From positions 2,666,001-2,730,000 of the forward strand of contig NZ_CP151273.1 in the NCBI RefSeq assembly GCF_038237375.1: 64,000 nucleotides of DNA, given 5' to 3'. The stretch is from Alcaligenes sp. SDU_A2 (GTDB lineage: Bacteria > Pseudomonadota > Gammaproteobacteria > Burkholderiales > Burkholderiaceae_B). The notes below the pieces were generated by a model. It was given only the letters and a program-made list of their open reading frames with translations, had not been told where the DNA came from and made no database searches. This document shows, piece after piece, positions 1 to 64,000 of the stretch. Each line of letters begins with the position of its first letter. Position 1 is the stretch's first letter. A program made the translations under genes and the position numbers.

Positions 1-1653
<1,653 letters not shown>

Positions 1654-1656
1654 AAC

Positions 1657-2406
1657 TCATCCTTCTGATTGAAGTTTCTTGGGCAAAATCTCGGTAGGCA
1701 AACTCTCGATGGCCAGCAAGGCCGACATCGGGTCTTCCATCGCCTGCAGCGGTTCAAGGCCATAAGCGTCGTCGATGTGAAAAGGACCCAGCTCCGTACG
1801 GCGCAAGGCCGACAGGTGGGCATAGCATCCCAGTGCGCGACCGATGTCCTGCGCCAGGGTCCGGATATAGGTTCCCTTGCTGCAGCGTACATACAGACGC
1901 GCGAAATGCGGCGTGCATTCCAGCACGTTTAACTCGCGAATCACGACCTGTCGTGCCTCGCGTTCCAGCTCTATGCCCTGACGGGCATATTCATACAGGG
2001 GCTTGCCATCGCGCTTGAGCGCAGAATACATGGGCGGCACCTGCGAAATCGGCCCCCGAAATGCCGGCAGCACCGCTTCCAGCGCATCCGGGCTTACTCC
2101 GGTGAAATCTGTTGCCTGCGCCACGACATTGCCGGTCAGGTCGCCCGAATCGGTTTCGGTGCCGAAGGCCACGGTGGCCTCGTAAGCCTTGTCGGCCTCC
2201 AGCATCGTGGCGGAAATCTTCGTGGCCCGGCCAAAGCAGCAAACCAGCAGCCCAGTGGCAAAAGGGTCCAGCGTTCCGGTATGGCCGGCCTTGCGGGCGT
2301 CCAGGGTACGGCGGGCGCGTTGCAGAGCGTGGTTGCTGGACAGGCCTACAGGCTTGTCCAAAAGCAACACACCATCAATCAACTGCCCGCGTCGTCGCGT
2401 AGCCAT
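1657..2406 (-). CDS. truB: tRNA pseudouridine(55) synthase TruB
   Basis: Converts U55 in the T-loop of tRNAs to pseudouridine. The 249-residue protein carries the family signature HTGTLDPFATG with the catalytic Asp at residue 47, preceded by the LLLDKPVGLSSN strand that opens TruB proteins. The length is near the lower end of the family, which suggests a short C-terminal PUA part. It sits 32 nt after rbfA and 3 nt before typA on the minus strand, the usual rbfA-truB linkage of proteobacteria, so it is probably co-transcribed from the rimP-nusA-infB side. Confidence 0.97.
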   Translation of the reverse strand: MATRRRGQLIDGVLLLDKPVGLSSNHALQRARRTLDARKAGHTGTLDPFATGLLVCCFGRATKISATMLEADKAYEATVAFGTETDSGDLTGNVVAQATDFTGVSPDALEAVLPAFRGPISQVPPMYSALKRDGKPLYEYARQGIELEREARQVVIRELNVLECTPHFARLYVRCSKGTYIRTLAQDIGRALGCYAHLSALRRTELGPFHIDDAYGLEPLQAMEDPMSALLAIESLPTEILPKKLQSEG

Positions 2407-2438
2407 TGTGTATCAGTCCGTGAAAAACAACAGCCGAG

Positions 2439-2855
2439 TCAGGACTGTTCGTCTGGGTCGTCGGCTGGGGAGGCCGAGCCGTTCATTCGTTCGCTGTCGG
2501 CCTGGTTGGCGCTGTCGATCAGCTTGGACAGTGCCATACCGCGTTCCAGTTGCCTGTCGTGATGGAAATGCAGGGTGGGCACCGTATGTATGTGCAGCAG
2601 CTTATAGAGCTGCGAATGCAACCAGCCCGCCTTCTCCGATAGGACAGCCTGAGCCGTCTCGGGTTCGGCACCAAGCACCGAATAATAAATTTTAGCGTGT
2701 GCGTAGTCCGGAGACAACTCCACGCCAGTCAAGGTAATGAGACCAGCGCGGGTCATATCGATCTCGCGCTGGATCAGGACCGCCAGATCCTTCTGGATCT
2801 GGTCGGCCAGGCGCGTATTGCGCCCTGGGTTCGGTTTGGACTTGTGTCTTGCCAT
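2439..2855 (-). CDS. rbfA: 30S ribosome-binding factor A
   Basis: RbfA binds free 30S subunits near the 5' end of 16S rRNA and is needed for late 16S maturation and cold adaptation. The 138-residue protein has the compact KH-like fold signature: an N-terminal helix ([18 protein letters not shown]), the [23 protein letters not shown] strand region (around 38-60) and the [11 protein letters not shown] segment (around 90-100). The C-terminus is an acidic, probably disordered tail of about 25 residues. It starts 3 nt after the infB stop, so translational coupling with infB is likely. Confidence 0.96.
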
Positions 2856-2858
2856 GAA

Positions 2859-5800
2859 TTAAAGCGTCCGGGCGATCTCTTTGATCTCGAAGACCTCGAG
2901 CTGGTCGCCCACCTGGATATCGTTGTTGCCGCGCAGCGTGATACCGCAGTCGAAGCCGGAACGCACTTCCTTGGCGTCGTCCTTGAAACGGCGCAGCGAA
3001 TCCAGATAACCGCTCCAGTGGACAACGTTATTACGCAGCAAGCGAACTTGCGAATCACGACGCACCACGCCTTCGGTAACCATACAACCGGCGATATTGC
3101 CAATCCGCGACACATTATAGACTTCGCGGATTTCGACCATGCCAATGATCTCTTCGCGCTGCTCGGGGGCCAGCATGCCCGACAGAGCCGCCTTGACCTC
3201 GTCGACCGCATCATAAATGATGTTGTAATAACGCAGATCAATACCGTTGGCTTCGGCCAGTTTCTTGGCACTTTGCTCGGCACGCACGTTAAAGCCGATC
3301 ACGACGGCATTGGAAGCAATCGCCAGGTTCACGTCGCTCTCGGAAATGCCACCCACTGCGGCATGCACCACCACCACGCGCACTTCGTCGGTAGAGAGCT
3401 TGACCAGCGACTGCACCAGCGCTTCCTGCGAACCCTGCACGTCGGTCTTGATGATGAGCGACAGCGTCTGCGTGCCTTCGCCCAGGTTGTCGAACATGGA
3501 CTCCAGCTTGGCGGCCTGCTGTCGCGACAGTTTGACGTCGCGGAACTTGCCTTGACGGAACAGGGCGATCTCGCGGGCTTTACGCTCGTCGGCCATCACG
3601 ACCAGTTCGTCCCCTGCGCCGGGCACTTCGGTCAGACCCTGGATTTCAACCGGGATCGAAGGGCCGGCCGAGCTGAGCGACTTGCCGGTTTCGTTCAGCA
3701 TGGCGCGCACCCGACCAAAGGATGCGCCGACCAACACGCTATCGCCACGATTCAAGGTGCCGCTTTGAACCAGGATGGTGGCCACAGGACCGCGGCCCTT
3801 GTCCAGACGTGCTTCAATGACGGTACCCTTGGCAGGCGCATCCACCGGCGCTTTGAGCTCCAGCATTTCGGCCTGCAGCAGCACGTTTTCCAGCAGTTCG
3901 TCGATACCCTGGCCGGTTTTGGCCGACACAGGAATGAAAGGCACATCGCCGCCGTATTCTTCCGGCACGACCTGCTCGGCAACCAGCTCTTGCTTGACGC
4001 GCTCTGGGTTGGCCTCGGGCTTGTCGATTTTGTTGATGGCCACCACCAGCGGCACACCGGCCGCGCGGGCATGGTGAATGGCTTCGCGAGTTTGAGGCAT
4101 CACACCATCATCAGAAGCCACGACCAGGATAACGATGTCCGTTGCCTTCGTACCCCGGGCGCGCATGGCCGTAAAGGCTTCGTGGCCCGGAGTGTCCAGG
4201 AACGTAGCCGTGCCGCGCTCGGTTTTTACGTTGTACGCCCCGATATGCTGCGTAATGCCGCCGGCTTCACCCGAAGCAATCTTGGCGCGGCGAATGTAAT
4301 CCAACAGCGAGGTCTTGCCATGGTCCACGTGGCCCATGACGGTAACCACAGGCGCGCGCGGCTTGAGCTCAGCATCGGTCGCCTCGGCATCGACCAGGAA
4401 GGCTTCCGGATCGTCCAGCTTGGCGGCAATGGCTTTATGGCCCAGCTCTTCCACCAGAATCATGGCGGTTTCCTGATCCAGCACCTGGTTGATGGTGACC
4501 ATCTGACCCAGTTTCATCAAATGCTTGATGACCTCGGCCGCCTTAACAGCCATGCGGTGCGCCAGATCGCTGACGGAGATGGTTTCCGGCACATGAACTT
4601 CGCGTGCGATGAATTCGGCCACCTGCGGCTCGCGACGCTCGGGCTGCGCATTGCGACCACCGCGTCCACCCTTGCCGCGACCGGCCTTGGTGTTGGACTT
4701 CCAGCCTTCGCGGGCACCACCGGCCCCAGCCGATGCAACATCGGCCTTGGAGGGCTGCTTTTTGCGATTGGCATCGCCACCCCAACCGGGCGCGGCGTCG
4801 GTCTTGACGGTCTTGCCAGGTGCCTTGTCGGTCTTGGCACCCTTGACGTCTTTCTTGACCGCGCTCTTTGCGCCCGCCTTGCCGCTACCTTCGCCTTCAG
4901 GCTCAGGAGCACGCAACACTTTGCGCGGACGATTCAGCATTTCACGCAGCGCAGCTGCCTCGGCTTCAGCCGCCTTGCGGGCGCGCTCGCGGTCTTGATC
5001 CTGCTCCACATCGGCAGCAACGGGAGGAATGACGGGGCCACGAGCGGCGCGGCGCTGGCCCACGCCAGACATTTCCCGGGGTTTTCCGGTCGAAGCGGGC
5101 GACTTGGCCCCTTGAGGATGCTGAGGTTTATTCACAGGAGTAGATTGACGAGCTTCTGAAGCAGATTTAGTAGGTACCACTGGCTTCTCTTCGGCCTTGG
5201 CCTGGGTAGATGGAGCCTCGAGCGCTTCGGTCTGGGCCGGCACATGCTCTTCGGATGGCTCCGAAGGCGCGGCAACCTGCTCCTGAGGCTGAGGTTCTGG
5301 TTTGGATTGACTCTCTTGGACGGCGGCTACAGGCTCCACAGGAGCAACAGGTTCCGGCGCTGGAGCAGGAGGAGTCGACTGGACGAGCGGTTCGGCTGGT
5401 GCAGGTTCCGGCTTGACGGCCGGCGGCTCGGGAGCCGGTGCCGCAGCGACGGGCTCGACAACGGGCGCAACCGGCTCGGCGGGCTCTGGTGCCGCCTGGC
5501 TGGCTTGCTCGGCCTGCTCTGCTGCCTGCCTGGCATTTTCCTGGTGCATCGCAGCCGTTGCCTCTGCCACCAGCTCGGACGGGTCACGCTTGACAAACAC
5601 GCGCTTTTTACGTGTTTCCACCTGAATCGTGCGCGAACGCCCGGAGCCGTCGTCCTGACGGATCTCGGATGTCTTGCGGCGGGTCAGGGTGATTTTATTC
5701 CCTTCCTGACTGCCGTGCGAGCGGCGCAACGATTCAAGCAGCTTCGCCTTATCCGAATCGGTGATGGCGTCATCGACCGATTTGAGCTCAATACCTGCGG

Positions 5801-5876
5801 TGCGCAGCTGCTCCAGCAGAACATTCGCAGGCATTTTCAGTTCTTGAGCGAACTGGGCGACAGTGTTACTCGGCAT
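2859..5876 (-). CDS. infB: Translation initiation factor IF-2
   Basis: Large GTPase that brings initiator fMet-tRNA to the 30S subunit and promotes subunit joining. Of 1005 residues, the first ~60 form an IF2_N helical domain; about 60-410 is a low-complexity Ala/Pro/Glu/Lys-rich linker typical of the long proteobacterial form; a second IF2_N domain follows at about 425-480. The G domain has G1 GHVDHGKT (near residue 510), DTPGH (near 560) and NKID (near 614). Beta-barrel domain II and the C-terminal fMet-tRNA-binding domain complete it. It lies 68 nt after nusA and 3 nt before rbfA. The window also holds two initiator tRNA genes, its substrate. Confidence 0.98.
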
Positions 5877-5944
5877 TCGACTCTCTCTTGCTTTACTACA
5901 ACTATTCTTAATGAATACAACGCGCGGGACCTAGGGGGTCATGA

Positions 5945-7429
5945 TCAGGCCTCGTCGTCAAACCAGTGGGCGCGAGCGCGCATGATGAGCTCGCTGGCCT
6001 CGTCCTGGCCCAGTCCGGTCATCTCGGACAGCTCATCGGTGGCCAGCTCGGCCAGATCGTCCAGCGTTGTAATCTCGTTTTCGGCCAGTTGAGCGATGAT
6101 CTCGGGCGTAATGCCTTCGATGCCGGCCAGTTCCTTGGCAGCGGTCTGCACCAGCTCTTCCTTGGCGATGGCTTCGCTCAACAGCGCATTGCGGGCACGG
6201 GCACGCAGCTCGTTGACCATGTCCTCGTCAAAGGCCTCGATTTCCTGCAGCTCCTGCAAGGGCACGTAGGCAATTTCTTCCAGACCGGTAAAGCCTTCGT
6301 CGATCAGGATATCGGCCACGTCCTCGTCCACATCCAGGCGGGACATAAAGGCGGCGCGCACTTGCTCACGTTCTTCGTCCTGACGGTTGCGGCTTTCCTC
6401 GGGGGTCATGATGTTGATCTGCCAGCCGGTCAGTTCGGAGGCCAGACGCACGTTCTGGCCACGGGCACCGATGGCCTTGGGCAGGTTTTCTTCGTCCACC
6501 ACGACATCCATGGCGTGCTTGTCTTCGTCCACCAGAATGGATTCGACATGTGCAGGCGCCAATGCGCCAATGACGAATTCGGCCGGATCATCGGCCCACA
6601 ACACGATGTCGACCTGTTCGCCGCCCAGCTCGTTGCGCACGGCCGTCACGCGCGAACCACGCATGCCCACGCACGTGCCAATGGGATCGATACGCTTGTC
6701 GTAGGCAATGACCGCAATCTTGGCGCGCACGCCGGCATCGCGGGCGGCGGCTTTGATTTCCAGCAGACCCTGCTCGATCTCGGGCACTTCGTTCTCGAAC
6801 AGCTCCTTGATGAACTCGGGTGCCGTGCGCGACAGAATCACCTGTTGGCCGCGTGCCGCGTAATCCACTTTCTGCACCCAGGCCCGGACACGATCGCCCA
6901 CGCGGATGTTTTCCTTGGGGATCATCTCGGAACGGGGCAGGCGGGCTTCGATCTTGCCCATCTCGATGATGACATCGCCCTTGTCCATACGCTTGACCGT
7001 ACCGGACACAATGGTTTCGCCGCGCTCCAGAAAGTCGTTCAGCACCTGTTCGCGTTCGGCATCGCGGATTTTCTGCAGGATGGCCTGCTTGGCCGCCTGC
7101 GCCCCGATGCGACCAAACTCGATGGGCTCGAGCTCTTCCTCGATGTAGTCGCCCACCTGCAGCTCGGGATCGATATCCAGCGCGTCGGAGTACAGTTCCT
7201 GCTTGTCCGGCTCTTGCAGGCCGGCCTCGTCGGGCACGACCAGCCAGCGCCGGTAGCCTTCGTGGTCACCGGTTTCCCGGTCGATATCCACACGGATATC
7301 GACATCTTCTTTGAAGCGTTTCTTCATGGCCGAGGCCAGGGCGCTTTCGAGCGCGCCAAAAACAACTTCTCGTGCTACCGACTTTTCTCGCGCCAGCGCA
7401 TCGACCAGCAATAGAATTTCGCGACTCAT
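5945..7429 (-). CDS. nusA: Transcription termination/antitermination protein NusA
   Basis: RNA polymerase-binding factor for pausing, hairpin termination and rRNA antitermination. The 494 residues show the order expected: an N-terminal polymerase-binding domain, an S1 domain around 135-200 ([20 protein letters not shown]), two KH domains (about 200-345, with the GMRGSRV loop), and two C-terminal acidic helix-hairpin-helix repeats (about 370-490) as in E. coli. Its ATG overlaps the rimP stop by 4 nt (ATGA), indicating coupling. NusA is the kind of protein that could act on the terminator-like hairpin found just before rimP, but that link is inference. Confidence 0.98.
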
Positions 7430-7917
7430 CGCTTCTTACCCTTGAAATCAAGAACGGGGTCCAATTTGGCACGATCCACCTGGTCATAGGTGAAGTCGAG
7501 CTGCGTCAGCTTGCCCGATGCATCGTCCAGTTCGAGCCTAAAAACGGTATCCAGAGGCACATCGGCGGCCAAAGTGCCCTCTGGGGCGTGGAGCGTACCC
7601 ACGAATACTTTACGACTGTCGATCGCCTCGTGCAGACGAACCTGCACACGCTGACCGGCAAAACGCACGAAATCGCCCACGCGCAACAAGGGTCTGTCCA
7701 CCCCCGGCGAGGTCACTTCCATGCGCTTGTAGTCCACGTTCTCGACCTCGAAAACGCGCGACAATTGTTTGGACACCCATTCGCAGTGCTCGATACGCAC
7801 CCCTTCCGGATGATCGATGACCACACGCAGCAGGCCCAGCGGCGCACGCTCCACGTCCACCAGTTCGTACTCTGTGCCTGCCAGGGTCTGTTGCACCAAC
7901 GCTAGAATGTCTGCCAT
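7426..7917 (-). CDS. rimP: Ribosome maturation factor RimP
   Basis: Assembly factor for the 30S subunit. The frame is open further upstream, but the chosen start is ATG 7917 ([12 protein letters not shown]), giving 163 residues, close to the usual 150-160. The upstream extension would translate through a hairpin and a U-tract and shows no family similarity. The N-terminal domain has the motif [19 protein letters not shown] and the central [14 protein letters not shown] and TSPGVDRPL signatures (about 50-80). First gene of the rimP-nusA-infB-rbfA-truB-typA run, preceded by a weak GGA ribosome site lying between the U-tract and the start codon. Confidence 0.95.
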
Positions 7918-7924
7918 AAAATCC

Positions 7925-7952
7925 AAAAAAAATGGGCTGTACGCCAGCCCAT
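7925..7952 (-). terminator. Terminator-like hairpin directly upstream of the rimP start codon (possible attenuator)
   Basis: On the minus strand an 8-bp stem (ATGGGCTG with CAGCCCAT, loop of 5) is followed by a run of eight T residues and then, within 7 nt, the rimP start. This has the form of an intrinsic terminator placed in the leader of the nusA operon. Either it ends transcripts arriving from upstream or it is a regulated attenuator. Sequence supports the structure only; regulation is inferred. Confidence 0.65.
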
Positions 7953-8109
7953 GGTCACCATGCCAGCCTGCCGTCCGCCTTGCAGACAACAGCACCGGCT
8001 TCGCGCACTGCCAACGCCACAGTGAGTCCTGCCACACGCGCAGCCAGACTGACTACCGCACCCCACCCTGAACACAGCCAAGCAAGGCGGATCGCTGGCA
8101 CGCAGCATC

Positions 8110-8144
8110 AAAAAAGACCCAGCAGGCACAAGTGCCACTGAGCC
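8110..8144 (-). terminator. Intrinsic terminator downstream of scpB-rluB
   Basis: Read on the minus strand, GGCTCAG pairs fully (with two G-U pairs) to CTGGGTC, with an inner GGCAC/GTGCC stem, and is followed by six T residues. It lies about 100 nt beyond the rluB stop, so it is the likely end of the scpB-rluB transcript. The 7953-8109 stretch between this and the next hairpin holds no gene I can support. Confidence 0.8.
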
Positions 8145-8246
8145 AAGTTCTTTATTCTACCAGAAAACCGGAAAATGCGTGCATTCACGCGGCCTTACAG
8201 GCTTGAATGCGCAGCGCCGGGCGCACGGCCCGGCACCTGCCTCTAA

Positions 8247-9899
8247 CTATCGACGCCCGCGCCCCAGTTGGGACTCGTGCGCAGCCGAACCGGCCGGCTG
8301 CCAGTCATCATCACGACGTGTGCGCCGGCGCACCACCGTGGTCGGCTTCTTGGCACCCGGCTTGCTCCCCTGATGCGCGCCGGCGCGATCCGCACCGGAC
8401 TTGCCGCGCGCGGCCGAGCGTCCTTCTTGGGGCCGCCCGTCCTGGGGCCTGCGACCCTGGCCGCCACGCGGCGACTCGCTGCGCTGGCGTTGTCCGCCGT
8501 GCTCACGCCGCCCCGCGTCGGGGTGACCGTTAGCCAGACCGCCACTGATGAACAAAGCGCCATTGGCCTTTTCATTGACCTGCGCCCCCCTGGCCGGACG
8601 CGGACGCGCCCCTGCCAGACGGCCGCCGCGCCCGATCCGGGCACCACTCAGGCCATTGTGCTCCAGCGTACCGAAACCCGGCGGCAAAGCACTGTCGTGT
8701 GACAAAGGCTGCCGCTCCCGGCGCGCCTGCCCGCCCTCTTCATCGCCATCCTTGACCAGCCCCAGACGCAGCATGAACGCCAGCACCAGATCGCCGTCCA
8801 GCTCTTCCCAACGGCCACGGCGCAGATTCTTAGGCAGGCCAACCTCACCAAAGCGGGTCCGGATCAAGCGGCTGACCGTAACACCCATTGCCTCGAACAT
8901 GCGTCGCACCTCGCGGTTGCGCCCCTCGTTCAAGGTCACGCGATACCAGCGATTGCTGCCCTCGCCCCCCAGGTACTCCAGCGAACCGAACTTGGCCGGC
9001 CCGTCTTCCAGCGCAATGCCGTCGCGCAAAGACTGCATCTGCTCTTCGGTCAGCTCACCCAGAATACGCACAGCGTATTCGCGCTCGGCGCCATAACGCG
9101 GGTGCATCAGACGGTTGGCAATATCACCGGACGTGGTGAAAATCAGCAAACCCTCGGTATTCAGATCCAGGCGTCCCACAGACAGCCATTTGCCCATTTT
9201 CAAGGAAGGCAGGCGCCCAAACACAGTCGCACGCCCTTCGGGATCGTCGTGCGTCACAATCTCGCCGGCGGGCTTGTGATACAGAATGACCCGTGGCGGA
9301 CGTTTGCCACCGGCACGATTGAGCAATTGGCCATTGACGCGCACCTTGTCATCCGCGCCCACACGCTGGCCGATATGCGCAGGCTCGCCATTGACGGACA
9401 CCCGTCCGGCAATGATCAGCTCCTCCATATCGCGCCGCGAGCCTATACCCGCTTCGGCCAGCACTTTATGCAGCTTGGGCTGGACCAATTCACTACCCAT
9501 ATATTTGCCCAGCTTCTGGGACAAACGCGCCTGCTTGTCCAGGTGGCTGAATGCGATCTCATCATCGCCTTCCAGCACAAGCACCGGCGCATCGTCCGCA
9601 GAATGCCGTGCATTCGGACGACCACCACGCGCCGACGAGCCTGCCGAGCGACGGTTATTGGAGTTCTGGCCGGCAGCCGGCTTGCGCCGGGCCTGCGGAC
9701 GGGCCGGCTTGGCCTTGACCTCGGTCGGCGCGGCAGCCTGGGCAGACTCACGCTGGCGAGGGGTCGACTCCTGGGTCGCATCGCCACGGCGGCGGCGAAA
9801 CGGCGTACGCAGCTTGCGGCCCTGGCCCTTGGCGCGGGCACTTTTGCCATCCTGCGCCTGCGGCGCCGGGGCTGTATTCGTCTCGTGCGAATCAGTCAT
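8247..9899 (-). CDS. rluB: 23S rRNA pseudouridine synthase RluB with long basic extensions
   Basis: RsuA-family enzyme expected to make pseudouridine in helix 89/93 of 23S rRNA (U2605 in E. coli). Of 550 residues the first ~135 are Arg/Lys/Ala-rich and probably disordered; an S4 RNA-binding domain follows (about 140-185, [21 protein letters not shown]), then the catalytic domain with [15 protein letters not shown] (catalytic Asp near 242). The last ~150 residues are again Gly/Arg/Gln-rich. Core enzymes are about 290 residues, so extensions nearly double it. It starts 2 nt downstream of the scpB stop with GGAG in the scpB end. RluE or RsuA is less likely given the scpB linkage. Confidence 0.9.
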
Positions 9900-9901
9900 T
9901 T

Positions 9902-10690
9902 TTAATCATTTACTCCAGAGTTTTTTATTTCGTGCATCGAATCCACCTCTTGCCGCCCCGCATCCAGCGCGACGGCATCTTGCGCATTCGACTCAAATCC
10001 GAGCACACCCGGCGCAGCCTGCAACAAGGCCGGTTCTTGCGAACCGCCCATCAAAGCCTGCTCTCGGGCAACAGTGTCAACATGTATATCCAGGGCTTCA
10101 TCCGCCTGCGGCTCACGGCCGGGCTGCCCCGCCACCGCGACATCGGCGGGCGATGGGTCCAACGCCTGCAGCGCGTCCAAAGACTCGACCGCAGGCAACT
10201 CGTCCAGCGAACGCAATCCAAGATCGTTAAGGAACTGGCGCGTGGTTCCCAACAAGGCGGGCCGTCCTGGCGCATCCCTGTAGCCAAGCACCTCGATCCA
10301 CCCCCGGTCCTCCAGGGTGCGGACAATCTGCGTGGACACACCCACGCCGCGTATATCCTCGATATCTCCACGCGTCACGGGTTGACGCCAGGCAATAATG
10401 GCCAGGGTCTCCAGCACGGCACGGGAATATTTGGGCGGACGCTCCAGGTCCAGCCTGGACAAAAAAACCTGCATCGCCGGGCGGCTCTGAAAACGCCAGC
10501 CGCTGGCCACCTGAACCAACTCCAGGCCGCGCTCTTTCCAATCCAGCTGCAATAAAGCCAGATAACGCCGCAAATCGTCAGCCGTCACTTCCGGCGACAC
10601 AAACATCTTGCGCAGTTCGGCGCTGCTCATGGGCTGTCGCGCGCACAGCAGGGCCGTCTCCAGGACGCGAATTATTTCACTTTCGGTCAC
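9902..10690 (-). CDS. scpB: Segregation and condensation protein ScpB
   Basis: Kleisin-associated subunit of the SMC-ScpAB condensin that compacts and segregates the chromosome. It has two winged-helix domains: an N-terminal one (about 1-85) and a second with the conserved segment [32 protein letters not shown], written here only as its hallmark [14 protein letters not shown] (around 92-105). The family core ends near residue 175; the remaining ~85 residues are acidic and low in conservation. The best start is GTG 10690, because an in-frame stop lies five codons upstream. rluB follows at 2 nt, a common scpB neighbour. scpA is not in the window. Confidence 0.94.
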
Positions 10691-10719
10691 TACTGGGAAG
10701 CCTCACTGTAAGACAAAAC

Positions 10720-10749
10720 TTGCATATATTAAAAGTTCAGTGTTAATAT
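10720..10749 (+). promoter_or_regulatory. Candidate sigma-70 promoter of the first initiator tRNA
   Basis: TTGCAT (10720-10725) and TAATAT (10744-10749) are separated by 18 bp, and the mature tRNA begins 11 nt after the -10 hexamer. This fits a short 5' leader of about 5 nt. The promoter also faces away from the divergent scpB. Confidence 0.6.
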
Positions 10750-10760
10750 TCTTTTTCCGG

Positions 10761-10837
<77 letters not shown>

Positions 10838-10855
10838 CTACACCGGAATTCAGCC

Positions 10856-10885
10856 AAAAGCCAGCCACCACGAGCTGGCTTTTTT
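10856..10885 (+). terminator. Intrinsic terminator of tRNA-fMet copy 1
   Basis: AAAAGCCAGC pairs with GCTGGCTTTT across an 8-nt loop and runs into a T-rich tract (10880-10886), 19 nt after the tRNA end. Confidence 0.85.
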
Positions 10886-10886
10886 C

Positions 10887-11430
10887 TTGCCCGCTCAAAA
10901 CACAGCCATCACTGTGCCGGCCACGCAGCACGGCTGTGCGCAGATTGCGCCCAGGCGCAATACCCGACACGGGCCGGCGACAGCAGACAGACAAAGTTAG
11001 GTTGACGGAATACATGCCTGGATAAGTCCTGGATCAATACCGGGATGAATCCGCGCCGGCCCAGCCAGCGCAAATACAGCACAAGAAAAAATCAGGGCGA
11101 CCTGCGGGGCCGCCGATCATCGACAACGCCATCGCATCATCGAGAACCGGCCCAGCAAAATAAAACAGAGAAATTCGTTGCCGGCGCGCCCCTGTTAATG
11201 GGGGACCGACTGCGGTTACAACGCTACGTCCGAACTAGGACCAGCGGGGTACGAATGGCTGCTTGCGCGTTTGAGCTTTTTGAAAATGCCAGTCAAGCCA
11301 TATCTGTACTCACGGTATCTATTACACCACCGCCATCGGCATGACGCAAGAAAATTGACCCGCATCCGTTACGACACGCCACTGCCACAGACAACAACGC
11401 ACCTGATCGTGAAAAAAAAACCGTCACACT
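10887..11430. other. Intergenic stretch between the two tRNA-fMet genes, no gene seen
   Basis: About 545 nt separate the terminator of copy 1 from the promoter zone of copy 2. Short open frames exist on both strands but none has a convincing start, ribosome site, codon pattern or family resemblance. No repeat of the flanks of the first tRNA gene is visible here beyond the tRNA itself. A TATAGT -10-like hexamer at 11454-11459 precedes copy 2 by 11 nt, with no clear -35. Confidence 0.5.
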
Positions 11431-11470
11431 ATGTACATATTCAAAAAACGTGTTATAGTTATTCTTCTGA

Positions 11471-11547
<77 letters not shown>

Positions 11548-11586
11548 AACATCGGCAGCCTGCATTTTAAATCCAGGCTTCGCCTT

Positions 11587-11615
11587 AAAAAACCGGACTT
11601 AGTCCGGTTTTTTTT
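11587..11615 (+). terminator. Terminator after tRNA-fMet copy 2, probably bidirectional
   Basis: AAAAAACCGGAC pairs with TCCGGTTTTTT around a TTAG loop and is followed by T residues on the plus strand; the matching A-run gives a U-tract on the minus strand too. It therefore can also end the minus-strand gene that stops at 11644. Confidence 0.85.
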
Positions 11616-11643
11616 CGCCTGTTCCTTTTGCGCTCTCCTGTGT

Positions 11644-12588
11644 TCAGGGCAGGTTCTTGGGCGCGCTCAACACCATGCGCAACCAGTCGCGTACACGCAC
11701 ATAAGCAAACGGCAGATCTCCACGAGCATATCGCGCCTGTACCCGCATGCCGGACATGGCCTTGCGCACTTGATCCATAGATCCCGCCCCGCCCAGAGCC
11801 AGGCCATCGAGCGGCGGATCAAAGTCCAGGCGCAAATCCAACTGCCCTTTCGGTGCCGGCAACTCGCCGATAAAGTCCAGCAGGGCCTGACGACTGGCCA
11901 ACGCCGCCGTGGAAGGCGGCATCAACATCACCGCTGTGCGCGCCGCCAGCAGGCCGGCCTGAATGGTCGGTTTGGGATCTTCATATAGACTGATGGAACT
12001 GACGACCGCCGGCATGATCATGCTTTGCACCAGTGCCACATTATCCAAGCGCAGCCGCAGATGCCGCAAACGCAATGCCGGCAGGTCCTCAAGCCGTAAA
12101 GGCTGCCCGGCCAACTCCGATGCCTGGGCAAGCACATGCACACTGATTTCTCGCAAACGCTCACCGCGCAGCACGGCTCGTTCGATACGCAACTGACCGG
12201 ACTGCGCGTCCCACACATAGTCCATCCCAAAGCTCATGGGCAAGGCCTGCAGGCGCATCAGATAATCCTGGCCCGGCATCCGGCCGGTCAGAACATAAAT
12301 ACCAGTCACATCCAGGGCAAGAGTCTGGGGTAGATCCCCTTCCTCTCCACCTGACGCGAATCCCGACCCACTCAGGCGCAACTGGTCAAAGGCCAGTACC
12401 ATTGACCCTGTCCCGGTTCCCATCTGCCCCTGCCGGATCACGCAAGTTTGCGGCTGATCCTGGACGTCCAAACTGCCTTCGTGCTGCGCATGCACAGCAA
12501 AGCGGCTCAGCAAAAATTCGCACACTGGCCCGGCCTGGGCAGCGCCCAGGAACATCATCAGGGCAGGTAAGATCAGCATTTTTTTCAT
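11644..12588 (-). CDS. Secreted hypothetical protein
   Basis: Not recognised as a named family. The chosen start is ATG 12588, preceded by GGAG at a good distance; the longer frame upstream has no such support. The 314-residue product opens with a typical signal peptide (MKKMLILPALMMFLGAAQA, cleavage after residue 19), so it should be exported. The mature part is rich in alternating hydrophobic strands (for example around 55-135), contains few charged clusters and no membrane segment, which suggests a beta-rich periplasmic or lipid-contacting protein. It is divergent from the FemAB-like gene at 12729 with a shared 140-nt promoter region. Function unknown. Confidence 0.75.
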   Translation of the reverse strand: MKKMLILPALMMFLGAAQAGPVCEFLLSRFAVHAQHEGSLDVQDQPQTCVIRQGQMGTGTGSMVLAFDQLRLSGSGFASGGEEGDLPQTLALDVTGIYVLTGRMPGQDYLMRLQALPMSFGMDYVWDAQSGQLRIERAVLRGERLREISVHVLAQASELAGQPLRLEDLPALRLRHLRLRLDNVALVQSMIMPAVVSSISLYEDPKPTIQAGLLAARTAVMLMPPSTAALASRQALLDFIGELPAPKGQLDLRLDFDPPLDGLALGGAGSMDQVRKAMSGMRVQARYARGDLPFAYVRVRDWLRMVLSAPKNLP

Positions 12589-12728
12589 GACTTCTACTCC
12601 AGGCGGACCACCCATGCCAGCCTGGACACCGGTTATGCCTTCCCAAGGTTCACAACGCTGGCTAGTATACAAATCCATCCTTGCCTGCGATAGACGGCAA
12701 GGGCCGCAACCCTCCGACCCGATTCGCC

Positions 12729-13883
12729 ATGCCGCTGTCCGCACCCGCTCGTTTCTCGTTGCAGACCTGCCTGCAAGACATCCCCGCTTCCAGCTGGGAT
12801 GCCTTGAGCGCAGGACATGTCTTTCTGCGCCATGCCTTTCTGCTCGCCCTGCAACAAAGCAACTGCGCGAACACAAACACTGGTTGGGGGGCAAACTTCC
12901 TGCTGATGCATCGCGGCGAACACTTATGCGGTGCCGTGCCTCTCTATCTGAAACATCATTCGCGCGGCGAATACGTGTTCGATCAAGGCTGGGCCCAGGC
13001 CTACCTGCGCAACGGCCTGGATTACTACCCCAAGCTGCTGGTCGCCGTCCCCTTCACGCCCGTCGGCGGGCCGCGGCTGCTGACCACACACCCTCAGGAC
13101 AAATTGCTGCTGGCCCGCCAGTTGCAACAGCTTGCTCAAGACAATCAGCTCTCGTCCGTTCATGTGCTGTTTCCCTCCACCCAGGACAGGCAGGCTCTGG
13201 AGCAAGCGGGCTTCATGATCCGGCACGACGTGCAGTTTCATTGGCACAACCGCGACTATGACGATTACGAGGCTTTTCTGGCGGACATGACGCAACAAAA
13301 ACGCAAGAAACTGCGTCAAGACAGCCGCAAAATTGCGGATCAAGGCATCACATTCCAACACCGGGAGGGAACAGATCTAGGGGAGCACGAGCTCGATTAC
13401 TTCTACCAATGCTATGCCAACACGTACACCGAGCGCGGCCAGATTCCGTACCTGACGCGCGATTTCTTCGCTCGCCTGCGCACACACATGCCTGAAAACC
13501 TGACTCTGATCCTGGCGCGCCGCGACGGCCGCAACATCGCCAGCGCCCTGTCGCTGCACGACGGTCAAACGCTGTATGGGCGTTACTGGGGATGCACGCA
13601 CTATGTGCCCGGCCTGCATTTCGAGACCTGCTACATACAGGCCATACGCTATTGCATTGCGCAGCGCCTGCAGCGCTTTGAAGGCGGAGCACAAGGCGAA
13701 CACAAGCTATCGCGCGGCCTGGTGCCCGCCGCCACCTGTTCGGCACACTGGATGACCGACCCGCGCTTTGCACAAGCCGTCGGACAATTCCTAAACGACG
13801 AAGCGGGCCAGGTGGCCCGCTATCGCGACAGTTTGGCGGCACACACTCCGTTCAAGGCGCGCCCGTCACAGGATCAGAGCTAA
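12729..13883 (+). CDS. FemAB-like GNAT-fold acyltransferase (DUF482 family)
   Basis: The protein resembles the DUF482/FemAB_like group, a GNAT-fold family often annotated as peptidoglycan-related acyltransferases; substrate unknown. From ATG 12729 it is 384 residues, near the family size of 370-400. Family hallmarks visible are PFLxHAFL-like HVFLRHAFLLALQQS near the start, the GAVPLYLKHHSRGEYVFDQGWA block (about 65-90), YYPKLLVAVPFTPVGGPRLL (about 100-120) and GLHFETCYIQAIRYCI near 310. A TTG start at 12681 would add 16 residues and is less likely. There is no clear ribosome site. The gene ends 3 nt before the convergent phaR stop. Confidence 0.85.
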   Translation: MPLSAPARFSLQTCLQDIPASSWDALSAGHVFLRHAFLLALQQSNCANTNTGWGANFLLMHRGEHLCGAVPLYLKHHSRGEYVFDQGWAQAYLRNGLDYYPKLLVAVPFTPVGGPRLLTTHPQDKLLLARQLQQLAQDNQLSSVHVLFPSTQDRQALEQAGFMIRHDVQFHWHNRDYDDYEAFLADMTQQKRKKLRQDSRKIADQGITFQHREGTDLGEHELDYFYQCYANTYTERGQIPYLTRDFFARLRTHMPENLTLILARRDGRNIASALSLHDGQTLYGRYWGCTHYVPGLHFETCYIQAIRYCIAQRLQRFEGGAQGEHKLSRGLVPAATCSAHWMTDPRFAQAVGQFLNDEAGQVARYRDSLAAHTPFKARPSQDQS

Positions 13884-13886
13884 CAA

Positions 13887-14432
13887 TCAGCCTTTTTTAT
13901 CCTTGCCGCCCGTAGGCTGGACAAAAGGAAAGACCGAGAACATCTGACGTGTCTGATCCTGCATCTGATCCTGCATCTGCACGAACAAATTCTTGCTCTG
14001 GTCGATATAGTTGTTCATGACGGACTGCATAATGGGGGCTTGCACGTTCATGAACTGCGCCCAGGTCTCGGGACCGAACTGCGCCCCGTACATGCCCTTG
14101 GACTGTTCAGTCATGCGCTCCTGGATTTCCATAAAGGCCTGTATGTTTTTCTCCAGGTACGAGCCCATGACCCCCTGCATGGCATTGCCATAAAAGCGGA
14201 TGATCTGCATAAGCACCGGCGTGGAAAACATGGGGATTCCACCGCTTTCTTCTTCGAGGATGATTTGCAACAGTATGCTGCGCGTCAGGTCTTCGTTGCT
14301 TTTGGCATCGACAACCGCGAACTCCTCGCCCGACAGAACGAGCTGCTTGACATCGACCAAGGTAATGTAGGCGCTGGCCTGCGTGTCATACAGACGTCGA
14401 TTGGGGTACTTCTTGATGAGTCGAGATCCCAT
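13887..14432 (-). CDS. phaR: Polyhydroxyalkanoate synthesis repressor PhaR
   Basis: DNA- and PHB-binding regulator that represses phasin and PHA genes until polymer granules titrate it. The 181-residue protein starts with the PHB/PHA accumulation regulator DNA-binding domain (LIKKYPNRRLYDTQASAYITL, about 5-25, through 65), followed by a PHB-binding region (about 70-110, FSTPVLMQIIRFYGNAMQG) and a Gln/Met-rich C-terminal helix. It lies 52 nt after phaB in the order phaC-phaB-phaR. Confidence 0.95.
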   Translation of the reverse strand: MGSRLIKKYPNRRLYDTQASAYITLVDVKQLVLSGEEFAVVDAKSNEDLTRSILLQIILEEESGGIPMFSTPVLMQIIRFYGNAMQGVMGSYLEKNIQAFMEIQERMTEQSKGMYGAQFGPETWAQFMNVQAPIMQSVMNNYIDQSKNLFVQMQDQMQDQTRQMFSVFPFVQPTGGKDKKG

Positions 14433-14484
14433 GCTGATGCTTACTTCCTAATCAATAAATACATAGAACAGATGCTTGTGAGCG

Positions 14485-15222
14485 TCAGCTCATGTGCAGG
14501 CCGCCGTTCAGGGAGAAATCCGCCCCCGTGGCAAAACCCGAATCACCCGATGCCAGCCAGGCCACCATAGCGCCGATTTCGTCCGGCGTGCCCAGGCGCC
14601 CGACCGGAATGGTAGCAACGATTTTTTCCAGCACATCGGGCCGGATGGCACGCACCATATCGGTTCCGATATAGCCGGGAGAAATAGTATTGACCGTCAC
14701 GCCCTTGTTGGCAACCTCTTGGGCCAACGCCATAGTAAAGCCATGAATGCCGGCCTTGGCCGTGGAGTAGTTGGTCTGGCCGAACTGCCCCTTCTGGCCA
14801 TTGACCGAACTGATGTTGATGATACGCCCCCACTTGCGCTCGACCATGCCGTCGATGACCTGCTTGGTCACGTTGAACAGGCTGTTCAAATTGGTATCGA
14901 TCACTGCGCGCCAGTCCTCCTGGCTCATGCGTCGGAAGGTGCCGTCGCGAGTGATACCTGCATTATTGACCAGCACATCCACTTGTCCGAACTGGGCAAA
15001 CACGCTCTTGAACGTCTCGACCGTCGACTCCCAGCTGGCCACATTGCCGACCGAAGCGTGGAAGGTATAGCCCTGCTCCGCCTGCTCATCCAGCCATTTC
15101 TGGAAATCGCGATTGGGGCCGCAGCCGGCGATCACCACAAATCCATCCTTGGCAAGACGCTGACAAATTGCGGTGCCTATCCCTCCCATACCACCAGTTA
15201 CATAGGCTACTTTGCTGCTCAT
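14485..15222 (-). CDS. phaB: Acetoacetyl-CoA reductase PhaB
   Basis: NADPH-dependent short-chain dehydrogenase that reduces acetoacetyl-CoA to (R)-3-hydroxybutyryl-CoA for PHB synthesis. The 245 residues match the family length. Visible are the cofactor loop TGGMGGIG (about 8-15), NNAG, the catalytic Ser in INISSVNGQKGQFG, and the YSTAKAG Tyr/Lys pair (about 150-156). ATG 15222 is chosen because AGGAG lies 6 nt upstream; an ATG two codons earlier is possible. No phaA thiolase is adjacent, unlike the Cupriavidus phaCAB operon. Confidence 0.95.
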   Translation of the reverse strand: MSSKVAYVTGGMGGIGTAICQRLAKDGFVVIAGCGPNRDFQKWLDEQAEQGYTFHASVGNVASWESTVETFKSVFAQFGQVDVLVNNAGITRDGTFRRMSQEDWRAVIDTNLNSLFNVTKQVIDGMVERKWGRIINISSVNGQKGQFGQTNYSTAKAGIHGFTMALAQEVANKGVTVNTISPGYIGTDMVRAIRPDVLEKIVATIPVGRLGTPDEIGAMVAWLASGDSGFATGADFSLNGGLHMS

Positions 15223-15348
15223 ATACATCTCCTGAGGGGGTGACGAAGCAGGAATCGGTCTGCGGCGCCGCAGGCAGGCGCGTACCGCTTCCAGACAAGA
15301 GGAACAGGCGCACAACAGCCCTGTCCCGAAAAAGAACAGGTACGTCGC

Positions 15349-16983
15349 TTACTGCGCGCGCACTTTGACATAGCTGCCGGGTGCAGCCTCCAGAACAGGG
15401 TAACGCGCATGCCCCAGCGTACGCCGGGCACGCTTTCTGGAGCCGGACAAGGGCTTTAGCCAATCGATCCAGTCCGGCCACCAACTGCCTGGCACCGACT
15501 GAGCCTGGGCCATCCACTGCTCGGGATCGACGACCGAAGCCTCGCCCTGGGTCTGTTGCCCCACCCAAAAGTTGCGGCGTTGCTTGGCCGGCGGATTGAT
15601 GACACCGGCAATGTGCCCCGAGGCTCCCAGCACAAAGCGATGCTGGGCGGCCGGCAAAGCGCGCAAGGACGCGTAGGCCGACTGCCAAGGCACGATATGA
15701 TCGTCGCGCGAACCATACACATAGACAGGCAGGTCCAACTTGGCCAGGTCGGCGCAATGGTCACCAAAACGCACCCCTCCCGGCTGCACCAGACGGTTTT
15801 CCAGATACGTGTTGCGCAGATACCAGGTAAAGAATGGACCGGGCAGATGCGTACCGTCCGAGTTCCAATACAACAGATCAAAAGCCGGCGGAGTTTTACC
15901 CTGTAAATAATTGCTGCTGACGTAGTTCCAGACCAGTTCGGCCGGTCGCAAAAACGAGAAAGTGCTGGCCAGTTCGCGGGCGTTGAGCAATCCTCCCTGC
16001 CCCAGTTGCCACTCCCGGAAGGCGACATGCGCCTGATCGATGAAGACGTTGAGCACGCCCACATCCGAAAAATCCAGCATGGTGGTCAACAGCGTCATCG
16101 ATGCCGCCGGGTCCTGGCCACGATCATGCGCCAAGGCCAGCGCGCTGACCAACAAGGTTCCGCCGATGCAAAAGCCCAGAGTATTGATCTTGTCCTGGCC
16201 GGACAGCTCCTGACTGACGCGGATCGCCTCCAGCACACCCTGCTCCATATAGTCCTGCCAATCCAGGGACTGCACATGGGCACCGTCGGCAGGCTGCGGG
16301 TTGCGCCAGGACATCAGGTAGACAGTCATGCCCTGATCCACGGCATGACGCACAAAGGAATTGCTCTCTTGCAGATCAAGAATGTAGAACTTGTTGATGC
16401 AAGGCGGCACGATCAGCAGCGGCACGGCATGCACCATCGTGGTCGTGGGCGCATACTGGATGAGCTGAAAGAGGTCGTTCTGATACACCACGGCACCGGC
16501 CGTCGTGGCCACGTTGCGGCCCAGCTCGAACTGACTCTCGTCGGTCTGGGTCATGCGGCCTTTCTGCATGTCCCCCAGAAAATTGCGCATCCCTTGCAAC
16601 ACCGACTGTCCGCCGCTGTCCACCGCGGCCTGCATGGCCTGGGGATTGAGCAACAAATAATTTGAAGGCGACATGGCTTCGGCCCACTGCATCAGGGAAA
16701 AATCCAGTCTTTCGCGCTGTGCGGGCTCTATCTGAGCCAGATCGAGCATATCGCGCATGGCCTGCACGCCCAGTTCCCAGACATGCGCATTGAATTTAGC
16801 CACCGGATTGCTCTGCCAGGCAGGGTCGGCAAACCGCCTATCCTTCAGTTCAGGCAAGTCGCCCGTCTTGGCCTGCTCCCAAAGACGTTGCCATTGCTGC
16901 ACGTAGCGCTTTTGGAGTTCTGCGAACTGTTCTGCATCGTTGGAACCTGCAAAACCTTGAAACGCATTTTGATTATTCAACAT
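15349..16983 (-). CDS. phaC: Class I polyhydroxyalkanoate synthase PhaC
   Basis: Polymerises 3-hydroxyacyl-CoA into PHA at the granule surface. The 544 residues have the N-terminal granule-binding region, then an alpha/beta-hydrolase core with the lipase-like box GFCIGG (catalytic Cys near residue 271), the catalytic Asp in YGSRDDHIVPW (near 424) and His in ASGHIAGV (near 453). The segment VPPCINKFYILDLQ typical of class I enzymes is present near 200. The length is a little below the 589 of Cupriavidus. phaB follows after 126 nt, and a candidate promoter lies at 17018-17046. Confidence 0.96.
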   Translation of the reverse strand: MLNNQNAFQGFAGSNDAEQFAELQKRYVQQWQRLWEQAKTGDLPELKDRRFADPAWQSNPVAKFNAHVWELGVQAMRDMLDLAQIEPAQRERLDFSLMQWAEAMSPSNYLLLNPQAMQAAVDSGGQSVLQGMRNFLGDMQKGRMTQTDESQFELGRNVATTAGAVVYQNDLFQLIQYAPTTTMVHAVPLLIVPPCINKFYILDLQESNSFVRHAVDQGMTVYLMSWRNPQPADGAHVQSLDWQDYMEQGVLEAIRVSQELSGQDKINTLGFCIGGTLLVSALALAHDRGQDPAASMTLLTTMLDFSDVGVLNVFIDQAHVAFREWQLGQGGLLNARELASTFSFLRPAELVWNYVSSNYLQGKTPPAFDLLYWNSDGTHLPGPFFTWYLRNTYLENRLVQPGGVRFGDHCADLAKLDLPVYVYGSRDDHIVPWQSAYASLRALPAAQHRFVLGASGHIAGVINPPAKQRRNFWVGQQTQGEASVVDPEQWMAQAQSVPGSWWPDWIDWLKPLSGSRKRARRTLGHARYPVLEAAPGSYVKVRAQ

Positions 16984-17017
16984 CGGCCACCTTTAGACGA
17001 TTCTGCCTCACCCTTTC

Positions 17018-17046
17018 ATCATGGTGTTAGTAACAAAAATCGTCAA
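17018..17046 (-). promoter_or_regulatory. Candidate sigma-70 promoter of phaC
   Basis: On the minus strand TTGACG (17046-17041) and CATGAT (17023-17018) are separated by 17 bp, about 35 nt before the phaC ATG. The surrounding 17040-17110 stretch is unusually AT-rich for this window. Confidence 0.5.
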
Positions 17047-17126
17047 TTGGGGTAATTAATTAGGCGAATCAGCCAATAGTAACTATTCGCTATTTTCATA
17101 TACCCCAAAAGCGTACAAGCGGCATG

Positions 17127-17894
17127 TTACGGACTGGTTAAACGGGCAATAGTGGCCTGCCTACCGGTCTGGGGAGAGCGGCGATACGAATAGAAGCGTT
17201 CCGACTCTGTATACGTACATAATTGACTGAAATAAACCTGAATGTCCCCCGGACACAATAATTCCAATTGCCGTGCGGCCATGCCCGATAAATCGGCCTG
17301 CCATTTCCCTGCTTGTTGGCCTGCAATAAAAAAAGGCCGGTTTGCAGGATCGGCCTGCACAAAAGCATCAAATACTTCCTGCCCAACCTCAAAACAAGGC
17401 TGACTGATGGCAGGTCCTATCCAGGCCCGCCATTGCTGGGCCTGGGGACGCCGCTGCTTGATCAGCGCCATCATCCGCGCCAACACCCCGGCCTGCAGTC
17501 CACGCCAGCCCGCATGAGCCACACCGACGACACTGGCCCGTTCATCCCAGACCACGACGGGCAGACAATCGGCCGTCAGGATCGCCAGCACACGATCACT
17601 TCGGGTCGTGACGGCTGCATCGAACAAACGCGGTTCATCCGGCAGCACGTCCTGGTCGGCGTCCAGCACATCCGTGCCATGCACCTGTTGGAGCCAGACC
17701 GGCTCGGCCCCTAGCACGTCGCGCAGACGTTGCCGATTGGCCTGGACCTGCAGCGGATCATCGCCCGTATTGGTGCCCAGGTTCAGACTGGCGCGCTCAC
17801 CGCTGCTGCTCCCGCCGATGCGCGTGGTGCAAAAGTAAAGCAGCCCGGACTGGTCCGGGCCGCTGACATTAGGGATCAAGGACGCGTGTTCCAC
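17127..17894 (-). CDS. pgeF: Peptidoglycan editing factor / purine nucleoside phosphorylase PgeF (YfiH)
   Basis: Multicopper-oxidase-fold laccase-domain protein; bacterial members edit L-Ser out of the peptidoglycan stem or act on purine nucleosides. The 255-residue protein shows the family metal and catalytic residues in QQVHGTDV (about 70), TADCLPVVV (Cys near 109) and GVAHAGWRGLQ (His near 126), and the conserved GPAISQPCFEVG (about 158-170). Its start lies inside the 3' end of rluD (19-nt overlap), a linkage widely conserved in proteobacteria. Confidence 0.93.
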   Translation of the reverse strand: MEHASLIPNVSGPDQSGLLYFCTTRIGGSSSGERASLNLGTNTGDDPLQVQANRQRLRDVLGAEPVWLQQVHGTDVLDADQDVLPDEPRLFDAAVTTRSDRVLAILTADCLPVVVWDERASVVGVAHAGWRGLQAGVLARMMALIKQRRPQAQQWRAWIGPAISQPCFEVGQEVFDAFVQADPANRPFFIAGQQAGKWQADLSGMAARQLELLCPGDIQVYFSQLCTYTESERFYSYRRSPQTGRQATIARLTSP

Positions 17895-18844
17895 GCAATC
17901 ACCTCCTGGACAGACTGAAAATCCTGGGGTGGCGCAGCCGTAAAAGACTGGCGCAGGCCCGTATCGGGATCATCGAACTGCAAAATATGGGCATGCAGCA
18001 TCTGGCGCTGCGCGCCGGCGATCATGCGCCCGCCATACAAGGTGTCGGCCACCAAGGGATGATGAATGGAACTTAAATGAACGCGAATCTGATGCGTGCG
18101 TCCGGTCTCCAGCCGACAGGCCACCTCCGTAACCGCTTCGTCATCCGGCGCGTAGCCCTGACGCACCGCCTCGTAATGGGTCACGGCTGGCTTGGGCGCG
18201 ATCGACGCGGCGGCACTCATGCGTACCGGCACGCGTGCATCCCTGCCGATGGGCGCATCCACCGTGCCTTGCCCCGGCAACACACCGTGTACCAAGGCAA
18301 GATACTGACGCCCCATGCTGCGCTCCTGCAATTGACGCACAAAATGCGTCTGCGCCACTTCTGTGCGGGCCACCACCAGCAAGCCGGAGGTATCTTTATC
18401 CAGACGGTGCACGATCCCGGCGCGCGGTACCTGACGCAGGGCTGGAAAGCGAAACAACAAGCCATTAAGCAGCGTCCCGCGCCAGTTGCCCGCGCCCGGA
18501 TGCGTGACCAGACCGACGGGTTTATTGACCACCAGCCAGGAATCGCTCTGGGCCAGGACCTCGAAAGCGACATCGTCAGGCTCGAAAGCCATGTCTTCGG
18601 GGGCTTGCTGCTCCCATACCAACACCGTATCGCCGGGATACACGGTATGCTTGGTCTTGACGATTTCGCCATTGACCAGCACATGCCCATTTTCCACCCA
18701 CGATTGCAGGCGGCTGCGTGAATGCTGCGGAATCAGGCGCGCCAGCGTCTTGTCCAGCCGGTCCGGTGCCGAACTGATGGGAAGTACGAAACGCAGTGGC
18801 TCCGCAGAAAAAAGACTATCTTTTTCGGTATCTGTGTCAGGCAT
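17876..18844 (-). CDS. rluD: 23S rRNA pseudouridine(1911/1915/1917) synthase RluD
   Basis: Modifies helix 69 of 23S rRNA. The 322-residue protein has an N-terminal S4 domain (about 25-85, RLDKTLARLIPQHSRSRLQSWVENG) and an RluA-type catalytic domain with GIVHRLDKDTSGLLVVA (catalytic Asp near 152). It is divergent from bamD across a 50-nt gap, an arrangement seen in many proteobacteria, and overlaps pgeF at its 3' end. Confidence 0.95.
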   Translation of the reverse strand: MPDTDTEKDSLFSAEPLRFVLPISSAPDRLDKTLARLIPQHSRSRLQSWVENGHVLVNGEIVKTKHTVYPGDTVLVWEQQAPEDMAFEPDDVAFEVLAQSDSWLVVNKPVGLVTHPGAGNWRGTLLNGLLFRFPALRQVPRAGIVHRLDKDTSGLLVVARTEVAQTHFVRQLQERSMGRQYLALVHGVLPGQGTVDAPIGRDARVPVRMSAAASIAPKPAVTHYEAVRQGYAPDDEAVTEVACRLETGRTHQIRVHLSSIHHPLVADTLYGGRMIAGAQRQMLHAHILQFDDPDTGLRQSFTAAPPQDFQSVQEVIAWNTRP

Positions 18845-18894
18845 GGCGACAAATCATATAATTGACCCGCAATGCTAACACCAAGGATGCTTTT

Positions 18895-19737
18895 GTGACT
18901 CGTCTGAACCTCAACTTGCCGCGCGCGCGTGGCAACAAACTGGCCCGGCTGGCCACGATGATGGTTGCGGCTGCCCTGCTCGCAGGCTGCGGCACCACCA
19001 AAAAAGAAGTGGACCCAACGGCAGGCTGGACAGCCGAACGTCTCTATCAGGATGCCCGCCAGGAAATGTCCGCCGGCAACTGGAAAGATGCGCGCGCCCG
19101 CCTGGAGGCTGTCGAGTCCCGCTATCCGTTCGGCACCTTTGCCCAGCAGGCCCTGATCGATCAGGCCTACATTAACTGGAAAGACGAAGAACCCGCCAAG
19201 GCCTTGGCGGCCATCGACCGCTTCCAGAAACAGTACCCCAGCCACCCCGGCACGGACTACATGCTGTATCTGAAAGGCCTGATTTCCTTTACTCCACCCA
19301 GCGCCGCCCTGGCCAACGTCACGCAGCAAGACCCCAGCGAACGCGACCCCAAAGGTCTGCGCGAGTCCTACGAGGCCTTTAACGAACTGCTGCAGCGCTA
19401 CCCCAACAGCCGCTATGCGCCCGATGCGGCCAAGCGCCAGACCTGGCTGGTCAGCACCATCGCCCAGAACGAAGTGCACGTGGCCGAGTACTACTACAAG
19501 CGCGGTGCCTACGTAGCCGCCATCAATCGCGCCCAGACCGTCATCACCGACTTCAAGGGCGTGCCGATTGCCGAAAAAGCCCTGTACCTGATGTACCTGT
19601 CTTACGACAAGCTGGGCCAGACCGATTTGCGTGACGACACCAAGCGCGTGCTGGACACCAACTTCCCTGATTCGCGCTATTTCAAAGAAGGCCTGGACGC
19701 CAAGGTCAACTACTGGAATCCGATCAACTGGTTCTGA
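18895..19737 (+). CDS. bamD: Outer membrane protein assembly lipoprotein BamD
   Basis: Essential lipoprotein of the BAM complex that inserts beta-barrel proteins into the outer membrane. GTG 18895 is chosen because AAGGA lies 7-8 nt upstream; it gives 280 residues. The signal sequence ends at a lipobox LAGC with Cys at residue 32. The mature part is built of TPR-like helices (for example AERLYQDARQEMSAGNWKDAR, RYPFGTFAQQALIDQAYINW, FNELLQRYPNSRYAPDA). A TATAAT element at 18856-18861, in the gap shared with divergent rluD, is a plausible -10. A strong terminator follows. Confidence 0.96.
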   Translation: MTRLNLNLPRARGNKLARLATMMVAAALLAGCGTTKKEVDPTAGWTAERLYQDARQEMSAGNWKDARARLEAVESRYPFGTFAQQALIDQAYINWKDEEPAKALAAIDRFQKQYPSHPGTDYMLYLKGLISFTPPSAALANVTQQDPSERDPKGLRESYEAFNELLQRYPNSRYAPDAAKRQTWLVSTIAQNEVHVAEYYYKRGAYVAAINRAQTVITDFKGVPIAEKALYLMYLSYDKLGQTDLRDDTKRVLDTNFPDSRYFKEGLDAKVNYWNPINWF

Positions 19738-19758
19738 GCCGATCCCAGCCGCACCCCA

Positions 19759-19786
19759 AACCCGCCATTGCCGGCGGGTTTTTTTT
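19759..19786 (+). terminator. Intrinsic terminator of bamD
   Basis: AACCCGCC pairs with GGCGGGTT around a 6-nt loop and is followed by eight T residues, 21 nt after the bamD stop. Confidence 0.9.
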
Positions 19787-19887
19787 GATTGTGCGGTGGT
19801 GATCGTAACGATGACAGAAGAGCCGCCCGTTCTCGGGTGGCGGCTCCAGACAGGCATACTTACGGCGATCGGAACCAGAAATACTGT

Positions 19888-21942
<2,055 letters not shown>

Positions 21943-22112
21943 GGGGCAAAAACCGGAAGTGAAATGTAAGCACGCGCCCAAGCGCAGACCTCGCCCTTCG
22001 GGCCGGGATGAAGCGCGGCATTACCTGTTATCCAGCGCCAGAGGCGCTCCTGAGCACTGATGAATAAGCGGCGACCTGGCGGCCAAAGTTCTTCTGGGCA
22101 GCAAGAACTGTC

Positions 22113-22118
22113 TACAAT
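22113..22118 (+). promoter_or_regulatory. Possible -10 element of tex in the divergent intergenic region
   Basis: TACAAT lies about 100 nt upstream of the tex ATG. No good -35 hexamer is visible at 16-18 bp, so this is tentative. The remainder of 21943-22219 holds no gene I can support. Confidence 0.3.
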
Positions 22119-22219
22119 CACAGTGGAATACATACAAGATGATACCCGCCATTGCTGCGTCGCTGCCGGTCTTTATGGCAAAATGCGGCGCTTGAAGATC
22201 CTTTTACAACGATGGACTC

Positions 22220-24574
22220 ATGACTGAAACGACTGCGCAGACCCTTGCCCGGCAACACGATCAACATCAGATTCTGGCGCTGCTGGCTACCGAACTGAAC
22301 ATCCGCGCCCCCCAGGCTGCCGCCGCGGTGGAATTGCTGGACAACGGGGCCACCGTCCCTTTCATCGCCCGTTACCGCAAGGAAGCCACCGGCGGGCTGG
22401 ACGACAATGTACTGCGCGAACTGGAAGTGCGCCTGATCTATCTGCGTGACATGCAGGCCCGCCGACACGCCATCCTGGAGTCCATCGGACAGCAAGGCAA
22501 GCTCACCCCGGAGTTGGAGCAAGCCATCCTGGCGGCCGATACCAAACAGCGTCTGGAAGACCTGTACACGCCCTACAAGCCTAAACGCCGCACTCGCGCC
22601 CAGATCGCGCGCGAAGCGGGTCTGGAACCACTGGCCGACGCCATTCTGGCAGACCGCAACGCCGATCCGCTTGCGCTGGCCGAACGCTACCTGAACCCCG
22701 AGGCCAAGATCGAGTCGGCCAAGGCCGCGCTGGACGGCGCACGCGACATTCTGGCCGAACGCTTTGCCGAGCAGGCCGACCTGCTGGAGGCCATGCGCGA
22801 CTATCTCTGGAAGGCTGGCCACCTGTACTCGAAAGTGGCCCAAGGCAAAGAACAGGAAGGTGACAAGTTCCGCGACTGGTTCGACTTTAACGAAGCATTG
22901 CGCCAACTGCCTTCGCACCGGGTGCTGGCCCTGCTGCGCGGCCGCCAGCAAGGAGCGCTGGAACTGCGCATCGGGCTGGACCCGGAAGCCGATCAGCTAC
23001 TGCCCCACCCCTGCGTGCTGAAAGTAGCCGAACTGACCGCCATCGGCGCGAGCTTTGCCGCCGACGCCAGCCCGCGCGATCACTGGCTGGCCGAAGTCTG
23101 CCGCTGGACCTGGCGCGTCAAACTGCTGACCGCCTTTGAAACCGAACTGATCGGTCGCCTGCGCGACGATGCCGAACAAGAAGCCACCCGGGTTTTTGCC
23201 GCCAACCTGCGCGATCTGCTATTGGCCGCCCCAGCAGGCCACAAGGCCGTACTAGGCCTGGACCCTGGCATACGCACCGGCGTCAAGGTCGCCGTCATCG
23301 ATTCAACCGGCAAAGTGCTGGACACCGCCACCGTGTACCCCTTCGAGCCGCGCCGCGATCGCGAAGGCAGCCTGCGTACGCTGGCCGCCTTGGCCACGCG
23401 TCACCAGGTCGAACTGGTTGCCATCGGCAATGGCACGGCATCCCGGGAAACGGAAAAGCTGGTCGCCGATCTGCAACAAGCCTTCCCGCAACTGCCCCTG
23501 ACCCGCGTCATCGTGTCCGAAGCCGGGGCCTCGGTCTATTCGGCGTCCGAAGTCGCAGCGCAAGAGTTCCCCGACATGGACGTCAGCCTGCGCGGGGCGG
23601 TATCCATCGCACGCCGTCTGCAAGACCCCCTGGCCGAACTGGTCAAACTCGACCCCAAATCCATCGGCGTAGGCCAATACCAGCACGACGTAAATCAACG
23701 CGAACTGGCCCGCAGCCTGGACGCCGTGGTCGAGGACTGCGTGAATGCCGTAGGCGTGGATGTCAACACCGCCTCTTACGCCCTGCTGGCGCGCGTCTCA
23801 GGCCTGAACAATACGCTGGCCAAGAACATTGTCAGCTGGCGCGACGAGAACGGCGCGTTCCAAAGCCGTCGCCAACTGCGCGAGGTGCCTCGCTTTGGCG
23901 AAAAAGCTTTCGAGCAGGCCGCGGGTTTTCTGCGCATCCCCGGTGCCCAGAATCCGCTGGACGCCTCGGCCGTACACCCGGAAGCCTATCCAGTCGCGGC
24001 CCGCATACTGGAGCGCTTGCAGGCCGATGCCGCCAGCGTCATGGGCCAGGCCGGTTCCCTGAAGGGTCTGTCCCCCTCGGACTTTACCGACGAGCGCTTT
24101 GGCCTGCCTACCGTGCGCGATATTTTTGCAGAAATCGAAAAACCGGGTCGCGACCCGCGCCCTGAATTCAAGACAGCCCAGTTCCAGGAAGGCGTACACT
24201 CCCTAAATGACCTGACCCCCGGCATGGTGCTGGAAGGCGTAGTCACCAATGTGGCCAACTTCGGAGCGTTCGTGGATATCGGCGTACACCAGGACGGTCT
24301 GGTCCATATTTCCGCCCTGTCCGACACCTTTATCAAAGACCCACGCGATGTGGTGCGCGTCGGCCAGACCGTCAAGGTCAAGGTGCAAGAAGTGGACGTG
24401 GCCCGCAAGCGCATCGCCCTGACCATGCGGCTGAACGACGACGCCCCGGCAGGTGGCCGCCGCAGCGATTCAGGCACGCCCCCCGTACGGCGCGGCGGCC
24501 AGCGCCCTGCCAACCCCACCGCTGCGGCCCCGCAAGGTGCCATGGCGGCTGCTTTCAGCAAACTCCGGAGATAA
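22220..24574 (+). CDS. tex: Tex family transcription accessory protein / RNA-binding protein
   Basis: Nucleic-acid-binding protein named for its effect on toxin expression in Bordetella pertussis. The 784 residues show the standard order: N-terminal Tex helical domain (about 20-220, with VPFIARYRKEATGGLDD), YqgF/RuvX-like RNase H fold (about 335-460, LGLDPGIRTGVKVAVID), helix-hairpin-helix repeats (about 500-580, VNTASYALLARVSGLNNTLA) and a C-terminal S1 domain (about 660-730, MVLEGVVTNVANFGAFVDIG). The tail is Gly/Arg-rich. An earlier ATG at 22212 hits a stop at once, fixing the start. The following gene begins 3 nt after its stop. Confidence 0.97.
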   Translation: MTETTAQTLARQHDQHQILALLATELNIRAPQAAAAVELLDNGATVPFIARYRKEATGGLDDNVLRELEVRLIYLRDMQARRHAILESIGQQGKLTPELEQAILAADTKQRLEDLYTPYKPKRRTRAQIAREAGLEPLADAILADRNADPLALAERYLNPEAKIESAKAALDGARDILAERFAEQADLLEAMRDYLWKAGHLYSKVAQGKEQEGDKFRDWFDFNEALRQLPSHRVLALLRGRQQGALELRIGLDPEADQLLPHPCVLKVAELTAIGASFAADASPRDHWLAEVCRWTWRVKLLTAFETELIGRLRDDAEQEATRVFAANLRDLLLAAPAGHKAVLGLDPGIRTGVKVAVIDSTGKVLDTATVYPFEPRRDREGSLRTLAALATRHQVELVAIGNGTASRETEKLVADLQQAFPQLPLTRVIVSEAGASVYSASEVAAQEFPDMDVSLRGAVSIARRLQDPLAELVKLDPKSIGVGQYQHDVNQRELARSLDAVVEDCVNAVGVDVNTASYALLARVSGLNNTLAKNIVSWRDENGAFQSRRQLREVPRFGEKAFEQAAGFLRIPGAQNPLDASAVHPEAYPVAARILERLQADAASVMGQAGSLKGLSPSDFTDERFGLPTVRDIFAEIEKPGRDPRPEFKTAQFQEGVHSLNDLTPGMVLEGVVTNVANFGAFVDIGVHQDGLVHISALSDTFIKDPRDVVRVGQTVKVKVQEVDVARKRIALTMRLNDDAPAGGRRSDSGTPPVRRGGQRPANPTAAAPQGAMAAAFSKLRR

Positions 24575-24577
24575 GCC

Positions 24578-25093
24578 ATGAACCAGACCGAGCACCTTTC
24601 CAGCCTGCAACGCCTGCTCAATCTGCTGACCGGATTCGAGCAGCACGAACAAGACATCCAGGACATCGCCCAATCCATACAAAACGCCTGCGCCAGCCCG
24701 GACGCCATGGGCCAGGCCTATGGCAGCCAGGCCCGCACCCTGATGGAACACGATCCAGAAGGCGCGCTGGTGCTGGCCATCGGCTACGAACTGGACGACT
24801 ATCTGGCCCTGGCCGATACCGTGGACGAGCTGTGGGAAGAAATCCAGGGGGCCTTCGAGGCACGCGACCTGCCCCCGTTCCCCTACGACGACATGCCTTT
24901 TCAGGACGTAGACGGCTTTTTCGAGTGGGCCAACACGCAATTGCTGACCTGCCACCCCGACTACGGTCTGCTCGAATTTGCCCAAAGCTACGACGAGGAA
25001 TTCCAGCTGATTCTGGTCAAGCGCGAACATATCCAGGAAATTCTGAACCTGTGCCAAAAGCTGGGCATCCCTGCCGAACCCTGCTGGAACTAA
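24578..25093 (+). CDS. Conserved hypothetical acidic protein (possibly DUF6630-like)
   Basis: 171-residue soluble, acidic protein without signal peptide or membrane segment. Tandem aromatic/acidic motifs around FPYDDMPFQDVDGFFEWAN (about 100-118) and a C-terminal strand-helix unit EEFQLILVKREHIQEIL suggest a small alpha/beta fold. It resembles the DUF6630 group from memory only. GGAG in the last codons of tex and a 3-nt gap indicate translational coupling with tex. Function unknown. Confidence 0.75.
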   Translation: MNQTEHLSSLQRLLNLLTGFEQHEQDIQDIAQSIQNACASPDAMGQAYGSQARTLMEHDPEGALVLAIGYELDDYLALADTVDELWEEIQGAFEARDLPPFPYDDMPFQDVDGFFEWANTQLLTCHPDYGLLEFAQSYDEEFQLILVKREHIQEILNLCQKLGIPAEPCWN

Positions 25094-25107
25094 GCCGCTC
25101 CTGCGAA

Positions 25108-25141
25108 CAGCAAAAGCTGCGGCATCTTGCGGCTTTTGCTG
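25108..25141 (+). terminator. Hairpin downstream of the tex-linked gene
   Basis: A perfect 10-bp inverted repeat (CAGCAAAAGC with GCTTTTGCTG, 14-nt loop) begins 15 nt after the stop codon at 25093. It lacks a clear U-tract, so it may act in mRNA 3' end protection or factor-dependent termination. Confidence 0.5.
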
Positions 25142-25359
25142 AGCTCGGCACAATCACCGACAGGCTCCTCACGCATCGCCAGACACAACTTGTACGCCAT
25201 ACCCGCACACGTGGGAGCCCTATAAGTCGCCCCCAGTCTTGTTATCAGTGAATCACCCATAGACCAAGGGTTGAGCTCTAGGCCATCAGGGCTTCGCGCC
25301 TTGAGCGACGTCTATAGAAAACCGGTTCGGCAATGAACATCCGCATCCAAACGTAATGC
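25142..25359. other. Intergenic stretch without a supported gene
   Basis: About 220 nt between convergent transcripts. Only short frames without ribosome sites occur. Nothing else is recognised. Confidence 0.4.
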
Positions 25360-25392
25360 AAAAAAATGCCAGCCCACACTCAAGGGCTGGCA
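25360..25392 (-). terminator. Intrinsic terminator of trpS
   Basis: On the minus strand TGCCAGCCC pairs perfectly with GGGCTGGCA around an 8-nt loop and is followed by seven T residues, about 80 nt after the trpS stop. Confidence 0.85.
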
Positions 25393-25428
25393 AGAGGATT
25401 TTACGCAAGGGTTTGTCAGCAGTCTGAC

Positions 25429-25451
25429 ATGCCTGCGATGCAGGCATTTTT
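25429..25451 (+). terminator. Intrinsic terminator facing trpS
   Basis: ATGCCTGC and GCAGGCAT form an 8-bp stem with a GAT loop followed by five T residues on the plus strand. It would stop plus-strand readthrough from the tex side before it enters the convergent trpS. Confidence 0.75.
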
Positions 25452-25470
25452 ATGTACGACAAAGCCGCGT

Positions 25471-26796
25471 TTATTCGTCGCGGAAAGTGGCCAGCGCCAG
25501 CTCAAGGGCTTGACGATCGCTTGTGTCCAGTTCGGCCACACGCTGATCCTGCCATAGCACGAACAAACGACCGTCCTGTTCGCTCAGCACTTCAGCCGGT
25601 GCCGCGCTTTGCAAGGCCTTGATCACTGCTCCAGCCTGTTTCGGATCGGCGTAGGAGCAAGACAGGAACAATTCCTGACCGTCCGCATCCATCAAGCGGA
25701 AACGGAACGTGCCATCACTGTCCCGAAAGTTCACAAAACGAGCCTTGCGGGCCTTGGCATCCGGTGCGGTGCCTGTCGCCGTCAAAGGATCGCGCAACCC
25801 AACCGCCGCTTTAAGCTCGTGAATAAACGGCGTTGCGTACGAACGTGCTTTACGGGCACCGACTTGCAGCAGCTCTTCGATATCCTGCGGACGGGCCATC
25901 AGGGATTCGTAGCGCTCCCGCATAGGAGCAATCAGATTCTCCAACTGTTCGTACAGGGCCTGCTTGGCTTCGCCCCAGCCCAGACCATCGAGCAACTGTT
26001 GACGGAAGGCCTGGCTCTGTTCGCGCGTAGAAAAAGCCTGGTACAAGGCCATCAAGTGCGAATCGTCGGGGTTCTTGGCTTCGCCCGGCCCCTTGGAATC
26101 AGTCACGATGCGGGCAATGGCCGACTTGAGCGCCTTCTGGCCACCCTCGAACAACGGGATGGTATTGTCGTAGCTCTTGGACATTTTGCGACCGTCCAGA
26201 CCGGGCAGCAAGGCGACATCTTCCTCGACCTGCACTTGTGGCAACACGAAGATATCCCGGCCACGCCCGTACTGGTGATTGAAACTCTTGGCAATATCGC
26301 GCGCCATCTCCAGATGCTGCACCTGATCGCGGCCCACAGGCACTTTGTGCGCATTGAACATCAGAATGTCCGCCGCCATCAATACCGGGTAGCTGAACAG
26401 CCCCATCGTAACGCCATCGTCCGGCTCCACACCGCTTTGCTCGTTCTTATCGACCGAGGCCTTGTAGGCATGGGCGCGATTCATCAAGCCCTTGCCGGTC
26501 ACGCAGCTGAGCATCCACGCCAGTTCGGGAATCTCCGGAATATCGGACTGGCGATAAAACGTCACTTTGTTGACATCCAGACCGCAAGCGATCCAGGTGG
26601 CGGCAATGGCGCGGCGGGACACAGCCACACGCTCGGGATCATCGCATTTGATCAAGGCATGATAGTCCGCCATGAAAAAAAAGGCGTCGACGTCGGACTG
26701 CTGACTGGTCCGGATAGCCGGGCGGATGGCACCGGCGTAATTGCCCAGATGCGGGATTCCGGTCGTGGTCACGCCGGTCAATACTCTAATCGTCAT
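25471..26796 (-). CDS. trpS: Tryptophanyl-tRNA synthetase with C-terminal extension
   Basis: Class Ic synthetase that charges tRNA-Trp. The HIGH-like motif [12 protein letters not shown] (about 11-22), the KMSKS loop [10 protein letters not shown] (near 203) and the [18 protein letters not shown] segment (around 150) are intact. At 441 residues it is about 100 longer than the common ~335-residue enzymes. The extra C-terminal ~90 residues ([19 protein letters not shown] and following) resemble the small YegP/DUF1508 fold, a feature I associate with betaproteobacterial TrpRS but cannot check here. zapE lies 34 nt upstream on the same strand. Confidence 0.94.
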
Positions 26797-26830
26797 GATA
26801 GGAATTGCACTCGAAAAACAGGTGTAAGGA

Positions 26831-27922
26831 TTAAAGCGTTACCGTCTGGCGTCGCTCGGACTCCAGATACTCGCGCGACTGCATCTCCAGCAGACGCGAG
26901 ACGGTGCGATGAAATTCGTTGGCCATGGGACCGTCTACATACAGCTCCTCGGCCGGCACGGCGGCAGACATGATGAACTTGACCTTGTGGTCGTAGAACA
27001 CATCCACCAGCCAGGTAAAACGACGTGCCGCCGATGCGTCGCGTGCCGTCATGCGCGGAACATCGGACAGAATCACGGTCTGAAAGCGCGTCGCCAATTC
27101 CAGATAATCGTTCTGCGAACGGGCGCTCTCGCACAAGGTCTTGAAGTCGAACCAGACCGCCGAGCCGGACAAGGCCACGGCGCGCACCTGGCGGTTTTCC
27201 ACGGTCAGGACGGGGTCCACGGGTGCCGTGTCGGACAAGGACGAAAAAATGGCGTGCAGCTGGCCAGCGGTTTCCTCGTTCAGCGGCGTAAGGTACGTAT
27301 GCACCTGCTCCAAAGCGCGACGCCGGTAATCCACGCCGGTATCCACATTCATGATGTCCATATTCTTTTGCAACAAGGCAATCGCCGGCAAGATGCGGTC
27401 GCGGTGCAAGCCATCCGGATACAGCGTGGAAGGCTCGTAATTGGAGGTCATGACAAAGGATGTGCCGCGCTCGAACAAGCCCAGCAGCAACTTGTACAGA
27501 ATCATGGCGTCGGCCACGTCGGACACGTGAAACTCGTCAAAACAGATCAAGCGGTAACGCTTGGCGATGCGTTTGGCCACTTCGTCCAGCGGATCGGCCA
27601 TGCCTTTGACCTGGTCCAGTTCCTTGTGCACGCCGCGCATGAATTCATGAAAATGGATACGCGTCTTGCGCTTGAGCGGCACGGTCAGGTAGAAAGCATC
27701 CATCAGGAAGCTCTTGCCGCGCCCGACGCCGCCCCACAGGTACACGCCACGCGGGATAGCCGGTCGCGACAACAAACGCCGCAAGGCGCTAGAGCGCGCC
27801 TGACGATAGGCGACCCAGTCGTCGTAAAAGCCCTGCAGACGCTCGATGGCGGCTTGCTGCGCGCTATCGGCACGGTAGCCTTTTTCGGCCAGGGCGTGAT
27901 GGTAATACTCTCGAACGTTCAT
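26831..27922 (-). CDS. zapE: Cell division protein ZapE (AFG1-like ATPase)
   Basis: P-loop ATPase of the AFG1 family that associates with the Z-ring and destabilises FtsZ polymers under stress. ATG 27922 ([13 protein letters not shown]) gives 363 residues, matching the family. Walker A is GGVGRGKS (near 62-69), Walker [18 protein letters not shown] (near 130), and the conserved [16 protein letters not shown] sensor follows. The longer upstream frame begins in lpdA-downstream sequence and has no family similarity. Location downstream of odhA-odhB-lpdA is the arrangement I know from Bordetella and Burkholderia. Confidence 0.93.
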
Positions 27923-28032
27923 GACACCTGCTGGTAAATCAGTTTTGCCTGAGGAGTTGCCCGACCATATGTCGAGCCCCTCGCTACGCCTTACGCTTCC
28001 CCAAGGGGAGCCCGGGATGCAGCCCGACAACA

Positions 28033-28060
28033 AAAAGGGCGAGCCTGTGCCCGCCCTTTT
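28033..28060 (-). terminator. Intrinsic terminator of lpdA
   Basis: On the minus strand a 9-bp GC-rich stem (AAAAGGGCG with CGCCCTTTT) is followed by a T-rich tract, about 25 nt beyond the lpdA stop. It separates the odh operon from zapE. Confidence 0.8.
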
Positions 28061-28082
28061 CAAGTAACACCCTGAAAGTCTA

Positions 28083-29510
28083 TCAGAAGTTCAGAGCGCG
28101 CTTATCAACAGCCAGAGCGGCTTCTTTCATGGCTTCGGACAGTGTCGGGTGCGCATGGCAAATACGGGCGATGTCCTCGGCCGCGCCACGGAATTCCATG
28201 ATGGCCACCGCTTCGGCCACCAGCTCGGAGGCCACGGGACCGACGATGTGTACGCCCAGGACTTCGTCAGTCTTGGCATCGGCCAGCACCTTGACGAACC
28301 CGGTGGTGTCACCCAGAGCGCGGGCGCGGCCGTTGGCCAGGAAGGGGAAACTGCCTGCACGGTAGGCACGGCCATCGGTCTTGAGTTGCTGTTCGGTCTT
28401 GCCCACCCAGGCGATTTCGGGCGAGGTGTAGATGACCCAAGGCACGGTGTCGAAATTGACGTGCGGCTGCTGACCGGCCAGGCGTTCGGCCACGGCCACG
28501 CCTTCTTCTTCGGCCTTGTGGGCCAGCATGGGGCCTCGCACCACATCGCCCACCGCCCAGATGCCGGGCAGGCTGGTGGCGCAATCGTCGTCCACCACCA
28601 CAAAGCCACGCTCGTCCAGTTTCAGACCAATGGTTTCGGCACCCAGACCGGCGGTGTTGGGCACACGACCGATGGACACGATCAGCTTGTCGGCTTCCAG
28701 CTTATGCTCCGCACCAGCAGCGTCCACGTAGTTGATGGTGACTTGCTTGGCGGTCTTCTTGATTTCGCCTACTTTCACGCCCACATTGATCTTCAGGCCT
28801 TGCTTGGTCAGAGACTTCAGGGCTTCCTTGGCCACGTCGCGATCCACGGCAGACAGGAACTCGGGCGCGCCTTCCAGAATGGTCACTTCGGCGCCCAGAC
28901 GGCGCCACACGCTGCCCAGTTCCAGGCCGATGACGCCGGCACCGATAACGGCCAGCTTCTTGGGCACCTTGGGCAGACGCAGCGCGCCGTCGTTGGACAG
29001 AATTTGCTCTTCGTCGAACTCGGCACCCGGCAAGGCGCGCGCCGAACTACCGGTAGCGATGATGACGTTCTTGGCAACCAGCTCCTCGGCATTGGCACCG
29101 GCCACATTCACCGACCAGCCGCCGTCCACCTTGGCACCGAACGAAGCCGTGCCGTGGAAGAAGTTGACCTTGTTCTTTTTGAACAGGTACAGAATGCCTT
29201 CATTGTTCTGCTTGACCACGGTGTCCTTGCGGCCCAGCAACTTGTCCAGATTCAGGGACACGCCCTTGACATCCACGCCGTGGTCGGCCAGGTGCAGGTT
29301 GGCATGTTCAAAGTGTTCGGAGGACTGCAGCAAAGCCTTGGAAGGAATGCAACCGACGTTGGTGCAGGTGCCGCCAGGAGCCGCTTTGCCGTCTGCAGTG
29401 GACCATGCGTCTACGCAAGCCACGCTCATGCCCAATTGAGCGGCGCGGATAGCTGCTATGTAACCGCCGGGGCCGGCACCGATAACTACGACATCAAACT
29501 GTTTAGCCAT
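28083..29510 (-). CDS. lpdA: Dihydrolipoamide dehydrogenase (E3 of 2-oxoglutarate dehydrogenase)
   Basis: FAD enzyme that reoxidises the lipoyl group of the E2 component with NAD+. ATG 29510 ([13 protein letters not shown]) gives 475 residues. The FAD loop GAGPGG (11-16), redox-active GGTCTNVGC pair (Cys49, Cys54), NAD-binding [14 protein letters not shown] and the C-terminal [10 protein letters not shown] base are all present. It lies 241 nt after odhB; a strong hairpin at 29701-29733 sits in that gap. Confidence 0.96.
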
Positions 29511-29700
29511 GAGAATTCCATAAGAGACAAACACATCCGGGACCGCCTTCAGTCAGGCGGGAAAGCATCGGGCCGGTCGGTCCGGCCCCCCATCGTGCTT
29601 TGTAAATAAAGTCGGCCAAGGCTCGGAATCAAGCACTTGGCCGTAAAAATGTTCCTACGCAACGCAGCAATGAACCTGCCTGCCGTCCCCCGAAAGGGCT

Positions 29701-29733
29701 CTTGTCATCGCCGGGGCAGCCCGGCGGGACAAG
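29701..29733 (-). repeat. Stem-loop between odhB and lpdA
   Basis: CTTGTC and GACAAG enclose a second stem CGCCGGG/CCCGGCG, so nearly the whole 33 nt folds. No U-tract follows on the minus strand. It looks like an intercistronic mRNA element, possibly a 3' stabiliser or partial terminator that lowers lpdA expression relative to odhAB. That role is inferred. The rest of the 241-nt gap holds no gene. Confidence 0.5.
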
Positions 29734-29751
29734 ACGTAGGTTACAGCGTGC

Positions 29752-30960
29752 TTAGACGTTCAACAGCAGGCGCTGAGGATCTTCCAGCGCTTCCTTCATG
29801 GCCACCAGACCCAGAACGGCTTCGCGGCCGTCGATGATGCGGTGGTCGTAGGACATGGCCAGGTAGTTCATCGGACGGATGACGATCTGACCGTTTTCCA
29901 CGACAGCGCGGTCCTTGGTGGCGTGAATGCCCAGGATAGCCGACTGCGGAGGGTTGATGATGGGGGTGGACAGCATGGAACCGAACACACCGCCGTTGGA
30001 GATCGAGAAAGTGCCGCCTGTCATTTCTTCCAGAGTCAGCTTGCCGTCGCGGGCGCGCACGCCGAAGTCGGCGATCTGCTGCTCGATTTCGGCAATCGAC
30101 ATCTGGTCGGCATTGCGCAGGATAGGCACTACCAGGCCACGCGGGCTGCCAACGGCCACGCCGATGTCAAAGTAACCGTGGTAGATGATGTCCTTGCCAT
30201 CGACCGAAGCGTTCAGCACAGGGTACTTTTTCAGGGCGGCCACAGCGGCCTTCACGAAAAAGGACATGAAGCCCAGCTTGACGCCGTGCTCTTTCTCGAA
30301 CTGATCCTTGTACTTCTTGCGCAGATCCATGACGGCCTGCATGTTCACCTCGTTGAAGGTGGTCAGGATAGCGTTTTCGGACTGCGACTGCAGCAGACGC
30401 TCGGCCACGCGGGCGCGCAGACGGCTCATGGGCACGCGCTGTTCGGGGCGGCCGTCCAGCGACAGGGTGGGCGGTGCCACGGGAGCGGCGGCAGGCTTGC
30501 TGGCGGCAGGTGCGTTGGCTTGCAGGGCATCGCCTTTGGTGATGCGACCACCACGACCAGAGCCTTCAACGGCGCTGGCGTCCACGCCTTTCTCGGCCAG
30601 GATCTTGGCAGCGGCGGGCGAGGCCACGGAAGACACCGATGCGGCAGGAGCGGCAGCGGCTGGAGCTGGCTCGGCAGCCGGAGCGGCAGCAGCGGCGGGC
30701 GCAGCGGCACTGGCCTTGGCGGCCGAGTCGATGCGGGCCAGGATCTCGCCGGAGGTGACGGTGCTGCCGTTGGCCTTGACGATTTCGCTGAGCACGCCCG
30801 AAGCGGGAGCCGGCACTTCCAGCACGACTTTGTCGGTTTCGACTTCGATCAGGATCTCATCGGCCTGGACCATTTCGCCAGGCTGCTTCTTCCACTCGAG
30901 CAGGGTGGCTTCGGAGATGGACTCGGAGAGTTGGGGAACCAGAACGTCGGTAATTGCCAT
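29752..30960 (-). CDS. odhB: Dihydrolipoyllysine-residue succinyltransferase (E2 of 2-oxoglutarate dehydrogenase)
   Basis: Transfers succinyl from lipoyl to CoA. The 402 residues begin with a lipoyl domain whose DKVVLEV turn carries the lipoylated Lys44; an Ala/Pro-rich linker (about 82-112) leads to a peripheral subunit-binding domain (about 115-150, [23 protein letters not shown] in pieces), a second short linker and the catalytic domain (about 175-400) with [13 protein letters not shown] near 370-380. It begins 34 nt after odhA. sucB is the synonym. Confidence 0.96.
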
Positions 30961-30994
30961 GATTGTATTTTCCGTATTTAAAAATTTGGGGTGC

Positions 30995-33865
30995 TTATTT
31001 GGTCAGCATGAAAGTTTTGCCACGAGGGCCGAAAGCCGATTCGATCAGGGCTTTCTGCTGTTCCTGGTGTTTGGCCAGGTAACCGACGGCAGGCGAAGCG
31101 GAAGCGGGACGACCGGAGTAGCCCAGTTTCTGGCCTTCTGTCATGTTCTCGTAGAGGTGATGCTGAATATAGAACCATGCACCTTGGTTTTGTGGCTCGT
31201 CCTGGACCCAGATGACTTCCTTGGCGTTTTCGTACTTCTGCAGCTCGGCCTGGAAAGCTTTGTGGGCAAAGGGATACAGTTGTTCCACACGGATAATTGC
31301 AACGTCGTTGCGCTCTTGCTCTTTGCGGGCATTGACCAGGTCGTAGTAGACCTTGCCCGAGCAGACCAGCACGCGCTTGACGGCGGACGCGGAGATGGAC
31401 TCGTCCTGTTCGCCGATGACAGGCATGAACTGCCCTTCGGCCAGATCCTTCAGCGGCGAAGTGGCGTCTTTATTACGCAGCAAGGACTTGGGCGTCATGA
31501 TGACCAAGGGCTTGCGGAAAGGACGGATCATCTGGCGGCGCAGCACATGGAAGATCTGCGCGCCATTGGTGGGCTGAACGACCTGGATGTTATTGTCCGC
31601 GCACAGTTGCAAGAAGCGTTCGATGCGGGCCGAGGAGTGCTCGGGGCCCTGGCCTTCGTAGCCGTGCGGCAGCATCAGGGTCAGACCACACTGACGGCCC
31701 CACTTGGCTTCGCCGGAGGTGATGAACTGATCGATCACGACCTGGGCACCGTTGGCGAAGTCGCCGAACTGGGCTTCCCAGATGGTCAGGATATTGGGTT
31801 CGGCAGACGCATAGCCGTATTCAAAAGCCAGCACGGCCTCTTCGGACAGCACCGAGTCGATCACCAAAAAGCTTGCCTGACCTTCGGAGACATTCTGCAG
31901 GGGAATGTAGGTGCCGTCGTTCCAGCGTTCGCGCTTCTGATCGTGCAGAACGGCATGACGGTGCGTGAAGGTGCCGCGGCCCGAATCCTGGCCGGTGATG
32001 CGGATGGCATAGCCGTTATTGACCAGCGTGGCAAAGGCCAGGTGCTCGCCCATGCCCCAGTCCACCTTGGCTTCGCCGCGCGCCATGGCACGACGGTCGT
32101 TCAGCAGACGATTGACCAGCGGATGCACCGTAAAGCCTTCCGGCACGGTGGTCAGCTTTTCGCCAATGCGGGTCAGCTCGGACATGGGCAAGGCGGTGTC
32201 GGCCTGATCCGTCCATTTGGCATTCAGGAATGCAGACCAGTCGGTGGCATACTTGTTTTTGTAGTCGGTCAGCACGGGTTCGACCGTGCGCTTGCCGTCT
32301 TCCATCAGTTGACGATAAGCCTTGACCAGATCTTCGGGTTCGTTCTCGGACAGCACGCCCTGAGCGACCAGTTTGTCGGCGTATAGCTTGCGCGTGCCGT
32401 TGTGCAGGCCGATCTTCTTGTACATCAAAGGCTGGGTCAGCGAGGGAGTGTCCTGCTCGTTGTGGCCCAGTTTGCGGAAACACACTACGTCGATGACGAC
32501 GTCGTGCTTGAATTCGCGGCGGTAGTCCAACGCCAACTGAGTTACAAATACCACGGCTTCGGGATCGTCGCCATTCACGTGGAACACAGGCGCTTCGATC
32601 ATTTTGACCACGTCCGTGCAATACAGCGTGGAACGCGTGTCGCGCGGATCGGACGTGGTAAAGCCGATCTGGTTGTTGATGACGATGTGCAGCGTGCCGC
32701 CGGTGCCGTAGCCACGGGTCTGGGCCAGGTTGAGCGTTTCCATGACCACGCCCTGGCCGGCAAAGGCCGCGTCGCCGTGCACCAGCACAGGCAGAACCTG
32801 GCTGCCGGTCTCGTCGTTGCGGCGATCCTGACGGGCGCGCACCGACCCTTCGACCACAGGGTTGACGATTTCCAGGTGGGAGGGGTTGAACGCCAGGGAC
32901 AGATGGACCGGACCGCCACGGGTGGACAGGTCGCTGGAGAAACCGTTGTGGTATTTGACGTCGCCGTCGGTCAGGCCTTCTGCATGGCGGCCCTCAAACT
33001 CTGCAAACAGGTCGCCGGGCATCTTGCCCATGATGTTGACCAGCATGTTCAGGCGGCCACGGTGGGCCATGCCCACGATGATTTCCTGCACGCCGTTCTC
33101 GCCGGCGTGATTAATGACTTCGTCCATGCAGGCGATGAAGCTTTCGCCGCCTTCCAGGGAGAAGCGCTTCTGGCCTACGTATTTGGTGTGCAGAAAACGC
33201 TCCAGGCCTTCGGCCTCGGTCAGCTGCTGCAGAATGTGGCGCTTCTGGTCTACCGAGAAGCTGCCGGTGCCATGCACGGATTCCAGACGCTGCTGAATCC
33301 AGCGCTTGGCGACCGGGTCGGAAATATGCATGAATTCCGCGCCCACCGAACGGCTGTAGGTATCACGCAAGGCCTTGAGCATGTCGCGCAGCGTCATGGT
33401 GTCGGCTTTGGTGAAATAGGTATTGGTCGCGGAGTACACCTGATCCAGATCGGCTTCGGTCAAACCGTAGAAGGCGGGATCGAGCTCGGGGAAGCTGGGG
33501 CGCTCGGAACGCTTGAGCGGGTCCAGATCGGCGATGCGCGCGCCCAGCGAACGGTAGGCGGCGATCATGGACTGGATGGACACCTGTTTCATGGCCACGG
33601 CCAGGTCCGGTGCCTGGGAACGGGTCAGGAAAGCGTTGGCCTTGGCGCGCTGGGCAAAGGATTCGACGATAGGAGCGTGCGCCTGATCGCGCGTGTTATC
33701 GCGGCCGTCGGTGGCGGGCAGATGCTGCAGCTGATCGAAGTAATCGCGCCACTGGTCGGCGACGGAACCTGGGTTGTCGAGATAGGACTCGTAGAGTTCT
33801 TCGACATAGGGAGCATTGCTCCCGAATAAATAGGAGTTACTGAGCAGTTCTTTTTGCGATGACAT
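30995..33865 (-). CDS. odhA: 2-oxoglutarate dehydrogenase E1 component
   Basis: Thiamine-diphosphate decarboxylase that commits 2-oxoglutarate to succinyl-CoA. The 956 residues start with the short E1 N-terminal segment for E2 binding ([22 protein letters not shown]), then the ThDP-binding core with [23 protein letters not shown] and [17 protein letters not shown], and a C-terminal transketolase-like domain with [21 protein letters not shown]. First gene of odhA-odhB-lpdA; a candidate promoter is at 34000-34027. sucA is the synonym. Confidence 0.97.
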
Positions 33866-33999
33866 TATTACGCTTCACCTATCCGAGTGCTTCACTCGTG
33901 TTGAGATGCAGGAAAACCTTCCGCGACACGGCCACGCCGGTTAGCGGATAGCGGAGCAGAAGGCAACGTGTGACGCCTTATACAAGCCGTATGTTTTCT

Positions 34000-34027
34000 A
34001 GTATAACGCCGCGGGCAGAAGGCGCAA
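34000..34027 (-). promoter_or_regulatory. Candidate sigma-70 promoter of odhA
   Basis: On the minus strand TTGCGC (34027-34022) and TATACT (34005-34000) are spaced 16 bp, giving a leader of about 130 nt before the odhA ATG. The remainder of 33866-34383, shared with divergent maeB, has AT-rich tracts such as TATAAC and TTATAAAT near 34297-34345, but I see no unambiguous maeB promoter. No gene is seen in this interval. Confidence 0.45.
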
Positions 34028-34383
34028 TTATTGACATCCAAAATGCTTGGCCCCTGCCGGAGACCGTTGGCATTAACAAACACATCGCCCTGAATGGTCC
34101 TTTTCGGCTCCGAAGCCGACTGTAAATCCGAAAACCCCCGATTCGCCCCCCGCAGCGCCCCACACGGGATAAAAATTCCGATATGCTAAATGGTCTGGAA
34201 ATCCCGGTTGCCGCTGGCCTTTCCTCTTGCGCCGCCTCCCGACCCCCAGGCGCACGAGCGCCTGCACCGCACCCGGTCGCACACATGGCATATGCTGGCT
34301 ATAACAAATCAGCAACTATCCAGCGCCTGGATTTCTTATAAATTATTGTTTGCACAAAAAATATCCTCAGGAGCTTTACCACA

Positions 34384-36672
<2,289 letters not shown>

Positions 36673-36723
36673 GCCTGGAACGCCCAGTTCCTGCCGCCTG
36701 AAAACGGCGGGAACCAAGCACCC

Positions 36724-36762
36724 AAAAAGCCTGATGCCCTTGTAGGGATCAGGCTTTTTTTT
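36724..36762 (+). terminator. Intrinsic terminator of maeB (first)
   Basis: AAAAAGCCTGATGCCC-type arm pairs with GGGATCAGGCTTTTT around a short TTGTA loop and ends in eight T residues, 52 nt after the maeB stop. Confidence 0.9.
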
Positions 36763-36785
36763 AGGGTTTCCGAAGAATGCCGAGC

Positions 36786-36821
36786 GCCAGTTCACCCAGA
36801 CGATGAGGAGCTGGCTTTTTT
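36786..36821 (+). terminator. Second tandem terminator after maeB
   Basis: GCCAGTTC pairs with GAGCTGGC (one G-U pair) around a 14-nt loop and is followed by six T residues. It stands 24 nt beyond the first terminator and upstream of the structured repeat. Confidence 0.65.
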
Positions 36822-36934
36822 AAGACGCCATTCAAGGCACCGATGAAAGCGACCCGGCGATATGCATTCTTGCCAAACAGAACATGCAGCGAATGGCTGA
36901 TACCTTGTGCAACATACACGGACGCCCCGCATGT

Positions 36935-37258
36935 GGGCCAAGCACTGCGGTGCCGTTCTCGTCAGGCCGCAGCGGGACGGCGGGCGAGTCAGGGCCTTCG
37001 CCGCAGGCGGGATGCTGGGGTGGGAGGCAAGGGGCGTGCTGTTCGAGCAGGGCGCTTGTGATTCGTCCAGTGGACGAATCACCCTGCGAGTTCACGCCCC
37101 GCCCGCCCCGGCATCCCGACCAGGGAATCCGCGCGCAGCGCGGGCGAAGGCCCCAGCCAAGCTGACCCGCTGCGGCCGGCCTGGCGAGAACCCAAGGTTC
37201 TGTCCGCTTGGCCCAAACGGCCCGCCCAATACGAAGGAACCCCCGATATCTCTCGAAG
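36935..37258. repeat. Structured non-coding repeat, copy 1
   Basis: About 324 nt that recurs in the same orientation, diverged but alignable, at 47571-47900. Ends are the inverted repeats GGGCCAAGC (36935-36943) and GCTTGGCCC (37206-37214), with ~45 nt of further homology beyond. Inside, a 16-bp helix pairs 37009-37024 with 37102-37117; GGGGCGTG (37031-37038) pairs with CACGCCCC (37093-37100); CAGG (37048-37051) with CCTG (37083-37086); an 11-bp hairpin spans 37058-37082 with loop AGT. A further hairpin is at 37128-37144. It lies between convergent maeB and the MFS gene. Short open frames cover it on both strands but are not conserved as proteins. No known RNA or mobile family is recognised. 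Confidence 0.8.
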
Positions 37259-37318
37259 AACCTTTTTTTATGCCTTGTCGTTGATCGGCGTGATCGCAAC
37301 CGAACTTCCAAGCGCGTC

Positions 37319-38497
37319 TTACCCCCGACGCAAGCAAGCGCAAAGCGCCAGACACAATAGCGCTCCTGACAACACCACACCGCTTAATACCGACCAAGCC
37401 GCAGCAAATCCAGCCGAACCCTCCAAAAACCAGCCAAATAAAGGCGGCCCGGCCGCAATGCCGCCGAAAAACCCCAAGGACACCATACCGGCCGAGCTTG
37501 CTACGCCGCCAAATCGCGCATCCCGCAACAACATGCTCATGGCCAGGGCATTCGTCGCCGCCACGCTCAATCCCATGCCGATTACGCCTAGCCACAAAGG
37601 CCAGTGGTGCAGTTGATCCGCTTGTTGCAAGACCCACAAGGACACGCTGGCCAGCAGAAACAAACCGGCCAGAAGCCCGGTTTCGTCGCGCAACCGGGCT
37701 CCCAGCGGCGTCAAGATGACTCGCGACGCAATACCCATTACCCCAAAGCTGCTGATCATGGCACCAATCGCCACCGCCGACACGCCTAACTGATGGGCAT
37801 ACACCCCCAAATAAGTCATGAACGAAGACAAGGCCAGCCCCGCGCACAGCTGAATCGACATCAACAGCCGCAACCAGCCGTTGGGCACGCCCGGCCGCAC
37901 AGTCAGGCCTGGCGCAACCGCCGCCTTTCCAGAAAGCTTGCGGGCTGCGAAAACAGCGAACATCACAGCTAACGGAGCCCATATGAGCAATGCCCCGCGC
38001 CACCCCCAGGCCACGGTCAAAGGCGGAAGCACCAGGCCTGCCAACAAGGCAGAGGCCTGTACGCCGGACTGCTTCAAGCCAACCATCCCAGCCTTGCGAG
38101 AGGCCGGCACGGCTTGGGCGATCGCCTGATTGGTCGCAGGATTGGCCAGGGACTGCGCCAGGCCGCACAACAGCAAGGCTGCCATCAAACCACCAAAACC
38201 GGGCAAGATCCCCACCAACAAAAAGGACAAGCCCACCAGAGCAAACAGACTGACCAACCCGGCCCGCGAACCCATGCGCTGCACCAAAGCGCCGGCCCAG
38301 GGCGAAATAAGCGCGGCCAGGCCAAAAGTCGCGGTCGTCAACCAACCCAACTGCTGACGCGCTATGCCCAGATCGGCAATCAACAACGGGCCCAGAATGC
38401 CGATGGCATAAAAAATCATCATGGGCATACCCATAGCCGTCAGCAACAAGACGGATAGGCCTAACTGAGGGGAAAGAGTAAACGCGCGTTGCTGCAT
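37319..38497 (-). CDS. MFS transporter, probably Fur-regulated
   Basis: Major facilitator with about 12 hydrophobic segments over 392 residues, resembling the CynX/NimT-like group. ATG 38497 is chosen because GGAGG lies 5 nt upstream; a longer frame from 38581 has no such site. The loop between TM2 and TM3 reads GALVQRMGSRAG, close to the MFS signature. The gene stands alone, with a near-perfect Fur box 119 nt upstream of its start, so it is likely induced under iron limitation. Export of a siderophore or a metal chelate is a reasonable guess, but no siderophore gene is in the window and substrate is unknown. Confidence 0.85.
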   Translation of the reverse strand: MQQRAFTLSPQLGLSVLLLTAMGMPMMIFYAIGILGPLLIADLGIARQQLGWLTTATFGLAALISPWAGALVQRMGSRAGLVSLFALVGLSFLLVGILPGFGGLMAALLLCGLAQSLANPATNQAIAQAVPASRKAGMVGLKQSGVQASALLAGLVLPPLTVAWGWRGALLIWAPLAVMFAVFAARKLSGKAAVAPGLTVRPGVPNGWLRLLMSIQLCAGLALSSFMTYLGVYAHQLGVSAVAIGAMISSFGVMGIASRVILTPLGARLRDETGLLAGLFLLASVSLWVLQQADQLHHWPLWLGVIGMGLSVAATNALAMSMLLRDARFGGVASSAGMVSLGFFGGIAAGPPLFGWFLEGSAGFAAAWSVLSGVVLSGALLCLALCACLRRG

Positions 38498-38615
38498 GAA
38501 GCCTCCGGCACCATAGAGAAGGATGGACTGTCGGAGCCGAACGCCATGCCAGGAAGGACTGGAAATCTGCAAGGCACGCAAGCGCCAAGGGTCAACGGCA
38601 ACAATCCCTTTTTAT

Positions 38616-38634
38616 GATAATGATAATCATTATT
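38616..38634 (-). promoter_or_regulatory. Fur box upstream of the MFS gene
   Basis: GATAATGATAATCATTATT matches the classical 19-bp Fur consensus at 18 of 19 positions. It is 119 nt upstream of the MFS start and about 240 nt from the end of the convergently placed lldP, so only the MFS gene is a sensible target. Confidence 0.88.
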
Positions 38635-38773
38635 TTTATTATTGAAAGCAAATACCGAAATAACTGCGCCTGAGGCTTTGGGTCAAACCCTGACCCTGAC
38701 CAACAGAGGGAAAAACCGCTATCCCGATGGATCAACACAATAGTCAACGCTCTTGACGCTTTGCCAAACCATA

Positions 38774-38814
38774 AACATCAAGGGCGACGCCAGATTGGCG
38801 TCGCCCTTGATGTT
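38774..38814. repeat. Perfect 19-bp stem-loop downstream of lldP
   Basis: AACATCAAGGGCGACGCCA is followed by GAT and its exact reverse complement. No mismatch occurs in 19 bp. No U-tract follows on either strand. It sits between the lldP stop and the Fur-box promoter region of the MFS gene and is the longest perfect hairpin I noticed in the window. Confidence 0.8.
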
Positions 38815-38815
38815 G

Positions 38816-38840
38816 GCAAGCAGCCCGACGGGCTGCTTGC
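38816..38840. repeat. Perfect 11-bp stem-loop adjoining the 19-bp hairpin
   Basis: GCAAGCAGCCC, loop GAC, GGGCTGCTTGC. It starts one base after the 19-bp hairpin and ends 33 nt before the lldP stop codon position at 38874. Together the two hairpins make a rigid 67-nt structure at the 3' end of the lldP mRNA. Confidence 0.75.
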
Positions 38841-38873
38841 ACTGCGCTTTTCAAGCAATCCTAGCACTGCACA

Positions 38874-40640
38874 TTAGGTCGCCAGGGAGGCTGCCGGTTG
38901 ACGACCACGCGTCAGGCTCAGGCCGCCGATGACCACGGCCAGCCAGACTGCCGCCGCCACCCACCACCCGATAGACCCGGTAATCAACGCCTGACCAATC
39001 AAGCCAGCCTGAATGACGTAATACACCATGGGGATCAGCGTCTTGCGCACAATTTCGCCTTCGCGGCCCAACATCCCCACGACCGCACCGGCTGCAACGA
39101 CGTTATGCACGCAAATCATATTGCCGGCAGCACCGCCCACCGCTTGCAGGGCGACCACGATCGCGGACTGATCCAGGTTCAAGCCGATCTGTTGCGCCGT
39201 CGAGAACTGGAAGTACGAGAACATCATGTTGCTGACGGTATTGGAGCCGGCGATAAAGGCACCCAGGCTACCCACCCAGGGCGAGATGCTGGGCCAAGCC
39301 TGACCGGCGGCGGCCGCCGCGCCCTGAGCCAGAACCAGCGGCATGCTGGCCATGGAGCCATCGGCCGCCGCCGAATTGATAAACACCTGGACCATAGGCA
39401 CGGCCAACAAGAGCGCAGGCGCTGCGCTGCCCATCGTGCGCACCGAGTCCTTGACGCCGACCATGAACTGCTTGCCGCTCATGCTGAAAATAGCGATGCA
39501 GGCCAGCGACACCAGAATCAGAATCGCGCCGGGCGAATACAGCAACTGGATGGACGAGGTGATATTGGTGCCCAGAATCCCCGTAATCTTGAAAGTCGCG
39601 TCAGGACCGGTCAGCCAAGCTTTGACGGACGGCACGGTACGCGTCAGGATCAACAGCAACACCACCAAGGCGTAAGGCGAGAACGCACGCAGCACGGAGA
39701 AGCGCTGAGTCTGTTCGGTGTCGTCCATTTTGACGGTGCCCAGCCAATGCGACGGCCACTGGCGACGATCCGGAAAGTCGAACGTCTTGCTCGGCTGAAA
39801 CCAACCCTTGCGGGCGGCGGTCACCACAATGACCAGACCCACCATCGCACCCAGCAGCGAAGGAAACTCAGGCCCAAGGGTCACGGCGATCAGGTAGTAA
39901 GGCACCGTAAAGGCCACGCCTGCAAACAAAGCGAACTTCCAGGCACCCAGACCTTCGGCAAAAGAGCGGCGTTCGCCAAAGAAGCGGGTCAACAGGCCGC
40001 ACAGGATCAGGGGAATCGCAAAGCCGATCAGCGCATGCACCAGCGCCACGTTTTCCACGATCTGCTGCAAGTACTCCAAAGGCTGCATAGGCGCAATGGC
40101 TGCCGCCACATCGGCCTTGTTATCGATACCCGAGCGCACGCCCACCAACATAGGTGTGCCGACGGCACCGAAAGATACCGGTGTGGACTGGATGACCAGC
40201 ACCGACATGACAGCGGCCATCGCCGGAAAGCCCAGCGCCAGCAACAGAGGAGCCCCGACCGCCGATGGCGTTCCAAAGCCGGACGAACCCTCGATCATCG
40301 AGCCAAACAGCCAGGCCACGATAATGACCTGCACGCGGCGGTCCGGAGAGATGTCCATGAACCCCTGGCGGATGGCGGTCAGAGCACCACCCACCTTTAA
40401 GGTATTCAGAAGCAGCACGGCCCCAAATACAATGAACAGCAGCGTCAGGGCCGTGACCACGCCATTGATGGTGGCCGCCGCCACCACCGAGCCCTGGCTG
40501 CCCCAGACAAACAAGGCCAGGCAGGCCGTAACCACGTAGGCGGCCCCCATGGACAATTTGGCAGAGCGGCCCATCACCACCATCAATAGGAACACGACCA
40601 GCAGCGGAGCCAATGCCAGCAAAGTGTACGCAAGATTCAT
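38874..40640 (-). CDS. lldP: L-lactate permease
   Basis: Proton-coupled lactate/glycolate symporter of the inner membrane (LctP family). ATG 40640 ([13 protein letters not shown]) follows AAGGAG with 7-nt spacing and gives 588 residues with about 13 hydrophobic segments. Family hallmarks include [20 protein letters not shown] (around 120) and [19 protein letters not shown] (around 450). It is divergent from lldR-lldD, with two palindromic operators in the shared 248-nt region, so it belongs to the same lactate regulon. Confidence 0.95.
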
Positions 40641-40768
40641 CCCATTTCTCCTTCGTGTGGATAGCACGGTTATCGGTGAAGGGGCTCTTGAACCCGTCTG
40701 GGCGCAAGGCGCGGGCGTGACCTCGGGATGCAGGCACCCACCCTTCTTCTATTTAGATCGGGGAATGA

Positions 40769-40785
40769 TAGCGGTATTACCACTT
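40769..40785. promoter_or_regulatory. LldR-type operator 1 (imperfect palindrome)
   Basis: Matches operator 2 at 15 of 17 positions, with a central GGTATTACC core typical of FadR-subfamily GntR sites. Its centre (40777) is 85 bp from that of operator 2, close to eight helical turns, which would suit looping between the lldP and lldR promoters. Confidence 0.7.
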
Positions 40786-40832
40786 CTGGATTATTAGCAG
40801 TAACCCTTACCTACACCCTGGATTTTTGGCCG

Positions 40833-40838
40833 TATAAT
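40833..40838 (+). promoter_or_regulatory. -10 element of lldR-lldD
   Basis: A consensus TATAAT lies 56 nt upstream of the lldR ATG and 16 nt before operator 2. The -35 is weak (TTACCT or CCTACA depending on spacing). Confidence 0.55.
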
Positions 40839-40853
40839 GACCATCAATTCCAA

Positions 40854-40870
40854 AAGTGGTATTACCACTT
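40854..40870. promoter_or_regulatory. LldR-type operator 2 (perfect palindrome)
   Basis: AAGTGGTATTACCACTT is a perfect 17-bp palindrome. It sits at about the +10 position of the TATAAT promoter and 19 nt before the lldR start, the position of an autorepression site. Confidence 0.8.
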
Positions 40871-40888
40871 AGACTGGAAACCGACTCT

Positions 40889-41668
40889 ATGACTACGCTT
40901 TCAAGTGCCCGTCTTTCTGATCAGGTTGCCGAGAAAATCCGGCAACTGATCCATGATCAGCAATTGCAGCCCGGCGACCGGATTCCTTCCGAACGTCACC
41001 TGGCCGAACTGCTGGCGGTATCGCGCGTCCCGATCCGCGAAGCCCTGCGCTCGCTCAATTCCCAGGGACTGCTGGTCACGCGACGCGGCGGCGGCACGTA
41101 TGTGCAAGAAAGCGAACTGATGAATTGGCCGGCGCAAAGCATCGCGCCATTGGGCGAACTCATCAGCCAGGACCCGTTGTACCGCTACGATGTGCTCGAA
41201 GCGCGCCATGCCCTGGAAGCATGCACAGTCTGGCATGCCGCCCAGCGCGCCACCGAAACCGACAAGAACCACATCCGTCGCTGTTTCGACATCATGGTGC
41301 GTCACCAGCAAAACCAGGATGCGGAACTGTCGGCACGCGCCGATGCCCAGTTTCACCTGGCCATCGCCCAGGCCTCGCACAATGTCGTGCTACTGCAAAT
41401 CATGAACGGCCTGTTCCAACTGGTCTTTTCCACCGTCAAAGAGAACCGTCGCGCCATGTTCGAATTCGACAATGCGCGCGAAGTCGAACTGCTGACCCGC
41501 CAGCACGAAAGCCTGATGGACGCCATTTTGAACGGCGAGGCCGACCAGGCCCGCGACCAGATCGCCCTGCACCTGGATCACGTCCAGACCAAACTGCGGC
41601 TCTCTGAAGAAAACAATGCTCGGGAACAGCGCCTGTCCCGTTTCAACAGCCATCTCTCGCAATCATGA
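40889..41668 (+). CDS. lldR: Lactate-responsive GntR-family regulator (LldR, FadR subfamily)
   Basis: 259-residue regulator from ATG 40889. The N-terminal winged helix (about 8-75, with [26 protein letters not shown] in pieces) is GntR type. The C-terminal all-helical FCD domain (about 90-235) has the metal/ligand residues in [15 protein letters not shown] and LTRQHESLM plus HLDHV. Divergent lldP, downstream lldD with a 4-nt ATGA overlap and two GGTATTACC operators make the assignment firm. It probably represses lldP and its own operon in the absence of lactate. Confidence 0.9.
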
Positions 41669-42804
41669 TCATTTCCTCTCCGACCGATTTCCGCGCCCAG
41701 GCGCAACGCCGTCTGCCCCCCTTTCTGTTTCACTACATTGACGGCGGTGCCTATGCCGAAGAAACATTGCGCCGCAACGTACAGGACCTGGCAGGCATCG
41801 CACTGCGCCAACGCGTGCTCAGCGACATGTCCAGCCTGGATCTGGGCGTAGAGCTATTCGGAGAAAAATTGTCCATGCCGGTCGCACTGGCCCCGGTGGG
41901 CCTGACCGGCATGTATGCGCGGCGCGGCGAAGTCCAGGCGGCCCAGGCCGCCGATCGCCACGGCATCCCCTTTACCATGTCCACCGTTTCGGTCTGCCCG
42001 ATCGAAGAAGTGGCACCGGCCATCCAGCGCCCCATGTGGTTCCAGCTATACGTGCTACGCGATCGCGGTTTCATGAAAAGCGTGCTGGAACGGGCCCTGG
42101 CCGCCGGTTGCTCCACCCTGGTATTTACCGTAGATATGCCCGTGCCCGGCGCGCGCTATCGCGATGCGCACTCGGGCATGAGCGGCCCGAACGCTGCCCT
42201 GCGACGCTATGGTCAGGCCGTTACACATCCGCGTTGGTCGCTGGACGTAGGCCTGCGCGGCCGTCCGCATGACCTGGGCAATGTGTCGCGCTATCTGGGG
42301 CGGGCAGTGCAGCTGGAAGACTATATAGGCTGGCTGGGTGCCAACTTCGATCCATCCATATCCTGGAAAGACCTGCAATGGATTCGGGACTTCTGGCCCG
42401 GTGCCATGGTCATCAAGGGCATTCTGGACGCCGATGATGCCCGTGACGCCGTGCGTTTTGGGGCTGACGGCATCGTGGTGTCCAATCACGGCGGTCGCCA
42501 GCTGGACGGGGTGCTGTCCTCGGCCCGTGCCCTGCCGGCCATTGCCGATGCCGTTCAGGACGACCTGACCATTCTGGCTGATTCAGGTGTGCGTAACGGC
42601 CTGGATGTGCTGCGCATGCTGGCCCTGGGTGCCAAAGGCGTGCTGATCGGCCGCCCCTTTGTGTATGCCCTGGCCGCTGCCGGCGGTGCCGGCGTGTCCC
42701 ACTTGCTGGAACTGATGGAAAAAGAACTGCGTGTGGCCATGACCCTGACCGGCACCCGCGACCTGTCCCGCGTCAGCCGCGACTGCCTGGCCGCCTTGCC
42801 CTGA
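41665..42804 (+). CDS. lldD: L-lactate dehydrogenase, FMN-dependent (quinone-linked)
   Basis: Membrane-associated alpha-hydroxyacid oxidase that turns L-lactate into pyruvate and passes electrons to the respiratory chain. The 379 residues form a TIM barrel with [17 protein letters not shown] near the start, [14 protein letters not shown] (about 76-89), and the active-site loop [10 protein letters not shown] with catalytic His275. The start codon overlaps the lldR stop. A terminator follows at 42857. Confidence 0.95.
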
Positions 42805-42856
42805 GCCCAACGATACCCTGCGGCTGGACCAAGCCAGGGGCATAGCGAATCACTAC

Positions 42857-42888
42857 AATCGGGGGGGAGTTTTCCTCCCGATTTTTTT
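42857..42888 (+). terminator. Intrinsic terminator of lldR-lldD
   Basis: AATCGGGGGG pairs with CCTCCCGATT (one G-U) around a 7-nt loop and runs into seven T residues, about 55 nt after the lldD stop. Confidence 0.85.
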
Positions 42889-42904
42889 AGCTTCAACTAT
42901 TCCC

Positions 42905-43657
42905 ATGCCGACCACGCTGCTGATTGCTCTCATCATAGGCCTGGGCACCTATTTCCAGACCGTTACTGGGTTTGGCCTGGCCATGATTGTCATCGGCCTA
43001 AGCAGTCTGCTCAAACTGGCCCCGGTCGCCTTTCTGGCGACGGTCATCAGCCTATTGACGATTGTGAACGGCACAGTCGCCTTGCGGGGCAAACACCATC
43101 TGATCCATTGGCCATCCACCTGGGCGGTACTGGCCGGCGTCGTTCCATCCACCGTGGCCGGCCTGATGCTGCTGGACTATCTGAGCAGCCAGGCCAGTTT
43201 GCTGCTGGAGTTTCTGCTGGGTCTGGTCATTATGTACAGCGGCATATCCTACGCCCTGAAGTCACCTGTGCGCAGTCGTATGTCCGGTTCCTTGTCTTTT
43301 TTCTTGAGCGGTGTCCTGACCGGGCTGTGCGGGGGGCTGTTCGGCATTCCCGGCCCACCCATCATCTTTCAGCTATATCGTCAGCCGCTGGAGTTTCCGA
43401 CCGTACGGCATATGCTGCTGTTGATCTTCTCGACAACTTCAGCGGTGCGATGCGCGCACGAATGGGCCATCGGCGAACTGCAGACCTCCGCCATATGGAC
43501 AGCCGCCATCGCCATGCCCCTGGTTATGCTGGCCACCTGGATCGCCCAGCGCCACCCTCCCCCAGTGCGTCCGAGCACATTGCAGCGCCTGACACTGATT
43601 ATTCTGGTGCTGATCGGCCTGAGCCTGTGCCTGCCCGCATTAAAAGCCTGGCTGTAA
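42905..43657 (+). CDS. TauE/SafE-family (sulfite exporter-like) permease
   Basis: 250-residue inner-membrane protein with about eight hydrophobic segments and the family pattern of two homologous halves: GTYFQTVTGFGLAMIVIGL near the start and GVLTGLCGGLFGIPGPPIIF near 138-157. Members export sulfite, sulfoacetate or other organic anions or help anion uptake. It begins right after the lldD terminator, with no obvious promoter of its own in the 16-nt gap, so some readthrough from lldD is possible. Substrate unknown. Confidence 0.87.
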   Translation: MPTTLLIALIIGLGTYFQTVTGFGLAMIVIGLSSLLKLAPVAFLATVISLLTIVNGTVALRGKHHLIHWPSTWAVLAGVVPSTVAGLMLLDYLSSQASLLLEFLLGLVIMYSGISYALKSPVRSRMSGSLSFFLSGVLTGLCGGLFGIPGPPIIFQLYRQPLEFPTVRHMLLLIFSTTSAVRCAHEWAIGELQTSAIWTAAIAMPLVMLATWIAQRHPPPVRPSTLQRLTLIILVLIGLSLCLPALKAWL

Positions 43658-43759
43658 AAAACCGCTTGCTTTCTGGACCCATAGCGCAAGTCCAGCACTT
43701 TTCATCTACAGGTTTACACTGATTTCGGCACCAAAAGTTCAGATTACAACAAAATCCGA

Positions 43760-43788
43760 TTGACAGCCTAATTACCCATCGCCAATAT
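43760..43788 (+). promoter_or_regulatory. Candidate sigma-70 promoter of the TRAP operon
   Basis: A consensus TTGACA (43760-43765) and CAATAT (43783-43788) are spaced 17 bp, giving a leader of about 100 nt before the dctP-like ATG at 43895. Confidence 0.65.
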
Positions 43789-43795
43789 CCAATCA

Positions 43796-43855
43796 AGTTC
43801 CAGTAAACGGAACTATTAATGTCGTAAAACGATATTTCATACAGCCCGTATGAAA
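43796..43855. promoter_or_regulatory. Two inverted repeats at the start of the TRAP leader
   Basis: AGTTCC-N7-GGAACT (43796-43814) covers the expected transcription start, and TTTCATAC-AGCCC-GTATGAAA (43835-43855) follows in the leader. Either may be an operator; a regulator gene is not adjacent, so the binding protein is unknown. Confidence 0.45.
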
Positions 43856-43894
43856 ATAGATGCCCAGACATCCATAACGATATTGGAGGTTGAC

Positions 43895-44902
43895 ATGAAA
43901 GCTCTTGCCTACGCCCTGCCCCTGGCCGCCTGCCTGGCGGCCTTCCCTGCCCAGGCCGACTACAGTGGTCCGGCCATCAAGTTTCGCCTGGCCCACACTG
44001 CGCCACCCGGCAATCACATCACCCAGGCCTATCAGACCTTCGCCGACCTGGTCAAAGAAAAATCAGGCAACAAAATCAAAGTGCAACTCTTTCCTGGGGC
44101 CGTGCTGGGCAGCGACCGGGTACTGATCGAAGGTGCCCAGAAAGGCTCTCTGGAAGTGGGCGTCAGCTCCACCCCGAATCTGGCCAACTTCTCGGCGATG
44201 TACCAGGTATTTGACCTGCCCTACATCACCACCCCTGCAAAACAAAACCAGTTCTATCAATCGATGGACCCCGGCGGCCCGCTGAACAACTACTTTGAAA
44301 AAGTCGCCAATGACATCGGCCTGCAACCCATCATGTATGCCGAGTACGGCTATCGACACTTCGTGTCGGCCGCCAAGCCCCTGAGCCGCACCGAAGATCT
44401 GCGCGGCCTGAAAATGCGCACGACCGACTCTCCAGTCGAAGTGGATGTGGCCAAGGCACTGGGCACCAACCCCGCTCCCATCGCCTGGGGCGAAGTCTAT
44501 ACGGCCCTGCAACAAGGCACCATCGACGCCGAAGGCAACACCTTTCCCCACCTGGCCGGAGCCAAACATCACGAAGCCCTGAAGTACGCCATTACCTCGG
44601 CGCACAACTACGGTATGCAAGTGGCTATGGCCAACAAAGCCTGGTGGGACAAGCTGCCGCCTGAAGCCCAGCAAATTATTCGCGAGTCCGCCCAAGAGGC
44701 GGTACAGGCCCAGCGCGAACGCTACTATCCCGACAACGAAAAGAAGGCCCGCGAGGAGTTCGCCAAAGCCGGCGTCGCCATTCACGAGGCCAGTCCCGCC
44801 GATCTGGAGCAGCTACGCGCCCTGACCCGGCCGGTCTACGAGCAATACGCTCAGAAGTTGCCCGCCGATCTGGTGCAACTGGTCATAGACACACAACAGT
44901 AA
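43895..44902 (+). CDS. TRAP transporter substrate-binding protein (DctP family)
   Basis: Periplasmic solute receptor that delivers an organic acid to a TRAP membrane unit. ATG 43895 follows GGAGG and gives 335 residues; a 15-codon upstream extension would spoil the signal peptide (MKALAYALPLAACLAAFPAQA, cleavage after 21). DctP features include LRLAHTAPPGN-like FRLAHTAPPGNHITQAYQ, the carboxylate-binding Arg in LRGLKMRTTDSPV (about 168-180) and GEVYTALQQGTIDAEGN (about 197-213). The conserved Arg points to a carboxylate ligand. Nearby lactate genes make a hydroxy acid or dicarboxylate plausible, but the ligand cannot be read from sequence. Confidence 0.9.
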   Translation: MKALAYALPLAACLAAFPAQADYSGPAIKFRLAHTAPPGNHITQAYQTFADLVKEKSGNKIKVQLFPGAVLGSDRVLIEGAQKGSLEVGVSSTPNLANFSAMYQVFDLPYITTPAKQNQFYQSMDPGGPLNNYFEKVANDIGLQPIMYAEYGYRHFVSAAKPLSRTEDLRGLKMRTTDSPVEVDVAKALGTNPAPIAWGEVYTALQQGTIDAEGNTFPHLAGAKHHEALKYAITSAHNYGMQVAMANKAWWDKLPPEAQQIIRESAQEAVQAQRERYYPDNEKKAREEFAKAGVAIHEASPADLEQLRALTRPVYEQYAQKLPADLVQLVIDTQQ

Positions 44903-44993
44903 CAAGGCCCGGCACCACGCCGCGTTCCCGCCTGCCGTTCGCCTTGGCGTTCCGGCAGGCCCTGTGCTGCCTGCGCCGGGAGGACAAAACAAT

Positions 44994-46904
44994 ATGAATT
45001 CTGCTTCTGCACGACTGAATGCGCTGGAAAAGCCATTCTTGTTCATCGGCCTGTTGCTGATGATTCTGATCATCAATTACCAAACCTTGTTCCGCTACGT
45101 CATGGCTACGCTCAGCCATCTGGCGACTGCGCCCGAGCAGCGCGCCTGGCTAAGCACCATCATCGATCCGGACCGCCTGCTGGCCACGCTGCGCTCGATG
45201 ATAGGCTGGGCAAGCTGGACCGAAGAACTGTCTCGCTACATCTTCATCTGGATATCCTACCTGGCGGTGTCCCTGACCATTCTTACCCGTAGCGGCATCC
45301 GCGTGGATGTGCTGCACAAAGCCATGAATCCCGCCTGGAGCCGACGCCTGTGGCTGTCCATTGACTTGCTCAGTCTGCTGCTGACCGGCCTGCTGTGTTT
45401 CATGGGCGCAGAGCACATCCAAATGCAGCTGCAGTTCCCCCAAACCACACCCGCCTTGCAGATCAGCTATGCCATTCCGTATCTGATTCTTCCCATCGGC
45501 TTTGGCCTGATGGCGTTGCGCTGCGTGCAGGATATCCTGAACATGCGCGCCGAGCTTACCCCCTTGGACTGGGCCGCCGGGCTGTTATTGCCCGCGCTGC
45601 TGGCCCTGCCCGTTTTGCTCAGCGACGAGCTCAACCCCAGCCTGCTGCTGTTCGGCTACTTTGCCGTGCTGGTCGCCCTGGGCGTGCCGATTGCATTTTC
45701 GTTGGGGCTGGCCACGCTGGCCACTGTCGTGGGGGCCGGAACCTTGCCGATGGACTACCTGGCGCAGATCGCTTTCGTATCCATCGACTCCTTTCCCATC
45801 ATGGCCATTCCCTTCTTTATCGCCGCCGGCGTATTCATGGGAGCGGGCGGTCTGTCCAACCGCTTGCTGGCCGTTGCTGACAAGCTGGTCGGGTCGCTGC
45901 CTGGCGGACTGGCTCTGGCCGCCATCATGACCTGCATGTTCTTTTCGGCCATCAGCGGCTCAGGCCCGGCAACGGTGGCCGCTATCGGCACCATCACCAT
46001 TCCAGCCATGATCGCACGCGGTTACGACAAAGCCTTTGCCGCCTGCGTGGTGGCCTGCGCCGGTGCCATCGGCGTCATCATCCCCCCCAGCAATCCATTT
46101 GTGGTCTACGGCGTGTCAGGGCAGGTATCGATCGGCAAGCTGTTTGTCGCCGGCATCGTACCGGGCATTCTGATGGGCCTGGCACTGATGTTGGTGGCCT
46201 ACCTGATCTCGCGCCGCCAGGGATGGCGCGGCGAACCCGGCGACCGTTCGCCGGCCGCCATAGGCCGCGCCATCTGGGAGGCAAAATGGGCACTGCTGGT
46301 GCCTGTCATCATCCTTGGCGGCATTTACGGCGGCATCATGACGCCTACCGAGTCAGCTGCCGTCGCAGCGCTGTACGGCCTGCTGGTAGGACTGTTTGTG
46401 TACAAAGAAATCACACTGACCAAACTGTGGAACGCCACCATCGAATCAGCGGTGACTTCATCCATCATCATCTTGCTGATGGCGATGGCCACGCTGTTCG
46501 GCAACATCATGACGATCGAACAGATCCCCGAGTTCATTGCCGAGCAAATACTGAGCCTGACCGACAACCGTATCCTGATCCTGCTGTTCATCAACGTGCT
46601 GCTGCTGGTGATCGGCATCTTCATGGAAGCGCTGGCCGCCATTGTGATCGTCACTCCCGTGCTGTTGCCGCTGGCCTTGAAAATGGGCGTGGACCCGATC
46701 CACTTCGGCATCATCATGGTCATGAATCTGGCCATCGGCTTTGTTACTCCACCAGTAGGCGTGAACCTGTTCGTGGCCAGCGGCATCGGCAAAATAGGCA
46801 TAGAAAAAATCGCCCGTGCCGCCCTGCCCTTCCTGGCCATCATGCTGCTGATTCTGATGCTGGTCACTTACGTACCGGAGGTCTCTCTGTGGCTGACGCG
46901 ATAA
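44994..46904 (+). CDS. TRAP transporter fused membrane subunit (DctQ-DctM)
   Basis: Sodium-driven inner-membrane permease with the small and large subunits joined. ATG 44994 follows GGGAGGAC and gives 636 residues. Residues 1 to about 185 form the four-helix DctQ-like part (including WTEELSRYIFIWISYLAVSL near 75-95 and RSGIRVDVLHK); from about 205 the DctM part has the motifs GVPIAFSLGLATLA, MAIPFFIAAGVFMGAGGLSNR, FFSAISGSGPATVAAIGTI and GFVTPPVGVNLFVASG in separate segments. It works with the DctP-like receptor encoded 91 nt upstream and overlaps the next gene by 16 nt. Confidence 0.92.
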   Translation: MNSASARLNALEKPFLFIGLLLMILIINYQTLFRYVMATLSHLATAPEQRAWLSTIIDPDRLLATLRSMIGWASWTEELSRYIFIWISYLAVSLTILTRSGIRVDVLHKAMNPAWSRRLWLSIDLLSLLLTGLLCFMGAEHIQMQLQFPQTTPALQISYAIPYLILPIGFGLMALRCVQDILNMRAELTPLDWAAGLLLPALLALPVLLSDELNPSLLLFGYFAVLVALGVPIAFSLGLATLATVVGAGTLPMDYLAQIAFVSIDSFPIMAIPFFIAAGVFMGAGGLSNRLLAVADKLVGSLPGGLALAAIMTCMFFSAISGSGPATVAAIGTITIPAMIARGYDKAFAACVVACAGAIGVIIPPSNPFVVYGVSGQVSIGKLFVAGIVPGILMGLALMLVAYLISRRQGWRGEPGDRSPAAIGRAIWEAKWALLVPVIILGGIYGGIMTPTESAAVAALYGLLVGLFVYKEITLTKLWNATIESAVTSSIIILLMAMATLFGNIMTIEQIPEFIAEQILSLTDNRILILLFINVLLLVIGIFMEALAAIVIVTPVLLPLALKMGVDPIHFGIIMVMNLAIGFVTPPVGVNLFVASGIGKIGIEKIARAALPFLAIMLLILMLVTYVPEVSLWLTR

Positions 46905-47332
46905 GTCCCATTCTGGCCCAGCCCCGCCTGGGCTTGGAGCCGGCACGCCAGATCCTGCTCTGGGCGCTGGAGCGCGCCCGCCAGGATGGCGGCGCACCGG
47001 TATGTCTGTCGCTATGCGATGGTCAGGGCGAACTCTTGCACTTTCTACGCATGGACCTGGCACCCGCCCGCTGCATCGCCATCGCGCAAGCCAAGGCTTA
47101 TACCGCCGCGCGCTTTGGCGTACCAACCCGCAGCCTGGCGGAACGGCTGGAACGCGAAGCCCTTTTCCTGCCCGACTTCCAGGACAGCGGCCTGTGCAGC
47201 CTACCCGGCGGCGCACCCTTGCTCTGGCAGGGCCACTGCATCGCCGCGCTGGGAGTAAGCGGTCGCAGCCTGGATGCGGACGAGGTGCTGTGCCGGGAGG
47301 CGATACATCATGCGCAGACGCTGTTAGCTTGA
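46889..47332 (+). CDS. GlcG/HbpS-like (DUF336) protein
   Basis: 147-residue soluble protein of the GlcG/HbpS family, small alpha/beta proteins found beside glycolate oxidase and transporter genes, some binding haem or cobalamin. The family core is visible in VCLSLCDGQGELLHFLRMDLAP (in two pieces, about 38-60), IAIAQAKAYTAARFGVPT (about 66-83) and GVSGRSLDADEVLC near the end. It starts at GTG 46889 with GGAGG 7 nt upstream and overlaps the TRAP permease stop, so it is translated with the transporter. Role unknown; an accessory to uptake or metabolism of the TRAP substrate is inferred. Confidence 0.82.
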   Translation: MADAISPILAQPRLGLEPARQILLWALERARQDGGAPVCLSLCDGQGELLHFLRMDLAPARCIAIAQAKAYTAARFGVPTRSLAERLEREALFLPDFQDSGLCSLPGGAPLLWQGHCIAALGVSGRSLDADEVLCREAIHHAQTLLA

Positions 47333-47570
47333 GTCCGACCAGTATGGCCGCCAAAAAGTGGGCTTCGCCTATTTTCGGCGACCACCGTCTATTCATGAGC
47401 AGAATGCGGGCGCTAGAAATCACCGTTCAAATCGAGTACCGCTGCCCTGATCGGGACGCATGACCGGACGAGTCCTTAACTCCGGCTGCTGGCTTGTCCG
47501 CCGGACAAGCAGCAAGCACCGCCATCAAACAGAACGACGCCTGCACCCGGCCCGCACGTCCCTCCGTTTA
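47333..47570. other. Intergenic stretch between the GlcG-like gene and repeat copy 2
   Basis: No gene is supported. It contains a perfect 8-bp stem-loop GCTTGTCC-GCC-GGACAAGC at 47492-47510, extended by imperfect GCTGCT/AGCAGC-type arms. The hairpin may be the terminator of the TRAP operon but lacks a U-tract. Confidence 0.45.
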
Positions 47571-47900
47571 GGCCAAGCACATCGGTGCCGTTCTCGCCAG
47601 GCTGGCCGCAGCGGTCCGGCGGGCGAGTCAGGGCCTACGCCGCAGGCGGGATGCCGGGGCGGGAGGCAAGGGGTGTGCTGTTCGAGCAGAATGCTTGTGA
47701 TTCGTCCTGTGGACGAATCACTCTGCGAGTTCACGCCCCGCCCGCCCTGGTATCCTGACCAGGGAACCCGCGCAAAGCGCGGGCGAAGGCCCCAGCCAAG
47801 CCGGCCCGCTGCGGCCAGCCTGGCGAGAACCCGAAGTTCTCTACGCTTGGCCCAAACGGCCTACCCAATACGAAGGAGTCCCCGAATTTACTGGAAGAGT
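47571..47900. repeat. Structured non-coding repeat, copy 2
   Basis: Direct repeat of 36935-37258. Terminal inverted repeats GGCCAAGC (47571-47578) and GCTTGGCC (47845-47852). The 16-bp helix is 47648-47663 with 47741-47756; GGGGTGTG (47670-47677) pairs with CACGCCCC (47732-47739); CAGA (47687-47690) pairs with TCTG (47722-47725), replacing CAGG/CCTG of copy 1; the 11-bp hairpin spans 47697-47721 with loop TGT; a hairpin with loop AAA is at 47767-47783. A 4-nt insertion (CTGG, near 47602) relative to copy 1 breaks every reading frame. It lies between convergent glcG-like and gltA genes, the same context as copy 1. Confidence 0.8.
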
Positions 47901-47905
47901 TCTCC

Positions 47906-47934
47906 AAAAAAAAGTGCACCTTAAAGGTGCACTT
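47906..47934 (-). terminator. Intrinsic terminator of the sdh-gltA operon
   Basis: On the minus strand AAGTGCACC pairs with GGTGCACTT around a TTTAA loop and is followed by a run of T residues, about 80 nt after the gltA stop. Confidence 0.88.
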
Positions 47935-48016
47935 GGCGTCCGAACCAGCAGCCCGGCTGCCATTACCTGCGGTCAGTACGCCTGGAAGACTCCAAACATC
48001 TGACCACAAGCCATTC

Positions 48017-49315
48017 TTAACGCTTAACGTCGCGCTGCGTATCGCCCACGTACAACTGACGAGGACGACCGATCTTGTAGTTTGGATCGGACAGCATTTC
48101 GTTCCACTGGGCAATCCAGCCTACCGTACGGGCCAGCGCGAAGATCGCGGTGAACAAGGACGTAGGAATGCCGATGGCGCGCTGAACGATGCCCGAGTAG
48201 AAGTCCACGTTCGGGTACAGTTTGCGCTCGACGAAGTACGGATCTTCCAGAGCAATACGCTCCAGCTCCATCGCCAGCTTGAACAAAGGATCGTTCTGCA
48301 GGCCCAGGGCTTCCAGCACTTCCTTGCAGGTTTCCTGCATCAGCTTGGCGCGCGGATCGTAGTTCTTGTAGACGCGATGGCCAAAACCCATCAGGCGCAC
48401 GCCCGAGTTCTTGTCTTTGACCTTCTCCATGAACTCGCCGACCTTGTCGATACCGCCATTGGCCTGCAGCTCTTCCAGCATGTTCAGACATGCTTCATTG
48501 GCACCGCCGTGGGCAGGACCCCACAGACACGCCACACCGGCAGCGATGGCGGCAAACGGGTTAGTGCCCGAAGAACCGCACAGACGCACCGTGGAGGTGG
48601 AGGCGTTCTGCTCGTGATCGGCGTGCAGAATGAAAATGCGGTCCAGAGCGCGCTCGACCACTTCATTGACGTGGTAGTCCTCGCAAGGAGTGGCGAACAT
48701 CATGCGCAGGAAATTGCCCGTGTAGGACAGATCGTTCTGCGGGTAGATGAAAGGCTGGCCCAGCGAGTACTTGTAGGTCATGGCCACCAGCGTAGGCATC
48801 TTGGCGATCAGACGGATGGCCGAGACATGACGGTGGTGAGGATTGGTGATGTCCGTGGAATCATGATAGAAAGCCGACAGCGCGCCCACCAGACCGGTCA
48901 GGATGGCCATAGGGTGCGCATCCGGACGGAAACCACGCAGGAAATACTGCATCTGCTCCTGAACCATGGTGTGGTTCGTGACCAGAGAGTCGAAATCCTG
49001 TTTCTGGCCGGCATCGGGCAGATCGCCATTCAGAATCAGGTAACACACATCCATGAAGTCGCAGTTCTGCGCCAACTGGTCGATGGGGTAGCCGCGATAC
49101 ATCAGCTGGCCCTTGTCGCCGTCGATGTAGGTGATGCCCGATTCGCAGGAAGCGGTCGCCATGAAACCCGGGTCGTAGGTAAACATACCCGTCTGACCAT
49201 AGAGCTTGCGGATATCAATGACCTCCGGGCCCACGGTTCCCTGGTACACAGGGAATTCGACCGCAGGGCTGCCGTCGGAGAAAGATAGCGTGGCTTTCTT
49301 GTCTGACAATTCCAT
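48017..49315 (-). CDS. gltA: Citrate synthase (type II)
   Basis: Condenses oxaloacetate and acetyl-CoA at the entry of the TCA cycle. ATG 49315 ([11 protein letters not shown]) gives 432 residues, the size of the hexameric, NADH-sensitive proteobacterial form; a TTG five codons upstream is less likely. Catalytic regions are [16 protein letters not shown] (His near 268), GGANEACL and [15 protein letters not shown] (His near 309, Asp near 365 further on). Last gene of sdhC-sdhD-sdhA-sdhB-sdhE-gltA, 18 nt after sdhE. Confidence 0.96.
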
Positions 49316-49333
49316 CACTTTTTTCCTCAATGG

Positions 49334-49594
49334 TTAAAGCTTTCGCATAATTTCCACTAGCCGCCGGATGTCGGGCGTATCGAACCGCCCTTCTGGCTCG
49401 GAACGAGCCAGAAGGACATCCAGCAAAACTGTATCGTCCATTTCGAACAAGAGGGTCAGGGCCGACACGTCCACATCAGTAAGCTCAGTTTCGTGCCGAT
49501 CCAGAAAACGGGTGATCATCAGATCGTTTTCCAGCAAGCCCCGCCGAGCGCGCCAGCGCAAGCGGGCGCGTTCCAGTTCCGTCAATGTTCTCAT
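49334..49594 (-). CDS. sdhE: FAD assembly factor SdhE
   Basis: Small helical protein that promotes covalent flavinylation of SdhA. ATG 49594 (MRTLTELERARLRWRARRG) gives 86 residues, the usual length. The conserved RGLLENDLMITRF (the RGxxE motif) and the C-terminal DTPDIRRLVEIM are present. A longer in-frame extension runs into sdhB and is rejected. Located between sdhB and gltA. Confidence 0.94.
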   Translation of the reverse strand: MRTLTELERARLRWRARRGLLENDLMITRFLDRHETELTDVDVSALTLLFEMDDTVLLDVLLARSEPEGRFDTPDIRRLVEIMRKL

Positions 49595-49611
49595 TGGTCC
49601 ATACCCACCTT

Positions 49612-50328
49612 TTAGATGCTGCGACGCACCAGCATTTCTTTGATCTTGCCGATGGCGTGCGACGGATTCAGACCCTTGGGACAGACGTCCGTGCAGTTCA
49701 TGATCGTATGGCAACGGAACAGGCGGTACGGATCTTCCAGGTTGTCCAGGCGCTCGCCCGTGGCTTCGTCGCGCGAGTCGGCGATAAAGCGGTAGGCTTG
49801 CAACAGACCGGCGGGACCGACGAATTTATCCGGATTCCACCAGAACGACGGGCAGGAGGTCGAGCAGCAAGCACACAGAATGCACTCGTACAGACCGTCC
49901 AGCTCTTCACGCGCTTCGGGGCTCTGCAGGCGCTCTTTTTCGGGAGGCGGCGCGTCGTTGATCAGGTAAGGCTTGACCGAATGGTACTGATCAAAGAAAT
50001 GCGTCATGTCCACGATCAGATCGCGGATCACAGGCAGGCCGGGCAGCGGACGCAACACGATGGGTTCCTGCAGATCGCGCAGGTTCGTGGTGCAAGCCAG
50101 TCCGTTCTTGCCATTGATGTTCATGGCGTCCGAACCGCACACACCTTCACGGCAAGAACGGCGCAGCGCGACACTGTCGTCCACGTCGTTCTTGATGCGC
50201 AGGATCGCGTCCAGCAACATCTTGTCGGTAGGCTGCAGCTCGACTTCCAGCTTCTGCATGTAGGGACGCTCGTCCTTATCAGGATCGTAGCGGTAGATTT
50301 CGAATTTGACCTTGCGAGTTTGGCTCAT
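49612..50328 (-). CDS. sdhB: Succinate dehydrogenase iron-sulfur subunit
   Basis: Carries electrons from SdhA flavin to ubiquinone via three Fe-S clusters. The 238 residues hold an N-terminal ferredoxin domain with [16 protein letters not shown] and a downstream Cys for the 2Fe-2S centre, and a C-terminal domain with [12 protein letters not shown] and [14 protein letters not shown] for the 4Fe-4S and 3Fe-4S centres. It starts 13 nt after sdhA. Confidence 0.97.
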
Positions 50329-50341
50329 TTCAATATCCTGC

Positions 50342-52120
50342 TTAGAAAGTCCGGGCCTTGGGCGGGATGGATTCGGCCGTCAGTGGCTTCATCTGGACGG
50401 GCTTGTAGTCCAGACGGCTGCCTTCGGAGAACCACAGGGTGTGACGCAGCCAGTTCTCGTCGTCACGCTCGGGGTGATCGTTCAGGGCATGGGCACCACG
50501 GCTTTCGGTGCGATTCGCCGCAGACTTGGTCGTGGCACGCGCCACTTCGATCATGTTGGCCACTTCCAGCGCTTCGATGCGCGCAGTGTTAAAGACCTTG
50601 GACTTGTCTTTGAAGTAGATGTCCTTGACTTCAGGCACCAGCGACTCGATGGCGGTCACGCCCTTGTTGAGCAGATCCATGGTGCGGAACACGCCGCAGT
50701 GCGCCTGCATGGCGGTACGGATCTTGTTGCCCACGTCCTGGGCTTTTTCACCCGAGGTGCGCGACTCCAGGCGGTTGACGCGGTCCAGGGAGAACTCAAT
50801 GGAGGACTCGTTGATTTCCTGGTGGGCGTGCTCTTTCTCGGGGTGCGAGGCCACGATGTGGTTGCCCGAGGCACGACCAAATACGATCAAGTCCAGCAGC
50901 GAGTTCGTGCCCAGGCGGTTGGCACCGTGCACCGACGTGGCCGCGCATTCGCCGATGGCGTACAGACCGTTGACGATTTTGTTCTCGCCGTTGGCACCGG
51001 GCACCACGACCTGGCCGTAGTAGTTCGTCGGAATACCGCCCATCTGGTAATGGATGGTGGGTACCACGGGAATCGGGTCCTTGATGGGGTCCACGTTGCC
51101 AAACTTGATGGCGATTTCGCGGATCGAGGGCAGACGCTTTTTGATGACGTCGGCACCCAGGTGATCGAGCTTGAGCACCACGTAGCTGCCGTCGCCGCAA
51201 CCGCGGCCTTCCTTGATTTCCTGGTCCATAGAGCGGGACACGAAGTCGCGCGGGGCCAGATCCTTCAGGGTAGGGGCATAACGCTCCATGAAGCGTTCGC
51301 CGTCTTTGTTCAGCAAAATGCCGCCTTCGCCGCGCACGCCTTCGGTAATCAGCACGCCTGCGCCGGCCACGCCGGTGGGGTGAAATTGCCAGAACTCCAT
51401 GTCCTGCAGCGGCAGGCCGGCACGGGCAGCCATGCCCAGGCCATCGCCCGTATTAATGAAGGCGTTGGTAGACGCCGCCCAGATACGGCCGGCACCACCG
51501 GTGGCCAGCACCACGCGCTTGCCTTCCAGGATGTAGATTTCGCCGGTTTCCATTTCCAGGGCGGTCACGCCCAGCACATCGCCCGCTTCGTTGCGCAGCA
51601 GATCCAATGCCATCCATTCGACGAAGAACTGCGTACGGGCGGCCACGTTACGCTGGTACAGCGTATGCAACATGGCGTGACCGGTACGGTCGGCAGCGGC
51701 ACAGGCGCGCTGCACGGGCTTTTCGCCGAAATTGGCGGTATGGCCGCCAAACGGACGCTGGTAAATGGTGCCGTCGGCGTTGCGGTCAAAAGGCATGCCG
51801 AAGTGTTCCAGCTCGTACACGGCGTGCGGTGCTTCGCGGCACATGAACTCGATGGCGTCCTGGTCGCCCAGCCAGTCCGAACCCTTGACGGTATCGTACA
51901 TATGCCAGTACCAGTGGTCCTCGCTCATGTTGCCCAGCGATGCGCTGACGCCACCCTGAGCAGCCACGGTGTGGGAGCGGGTTGGGAATACTTTGGACAG
52001 GACCGCTACGGACAGACCGGCCTGAGCCAGTTGCAGGGAGCAGCGCATGCCGGCGCCGCCGGCACCGACCACGACCACGTCAAACTGGCGGCGGGGAAGA
52101 GAAGTTTTGATGGAAGCCAC
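50342..52120 (-). CDS. sdhA: Succinate dehydrogenase flavoprotein subunit
   Basis: Oxidises succinate to fumarate. The 592 residues have the FAD dinucleotide fold [14 protein letters not shown] (about 18-31), the His that carries covalent FAD in [10 protein letters not shown] (His50), and the active-site segments [22 protein letters not shown] (in two parts, near 245-265), RxxP loop [14 protein letters not shown] and [17 protein letters not shown] (near 400). It lies 3 nt after sdhD. SdhE, encoded downstream, is its flavinylation factor. Confidence 0.97.
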
Positions 52121-52123
52121 GGT

Positions 52124-52507
52124 TTAGAGACTCCAGATAATTTTTGCAAAAAACACGACAGATGCCACCAGCCACAACAGAGTCAGCACTTGCAGCAGCA
52201 GGCGCACTCCGGCGGGCTTGACATAGTCCATCCAGATGTCGCGCACGCCGATCCAGGCATGCCAGGACAAAGACAGGAAGAACAGCGTGGCCAGCAATTG
52301 GCCCAATGGCAATGCGCCGATACGGAAAGTGAACAGGCCGCGCCAGGTCTCGAAATTCAGTTCGCTGCTGAACAGGATGCCGCCGACGATGACCAGGGTG
52401 TAGATGGCCATGATGACGGCCGTAACCCGCTGCGCCAGAAAATCGAGCGTGCCGTAGTGAGCGCCGACAACCAGGCGGTGTGCGCCGATGCGTTCGCGAT
52501 TAGCCAT
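52124..52507 (-). CDS. sdhD: Succinate dehydrogenase membrane anchor subunit SdhD
   Basis: 127-residue anchor with three hydrophobic segments (about 23-45, 60-82, 100-122). HYGTLDFLAQRVTAVIM near the start and SWHAWIGVRDIWMDYV near 80 hold the residues that face haem b and ubiquinone in this family. Its ATG shares one base with the sdhC stop (TAATG), so the two are coupled. Confidence 0.93.
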   Translation of the reverse strand: MANRERIGAHRLVVGAHYGTLDFLAQRVTAVIMAIYTLVIVGGILFSSELNFETWRGLFTFRIGALPLGQLLATLFFLSLSWHAWIGVRDIWMDYVKPAGVRLLLQVLTLLWLVASVVFFAKIIWSL

Positions 52508-52920
52508 TACCAGACCCCAAAAAGTTTCAGACCAAAGACCAGAGTCAGCGCCAGGCTGACGCCGAAAACCATGCCCGCCGACTTCTTGGCCGACTCCTTG
52601 TCGTTGCCGATGTGCAGATCGAGGATCAGGTAACGGATGCCAGCGCAGAAGTGGTGCAGATAACCCCAGATCAGAGCCAGCAAAATCAGCTTACAGACGG
52701 GATTGTCGACATAGCTGCGCAGGGTCTCGAACGATTCGGGAGAGCTGACACTGAGGGAGAACAGCGGCAACAGCACGAGCGGCAGACAAAGGAACAGCAA
52801 TGCGCCGCTGACGCGATGCAAAATCGACGATTTTGCCGCCAGTGGCAAGCGGTAACTCAATATCTGCGGCACGCTGATATTGCGATACTGCGGGCGCTGC
52901 TTGGGTGCGGTATCAGACAT
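52507..52920 (-). CDS. sdhC: Succinate dehydrogenase cytochrome b556 subunit SdhC
   Basis: 137-residue anchor with three membrane spans. The signature SILHRVSGALLFL (about 32-44) and HHFCAGIRYLILDLHIG (about 90-106, with the haem-ligand His) are clear. First structural gene of the sdh-gltA operon; the 101-nt gap behind the GntR gene must hold its promoter or it is read with the regulator. I see TTGTCA but no convincing -10 in that gap. Confidence 0.94.
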   Translation of the reverse strand: MSDTAPKQRPQYRNISVPQILSYRLPLAAKSSILHRVSGALLFLCLPLVLLPLFSLSVSSPESFETLRSYVDNPVCKLILLALIWGYLHHFCAGIRYLILDLHIGNDKESAKKSAGMVFGVSLALTLVFGLKLFGVW

Positions 52921-53021
52921 GATGGCCTCGAAGTAGATAAAAAAAAGAAATTACAGATAAACCTTGGTATTTTCACCGATTTGACAAGACGATGCAGTAT
53001 CAAATGCCGTATGCCGTCGGT

Positions 53022-53792
53022 CTAGTTCAAAGTGTTTCGATAATGAAAGCGCTCGGTGAGGTACAGGCCGCGACGCAGTTCCACAGGACGGTCGCCATAC
53101 GTGTAGGAGACCCGCTCGACCTGCAGCAAGGGCGTGCCCTGGGCAACCTGCAACACGGCGGCGGCTTCTCCTGCGGCGGCAACGGCGCCGATCTTTTCGT
53201 CGGCTCGCACCATGCTGACGCCGAACTTGCTCTCGAACCAGGCATACATAGGGCCTTTGTTCTGTACGGCCGCCTCCAGGGTCAGGCCCTTGAAGGCCGA
53301 ACCGGGCAACCAGATATCGTCGTAAATGGTGGGGACTTGCTCGAAGGACAGCACCCGACGCAGATTGACCACCATATCCGAAGTGCGCAGATCCAGCAGC
53401 ACGGCCACATCGGCAGGTGCTTTAAGGCGGCGCACATCCAGGATGCGGCTGGAGGAAGGCACGGGCTTGCCGTCGTCCGGGGCCAGGCGCAGGAAGCGAA
53501 AACGCACGCGGGCTTCGTGGTGCGTGGCCACGAAGGTGCCCTTGCCCTGGCGACGGATCAGCAGATTGTCGGCCGCCAGCTCGTCGATGGCTTTACGCAC
53601 CGTTCCCTGGCTGACCTGAAAACGGGCCGCCAACTCCAGTTCGCTGGGAATGGACTCGCCGGGTTTCCACTCGCCGCGATCCAGCCCTTGTAACAAAAGA
53701 GCCTTGATCTGCTGATACAGTGGGCTATAGGCCGCACTGGGCGCGGATTTTTCGATTTCCGAGGCGCGTATGGGCGGCACGTTTTCAGACAT
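53022..53792 (-). CDS. GntR-family regulator (HutC subfamily), likely TCA-cycle regulator
   Basis: 256-residue regulator from ATG 53792. The N-terminal winged helix (about 15-85, YQQIKALLLQGLDRGEWKPG and PSELELAARFQVSQGTVRKA) is GntR type; the C-terminal UTRA ligand domain spans about 100-250 (FEQVPTIYDDIWLPGSAFKGL and VERVSYTYGDRPVELRRGLY). It sits between sdhC (same strand) and divergent mdh, and an inverted repeat of two 9-nt arms lies 112 nt before its start. The same repeat stands before acnB. Control of TCA genes is inferred from this; effector unknown. Confidence 0.87.
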   Translation of the reverse strand: MSENVPPIRASEIEKSAPSAAYSPLYQQIKALLLQGLDRGEWKPGESIPSELELAARFQVSQGTVRKAIDELAADNLLIRRQGKGTFVATHHEARVRFRFLRLAPDDGKPVPSSSRILDVRRLKAPADVAVLLDLRTSDMVVNLRRVLSFEQVPTIYDDIWLPGSAFKGLTLEAAVQNKGPMYAWFESKFGVSMVRADEKIGAVAAAGEAAAVLQVAQGTPLLQVERVSYTYGDRPVELRRGLYLTERFHYRNTLN

Positions 53793-53903
53793 GGTTGATA
53801 ATGAACAAGTGCGCACGACACGCCGGGGCGCGGCGAACTTGTAAACAAAATAGACAGTACGCTAATTTTCGCATGCCCCGCCCCGAATGTCTAACACTCT
53901 TCT

Positions 53904-53924
53904 GTCTTATATAAGATATAAGAC
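53904..53924. promoter_or_regulatory. 21-bp palindrome upstream of mdh, TCA operator candidate
   Basis: Perfect inverted repeat: arm GTCTTATAT, spacer AAG, arm ATATAAGAC. It is identical at all 21 positions to 60325-60345 upstream of acnB. It ends 2 nt before the mdh -35 hexamer. The AT-rich arms stand out against the GC-rich surroundings. The binding protein is most simply the GntR product encoded 112 nt away. Confidence 0.82.
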
Positions 53925-53926
53925 GT

Positions 53927-53955
53927 TTGACGTGCTGCCGGTTTTGGTCTAGGCT
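53927..53955 (+). promoter_or_regulatory. Candidate promoter of mdh
   Basis: TTGACG (53927-53932) and TAGGCT (53950-53955) with a 17-bp spacer. The -10 is poor, which would fit a promoter that needs an activator bound next to the -35. Confidence 0.55.
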
Positions 53956-54085
53956 GCGCAGTGAAAAAAAGGGCTGTGAACGCCCTGCGAAAAACCGCCA
54001 GCCAGGCTCGATGCGACACCCGCAAAAGCATTAAACTGTGTTTTTCGTCCTCGACTTTCAAACCCAAAAACGGAGTCATACTCTC

Positions 54086-55075
54086 ATGTCCAAACCCGCA
54101 ATGCGTGTTGCCGTCACTGGTGCCGCCGGTCAGATCGGCTACGCCCTGCTGTTTCGCATCGCTTCCGGCGAAATGCTGGGCAAAGACCAGCCCGTGATCC
54201 TGCAGTTGCTGGAGCTGCCCGACGAGAAAGCCCAGAAAGCCCTGAAGGGCGTCATGATGGAACTGGACGACTGCGCCTTCCCGCTGCTGCAAGGCATGTC
54301 CGCCCACAGCGATGCCGAAGAAGCCTTCAAAGATGTCGACGTGGCCCTGCTGGTGGGCGCACGCCCACGCGGCCCAGGCATGGAACGCAAAGACCTGCTG
54401 GCTTTCAACGCCCAGATATTCACCGCCCAGGGCCGCGCCCTGAACAAAGTCGCCAGCCGCGACGTGAAAGTGCTGGTGGTCGGCAATCCGGCCAACACCA
54501 ACGCCTACATCGCCATGAAGTCCGCCCCCGATCTGCCGGCCAAGAACTTCACCGCCATGCTGCGCCTGGACCACAACCGCGCCCTGTCGCAGTTGGCCAC
54601 CAAGTCCGGCAAGGCGGTTGCTGACATCGAGAACCTGATCGTGTGGGGCAACCACTCGCCCACCATGTACCCTGACACCCGTTTCGCTACCGTGAACGGC
54701 GAGAAGATCGACGCGATCATCAACGATCAGGCATGGAACCGCGACACCTTCATCCCCACCGTGGGCAAACGTGGTGCCGCCATCATCGAAGCCCGTGGCC
54801 TGTCCTCGGCCGCTTCGGCTGCCAACGCTGCCATCGACCACGTGCGTGACTGGGTCCTGGGCTCGAATGGCAAATGGGTCACCATGGGTGTTCCTTCGGA
54901 CGGTTCCTACGGCATCCCAGAAGGCATCATCTACGGTGTGCCTGTGACCACCGAAAACGGCGAATACAAGCGTGTGGAAGGCCTGGAAATCGACGCCTTC
55001 TCGCGTGAGCGCATGGACCACACTCTGAACGAGTTGCTGGAAGAGCGTGACGGCGTGAAAGATCTGCTGGGCTGA
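54086..55075 (+). CDS. mdh: Malate dehydrogenase
   Basis: NAD-dependent oxidation of malate to oxaloacetate. ATG 54086 gives 329 residues, the length known in Bordetella and Burkholderia; an in-frame GTG-type start 16 codons upstream is rejected because it lacks family similarity, while GGAG lies about 10 nt before the ATG. The NAD loop [17 protein letters not shown] (about 8-24), the mobile-loop [14 protein letters not shown] with substrate Arg residues (about 94-107) and the catalytic His in [11 protein letters not shown] (near 190) are present. Divergent from the GntR gene. Confidence 0.97.
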
Positions 55076-55090
55076 TCGACACACCCAGAA

Positions 55091-55126
55091 AAATCCCCGC
55101 CAGCCCTGCCGGCGGGGATTTTTTTT
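55091..55126 (+). terminator. Intrinsic terminator of mdh
   Basis: AAATCCCCGCC pairs with GGCGGGGATTT around a 9-nt loop and continues in a run of T residues, 16 nt after the mdh stop. The A-run gives it some capacity to stop prpR transcripts as well. Confidence 0.92.
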
Positions 55127-55147
55127 GACTCTGCCCCCCCCCACCTA

Positions 55148-57115
55148 CTAGGAACGCAGCTTGCGCCACAAGGTCGTGCGGCTGATTCCCAGACGCGCAG
55201 CAGCCTGCTCACGATTGCCACCACATTGCTCCAGCACCTGCAACAGATACGCATGTTCGCTACGTTCGCGCTGACCGCGTAAACTCTCCGGCCCCAGCCG
55301 CTCTACCCCCGCCGCATCATCGCCCGACGCCACGCCGCCGGCAGACACATCCCTGGCCCGGCTTGAAGCCAGCAGTTCCGGCACCAGCCCCTCCACAGAC
55401 AGTGCCTGTTCGGGCTGAGCTGCACCCAGCACCATCAGGCGCTCAATCAGATTTTCCAGTTCGCGGATATTGCCCGGCCAATCGTAATCCTGGCCCGCCC
55501 GCAGCAAAGCCTGCACCCACCCCTTGGGCATTTGCGCGCCCAGACGCTGCGCCACTTTGTCGGCCAGGTGCGCCGCCAACGCAGGCAAGTCCTGACGTCG
55601 CTGCCGCAGCGGCGGCAAATGCAGGACCAGAATATTCAGACGATAAAACAGATCCTGACGAAACCGGCCATCGCGCACCAGCGCCGCCAGATCGCGGTGG
55701 GTCGCCGCAATCACGCGCACATCCACCGGAGCAGGCTCTATGGCCCCCAGACGCAACACCTCTTTTTCCTGTAGCACCCGCAGCAGTCGCGTCTGCAAGG
55801 ACAACGGCATATCGCCGATCTCATCCAGAAACAGCGTGCCGGTGTGCGCCGCCTCGAACAGCCCCACCTTGCCACCGCGGCTGGAGCCGGTAAACGCGCC
55901 TTCCACATAGCCGAACAATTCGCTTTCCAGCAGCCCATCGGGAAACGCGGCACAGTTGATCGCCACGAAAGGCTGTGAGCGCCGCCCACTGGCCTGATGC
56001 ATGCCCTGTGCCAACAGCTCCTTGCCGGTGCCGCTCTCGCCGATAATCAAGGCCGTGGCCGCGCTTTGCGCACAGGCCTGCGCCTGCTTGCGCACCCGAC
56101 ACATAACGGCGCTGTCTCCCACCAGATCGGACAGGCTATAGCGCGCGGCATGCGACACCGCACGGTGGCTGCGCGAGCGCAAGCTGCGGTCCAAGCGCTG
56201 AATCGCCGCCGGGTCCTGGCACACCAGCACCGCGCCGGTCAGACGCCCCTGCTCCAGAATGGGCGTGCGGCTGACCACTGCCATGCGCTCACCCACAGGC
56301 TGCACCACGTCCTGCTGAGCGTCCAGGCTACGCAGCGTGGAACGTAATTGCAGCTCGGGCTTCAGATCGCTCAGGCAGCGTCCCAGCAGTTCCTGCGCAG
56401 GCCGCCCCAGCCAGGCCTCCATTGCCGGATTCACCGTTTCGACCCGCTCCTGCGCATCGACCGCCACGACGCCATCGCGCAACTGAGCCAGAATCGTATT
56501 TAATCGCTCCCGACGTGCCGATTCAGCACGCGCCACCCTGGCCAGCTCAATCGCCCCTTCCAGAGCCTCGCACACAGCGCCCTGGGAATAAAGCAGGACA
56601 CCGTCCATGCCACTGTCCCGCGCCAGATCCACCACCAACCCCGGTGCCAGCACACGCTGCACGCCAAGGCTGCGCAACTCCTGAACACAGCGACGCGCAT
56701 CGCTTTGGCTACGATAGGCACGCAAATACACCGGCAAACCAAAACGCTCGATAAATGCCTGTAACTCGGGCGGCGGATCGCCATACGTAACGACGGCCAT
56801 GCTCTGCACGGACGGGGCTGACTGAGCCAAGCCGCGCAAAATATCGAACCCGCCCGGACGCACCAGCACCACCGGCACATCCAGATGTTCACGCAGATAA
56901 TGGCCATTCGAACCGGCAGACACCAATACATCCAGCTCGCCCAAGCGACGCATGGCCTGAATCATGTCCACCGCCTCGCCATAGGCTTTGTCCACGATCA
57001 AGATTTCAGCCTGATCGCGGTACAAGGGCACCAATTCCTCTAGCAGAGAGCGCAAACCGTGCAGGCCGACCGCGACCACACGCAACCGAGGCGAATCTTG
57101 CGATACCACAGACAT
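55148..57115 (-). CDS. prpR: Propionate catabolism regulator PrpR (sigma-54 enhancer-binding protein)
   Basis: Activator of prpBC in response to 2-methylcitrate. ATG 57115, with GGAGG upstream, gives 655 residues; the open frame further upstream crosses the operator region. Domains: PrpR_N sensor (about 10-185), PAS-like region (about 205-310), AAA+ sigma-54 domain (about 350-570) with GESGTGKE Walker A and GTLFLDEIGDMP Walker B, and a Fis-type HTH at the C-terminus (AAARLGISRTTLWRKL). The loop that touches sigma-54 reads GAFTGS where GAFTGA is more usual. It is divergent from prpB across a 238-nt regulatory region. Confidence 0.93.
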   Translation of the reverse strand: MSVVSQDSPRLRVVAVGLHGLRSLLEELVPLYRDQAEILIVDKAYGEAVDMIQAMRRLGELDVLVSAGSNGHYLREHLDVPVVLVRPGGFDILRGLAQSAPSVQSMAVVTYGDPPPELQAFIERFGLPVYLRAYRSQSDARRCVQELRSLGVQRVLAPGLVVDLARDSGMDGVLLYSQGAVCEALEGAIELARVARAESARRERLNTILAQLRDGVVAVDAQERVETVNPAMEAWLGRPAQELLGRCLSDLKPELQLRSTLRSLDAQQDVVQPVGERMAVVSRTPILEQGRLTGAVLVCQDPAAIQRLDRSLRSRSHRAVSHAARYSLSDLVGDSAVMCRVRKQAQACAQSAATALIIGESGTGKELLAQGMHQASGRRSQPFVAINCAAFPDGLLESELFGYVEGAFTGSSRGGKVGLFEAAHTGTLFLDEIGDMPLSLQTRLLRVLQEKEVLRLGAIEPAPVDVRVIAATHRDLAALVRDGRFRQDLFYRLNILVLHLPPLRQRRQDLPALAAHLADKVAQRLGAQMPKGWVQALLRAGQDYDWPGNIRELENLIERLMVLGAAQPEQALSVEGLVPELLASSRARDVSAGGVASGDDAAGVERLGPESLRGQRERSEHAYLLQVLEQCGGNREQAAARLGISRTTLWRKLRS

Positions 57116-57138
57116 CAAAGCCTCCACAGCCCAAAAAC

Positions 57139-57174
57139 GAAACAGTGTTTCAGATATAGTTTCAATAATGAAAC
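57139..57174. promoter_or_regulatory. Paired inverted repeats, probable PrpR upstream activator sites
   Basis: GAAACA-G-TGTTTC (57139-57151) and GTTTCA-ATAA-TGAAAC (57159-57174) share the half-site GTTTCA. They lie about 100-135 bp upstream of the sigma-54 promoter of prpB and 24 nt before prpR, suited to both activation and autorepression. Confidence 0.7.
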
Positions 57175-57272
57175 ATGATTGAAGATGAATCAAGCGCATG
57201 TCCACGCCCCGCCCTTCCTCAAAACCCTGTGCAGCCACGCCCCGGCACACTGATCGGACAGCCTTTAAAATC

Positions 57273-57289
57273 TGGCACGTTGTTTGCTT
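57273..57289 (+). promoter_or_regulatory. Sigma-54 promoter of prpBC
   Basis: TGGCACGTTGTTTGCTT has the invariant GG (57274-57275) and GC (57286-57287) with 10 bp between and matches the extended -24/-12 consensus throughout. The expected start is near 57299, about 55 nt before the prpB ATG. Confidence 0.88.
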
Positions 57290-57353
57290 AATTTTTTTCA
57301 GCATGGCAGCCAGGCCCTGCGCCCTGCCCCACCTTTCTTGATACGGAGCAATC

Positions 57354-58253
57354 ATGAGCCACCACGACACGACATCGGCCGGCAGCCGTTTTCGCCAGGC
57401 CCTGCGCGACGAACAACCTTTGCAAATCATCGGCGCGATCAACGCCAACCACGCCTTGCTGGCCCAGCGCGCCGGCTACCGGGCCATCTACCTGTCCGGC
57501 GGCGGCGTGGCCGCCGGCTCCCTGGGCTTGCCCGATCTGGGCATCAATACCCTGGACGATGTGCTGACCGATATACGCCGCATCACCGACGTGTGCGAAC
57601 TGCCGCTGCTGGTCGATATAGACACCGGCTTTGGCGCATCGGCATTCAACATCGCCCGCACGATCAAAAGCCTGATCAAATTCGGGGCCGCCGCCTGCCA
57701 CATCGAGGATCAAGTCGGTGCCAAGCGCTGCGGCCATCGCCCCGGCAAGGAAATCGTCAGCGCCGGCGAAATGGTGGACCGCGTCAAGGCGGCGGTAGAC
57801 GCACGGACCGACCCGGACTTTTTCATCATGGCCCGCACCGACGCGATTGCCGTGGAAGGCGTGGATGCCGCCTTGGAGCGCGCGCAGGCCTGCGTGCAAG
57901 CCGGCGCCGACGGCATTTTCGCCGAAGCCTGCTATGACCTGGACACCTACCGCCGCTTTACCCAGACTCTGAACGTGCCCGTGCTGGCCAACATTACCGA
58001 GTTTGGCAAGACGCCGTTGTTCACCGTGCAAGAACTGGCTTCGGCTCAGGTGGCGATGGTGCTCTACCCGCTGTCGGCCTTCCGTGCCATGAATAAGGCC
58101 GCCGAAACCGTGTATCAGGCCATCCGCCGCGATGGTCATCAGAAAAATGTGGTGGACTTGATGCAGACCCGTGAAGAGCTATACGATCGCATCGGCTACC
58201 ATGACTACGAACAACGGCTGGACGCTCTGTTCCAGAAAAACAAGAAATCCTGA
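57354..58253 (+). CDS. prpB: 2-methylisocitrate lyase
   Basis: Cleaves 2-methylisocitrate to pyruvate and succinate in propionate degradation. The 299-residue TIM-barrel protein of the isocitrate-lyase superfamily has the opening [18 protein letters not shown], the metal-binding DIDTGFG (about 87-93), and the catalytic KRCGH motif (about 124-128). First gene after the sigma-54 promoter, followed by prpC after 90 nt. Confidence 0.95.
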
Positions 58254-58343
58254 GTCCGGCCCGCTCCCGGCACGGAGCCAGCCAGACCCGCCGCTTATCC
58301 AGGCGCACGGCCACACCGTGTGCCCACCAACCAGGAGACCCGC

Positions 58344-59507
58344 ATGAGCAGCACCGAGAACACCCCCGCCGCCGGCTTCAAACCCAAGAAATCCGTCGCC
58401 CTGTCGGGCGTGGTGGCCGGCAACACCGCCCTTTGCACCGTTGGCCGCAGCGGCAACGACCTGCACTACCGTGGTTACGACATTCTGGATCTGGCGCAGG
58501 CCTGCGAATTTGAAGAAGTGGCCCACCTGCTGATCCACGGAAAACTGCCCAACCGCGACGAACTGCGTGCCTACAAGCAAAAGCTCAAGCGCCTGCGCGG
58601 CTTGCCTCTGGCCGTACAAAGCGCGCTGGAAACTCTGCCCGCGCACAGCCACCCCATGGACGTCATGCGTACCGCCGTCTCGGTATTGGGCTGCGTGCTG
58701 CCCGAAAAGGACGATCACAATCTGCCCGACGCGCGCGACATCGCCGACCGGCTGATGGCCTGCCTGGGCTCGGCCCTGCTGTACTGGTATCACTACAGCC
58801 ACAATGGCGAGATGATCGACGTGCAGACCGACGACGACAGCATAGGCGCGCACTTTCTGCACCTGCTGCACGGCGAAAAACCGTCGGCCCAGTGGGAACG
58901 CGCCATGCATACCTCGCTGAATCTGTACGCCGAGCACGAGTTCAATGCCTCTACATTCACCAGCCGGGTCATTGCTGGCACGGGTTCGGACTTTTATTCG
59001 GCCATCGCCGGTGCCATAGGCGCGCTGCGCGGCCCCAAGCACGGCGGTGCCAACGAAGTGGCCTTTGAAATCCAGAAGCGCTACGACACACCCGATCAGG
59101 CCGAACAGGACATACGCCAGCGCGTGGAAAACAAAGAAGTCATCATCGGCTTCGGCCATCCCGTCTACACAGTCTCGGACCCTCGCAACGAAGTCATTAA
59201 ATCCGTTGCCAAAGAGCTGGCCGAACAGGACGGCAACACGCGCATGTACGACATTGCCGAACGTCTGGAAACCGTCATGTGGGACGTCAAAAAAATGTTC
59301 CCCAATCTGGACTGGTTCTCGGCCGTGTCCTACCACACGATGGGCGTGCCAACGGCCATGTTCACCCCGCTGTTCGTCATAGCGCGCACCGCCGGCTGGG
59401 CGGCGCACATCATCGAACAACGCATCGACAACAAAATCATTCGCCCTACGGCCAACTATGTAGGACCGGAAAACCAGGCCTTTGTCCCCCTGGATCAGCG
59501 CCCCTAA
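58344..59507 (+). CDS. prpC: 2-methylcitrate synthase
   Basis: Condenses propionyl-CoA with oxaloacetate. ATG 58344 follows AGGAG and gives 387 residues, the usual PrpC size and shorter than the gltA product at 48017. The start [21 protein letters not shown] is typical of PrpC; catalytic regions are [16 protein letters not shown] (His near 199) and [14 protein letters not shown] (His near 269). It is followed by a terminator and not by acnD, prpD or prpF. Confidence 0.94.
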
Positions 59508-59572
59508 GCACCGGTACGCATGCGCCTGCCCAGCCCGGCATGCGCTATCATGCATCCGTAATTTGATGCACA

Positions 59573-59606
59573 GCCCCGCAGCCTTCGGCCTGCGGGGCCG
59601 ATTTTT
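59573..59606 (+). terminator. Intrinsic terminator of prpBC
   Basis: GCCCCGCAG pairs perfectly with CTGCGGGGC around an 8-nt loop; ATTTTT follows two bases later. It stands 65 nt after the prpC stop and just before the next gene. Confidence 0.8.
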
Positions 59607-59618
59607 CCGGTGACCTCG

Positions 59619-60020
59619 ATGTTCTCTGATTTTGTCCACTACGCGCTGCCCCTGGCCGCCACCCTGATGCTGGCCTGCGCCCTGACCGCCTTGGCCAGCG
59701 GCGCTTATTTGCTGCTGTTTAATCTGCGCAGCACCCACCAGGCGCTACGCCACCCCTACCTGGACCAGCACCCCTGGAGCCGTCTACCGATCACACTGAA
59801 GGCCGGAATCTTGCTGGACTACTTTCTGCGCCTGAACTTTCCATCCCGCCACAGCGGCGTGTTCGGCAACGCCAACCGCCTGCTGGCGCACGTACAGCGC
59901 GACCAGGTGCCTATGGGCATCAAATGGCCGCTCATGGGACTGTGGGGCGGTTGTTTCATCGGACTGGTCTGCATGCTGGCGCTATGGGTGCTGATCGCGC
60001 TGCAGCCGGCTGCCACCTGA
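59619..60020 (+). CDS. Small membrane protein of unknown function
   Basis: From ATG 59619 (weak GGTGA site) the product has 133 residues; GTG 59610 would add three. Two hydrophobic segments are clear: about 8-32 (YALPLAATLMLACALTALAS) and about 108-130 (GLWGGCFIGLVCMLALWVLI), joined by a basic central loop of some 70 residues rich in Arg, His and Leu, which should lie on the cytoplasmic side. No family is recognised. The next gene starts 13 nt downstream, so the pair is probably co-transcribed. Confidence 0.7.
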   Translation: MFSDFVHYALPLAATLMLACALTALASGAYLLLFNLRSTHQALRHPYLDQHPWSRLPITLKAGILLDYFLRLNFPSRHSGVFGNANRLLAHVQRDQVPMGIKWPLMGLWGGCFIGLVCMLALWVLIALQPAAT

Positions 60021-60033
60021 AAGGAATACGTCT

Positions 60034-60309
60034 ATGAATCTGAACATACAGCACGATCCCCACGCCCGGCAGTTCTTCTGCACGGTCGATGCGCTGCGCT
60101 GCGTCATCGACTACGAACTGAATGGCACTGTCATGAGCATCACGCATACCGGAGTGCCTGCGGCGCTGGAAGGCCGCGGCATCGCCGGCCAGTTGACCCG
60201 TTACGCGCTGGAAACCGCCAAAAAGCAACACTGGACGGTACGGCCTTTATGCAGCTATGCCGCCGTCTACATCCGGCGTCACCCCGAATACGCCGACCTG
60301 CTGGCCTGA
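60034..60309 (+). CDS. Small GNAT-type N-acetyltransferase-like protein (YjdJ/PF14542 type)
   Basis: 91-residue minimal GNAT fold. It has the family pattern of an N-terminal beta hairpin (ARQFFCTVDALRCVIDYEL), the THTGVPAALEGRGIAGQLTR acetyl-CoA loop region (in two parts, about 37-56, with the RGIAG glycine motif) and the C-terminal SYAAVYIRRHPEYADLL. Human GATD/NATD1 and bacterial YjdJ share this layout. Substrate unknown. It lies between a membrane gene and the acnB operator. Confidence 0.85.
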   Translation: MNLNIQHDPHARQFFCTVDALRCVIDYELNGTVMSITHTGVPAALEGRGIAGQLTRYALETAKKQHWTVRPLCSYAAVYIRRHPEYADLLA

Positions 60310-60324
60310 TTCAGCTTTCTGCAA

Positions 60325-60345
60325 GTCTTATATAAGATATAAGAC
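60325..60345. promoter_or_regulatory. 21-bp palindrome upstream of acnB, TCA operator candidate
   Basis: Identical at all 21 positions to 53904-53924 before mdh (arms GTCTTATAT and ATATAAGAC, spacer AAG). It ends 2 nt before the acnB -35 hexamer, the same distance as at mdh. Confidence 0.82.
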
Positions 60346-60347
60346 CC

Positions 60348-60376
60348 TTGCCTCACTTCCCGCTTCAAATTACAAT
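60348..60376 (+). promoter_or_regulatory. Candidate promoter of acnB
   Basis: TTGCCT (60348-60353) and TACAAT (60371-60376) with a 17-bp spacer, about 60 nt before the acnB ATG. Confidence 0.65.
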
Positions 60377-60435
60377 CGGGACACTATTCGATTTTCCCGA
60401 ATTCCATTTCAACCCTCACCGATAGGCCCTGCACC

Positions 60436-63021
60436 ATGCTGGACTCTTACCGCGAACACGTTGCCGAGCGCGCCGCGCTGGGCATTCCTCCGCTGCCTCT
60501 GTCGGCTCAGCAAACTGCCGACCTGATCGAGCTCATCAAGAACCCGCCTGCCGGCGAAGAAGCATTCCTGCTCGACCTGCTGACGCACCGCGTCCCCGCC
60601 GGCGTGGACGACGCCGCCAAGGTCAAGGCCTCTTACCTGGCCGCCGTGGCGCTGGGCACCGAGACCTGTGCCCTGATCAGCCGCGAACGCGCCACCGAAT
60701 TGCTGGGCACCATGCTGGGCGGCTACAACATCAGCCCACTGATCGAGCTGCTGGATCAACCCGGCCTGGGTCAGATCGCCGCCAACGGCCTCAAGAACAC
60801 CCTGCTCATGTTCGACTCCTTCCACGATGTGCAGGAAAAAGCCGAAAAGGGCAATGCCTACGCCAAGGAAGTGATGCAGAGCTGGGCCGACGGCGAATGG
60901 TTCACCAGCCGCCCCGAAGTCCCCGAAAGCATGACCATCACGGTCTTCAAAGTTACCGGCGAAACCAATACCGACGACCTCTCGCCTGCCCCCGACGCCT
61001 GGAGCCGCCCCGACATTCCGCTGCATGCCCTGGCCATGCTCAAGAATCCGCGTCCCGGCATCACCCCCGAAGAACCCGGCAAAAAAGGCCCGGTCGCCTT
61101 CATCGAGTCGCTCAAGGAAAAAGGCAATCTGGTGGCCTACGTCGGCGACGTGGTGGGTACCGGCTCGTCGCGCAAGTCCGCCACCAACTCGGTGTTGTGG
61201 TTTACGGGCGAAGACATCCCTTACGTCCCTAACAAGCGCTTCGGCGGCGTGTGCCTGGGCAGCAAGATTGCTCCCATCTTCTACAACACCATGGAAGATG
61301 CCGGTGCCCTGCCTATCGAGCTGGATGTCTCGCAAATGGAAATGGGCGATGTGATCGAATTGCGCCCCTACGACGGCAAGGCCCTCAAGAACGGCCAGGT
61401 CATCGCCGAGTTCCAAGTCAAATCCGATGTGCTGTTTGACGAAGTGCGCGCCGGCGGCCGCATTCCGCTGATCATCGGCCGCGGTCTGACCACACGCGCC
61501 CGCGAAGCGCTGGGCCTGCCGCCCACCACGCTGTTCCGCCTGCCGCAAAGCCCCGCCGACACCGGCAAAGGCTATTCCCTGGCCCAGAAGATGGTCGGTC
61601 GCGCCTGCGGTCTGCCCGAAGGCACCGGCGTGCGTCCCGGCACCTACTGCGAACCCCGCATGACGACAGTCGGCAGCCAGGACACCACCGGCCCGATGAC
61701 ACGTGACGAACTCAAGGATCTGGCCTGCCTGGGCTTCTCGTCCGACCTGGTGATGCAGTCCTTCTGCCACACCGCTGCCTACCCCAAGCCCGTGGACGTC
61801 AAGACCCACCACGAACTGCCCGCCTTCATCAGCACGCGCGGCGGCGTTTCGCTGCGCCCCGGCGACGGCATCATCCACTCCTGGCTGAACCGCATGCTGC
61901 TGCCCGATACCGTGGGCACCGGCGGCGACTCGCACACCCGTTTCCCTATCGGCATCAGCTTCCCTGCCGGCTCCGGTCTGGTGGCCTTTGCCGCTGCTAC
62001 CGGCGTGATGCCGCTGGACATGCCTGAATCCGTGCTGGTGCGCTTCAAGGGCGACATGCAGCCCGGCGTCACCCTGCGCGACCTGGTCAACGCCATTCCC
62101 TTGTATGCCATCAAGCAGGGCCTGCTGACTGTGGAAAAAGCCGGCAAGAAGAACATCTTCTCCGGTCGCATCCTGGAAATCGAGGGCCTGCCCAACCTGA
62201 AGATCGAACAAGCCTTCGAGCTGTCCGACGCTTCTGCCGAACGCTCGGCCGCCGCCTGCACGGTGCGCCTGAACAAAGAGCCCATCATCGAGTACCTGAA
62301 CAGCAACATCACGCTGCTCAAGTGGATGATTGCCAACGGCTACGAAGACGAACGCACCCTGGGCCGCCGCATCAAGGCAATGGAAGCTTGGCTGGCCGAC
62401 CCTCAACTGCTGGAGCCGGACGCCGACGTCGACTACGCTGCCGTCATCGAAATCGACCTGGCCGACATCCACGAACCTATCGTGGCCTGCCCGAACGACC
62501 CCGACGACGTCAAGACCCTGTCGGACGTGGCCGGCACCGTCATCGACGAAGTGTTCATCGGTAGCTGCATGACCAACATCGGCCACTTCCGTGCAGCCTC
62601 CAAGCTGCTGGAAGGCAAGCGCGACATCCCCACGCGCCTGTGGGTCGCTCCGCCGACCAAGATGGACCAACAGCAACTGACCGAGGAAGGCCACTACAGC
62701 GTATTGGGCGTGGCCGGCGCGCGCATGGAAATGCCGGGCTGCTCGCTGTGCATGGGTAACCAGGCACAAGTACGCGAAGGTGCTACCGTCATGTCCACCA
62801 GCACCCGCAACTTCCCCAACCGTCTGGGCAAGAACAGCAATGTCTTCCTGGGCTCGGCCGAACTGGCCGCCATCTGCTCGCGTCTGGGCCGCATCCCGAC
62901 CCGCGAAGAGTATCTGGCGGACATGGGTGTTCTGCAAGCCAATAGCGACAATATCTATCGCTACATGAACTTCGACCAAATCGAAGAGTTCAAGGAAATT
63001 GCCGACTCCGTAGGCCTGTAA
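60436..63021 (+). CDS. acnB: Aconitate hydratase B
   Basis: 4Fe-4S enzyme that interconverts citrate and isocitrate and also hydrates 2-methylaconitate in relatives. The 861 residues show the AcnB-specific order: an N-terminal HEAT-like helical domain (about 1-160), the swivel domain moved to the N-terminal side (about 165-380, [17 protein letters not shown] and [16 protein letters not shown]), then the catalytic domains with [19 protein letters not shown] in parts (near 495-510), [12 protein letters not shown] (cluster Cys near 712) and [10 protein letters not shown] (Cys near 770-775). It has its own operator and promoter and a strong terminator. Confidence 0.97.
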
Positions 63022-63039
63022 GCCGCAGGGTTTACTTGC

Positions 63040-63075
63040 AACGCCTTCGCCGCAGTACGCGGCGAAGGCGTTTTT
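63040..63075 (+). terminator. Intrinsic terminator of acnB
   Basis: A perfect 14-bp stem (AACGCCTTCGCCGC with GCGGCGAAGGCGTT, loop AGTAC) followed by T residues, 19 nt after the acnB stop. Confidence 0.93.
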
Positions 63076-63173
63076 CTTTGTTTGCTCCCTATTCTCGACA
63101 CGCCCCTTCCCGGCCCGGTCTCCACCTGGACCGTGCCACGGAGTAAACTAGGGTGTCCATCAACCGGCAACGT

Positions 63174-64000
63174 ATGTCAATGTCGCAACTCAATCCCAAA
63201 CTGCTCGCTCAACAACCCAAGGAAGTCCAGCGCCTGGTCAACTATGCCGACGCCCTGGTGCGTTCCGGTTCGCAAGTCGAAGACCGCTATTGGCAAGGGC
63301 TGGCTGCTCAGTTGCTGACCAAACTGTACGCCGGTCGCCGCAACAATACGGTCGAGCAGACGCTGGAGCTGCTGGGCAACCAACAACAGCATCAGCACTA
63401 CGAAATCATGATGGAGCTGGCCGAGTCCCAGGCCGAAAGCCTGCGCATCGAACACAACGGCATCCACTACGACGCCTTATTGTTCTCCGCCCCTCTGACG
63501 GCATGGACACGCTATCAACTACCCCAAGGCACCTTGACCGACACCCAGCGCCAGGAACTGGTGGCTGCATTGCAATCGAGCATTCTGGCCGAAGGCAGTC
63601 TATGCGCACTGGTCCCTGACCTGGTCAGCTACGACGAAATGCCCCAGACCTATCAACAGGCCTACGAATGGACACAGGCGCTGACGGCCAAGGCACTGGG
63701 CCGCAGCCGCGACGATGTGCGCCCGATCGCCCCGCAGGAAGCCAGCACGCTGCTGGCCGATGCGCGCTTTCTGGTGGGCGTTGCCCTGGTGCCGGTCGGA
63801 CAGGCCCTGTTTCGCTGGCAGACGCCCAGCGACAATGCCAACGCCGCCCACCTGGCCTGCATAGAACAATGGGTGCAAAAATGCAGCCCCATCCTGGGCC
63901 CCTTGTTCACCGGCTGCCAGATCCAGTACCTGGCCCCCAACGCCTACTACGTCAACACCCGCGAGGCCGACCGCGAAATCCGCCCTTTGTCGGTCCAGGC
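63174..64000 (+). CDS. DUF2863 family protein (3' end cut by window edge)
   Basis: The frame opens at ATG 63174 (a second ATG follows at 63180) and runs without a stop to the window edge, giving 275 complete codons. The product starts NPKLLAQQPKEVQRLVNYADALVRSGS and includes ALLFSAPLTAWTRYQLP (around 100), LLADARFLVGVALVP and GQALFRWQT (around 200-215), which I recognise as the pattern of betaproteobacterial DUF2863 proteins of about 400 residues. No signal peptide or membrane segment is seen. Function unknown. Ribosome site is weak. Confidence 0.78.
   Translation, partial: MSMSQLNPKLLAQQPKEVQRLVNYADALVRSGSQVEDRYWQGLAAQLLTKLYAGRRNNTVEQTLELLGNQQQHQHYEIMMELAESQAESLRIEHNGIHYDALLFSAPLTAWTRYQLPQGTLTDTQRQELVAALQSSILAEGSLCALVPDLVSYDEMPQTYQQAYEWTQALTAKALGRSRDDVRPIAPQEASTLLADARFLVGVALVPVGQALFRWQTPSDNANAAHLACIEQWVQKCSPILGPLFTGCQIQYLAPNAYYVNTREADREIRPLSVQ

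Follow-up and report, generated by a model that had tools for sequence, protein, structure and literature searches.

A 16-bp helix noticed earlier in two repeat copies of the window, by which we mean the whole stretch of 64,000 nucleotides of Alcaligenes sp. SDU_A2 DNA analyzed here, was found to be part of a core of about 174 nt with six helices and 56 base pairs. Comparison of aligned members showed that selection on one strand preserves the fold of this core, and that it does so at syntenic loci that have stayed fixed in related species as well. The core probably functions as a structured RNA, with folded single-stranded DNA as the main rival reading. In this genome the core was shown to be the cargo of a MITE-like element, which ends in GGTTCTTCG and duplicates 8 bp of A/T-rich terminator tracts.

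Layout of the core and its copies in the window

The 56-pair structure was drawn from the predicted fold and then counted in alignments. The long hairpin of copy 1 in the predicted fold, consisting of the core and outer arms, spanned 36934..37215 on the + strand, with the core itself at 36982..37155 (+), and the core of copy 2 was located at 47621..47794 (+). Model R1, which was built from 33 cores including both of these, gave them 192.2 bits (E 2.7e-35) and 187.5 bits (E 2.1e-34), respectively. A third, decayed core lay beside copy 2, head to head, at 47426..47580 on the - strand (67.8 bits, E 2.5e-11). The 5' strands of the six helices of copy 1, all on the + strand, were P1 at 36992..37001 (paired with 37144-37153; two-sided change in 7 of 10 pairs), P2 at 37009..37024 (37102-37117; 13 of 16), P3 at 37031..37038 (37093-37100; 7 of 8), P4 at 37047..37051 (37083-37087; 4 of 5), P5 at 37058..37068 (37072-37082; 8 of 11), and P6, the 3' hairpin, at 37129..37134 (37138-37143; 3 of 6). 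Four conserved strands, also on the + strand, were recognised between them: GGAGGCAAG at the P2-P3 junction (37023..37031; GGrnGCAAG in many members), the internal-loop strand CTGTTCGAG (37039..37047; CTGTTyGAG in many members), the internal-loop strand GAGTT opposite CTGTTCGA (37088..37092), and the linker GACCAGGG on the 5' side of P6 (37118..37125).

The preliminary description had claimed that base changes between the two copies preserve pairing. Direct reading of both copies agreed for the 16-bp helix P2 (37009-37024 with 37102-37117 in copy 1, 47648-47663 with 47741-47756 in copy 2), where 5 of the 16 pairs differed and all 16 were standard in each copy. Three of the changes were G-C to G-U and two were U-G to C-G, each of them one-sided and still paired. 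The inner-helix pair 37051/37083 had also been read correctly as a two-sided change from G-C to A-T (CAGG/CCTG to CAGA/TCTG), as had the 11-bp hairpin, identical in both copies with a loop changed from AGT to TGT, and the loop of the 3' hairpin, which was GCA in copy 1 and AAA in copy 2. Thus, the claim stood in the 16-bp and inner helices, but it failed at one pair elsewhere that had not been listed, 36998/37147, which was T-A in copy 1 and A·A in copy 2.

Across the whole 174-nt core, copies 1 and 2 differed at 15 positions, and the changed pairs comprised six kept with a one-sided change, one kept with a two-sided change, and one broken. When the same 15 substitutions were placed randomly, a mean of 4.7 pairs was broken, and one or none was broken in 0.9% of trials, whereas at least one two-sided change arose in 21% of trials (P = 0.21). 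Because of this difference, the preservation of pairs is unlikely to be due to chance, while covariation cannot be claimed from two copies. Taken alone, the two copies are weak evidence; pair preservation is visible in them, strict covariation hardly so. The predicted folds of 301-nt stretches were far more stable than those of dinucleotide shuffles, with z values of -9.6 for copy 1 and -12.8 for copy 2, and the fold of copy 1 (36930-37230) reached -196.3 kcal/mol.

A protein-coding repeat was rejected, as no conserved open frame was found in the core and stops occurred in 34 to 100 of 101 copies in each of the six frames. The idea that related repeats have been mis-annotated as small ORFs gave no literature match for one peptide motif.

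Covariation, fixed loci and distribution

Family-wide pairing was counted in three alignments: A1, with 33 diverse cores aligned by MAFFT blind to structure; A2, with 101 matches from 79 loci of four congeners; and A3, with 55 CM-aligned matches from several families. The model structure had been used in fitting both A2 and A3. In A1, 42 of the 56 pairs showed two-sided change, in 364 cells compared with 109.6±10.0 after shuffling, and the covariation score was 0.549 against 0.187±0.009 for shuffled columns and at most 0.112 for slid partners; the shuffles lose the relatedness among members, while the slid versions keep it. In A3, two-sided change was found in 52 of the 56 pairs, in 994 cells against 317.6±13.6. 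The share of paired cells in A1 was 92.8%, versus 73.0±0.7 shuffled. Selection on folding, as the preliminary description had proposed, was supported by A1, A2, A3 and the fixed loci described below far beyond what two copies could show.

The wobbles also indicated which strand folds, a point that the preliminary description had left open by asking for both strands to be examined. Of the cells in the 101 matches of A2, 5256 were Watson-Crick pairs, 193 were G·U, 18 were A·C, and 127 were of other kinds; the corresponding numbers for its 35 non-redundant members were 1787, 72, 8, and 46. In the structure-blind A1 there were 79 G·T and 23 A·C cells. Read on the window's + strand these wobbles are G·U, and on the other they would be A·C; the folded strand is therefore the + strand, reading GGGCGAGTCAGG..., on which G·U is tolerated and A·C is rare. 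Column identity in A2 was 88% at unpaired and 64% at paired positions, and such stronger conservation of unpaired than of paired columns fits a structure that is recognised and not a plain palindrome. Covarying pairs on one strand and conserved loops, two features expected of a structured RNA, were both present in the core.

The same bias was examined at loci that have stayed in place. After the cores were masked and the flanks compared, 96 of the 101 matches in the four congeners fell into 27 flank-defined groups, each common to two to four species. Two of these groups (16 matches) held at least two matches of one genome and were left out because they were not one-to-one orthologs. Also dropped were five matches that were interrupted or truncated, as well as seven members with a replaced interior; the usable set comprised 24 one-per-genome groups with 69 members. 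With events counted once per group and without a species tree, single-side changes within the 24 groups gave G·U 39 times, A·C 8 times, other breaks 14 times, and undefined states 4 times, while 34 two-sided changes were kept and 3 were broken. At 39 of 61, the G·U share was significantly higher than the 29% that the proportion of transitions in the flank predicts (P = 1.6e-8), and G·U also exceeded A·C (39:8, P = 5.5e-6). When the five damaged matches were kept in, the counts were 58 G·U, 12 A·C, 28 other, and 5 undefined, with 36 two-sided changes kept and 3 broken. Unpaired core columns had changed in 85 of 1486 cases, in comparison with 656 of 2782 in the downstream flank (and a further 674 with gaps). 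From the 39:8 bias together with the conserved unpaired columns, it follows that the loci that stay put are under constraint.

Some orthologs had the same ends and flanks and a wholly different interior from P2 to P5 (L234 versus L254, and L161 versus L218), and the swapped interiors recurred at other loci. We read these swaps as probable non-allelic gene conversion. Pairwise comparison of orthologs gave 231 two-sided kept, 110 one-sided kept, and 79 broken changes. Because a number of the differences between orthologs represent block swaps with other copies, the two-sided changes overstate independent compensation, and gene conversion explains part of their excess over one-sided kept changes. 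Separately, an IS110-family element was observed inside the P5 hairpin of one core (L260, about 2100-3194, in genome G006, at the same place as in L052), with Pfam matches to Transposase_20 and DEDD_Tnp_IS110; the junction letters of L046, at another place, were the same as those of the L260 insertion. In genome G003, three cores with identical E-value lay exactly 45,250 bp apart (contig C1, 3023218, 3068468, and 3113718), which suggests that a large segment was duplicated in tandem or that the spacing is an effect of assembly.

The cores occurred singly or in pairs, most of the pairs being head to head, and those of the four congeners lay mostly between convergent genes. Two cores were present at 22 of the 79 loci in the four congeners, and all 22 pairs, which represent only about eight distinct syntenic loci, were head to head with their 5' ends facing, 127-586 bp apart, and often with low-complexity spacers. 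All ten two-match loci of a second set, which included the own genome and other families, were likewise head to head. Among 35 loci of more distant members, one of them from the own genome, 15 of 20 neighboring pairs had this orientation; the exceptions were four same-direction pairs and one tail-to-tail pair (L334, L338, L348, L349, L355). By crude ORF calls, 48 of the 79 loci lay between convergent genes (33 of the 57 with one core and 15 of the 22 with two), which is a count and not an enrichment. No clear replication-strand bias was seen by eye from the coordinates with an assumed origin.

The distribution of the core was investigated by blastn and by two models, R1 and the broader R2, which was built from 55 matches. 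In 41 genomes, blastn found matches in 10, namely the own genome, 8 of 9 congeners, and one other genus. The genome counts of R1 and R2 include the own genome and are all lower bounds, because the filters were stricter and the number of candidates was capped, and the weakest matches scored about 40-60 bits. R1 detected the core in at least 16 of the 41 relatives, including 9 of the 10 genus genomes (G005 gave no R1 match), with at least 67 matches in the own genome (G000), where every one of the 67 candidates scored was a match. It also matched at least 51 of 121 family genomes, from at least 23 of 43 genera, and at least 6 of 300 order genomes. R2 matched at least 77 of 300 order genomes (at least 41 of 135 genera) and at least 13 of 398 phylum genomes (at least 10 of 213 genera). 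Membership is firm across the family, likely across the order, and tentative across the phylum, and the conserved unpaired letters were recognisable in distant genera. A DNA pattern scan of named genomes returned 56 stretches, all from Alcaligenaceae records, although the pattern had been built from such sequences; the genera were Alcaligenes, Paralcaligenes, Pusillimonas, Allopusillimonas, Candidimonas, and unnamed Alcaligenaceae. The same pattern had no match in viral contigs, and a short-loop variant, CTGTTTGAGCGnAGCGAGTTC, was seen in six viral contigs (L373-L378). In several distant members (L319, L320, L324, L325, L327, and similar ones) a second hairpin, for example CTTTTGGCGAAGCAAAAG, followed the core, and some distant members had a short TGTTTGAGCGnAGCGAGTT form without P5.

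The mobile element in the Alcaligenes sp. SDU_A2 genome

Copy 1 was found within a MITE-like element of 499 bp at 36764..37262 (+), with imperfect terminal inverted repeats GGGTTTCCGAAG and TCTCGAAGAACC. It was flanked by the 8-bp direct repeat TTTTTTTA on the left (36756..36763), in a T-tract after the terminator-like hairpin of the upstream gene, and by the same 8 bp on the right (37263..37270), as a target-site duplication. All nine other genus genomes had the upstream gene with a terminator-like hairpin behind it, and in none of them was a core found within 1.5 kb after the gene, which shows that this insertion is polymorphic.

A 391-bp query around copy 1 gave 90 match rows in the own genome, where the window lies in a single 3.65-Mb contig; many of the rows were partial or inverted at the same places. 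Thirty-eight places were taken as copies, and in 33 of these the match spanned query positions 95-291, which hold most of the core. The general layout was a core with outer arms around it and inverted repeats GGTTCTTCG... at the ends. The terminal pattern GGTTCTTCGnnnnATnnCGrG, with at most one mismatch, had 57 matches in the own genome and none in its backward control, while the nine congeners had 0-2 matches each and 0-3 in the control. Many paired ends had direct repeats of up to 8 bp beside them, and target-site duplications were 8 bp in the clearest cases, such as TTTTTTTA, TTTTTTAT, ATAAAAAA, AATAAAAA, and TTTTTCAT. A direct-repeat score of at least 7 was obtained for 16 of 52 candidate pairs of terminal repeats versus 6.2% of mismatched flanks; some of the 52 pairings are spurious, and several pairs that look real scored lower. 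The paired ends were about 172 to 736 bp apart, the insertion sites were A/T-rich and often terminator-like tracts, and many elements held a second, inverted core that was about 72% identical to the first.

Other copies of the element had arms without a core (L062, L064, L065, L110, L111, L125). These were rejected as empty sites, because their end points vary and lay at short direct repeats in the two inspected, L062 and L064; for the same reason, we read them as deletions of the hairpin. ISL3 was the transposase family tested for a parent insertion sequence, and none was found. Strong ISL3 copies (PF01610) were present in G003, G006, and G012, and the own genome had one weak match. The apparent ISL3 end in G006 (GGCTCTACCCC), the one end that was read, differed from the ends of the element, so that an ISL3 origin is unsupported by it, and isolated GGTTCTTCG-like words near ISL3 copies are candidate ends only.

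The changes private to one copy were counted in 31 of 33 aligned own-genome cores with arms, after two divergent ones were dropped, at pairs whose commonest form was G-C or C-G. These changes, which look neutral, gave G·U 15 times and A·C 16 times; a further 12 broke the pair in other ways, and 7 were two-sided and kept it. All variant cells of the own-genome set together gave 65 G·U against 24 A·C, and since the private changes were unbiased, the strand preference resides in variants shared by several copies, presumably the older ones. Where the same stretch is unpaired, C>T (26 cells) was not above G>A (38 cells), so that the excess of G·U cannot be put down to mutation biased from C to T. 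The copies in the own genome are mostly copies of a mobile element, and, as their private changes have no G·U preference, the signal between the two window copies was probably inherited from the family rather than produced by selection on these copies themselves.

Candidate function and related repeats

On the aligned sequences, we regard it as about an even call that the best explanation, a strand-selected six-helix core acting as RNA and carried in this genome by a MITE, is correct. The core would be transcribed by read-through from a flanking gene, which is supposed because no promoter of its own was detected: in 31 representatives there was no enrichment of sigma-70-like promoters (mean z -0.20 upstream and -0.07 downstream). 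It would then fold at the 3' end of the flanking gene's transcript, and its internal loops (GGrnGCAAG, CTGTTyGAG, GAGTT, and GACmAGGG) could be recognised by a factor that affects the end or the stability of the transcript. The MITE would merely carry the core about, by means of a transposase that was not found in this genome. The missing promoter signal, the tolerance of G·T in folded DNA, and the strand-neutral private changes of the own-genome copies count against this explanation.

RNA and folded single-stranded DNA are indistinguishable from sequence alone, and the latter is the strongest alternative, although the less probable of the two. The fold would matter as a hairpin substrate or end for a DNA-processing enzyme, and old insertions would be tidied by gene conversion. 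Folded-DNA substrates or end structures of this kind are known from attC sites and REP/REPIN hairpins. The high copy number, the mostly head-to-head pairs, and the block swaps resemble mobile hairpin DNA, and G·T wobbles and the absence of a promoter signal fit DNA as well. However, a REP-type Y1 transposase (PF01797) was found in none of the 10 genus genomes, the 96 matches common to several species are not newly moved, and the copy-1 hairpin had no match at blastn sensitivity in 72,556 plasmid and 50,697 phage records, so that carriage by plasmids or phages was rejected as well. These results make it unlikely that the core itself is actively mobile, but they do not argue against past mobility.

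That the core is a mere bidirectional terminator or insulator between convergent genes, for which any strong hairpin would suffice, we consider improbable. The 48 convergent loci, the very stable folds, and the A/T-rich, often terminator-like tracts around own-genome elements would suit such a role, as would the Tail-repeat-Tail bias reported for Pseudomonas repeats in the part covered of one paper (PMC2718517), but a plain terminator needs no unpaired letters that are more conserved than its pairs (88% versus 64%) and recognisable in distant genera. Highly improbable is the reading without any selection, in which template switching in replication (quasi-palindrome correction) symmetrises palindromes and mimics covariation: it agrees with two-sided changes being more numerous than one-sided kept ones between orthologs (231 versus 110) and with arms-only copies that show hairpins being deleted, but it would erase G·U and A·C alike, whereas G·U was about ninefold A·C on one strand and stood at 39:8 within loci, it cannot conserve unpaired letters, and part of the two-sided excess is block conversion from other copies.

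Returning to the RNA explanation, a wider reading can be offered only tentatively, with somewhat less than even confidence. The core would represent a large unnamed class of structured RNA with up to tens of copies per genome in many beta- and some gammaproteobacteria, selected at fixed loci between convergent genes mostly as singles or head-to-head pairs, overlooked as filtered junk, and carried as MITE cargo in at least one genome. Intergenic hairpin repeats with many copies are usually characterised one genome at a time and seen as inert or mobile debris. Here one fold ties repeats of very different sequence together across genera and probably orders, strand-specific selection is measurable at single loci, and neutral-looking mobile copies in this genome can be set beside selected resident copies in related species. 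Whether such repeats serve the cell can thereby be put to a direct test, since the strand and the loops are defined and nature supplies compensated variants.

The core family belongs with the structured intergenic repeats and is not categorically new, and a branch of it may already bear a single-genome name. The parts of the literature covered contained no description of the family in Alcaligenes or of its fold. The following comparisons with named repeats are limited to parts of the cited papers. REP/BIME repeats and their RAYT enzymes (PMC3733652, PMC2817692) are similar in that they are palindromic, intergenic, and often of alternating orientation; however, REPs are 20-40 bp long and most have GTAG/CGTC tags (PMC3733652). 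A REP/RAYT origin was rejected, given a core of 174 nt against a palindrome of 20-40 bp and no Y1 transposase in the genus, whereas PF01797 was present in 13 of the 41 genomes overall, with G010 and G037 carrying it together with R1 matches. The BRE repeat element of betaproteobacteria (PMC3110155), described from Bordetella and Comamonadaceae with 1 to 29 copies per genome, is also mostly intergenic, occurs in betaproteobacteria including Alcaligenaceae, and lies in a region of expressed small RNAs, bprJ1/bprJ2. BRE is about 90 bp and tandem with variable numbers at some loci (PMC3110155), whereas the Alcaligenes core is about 174 nt plus arms with none of 22 close pairs in tandem, a distinction drawn by description only.

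The 92 stem-loop sequence families (PMC2267715), including Bor-1 to Bor-6, Pae-1 to -4, and Ppu families, are similarly high-copy, often intergenic repeats of beta- and gammaproteobacteria with a predicted shared fold; compared by description, they differ in being defined genome by genome, and Alcaligenes is absent from the genome lists in the part covered. The R0-R200 repeats of Pseudomonas fluorescens (PMC2718517), of which R200 has 320 bp and 47 copies in SBW25, are stem-loop repeats too, some of them MITE-like and with the same Tail-repeat-Tail bias, but by description their sizes and inverted-repeat plan are different. With bacterial MITEs (PMC10969869) the own-genome element shares terminal inverted repeats, 8-bp duplications, and many copies; it differs from them in its cargo, a structured core that is genus-wide and under selection.

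No Rfam family reached its gathering score over the cores of the window, and a known family was therefore not assigned to the cores scanned. When copy 1 and ten member loci were scanned permissively, all matches were below gathering; they were microRNA models, a Thr leader, and two Salmonella sRNA models away from the core. Elsewhere in the window, an Rfam sucA RNA motif scored above gathering at 33871-33954 on the - strand.
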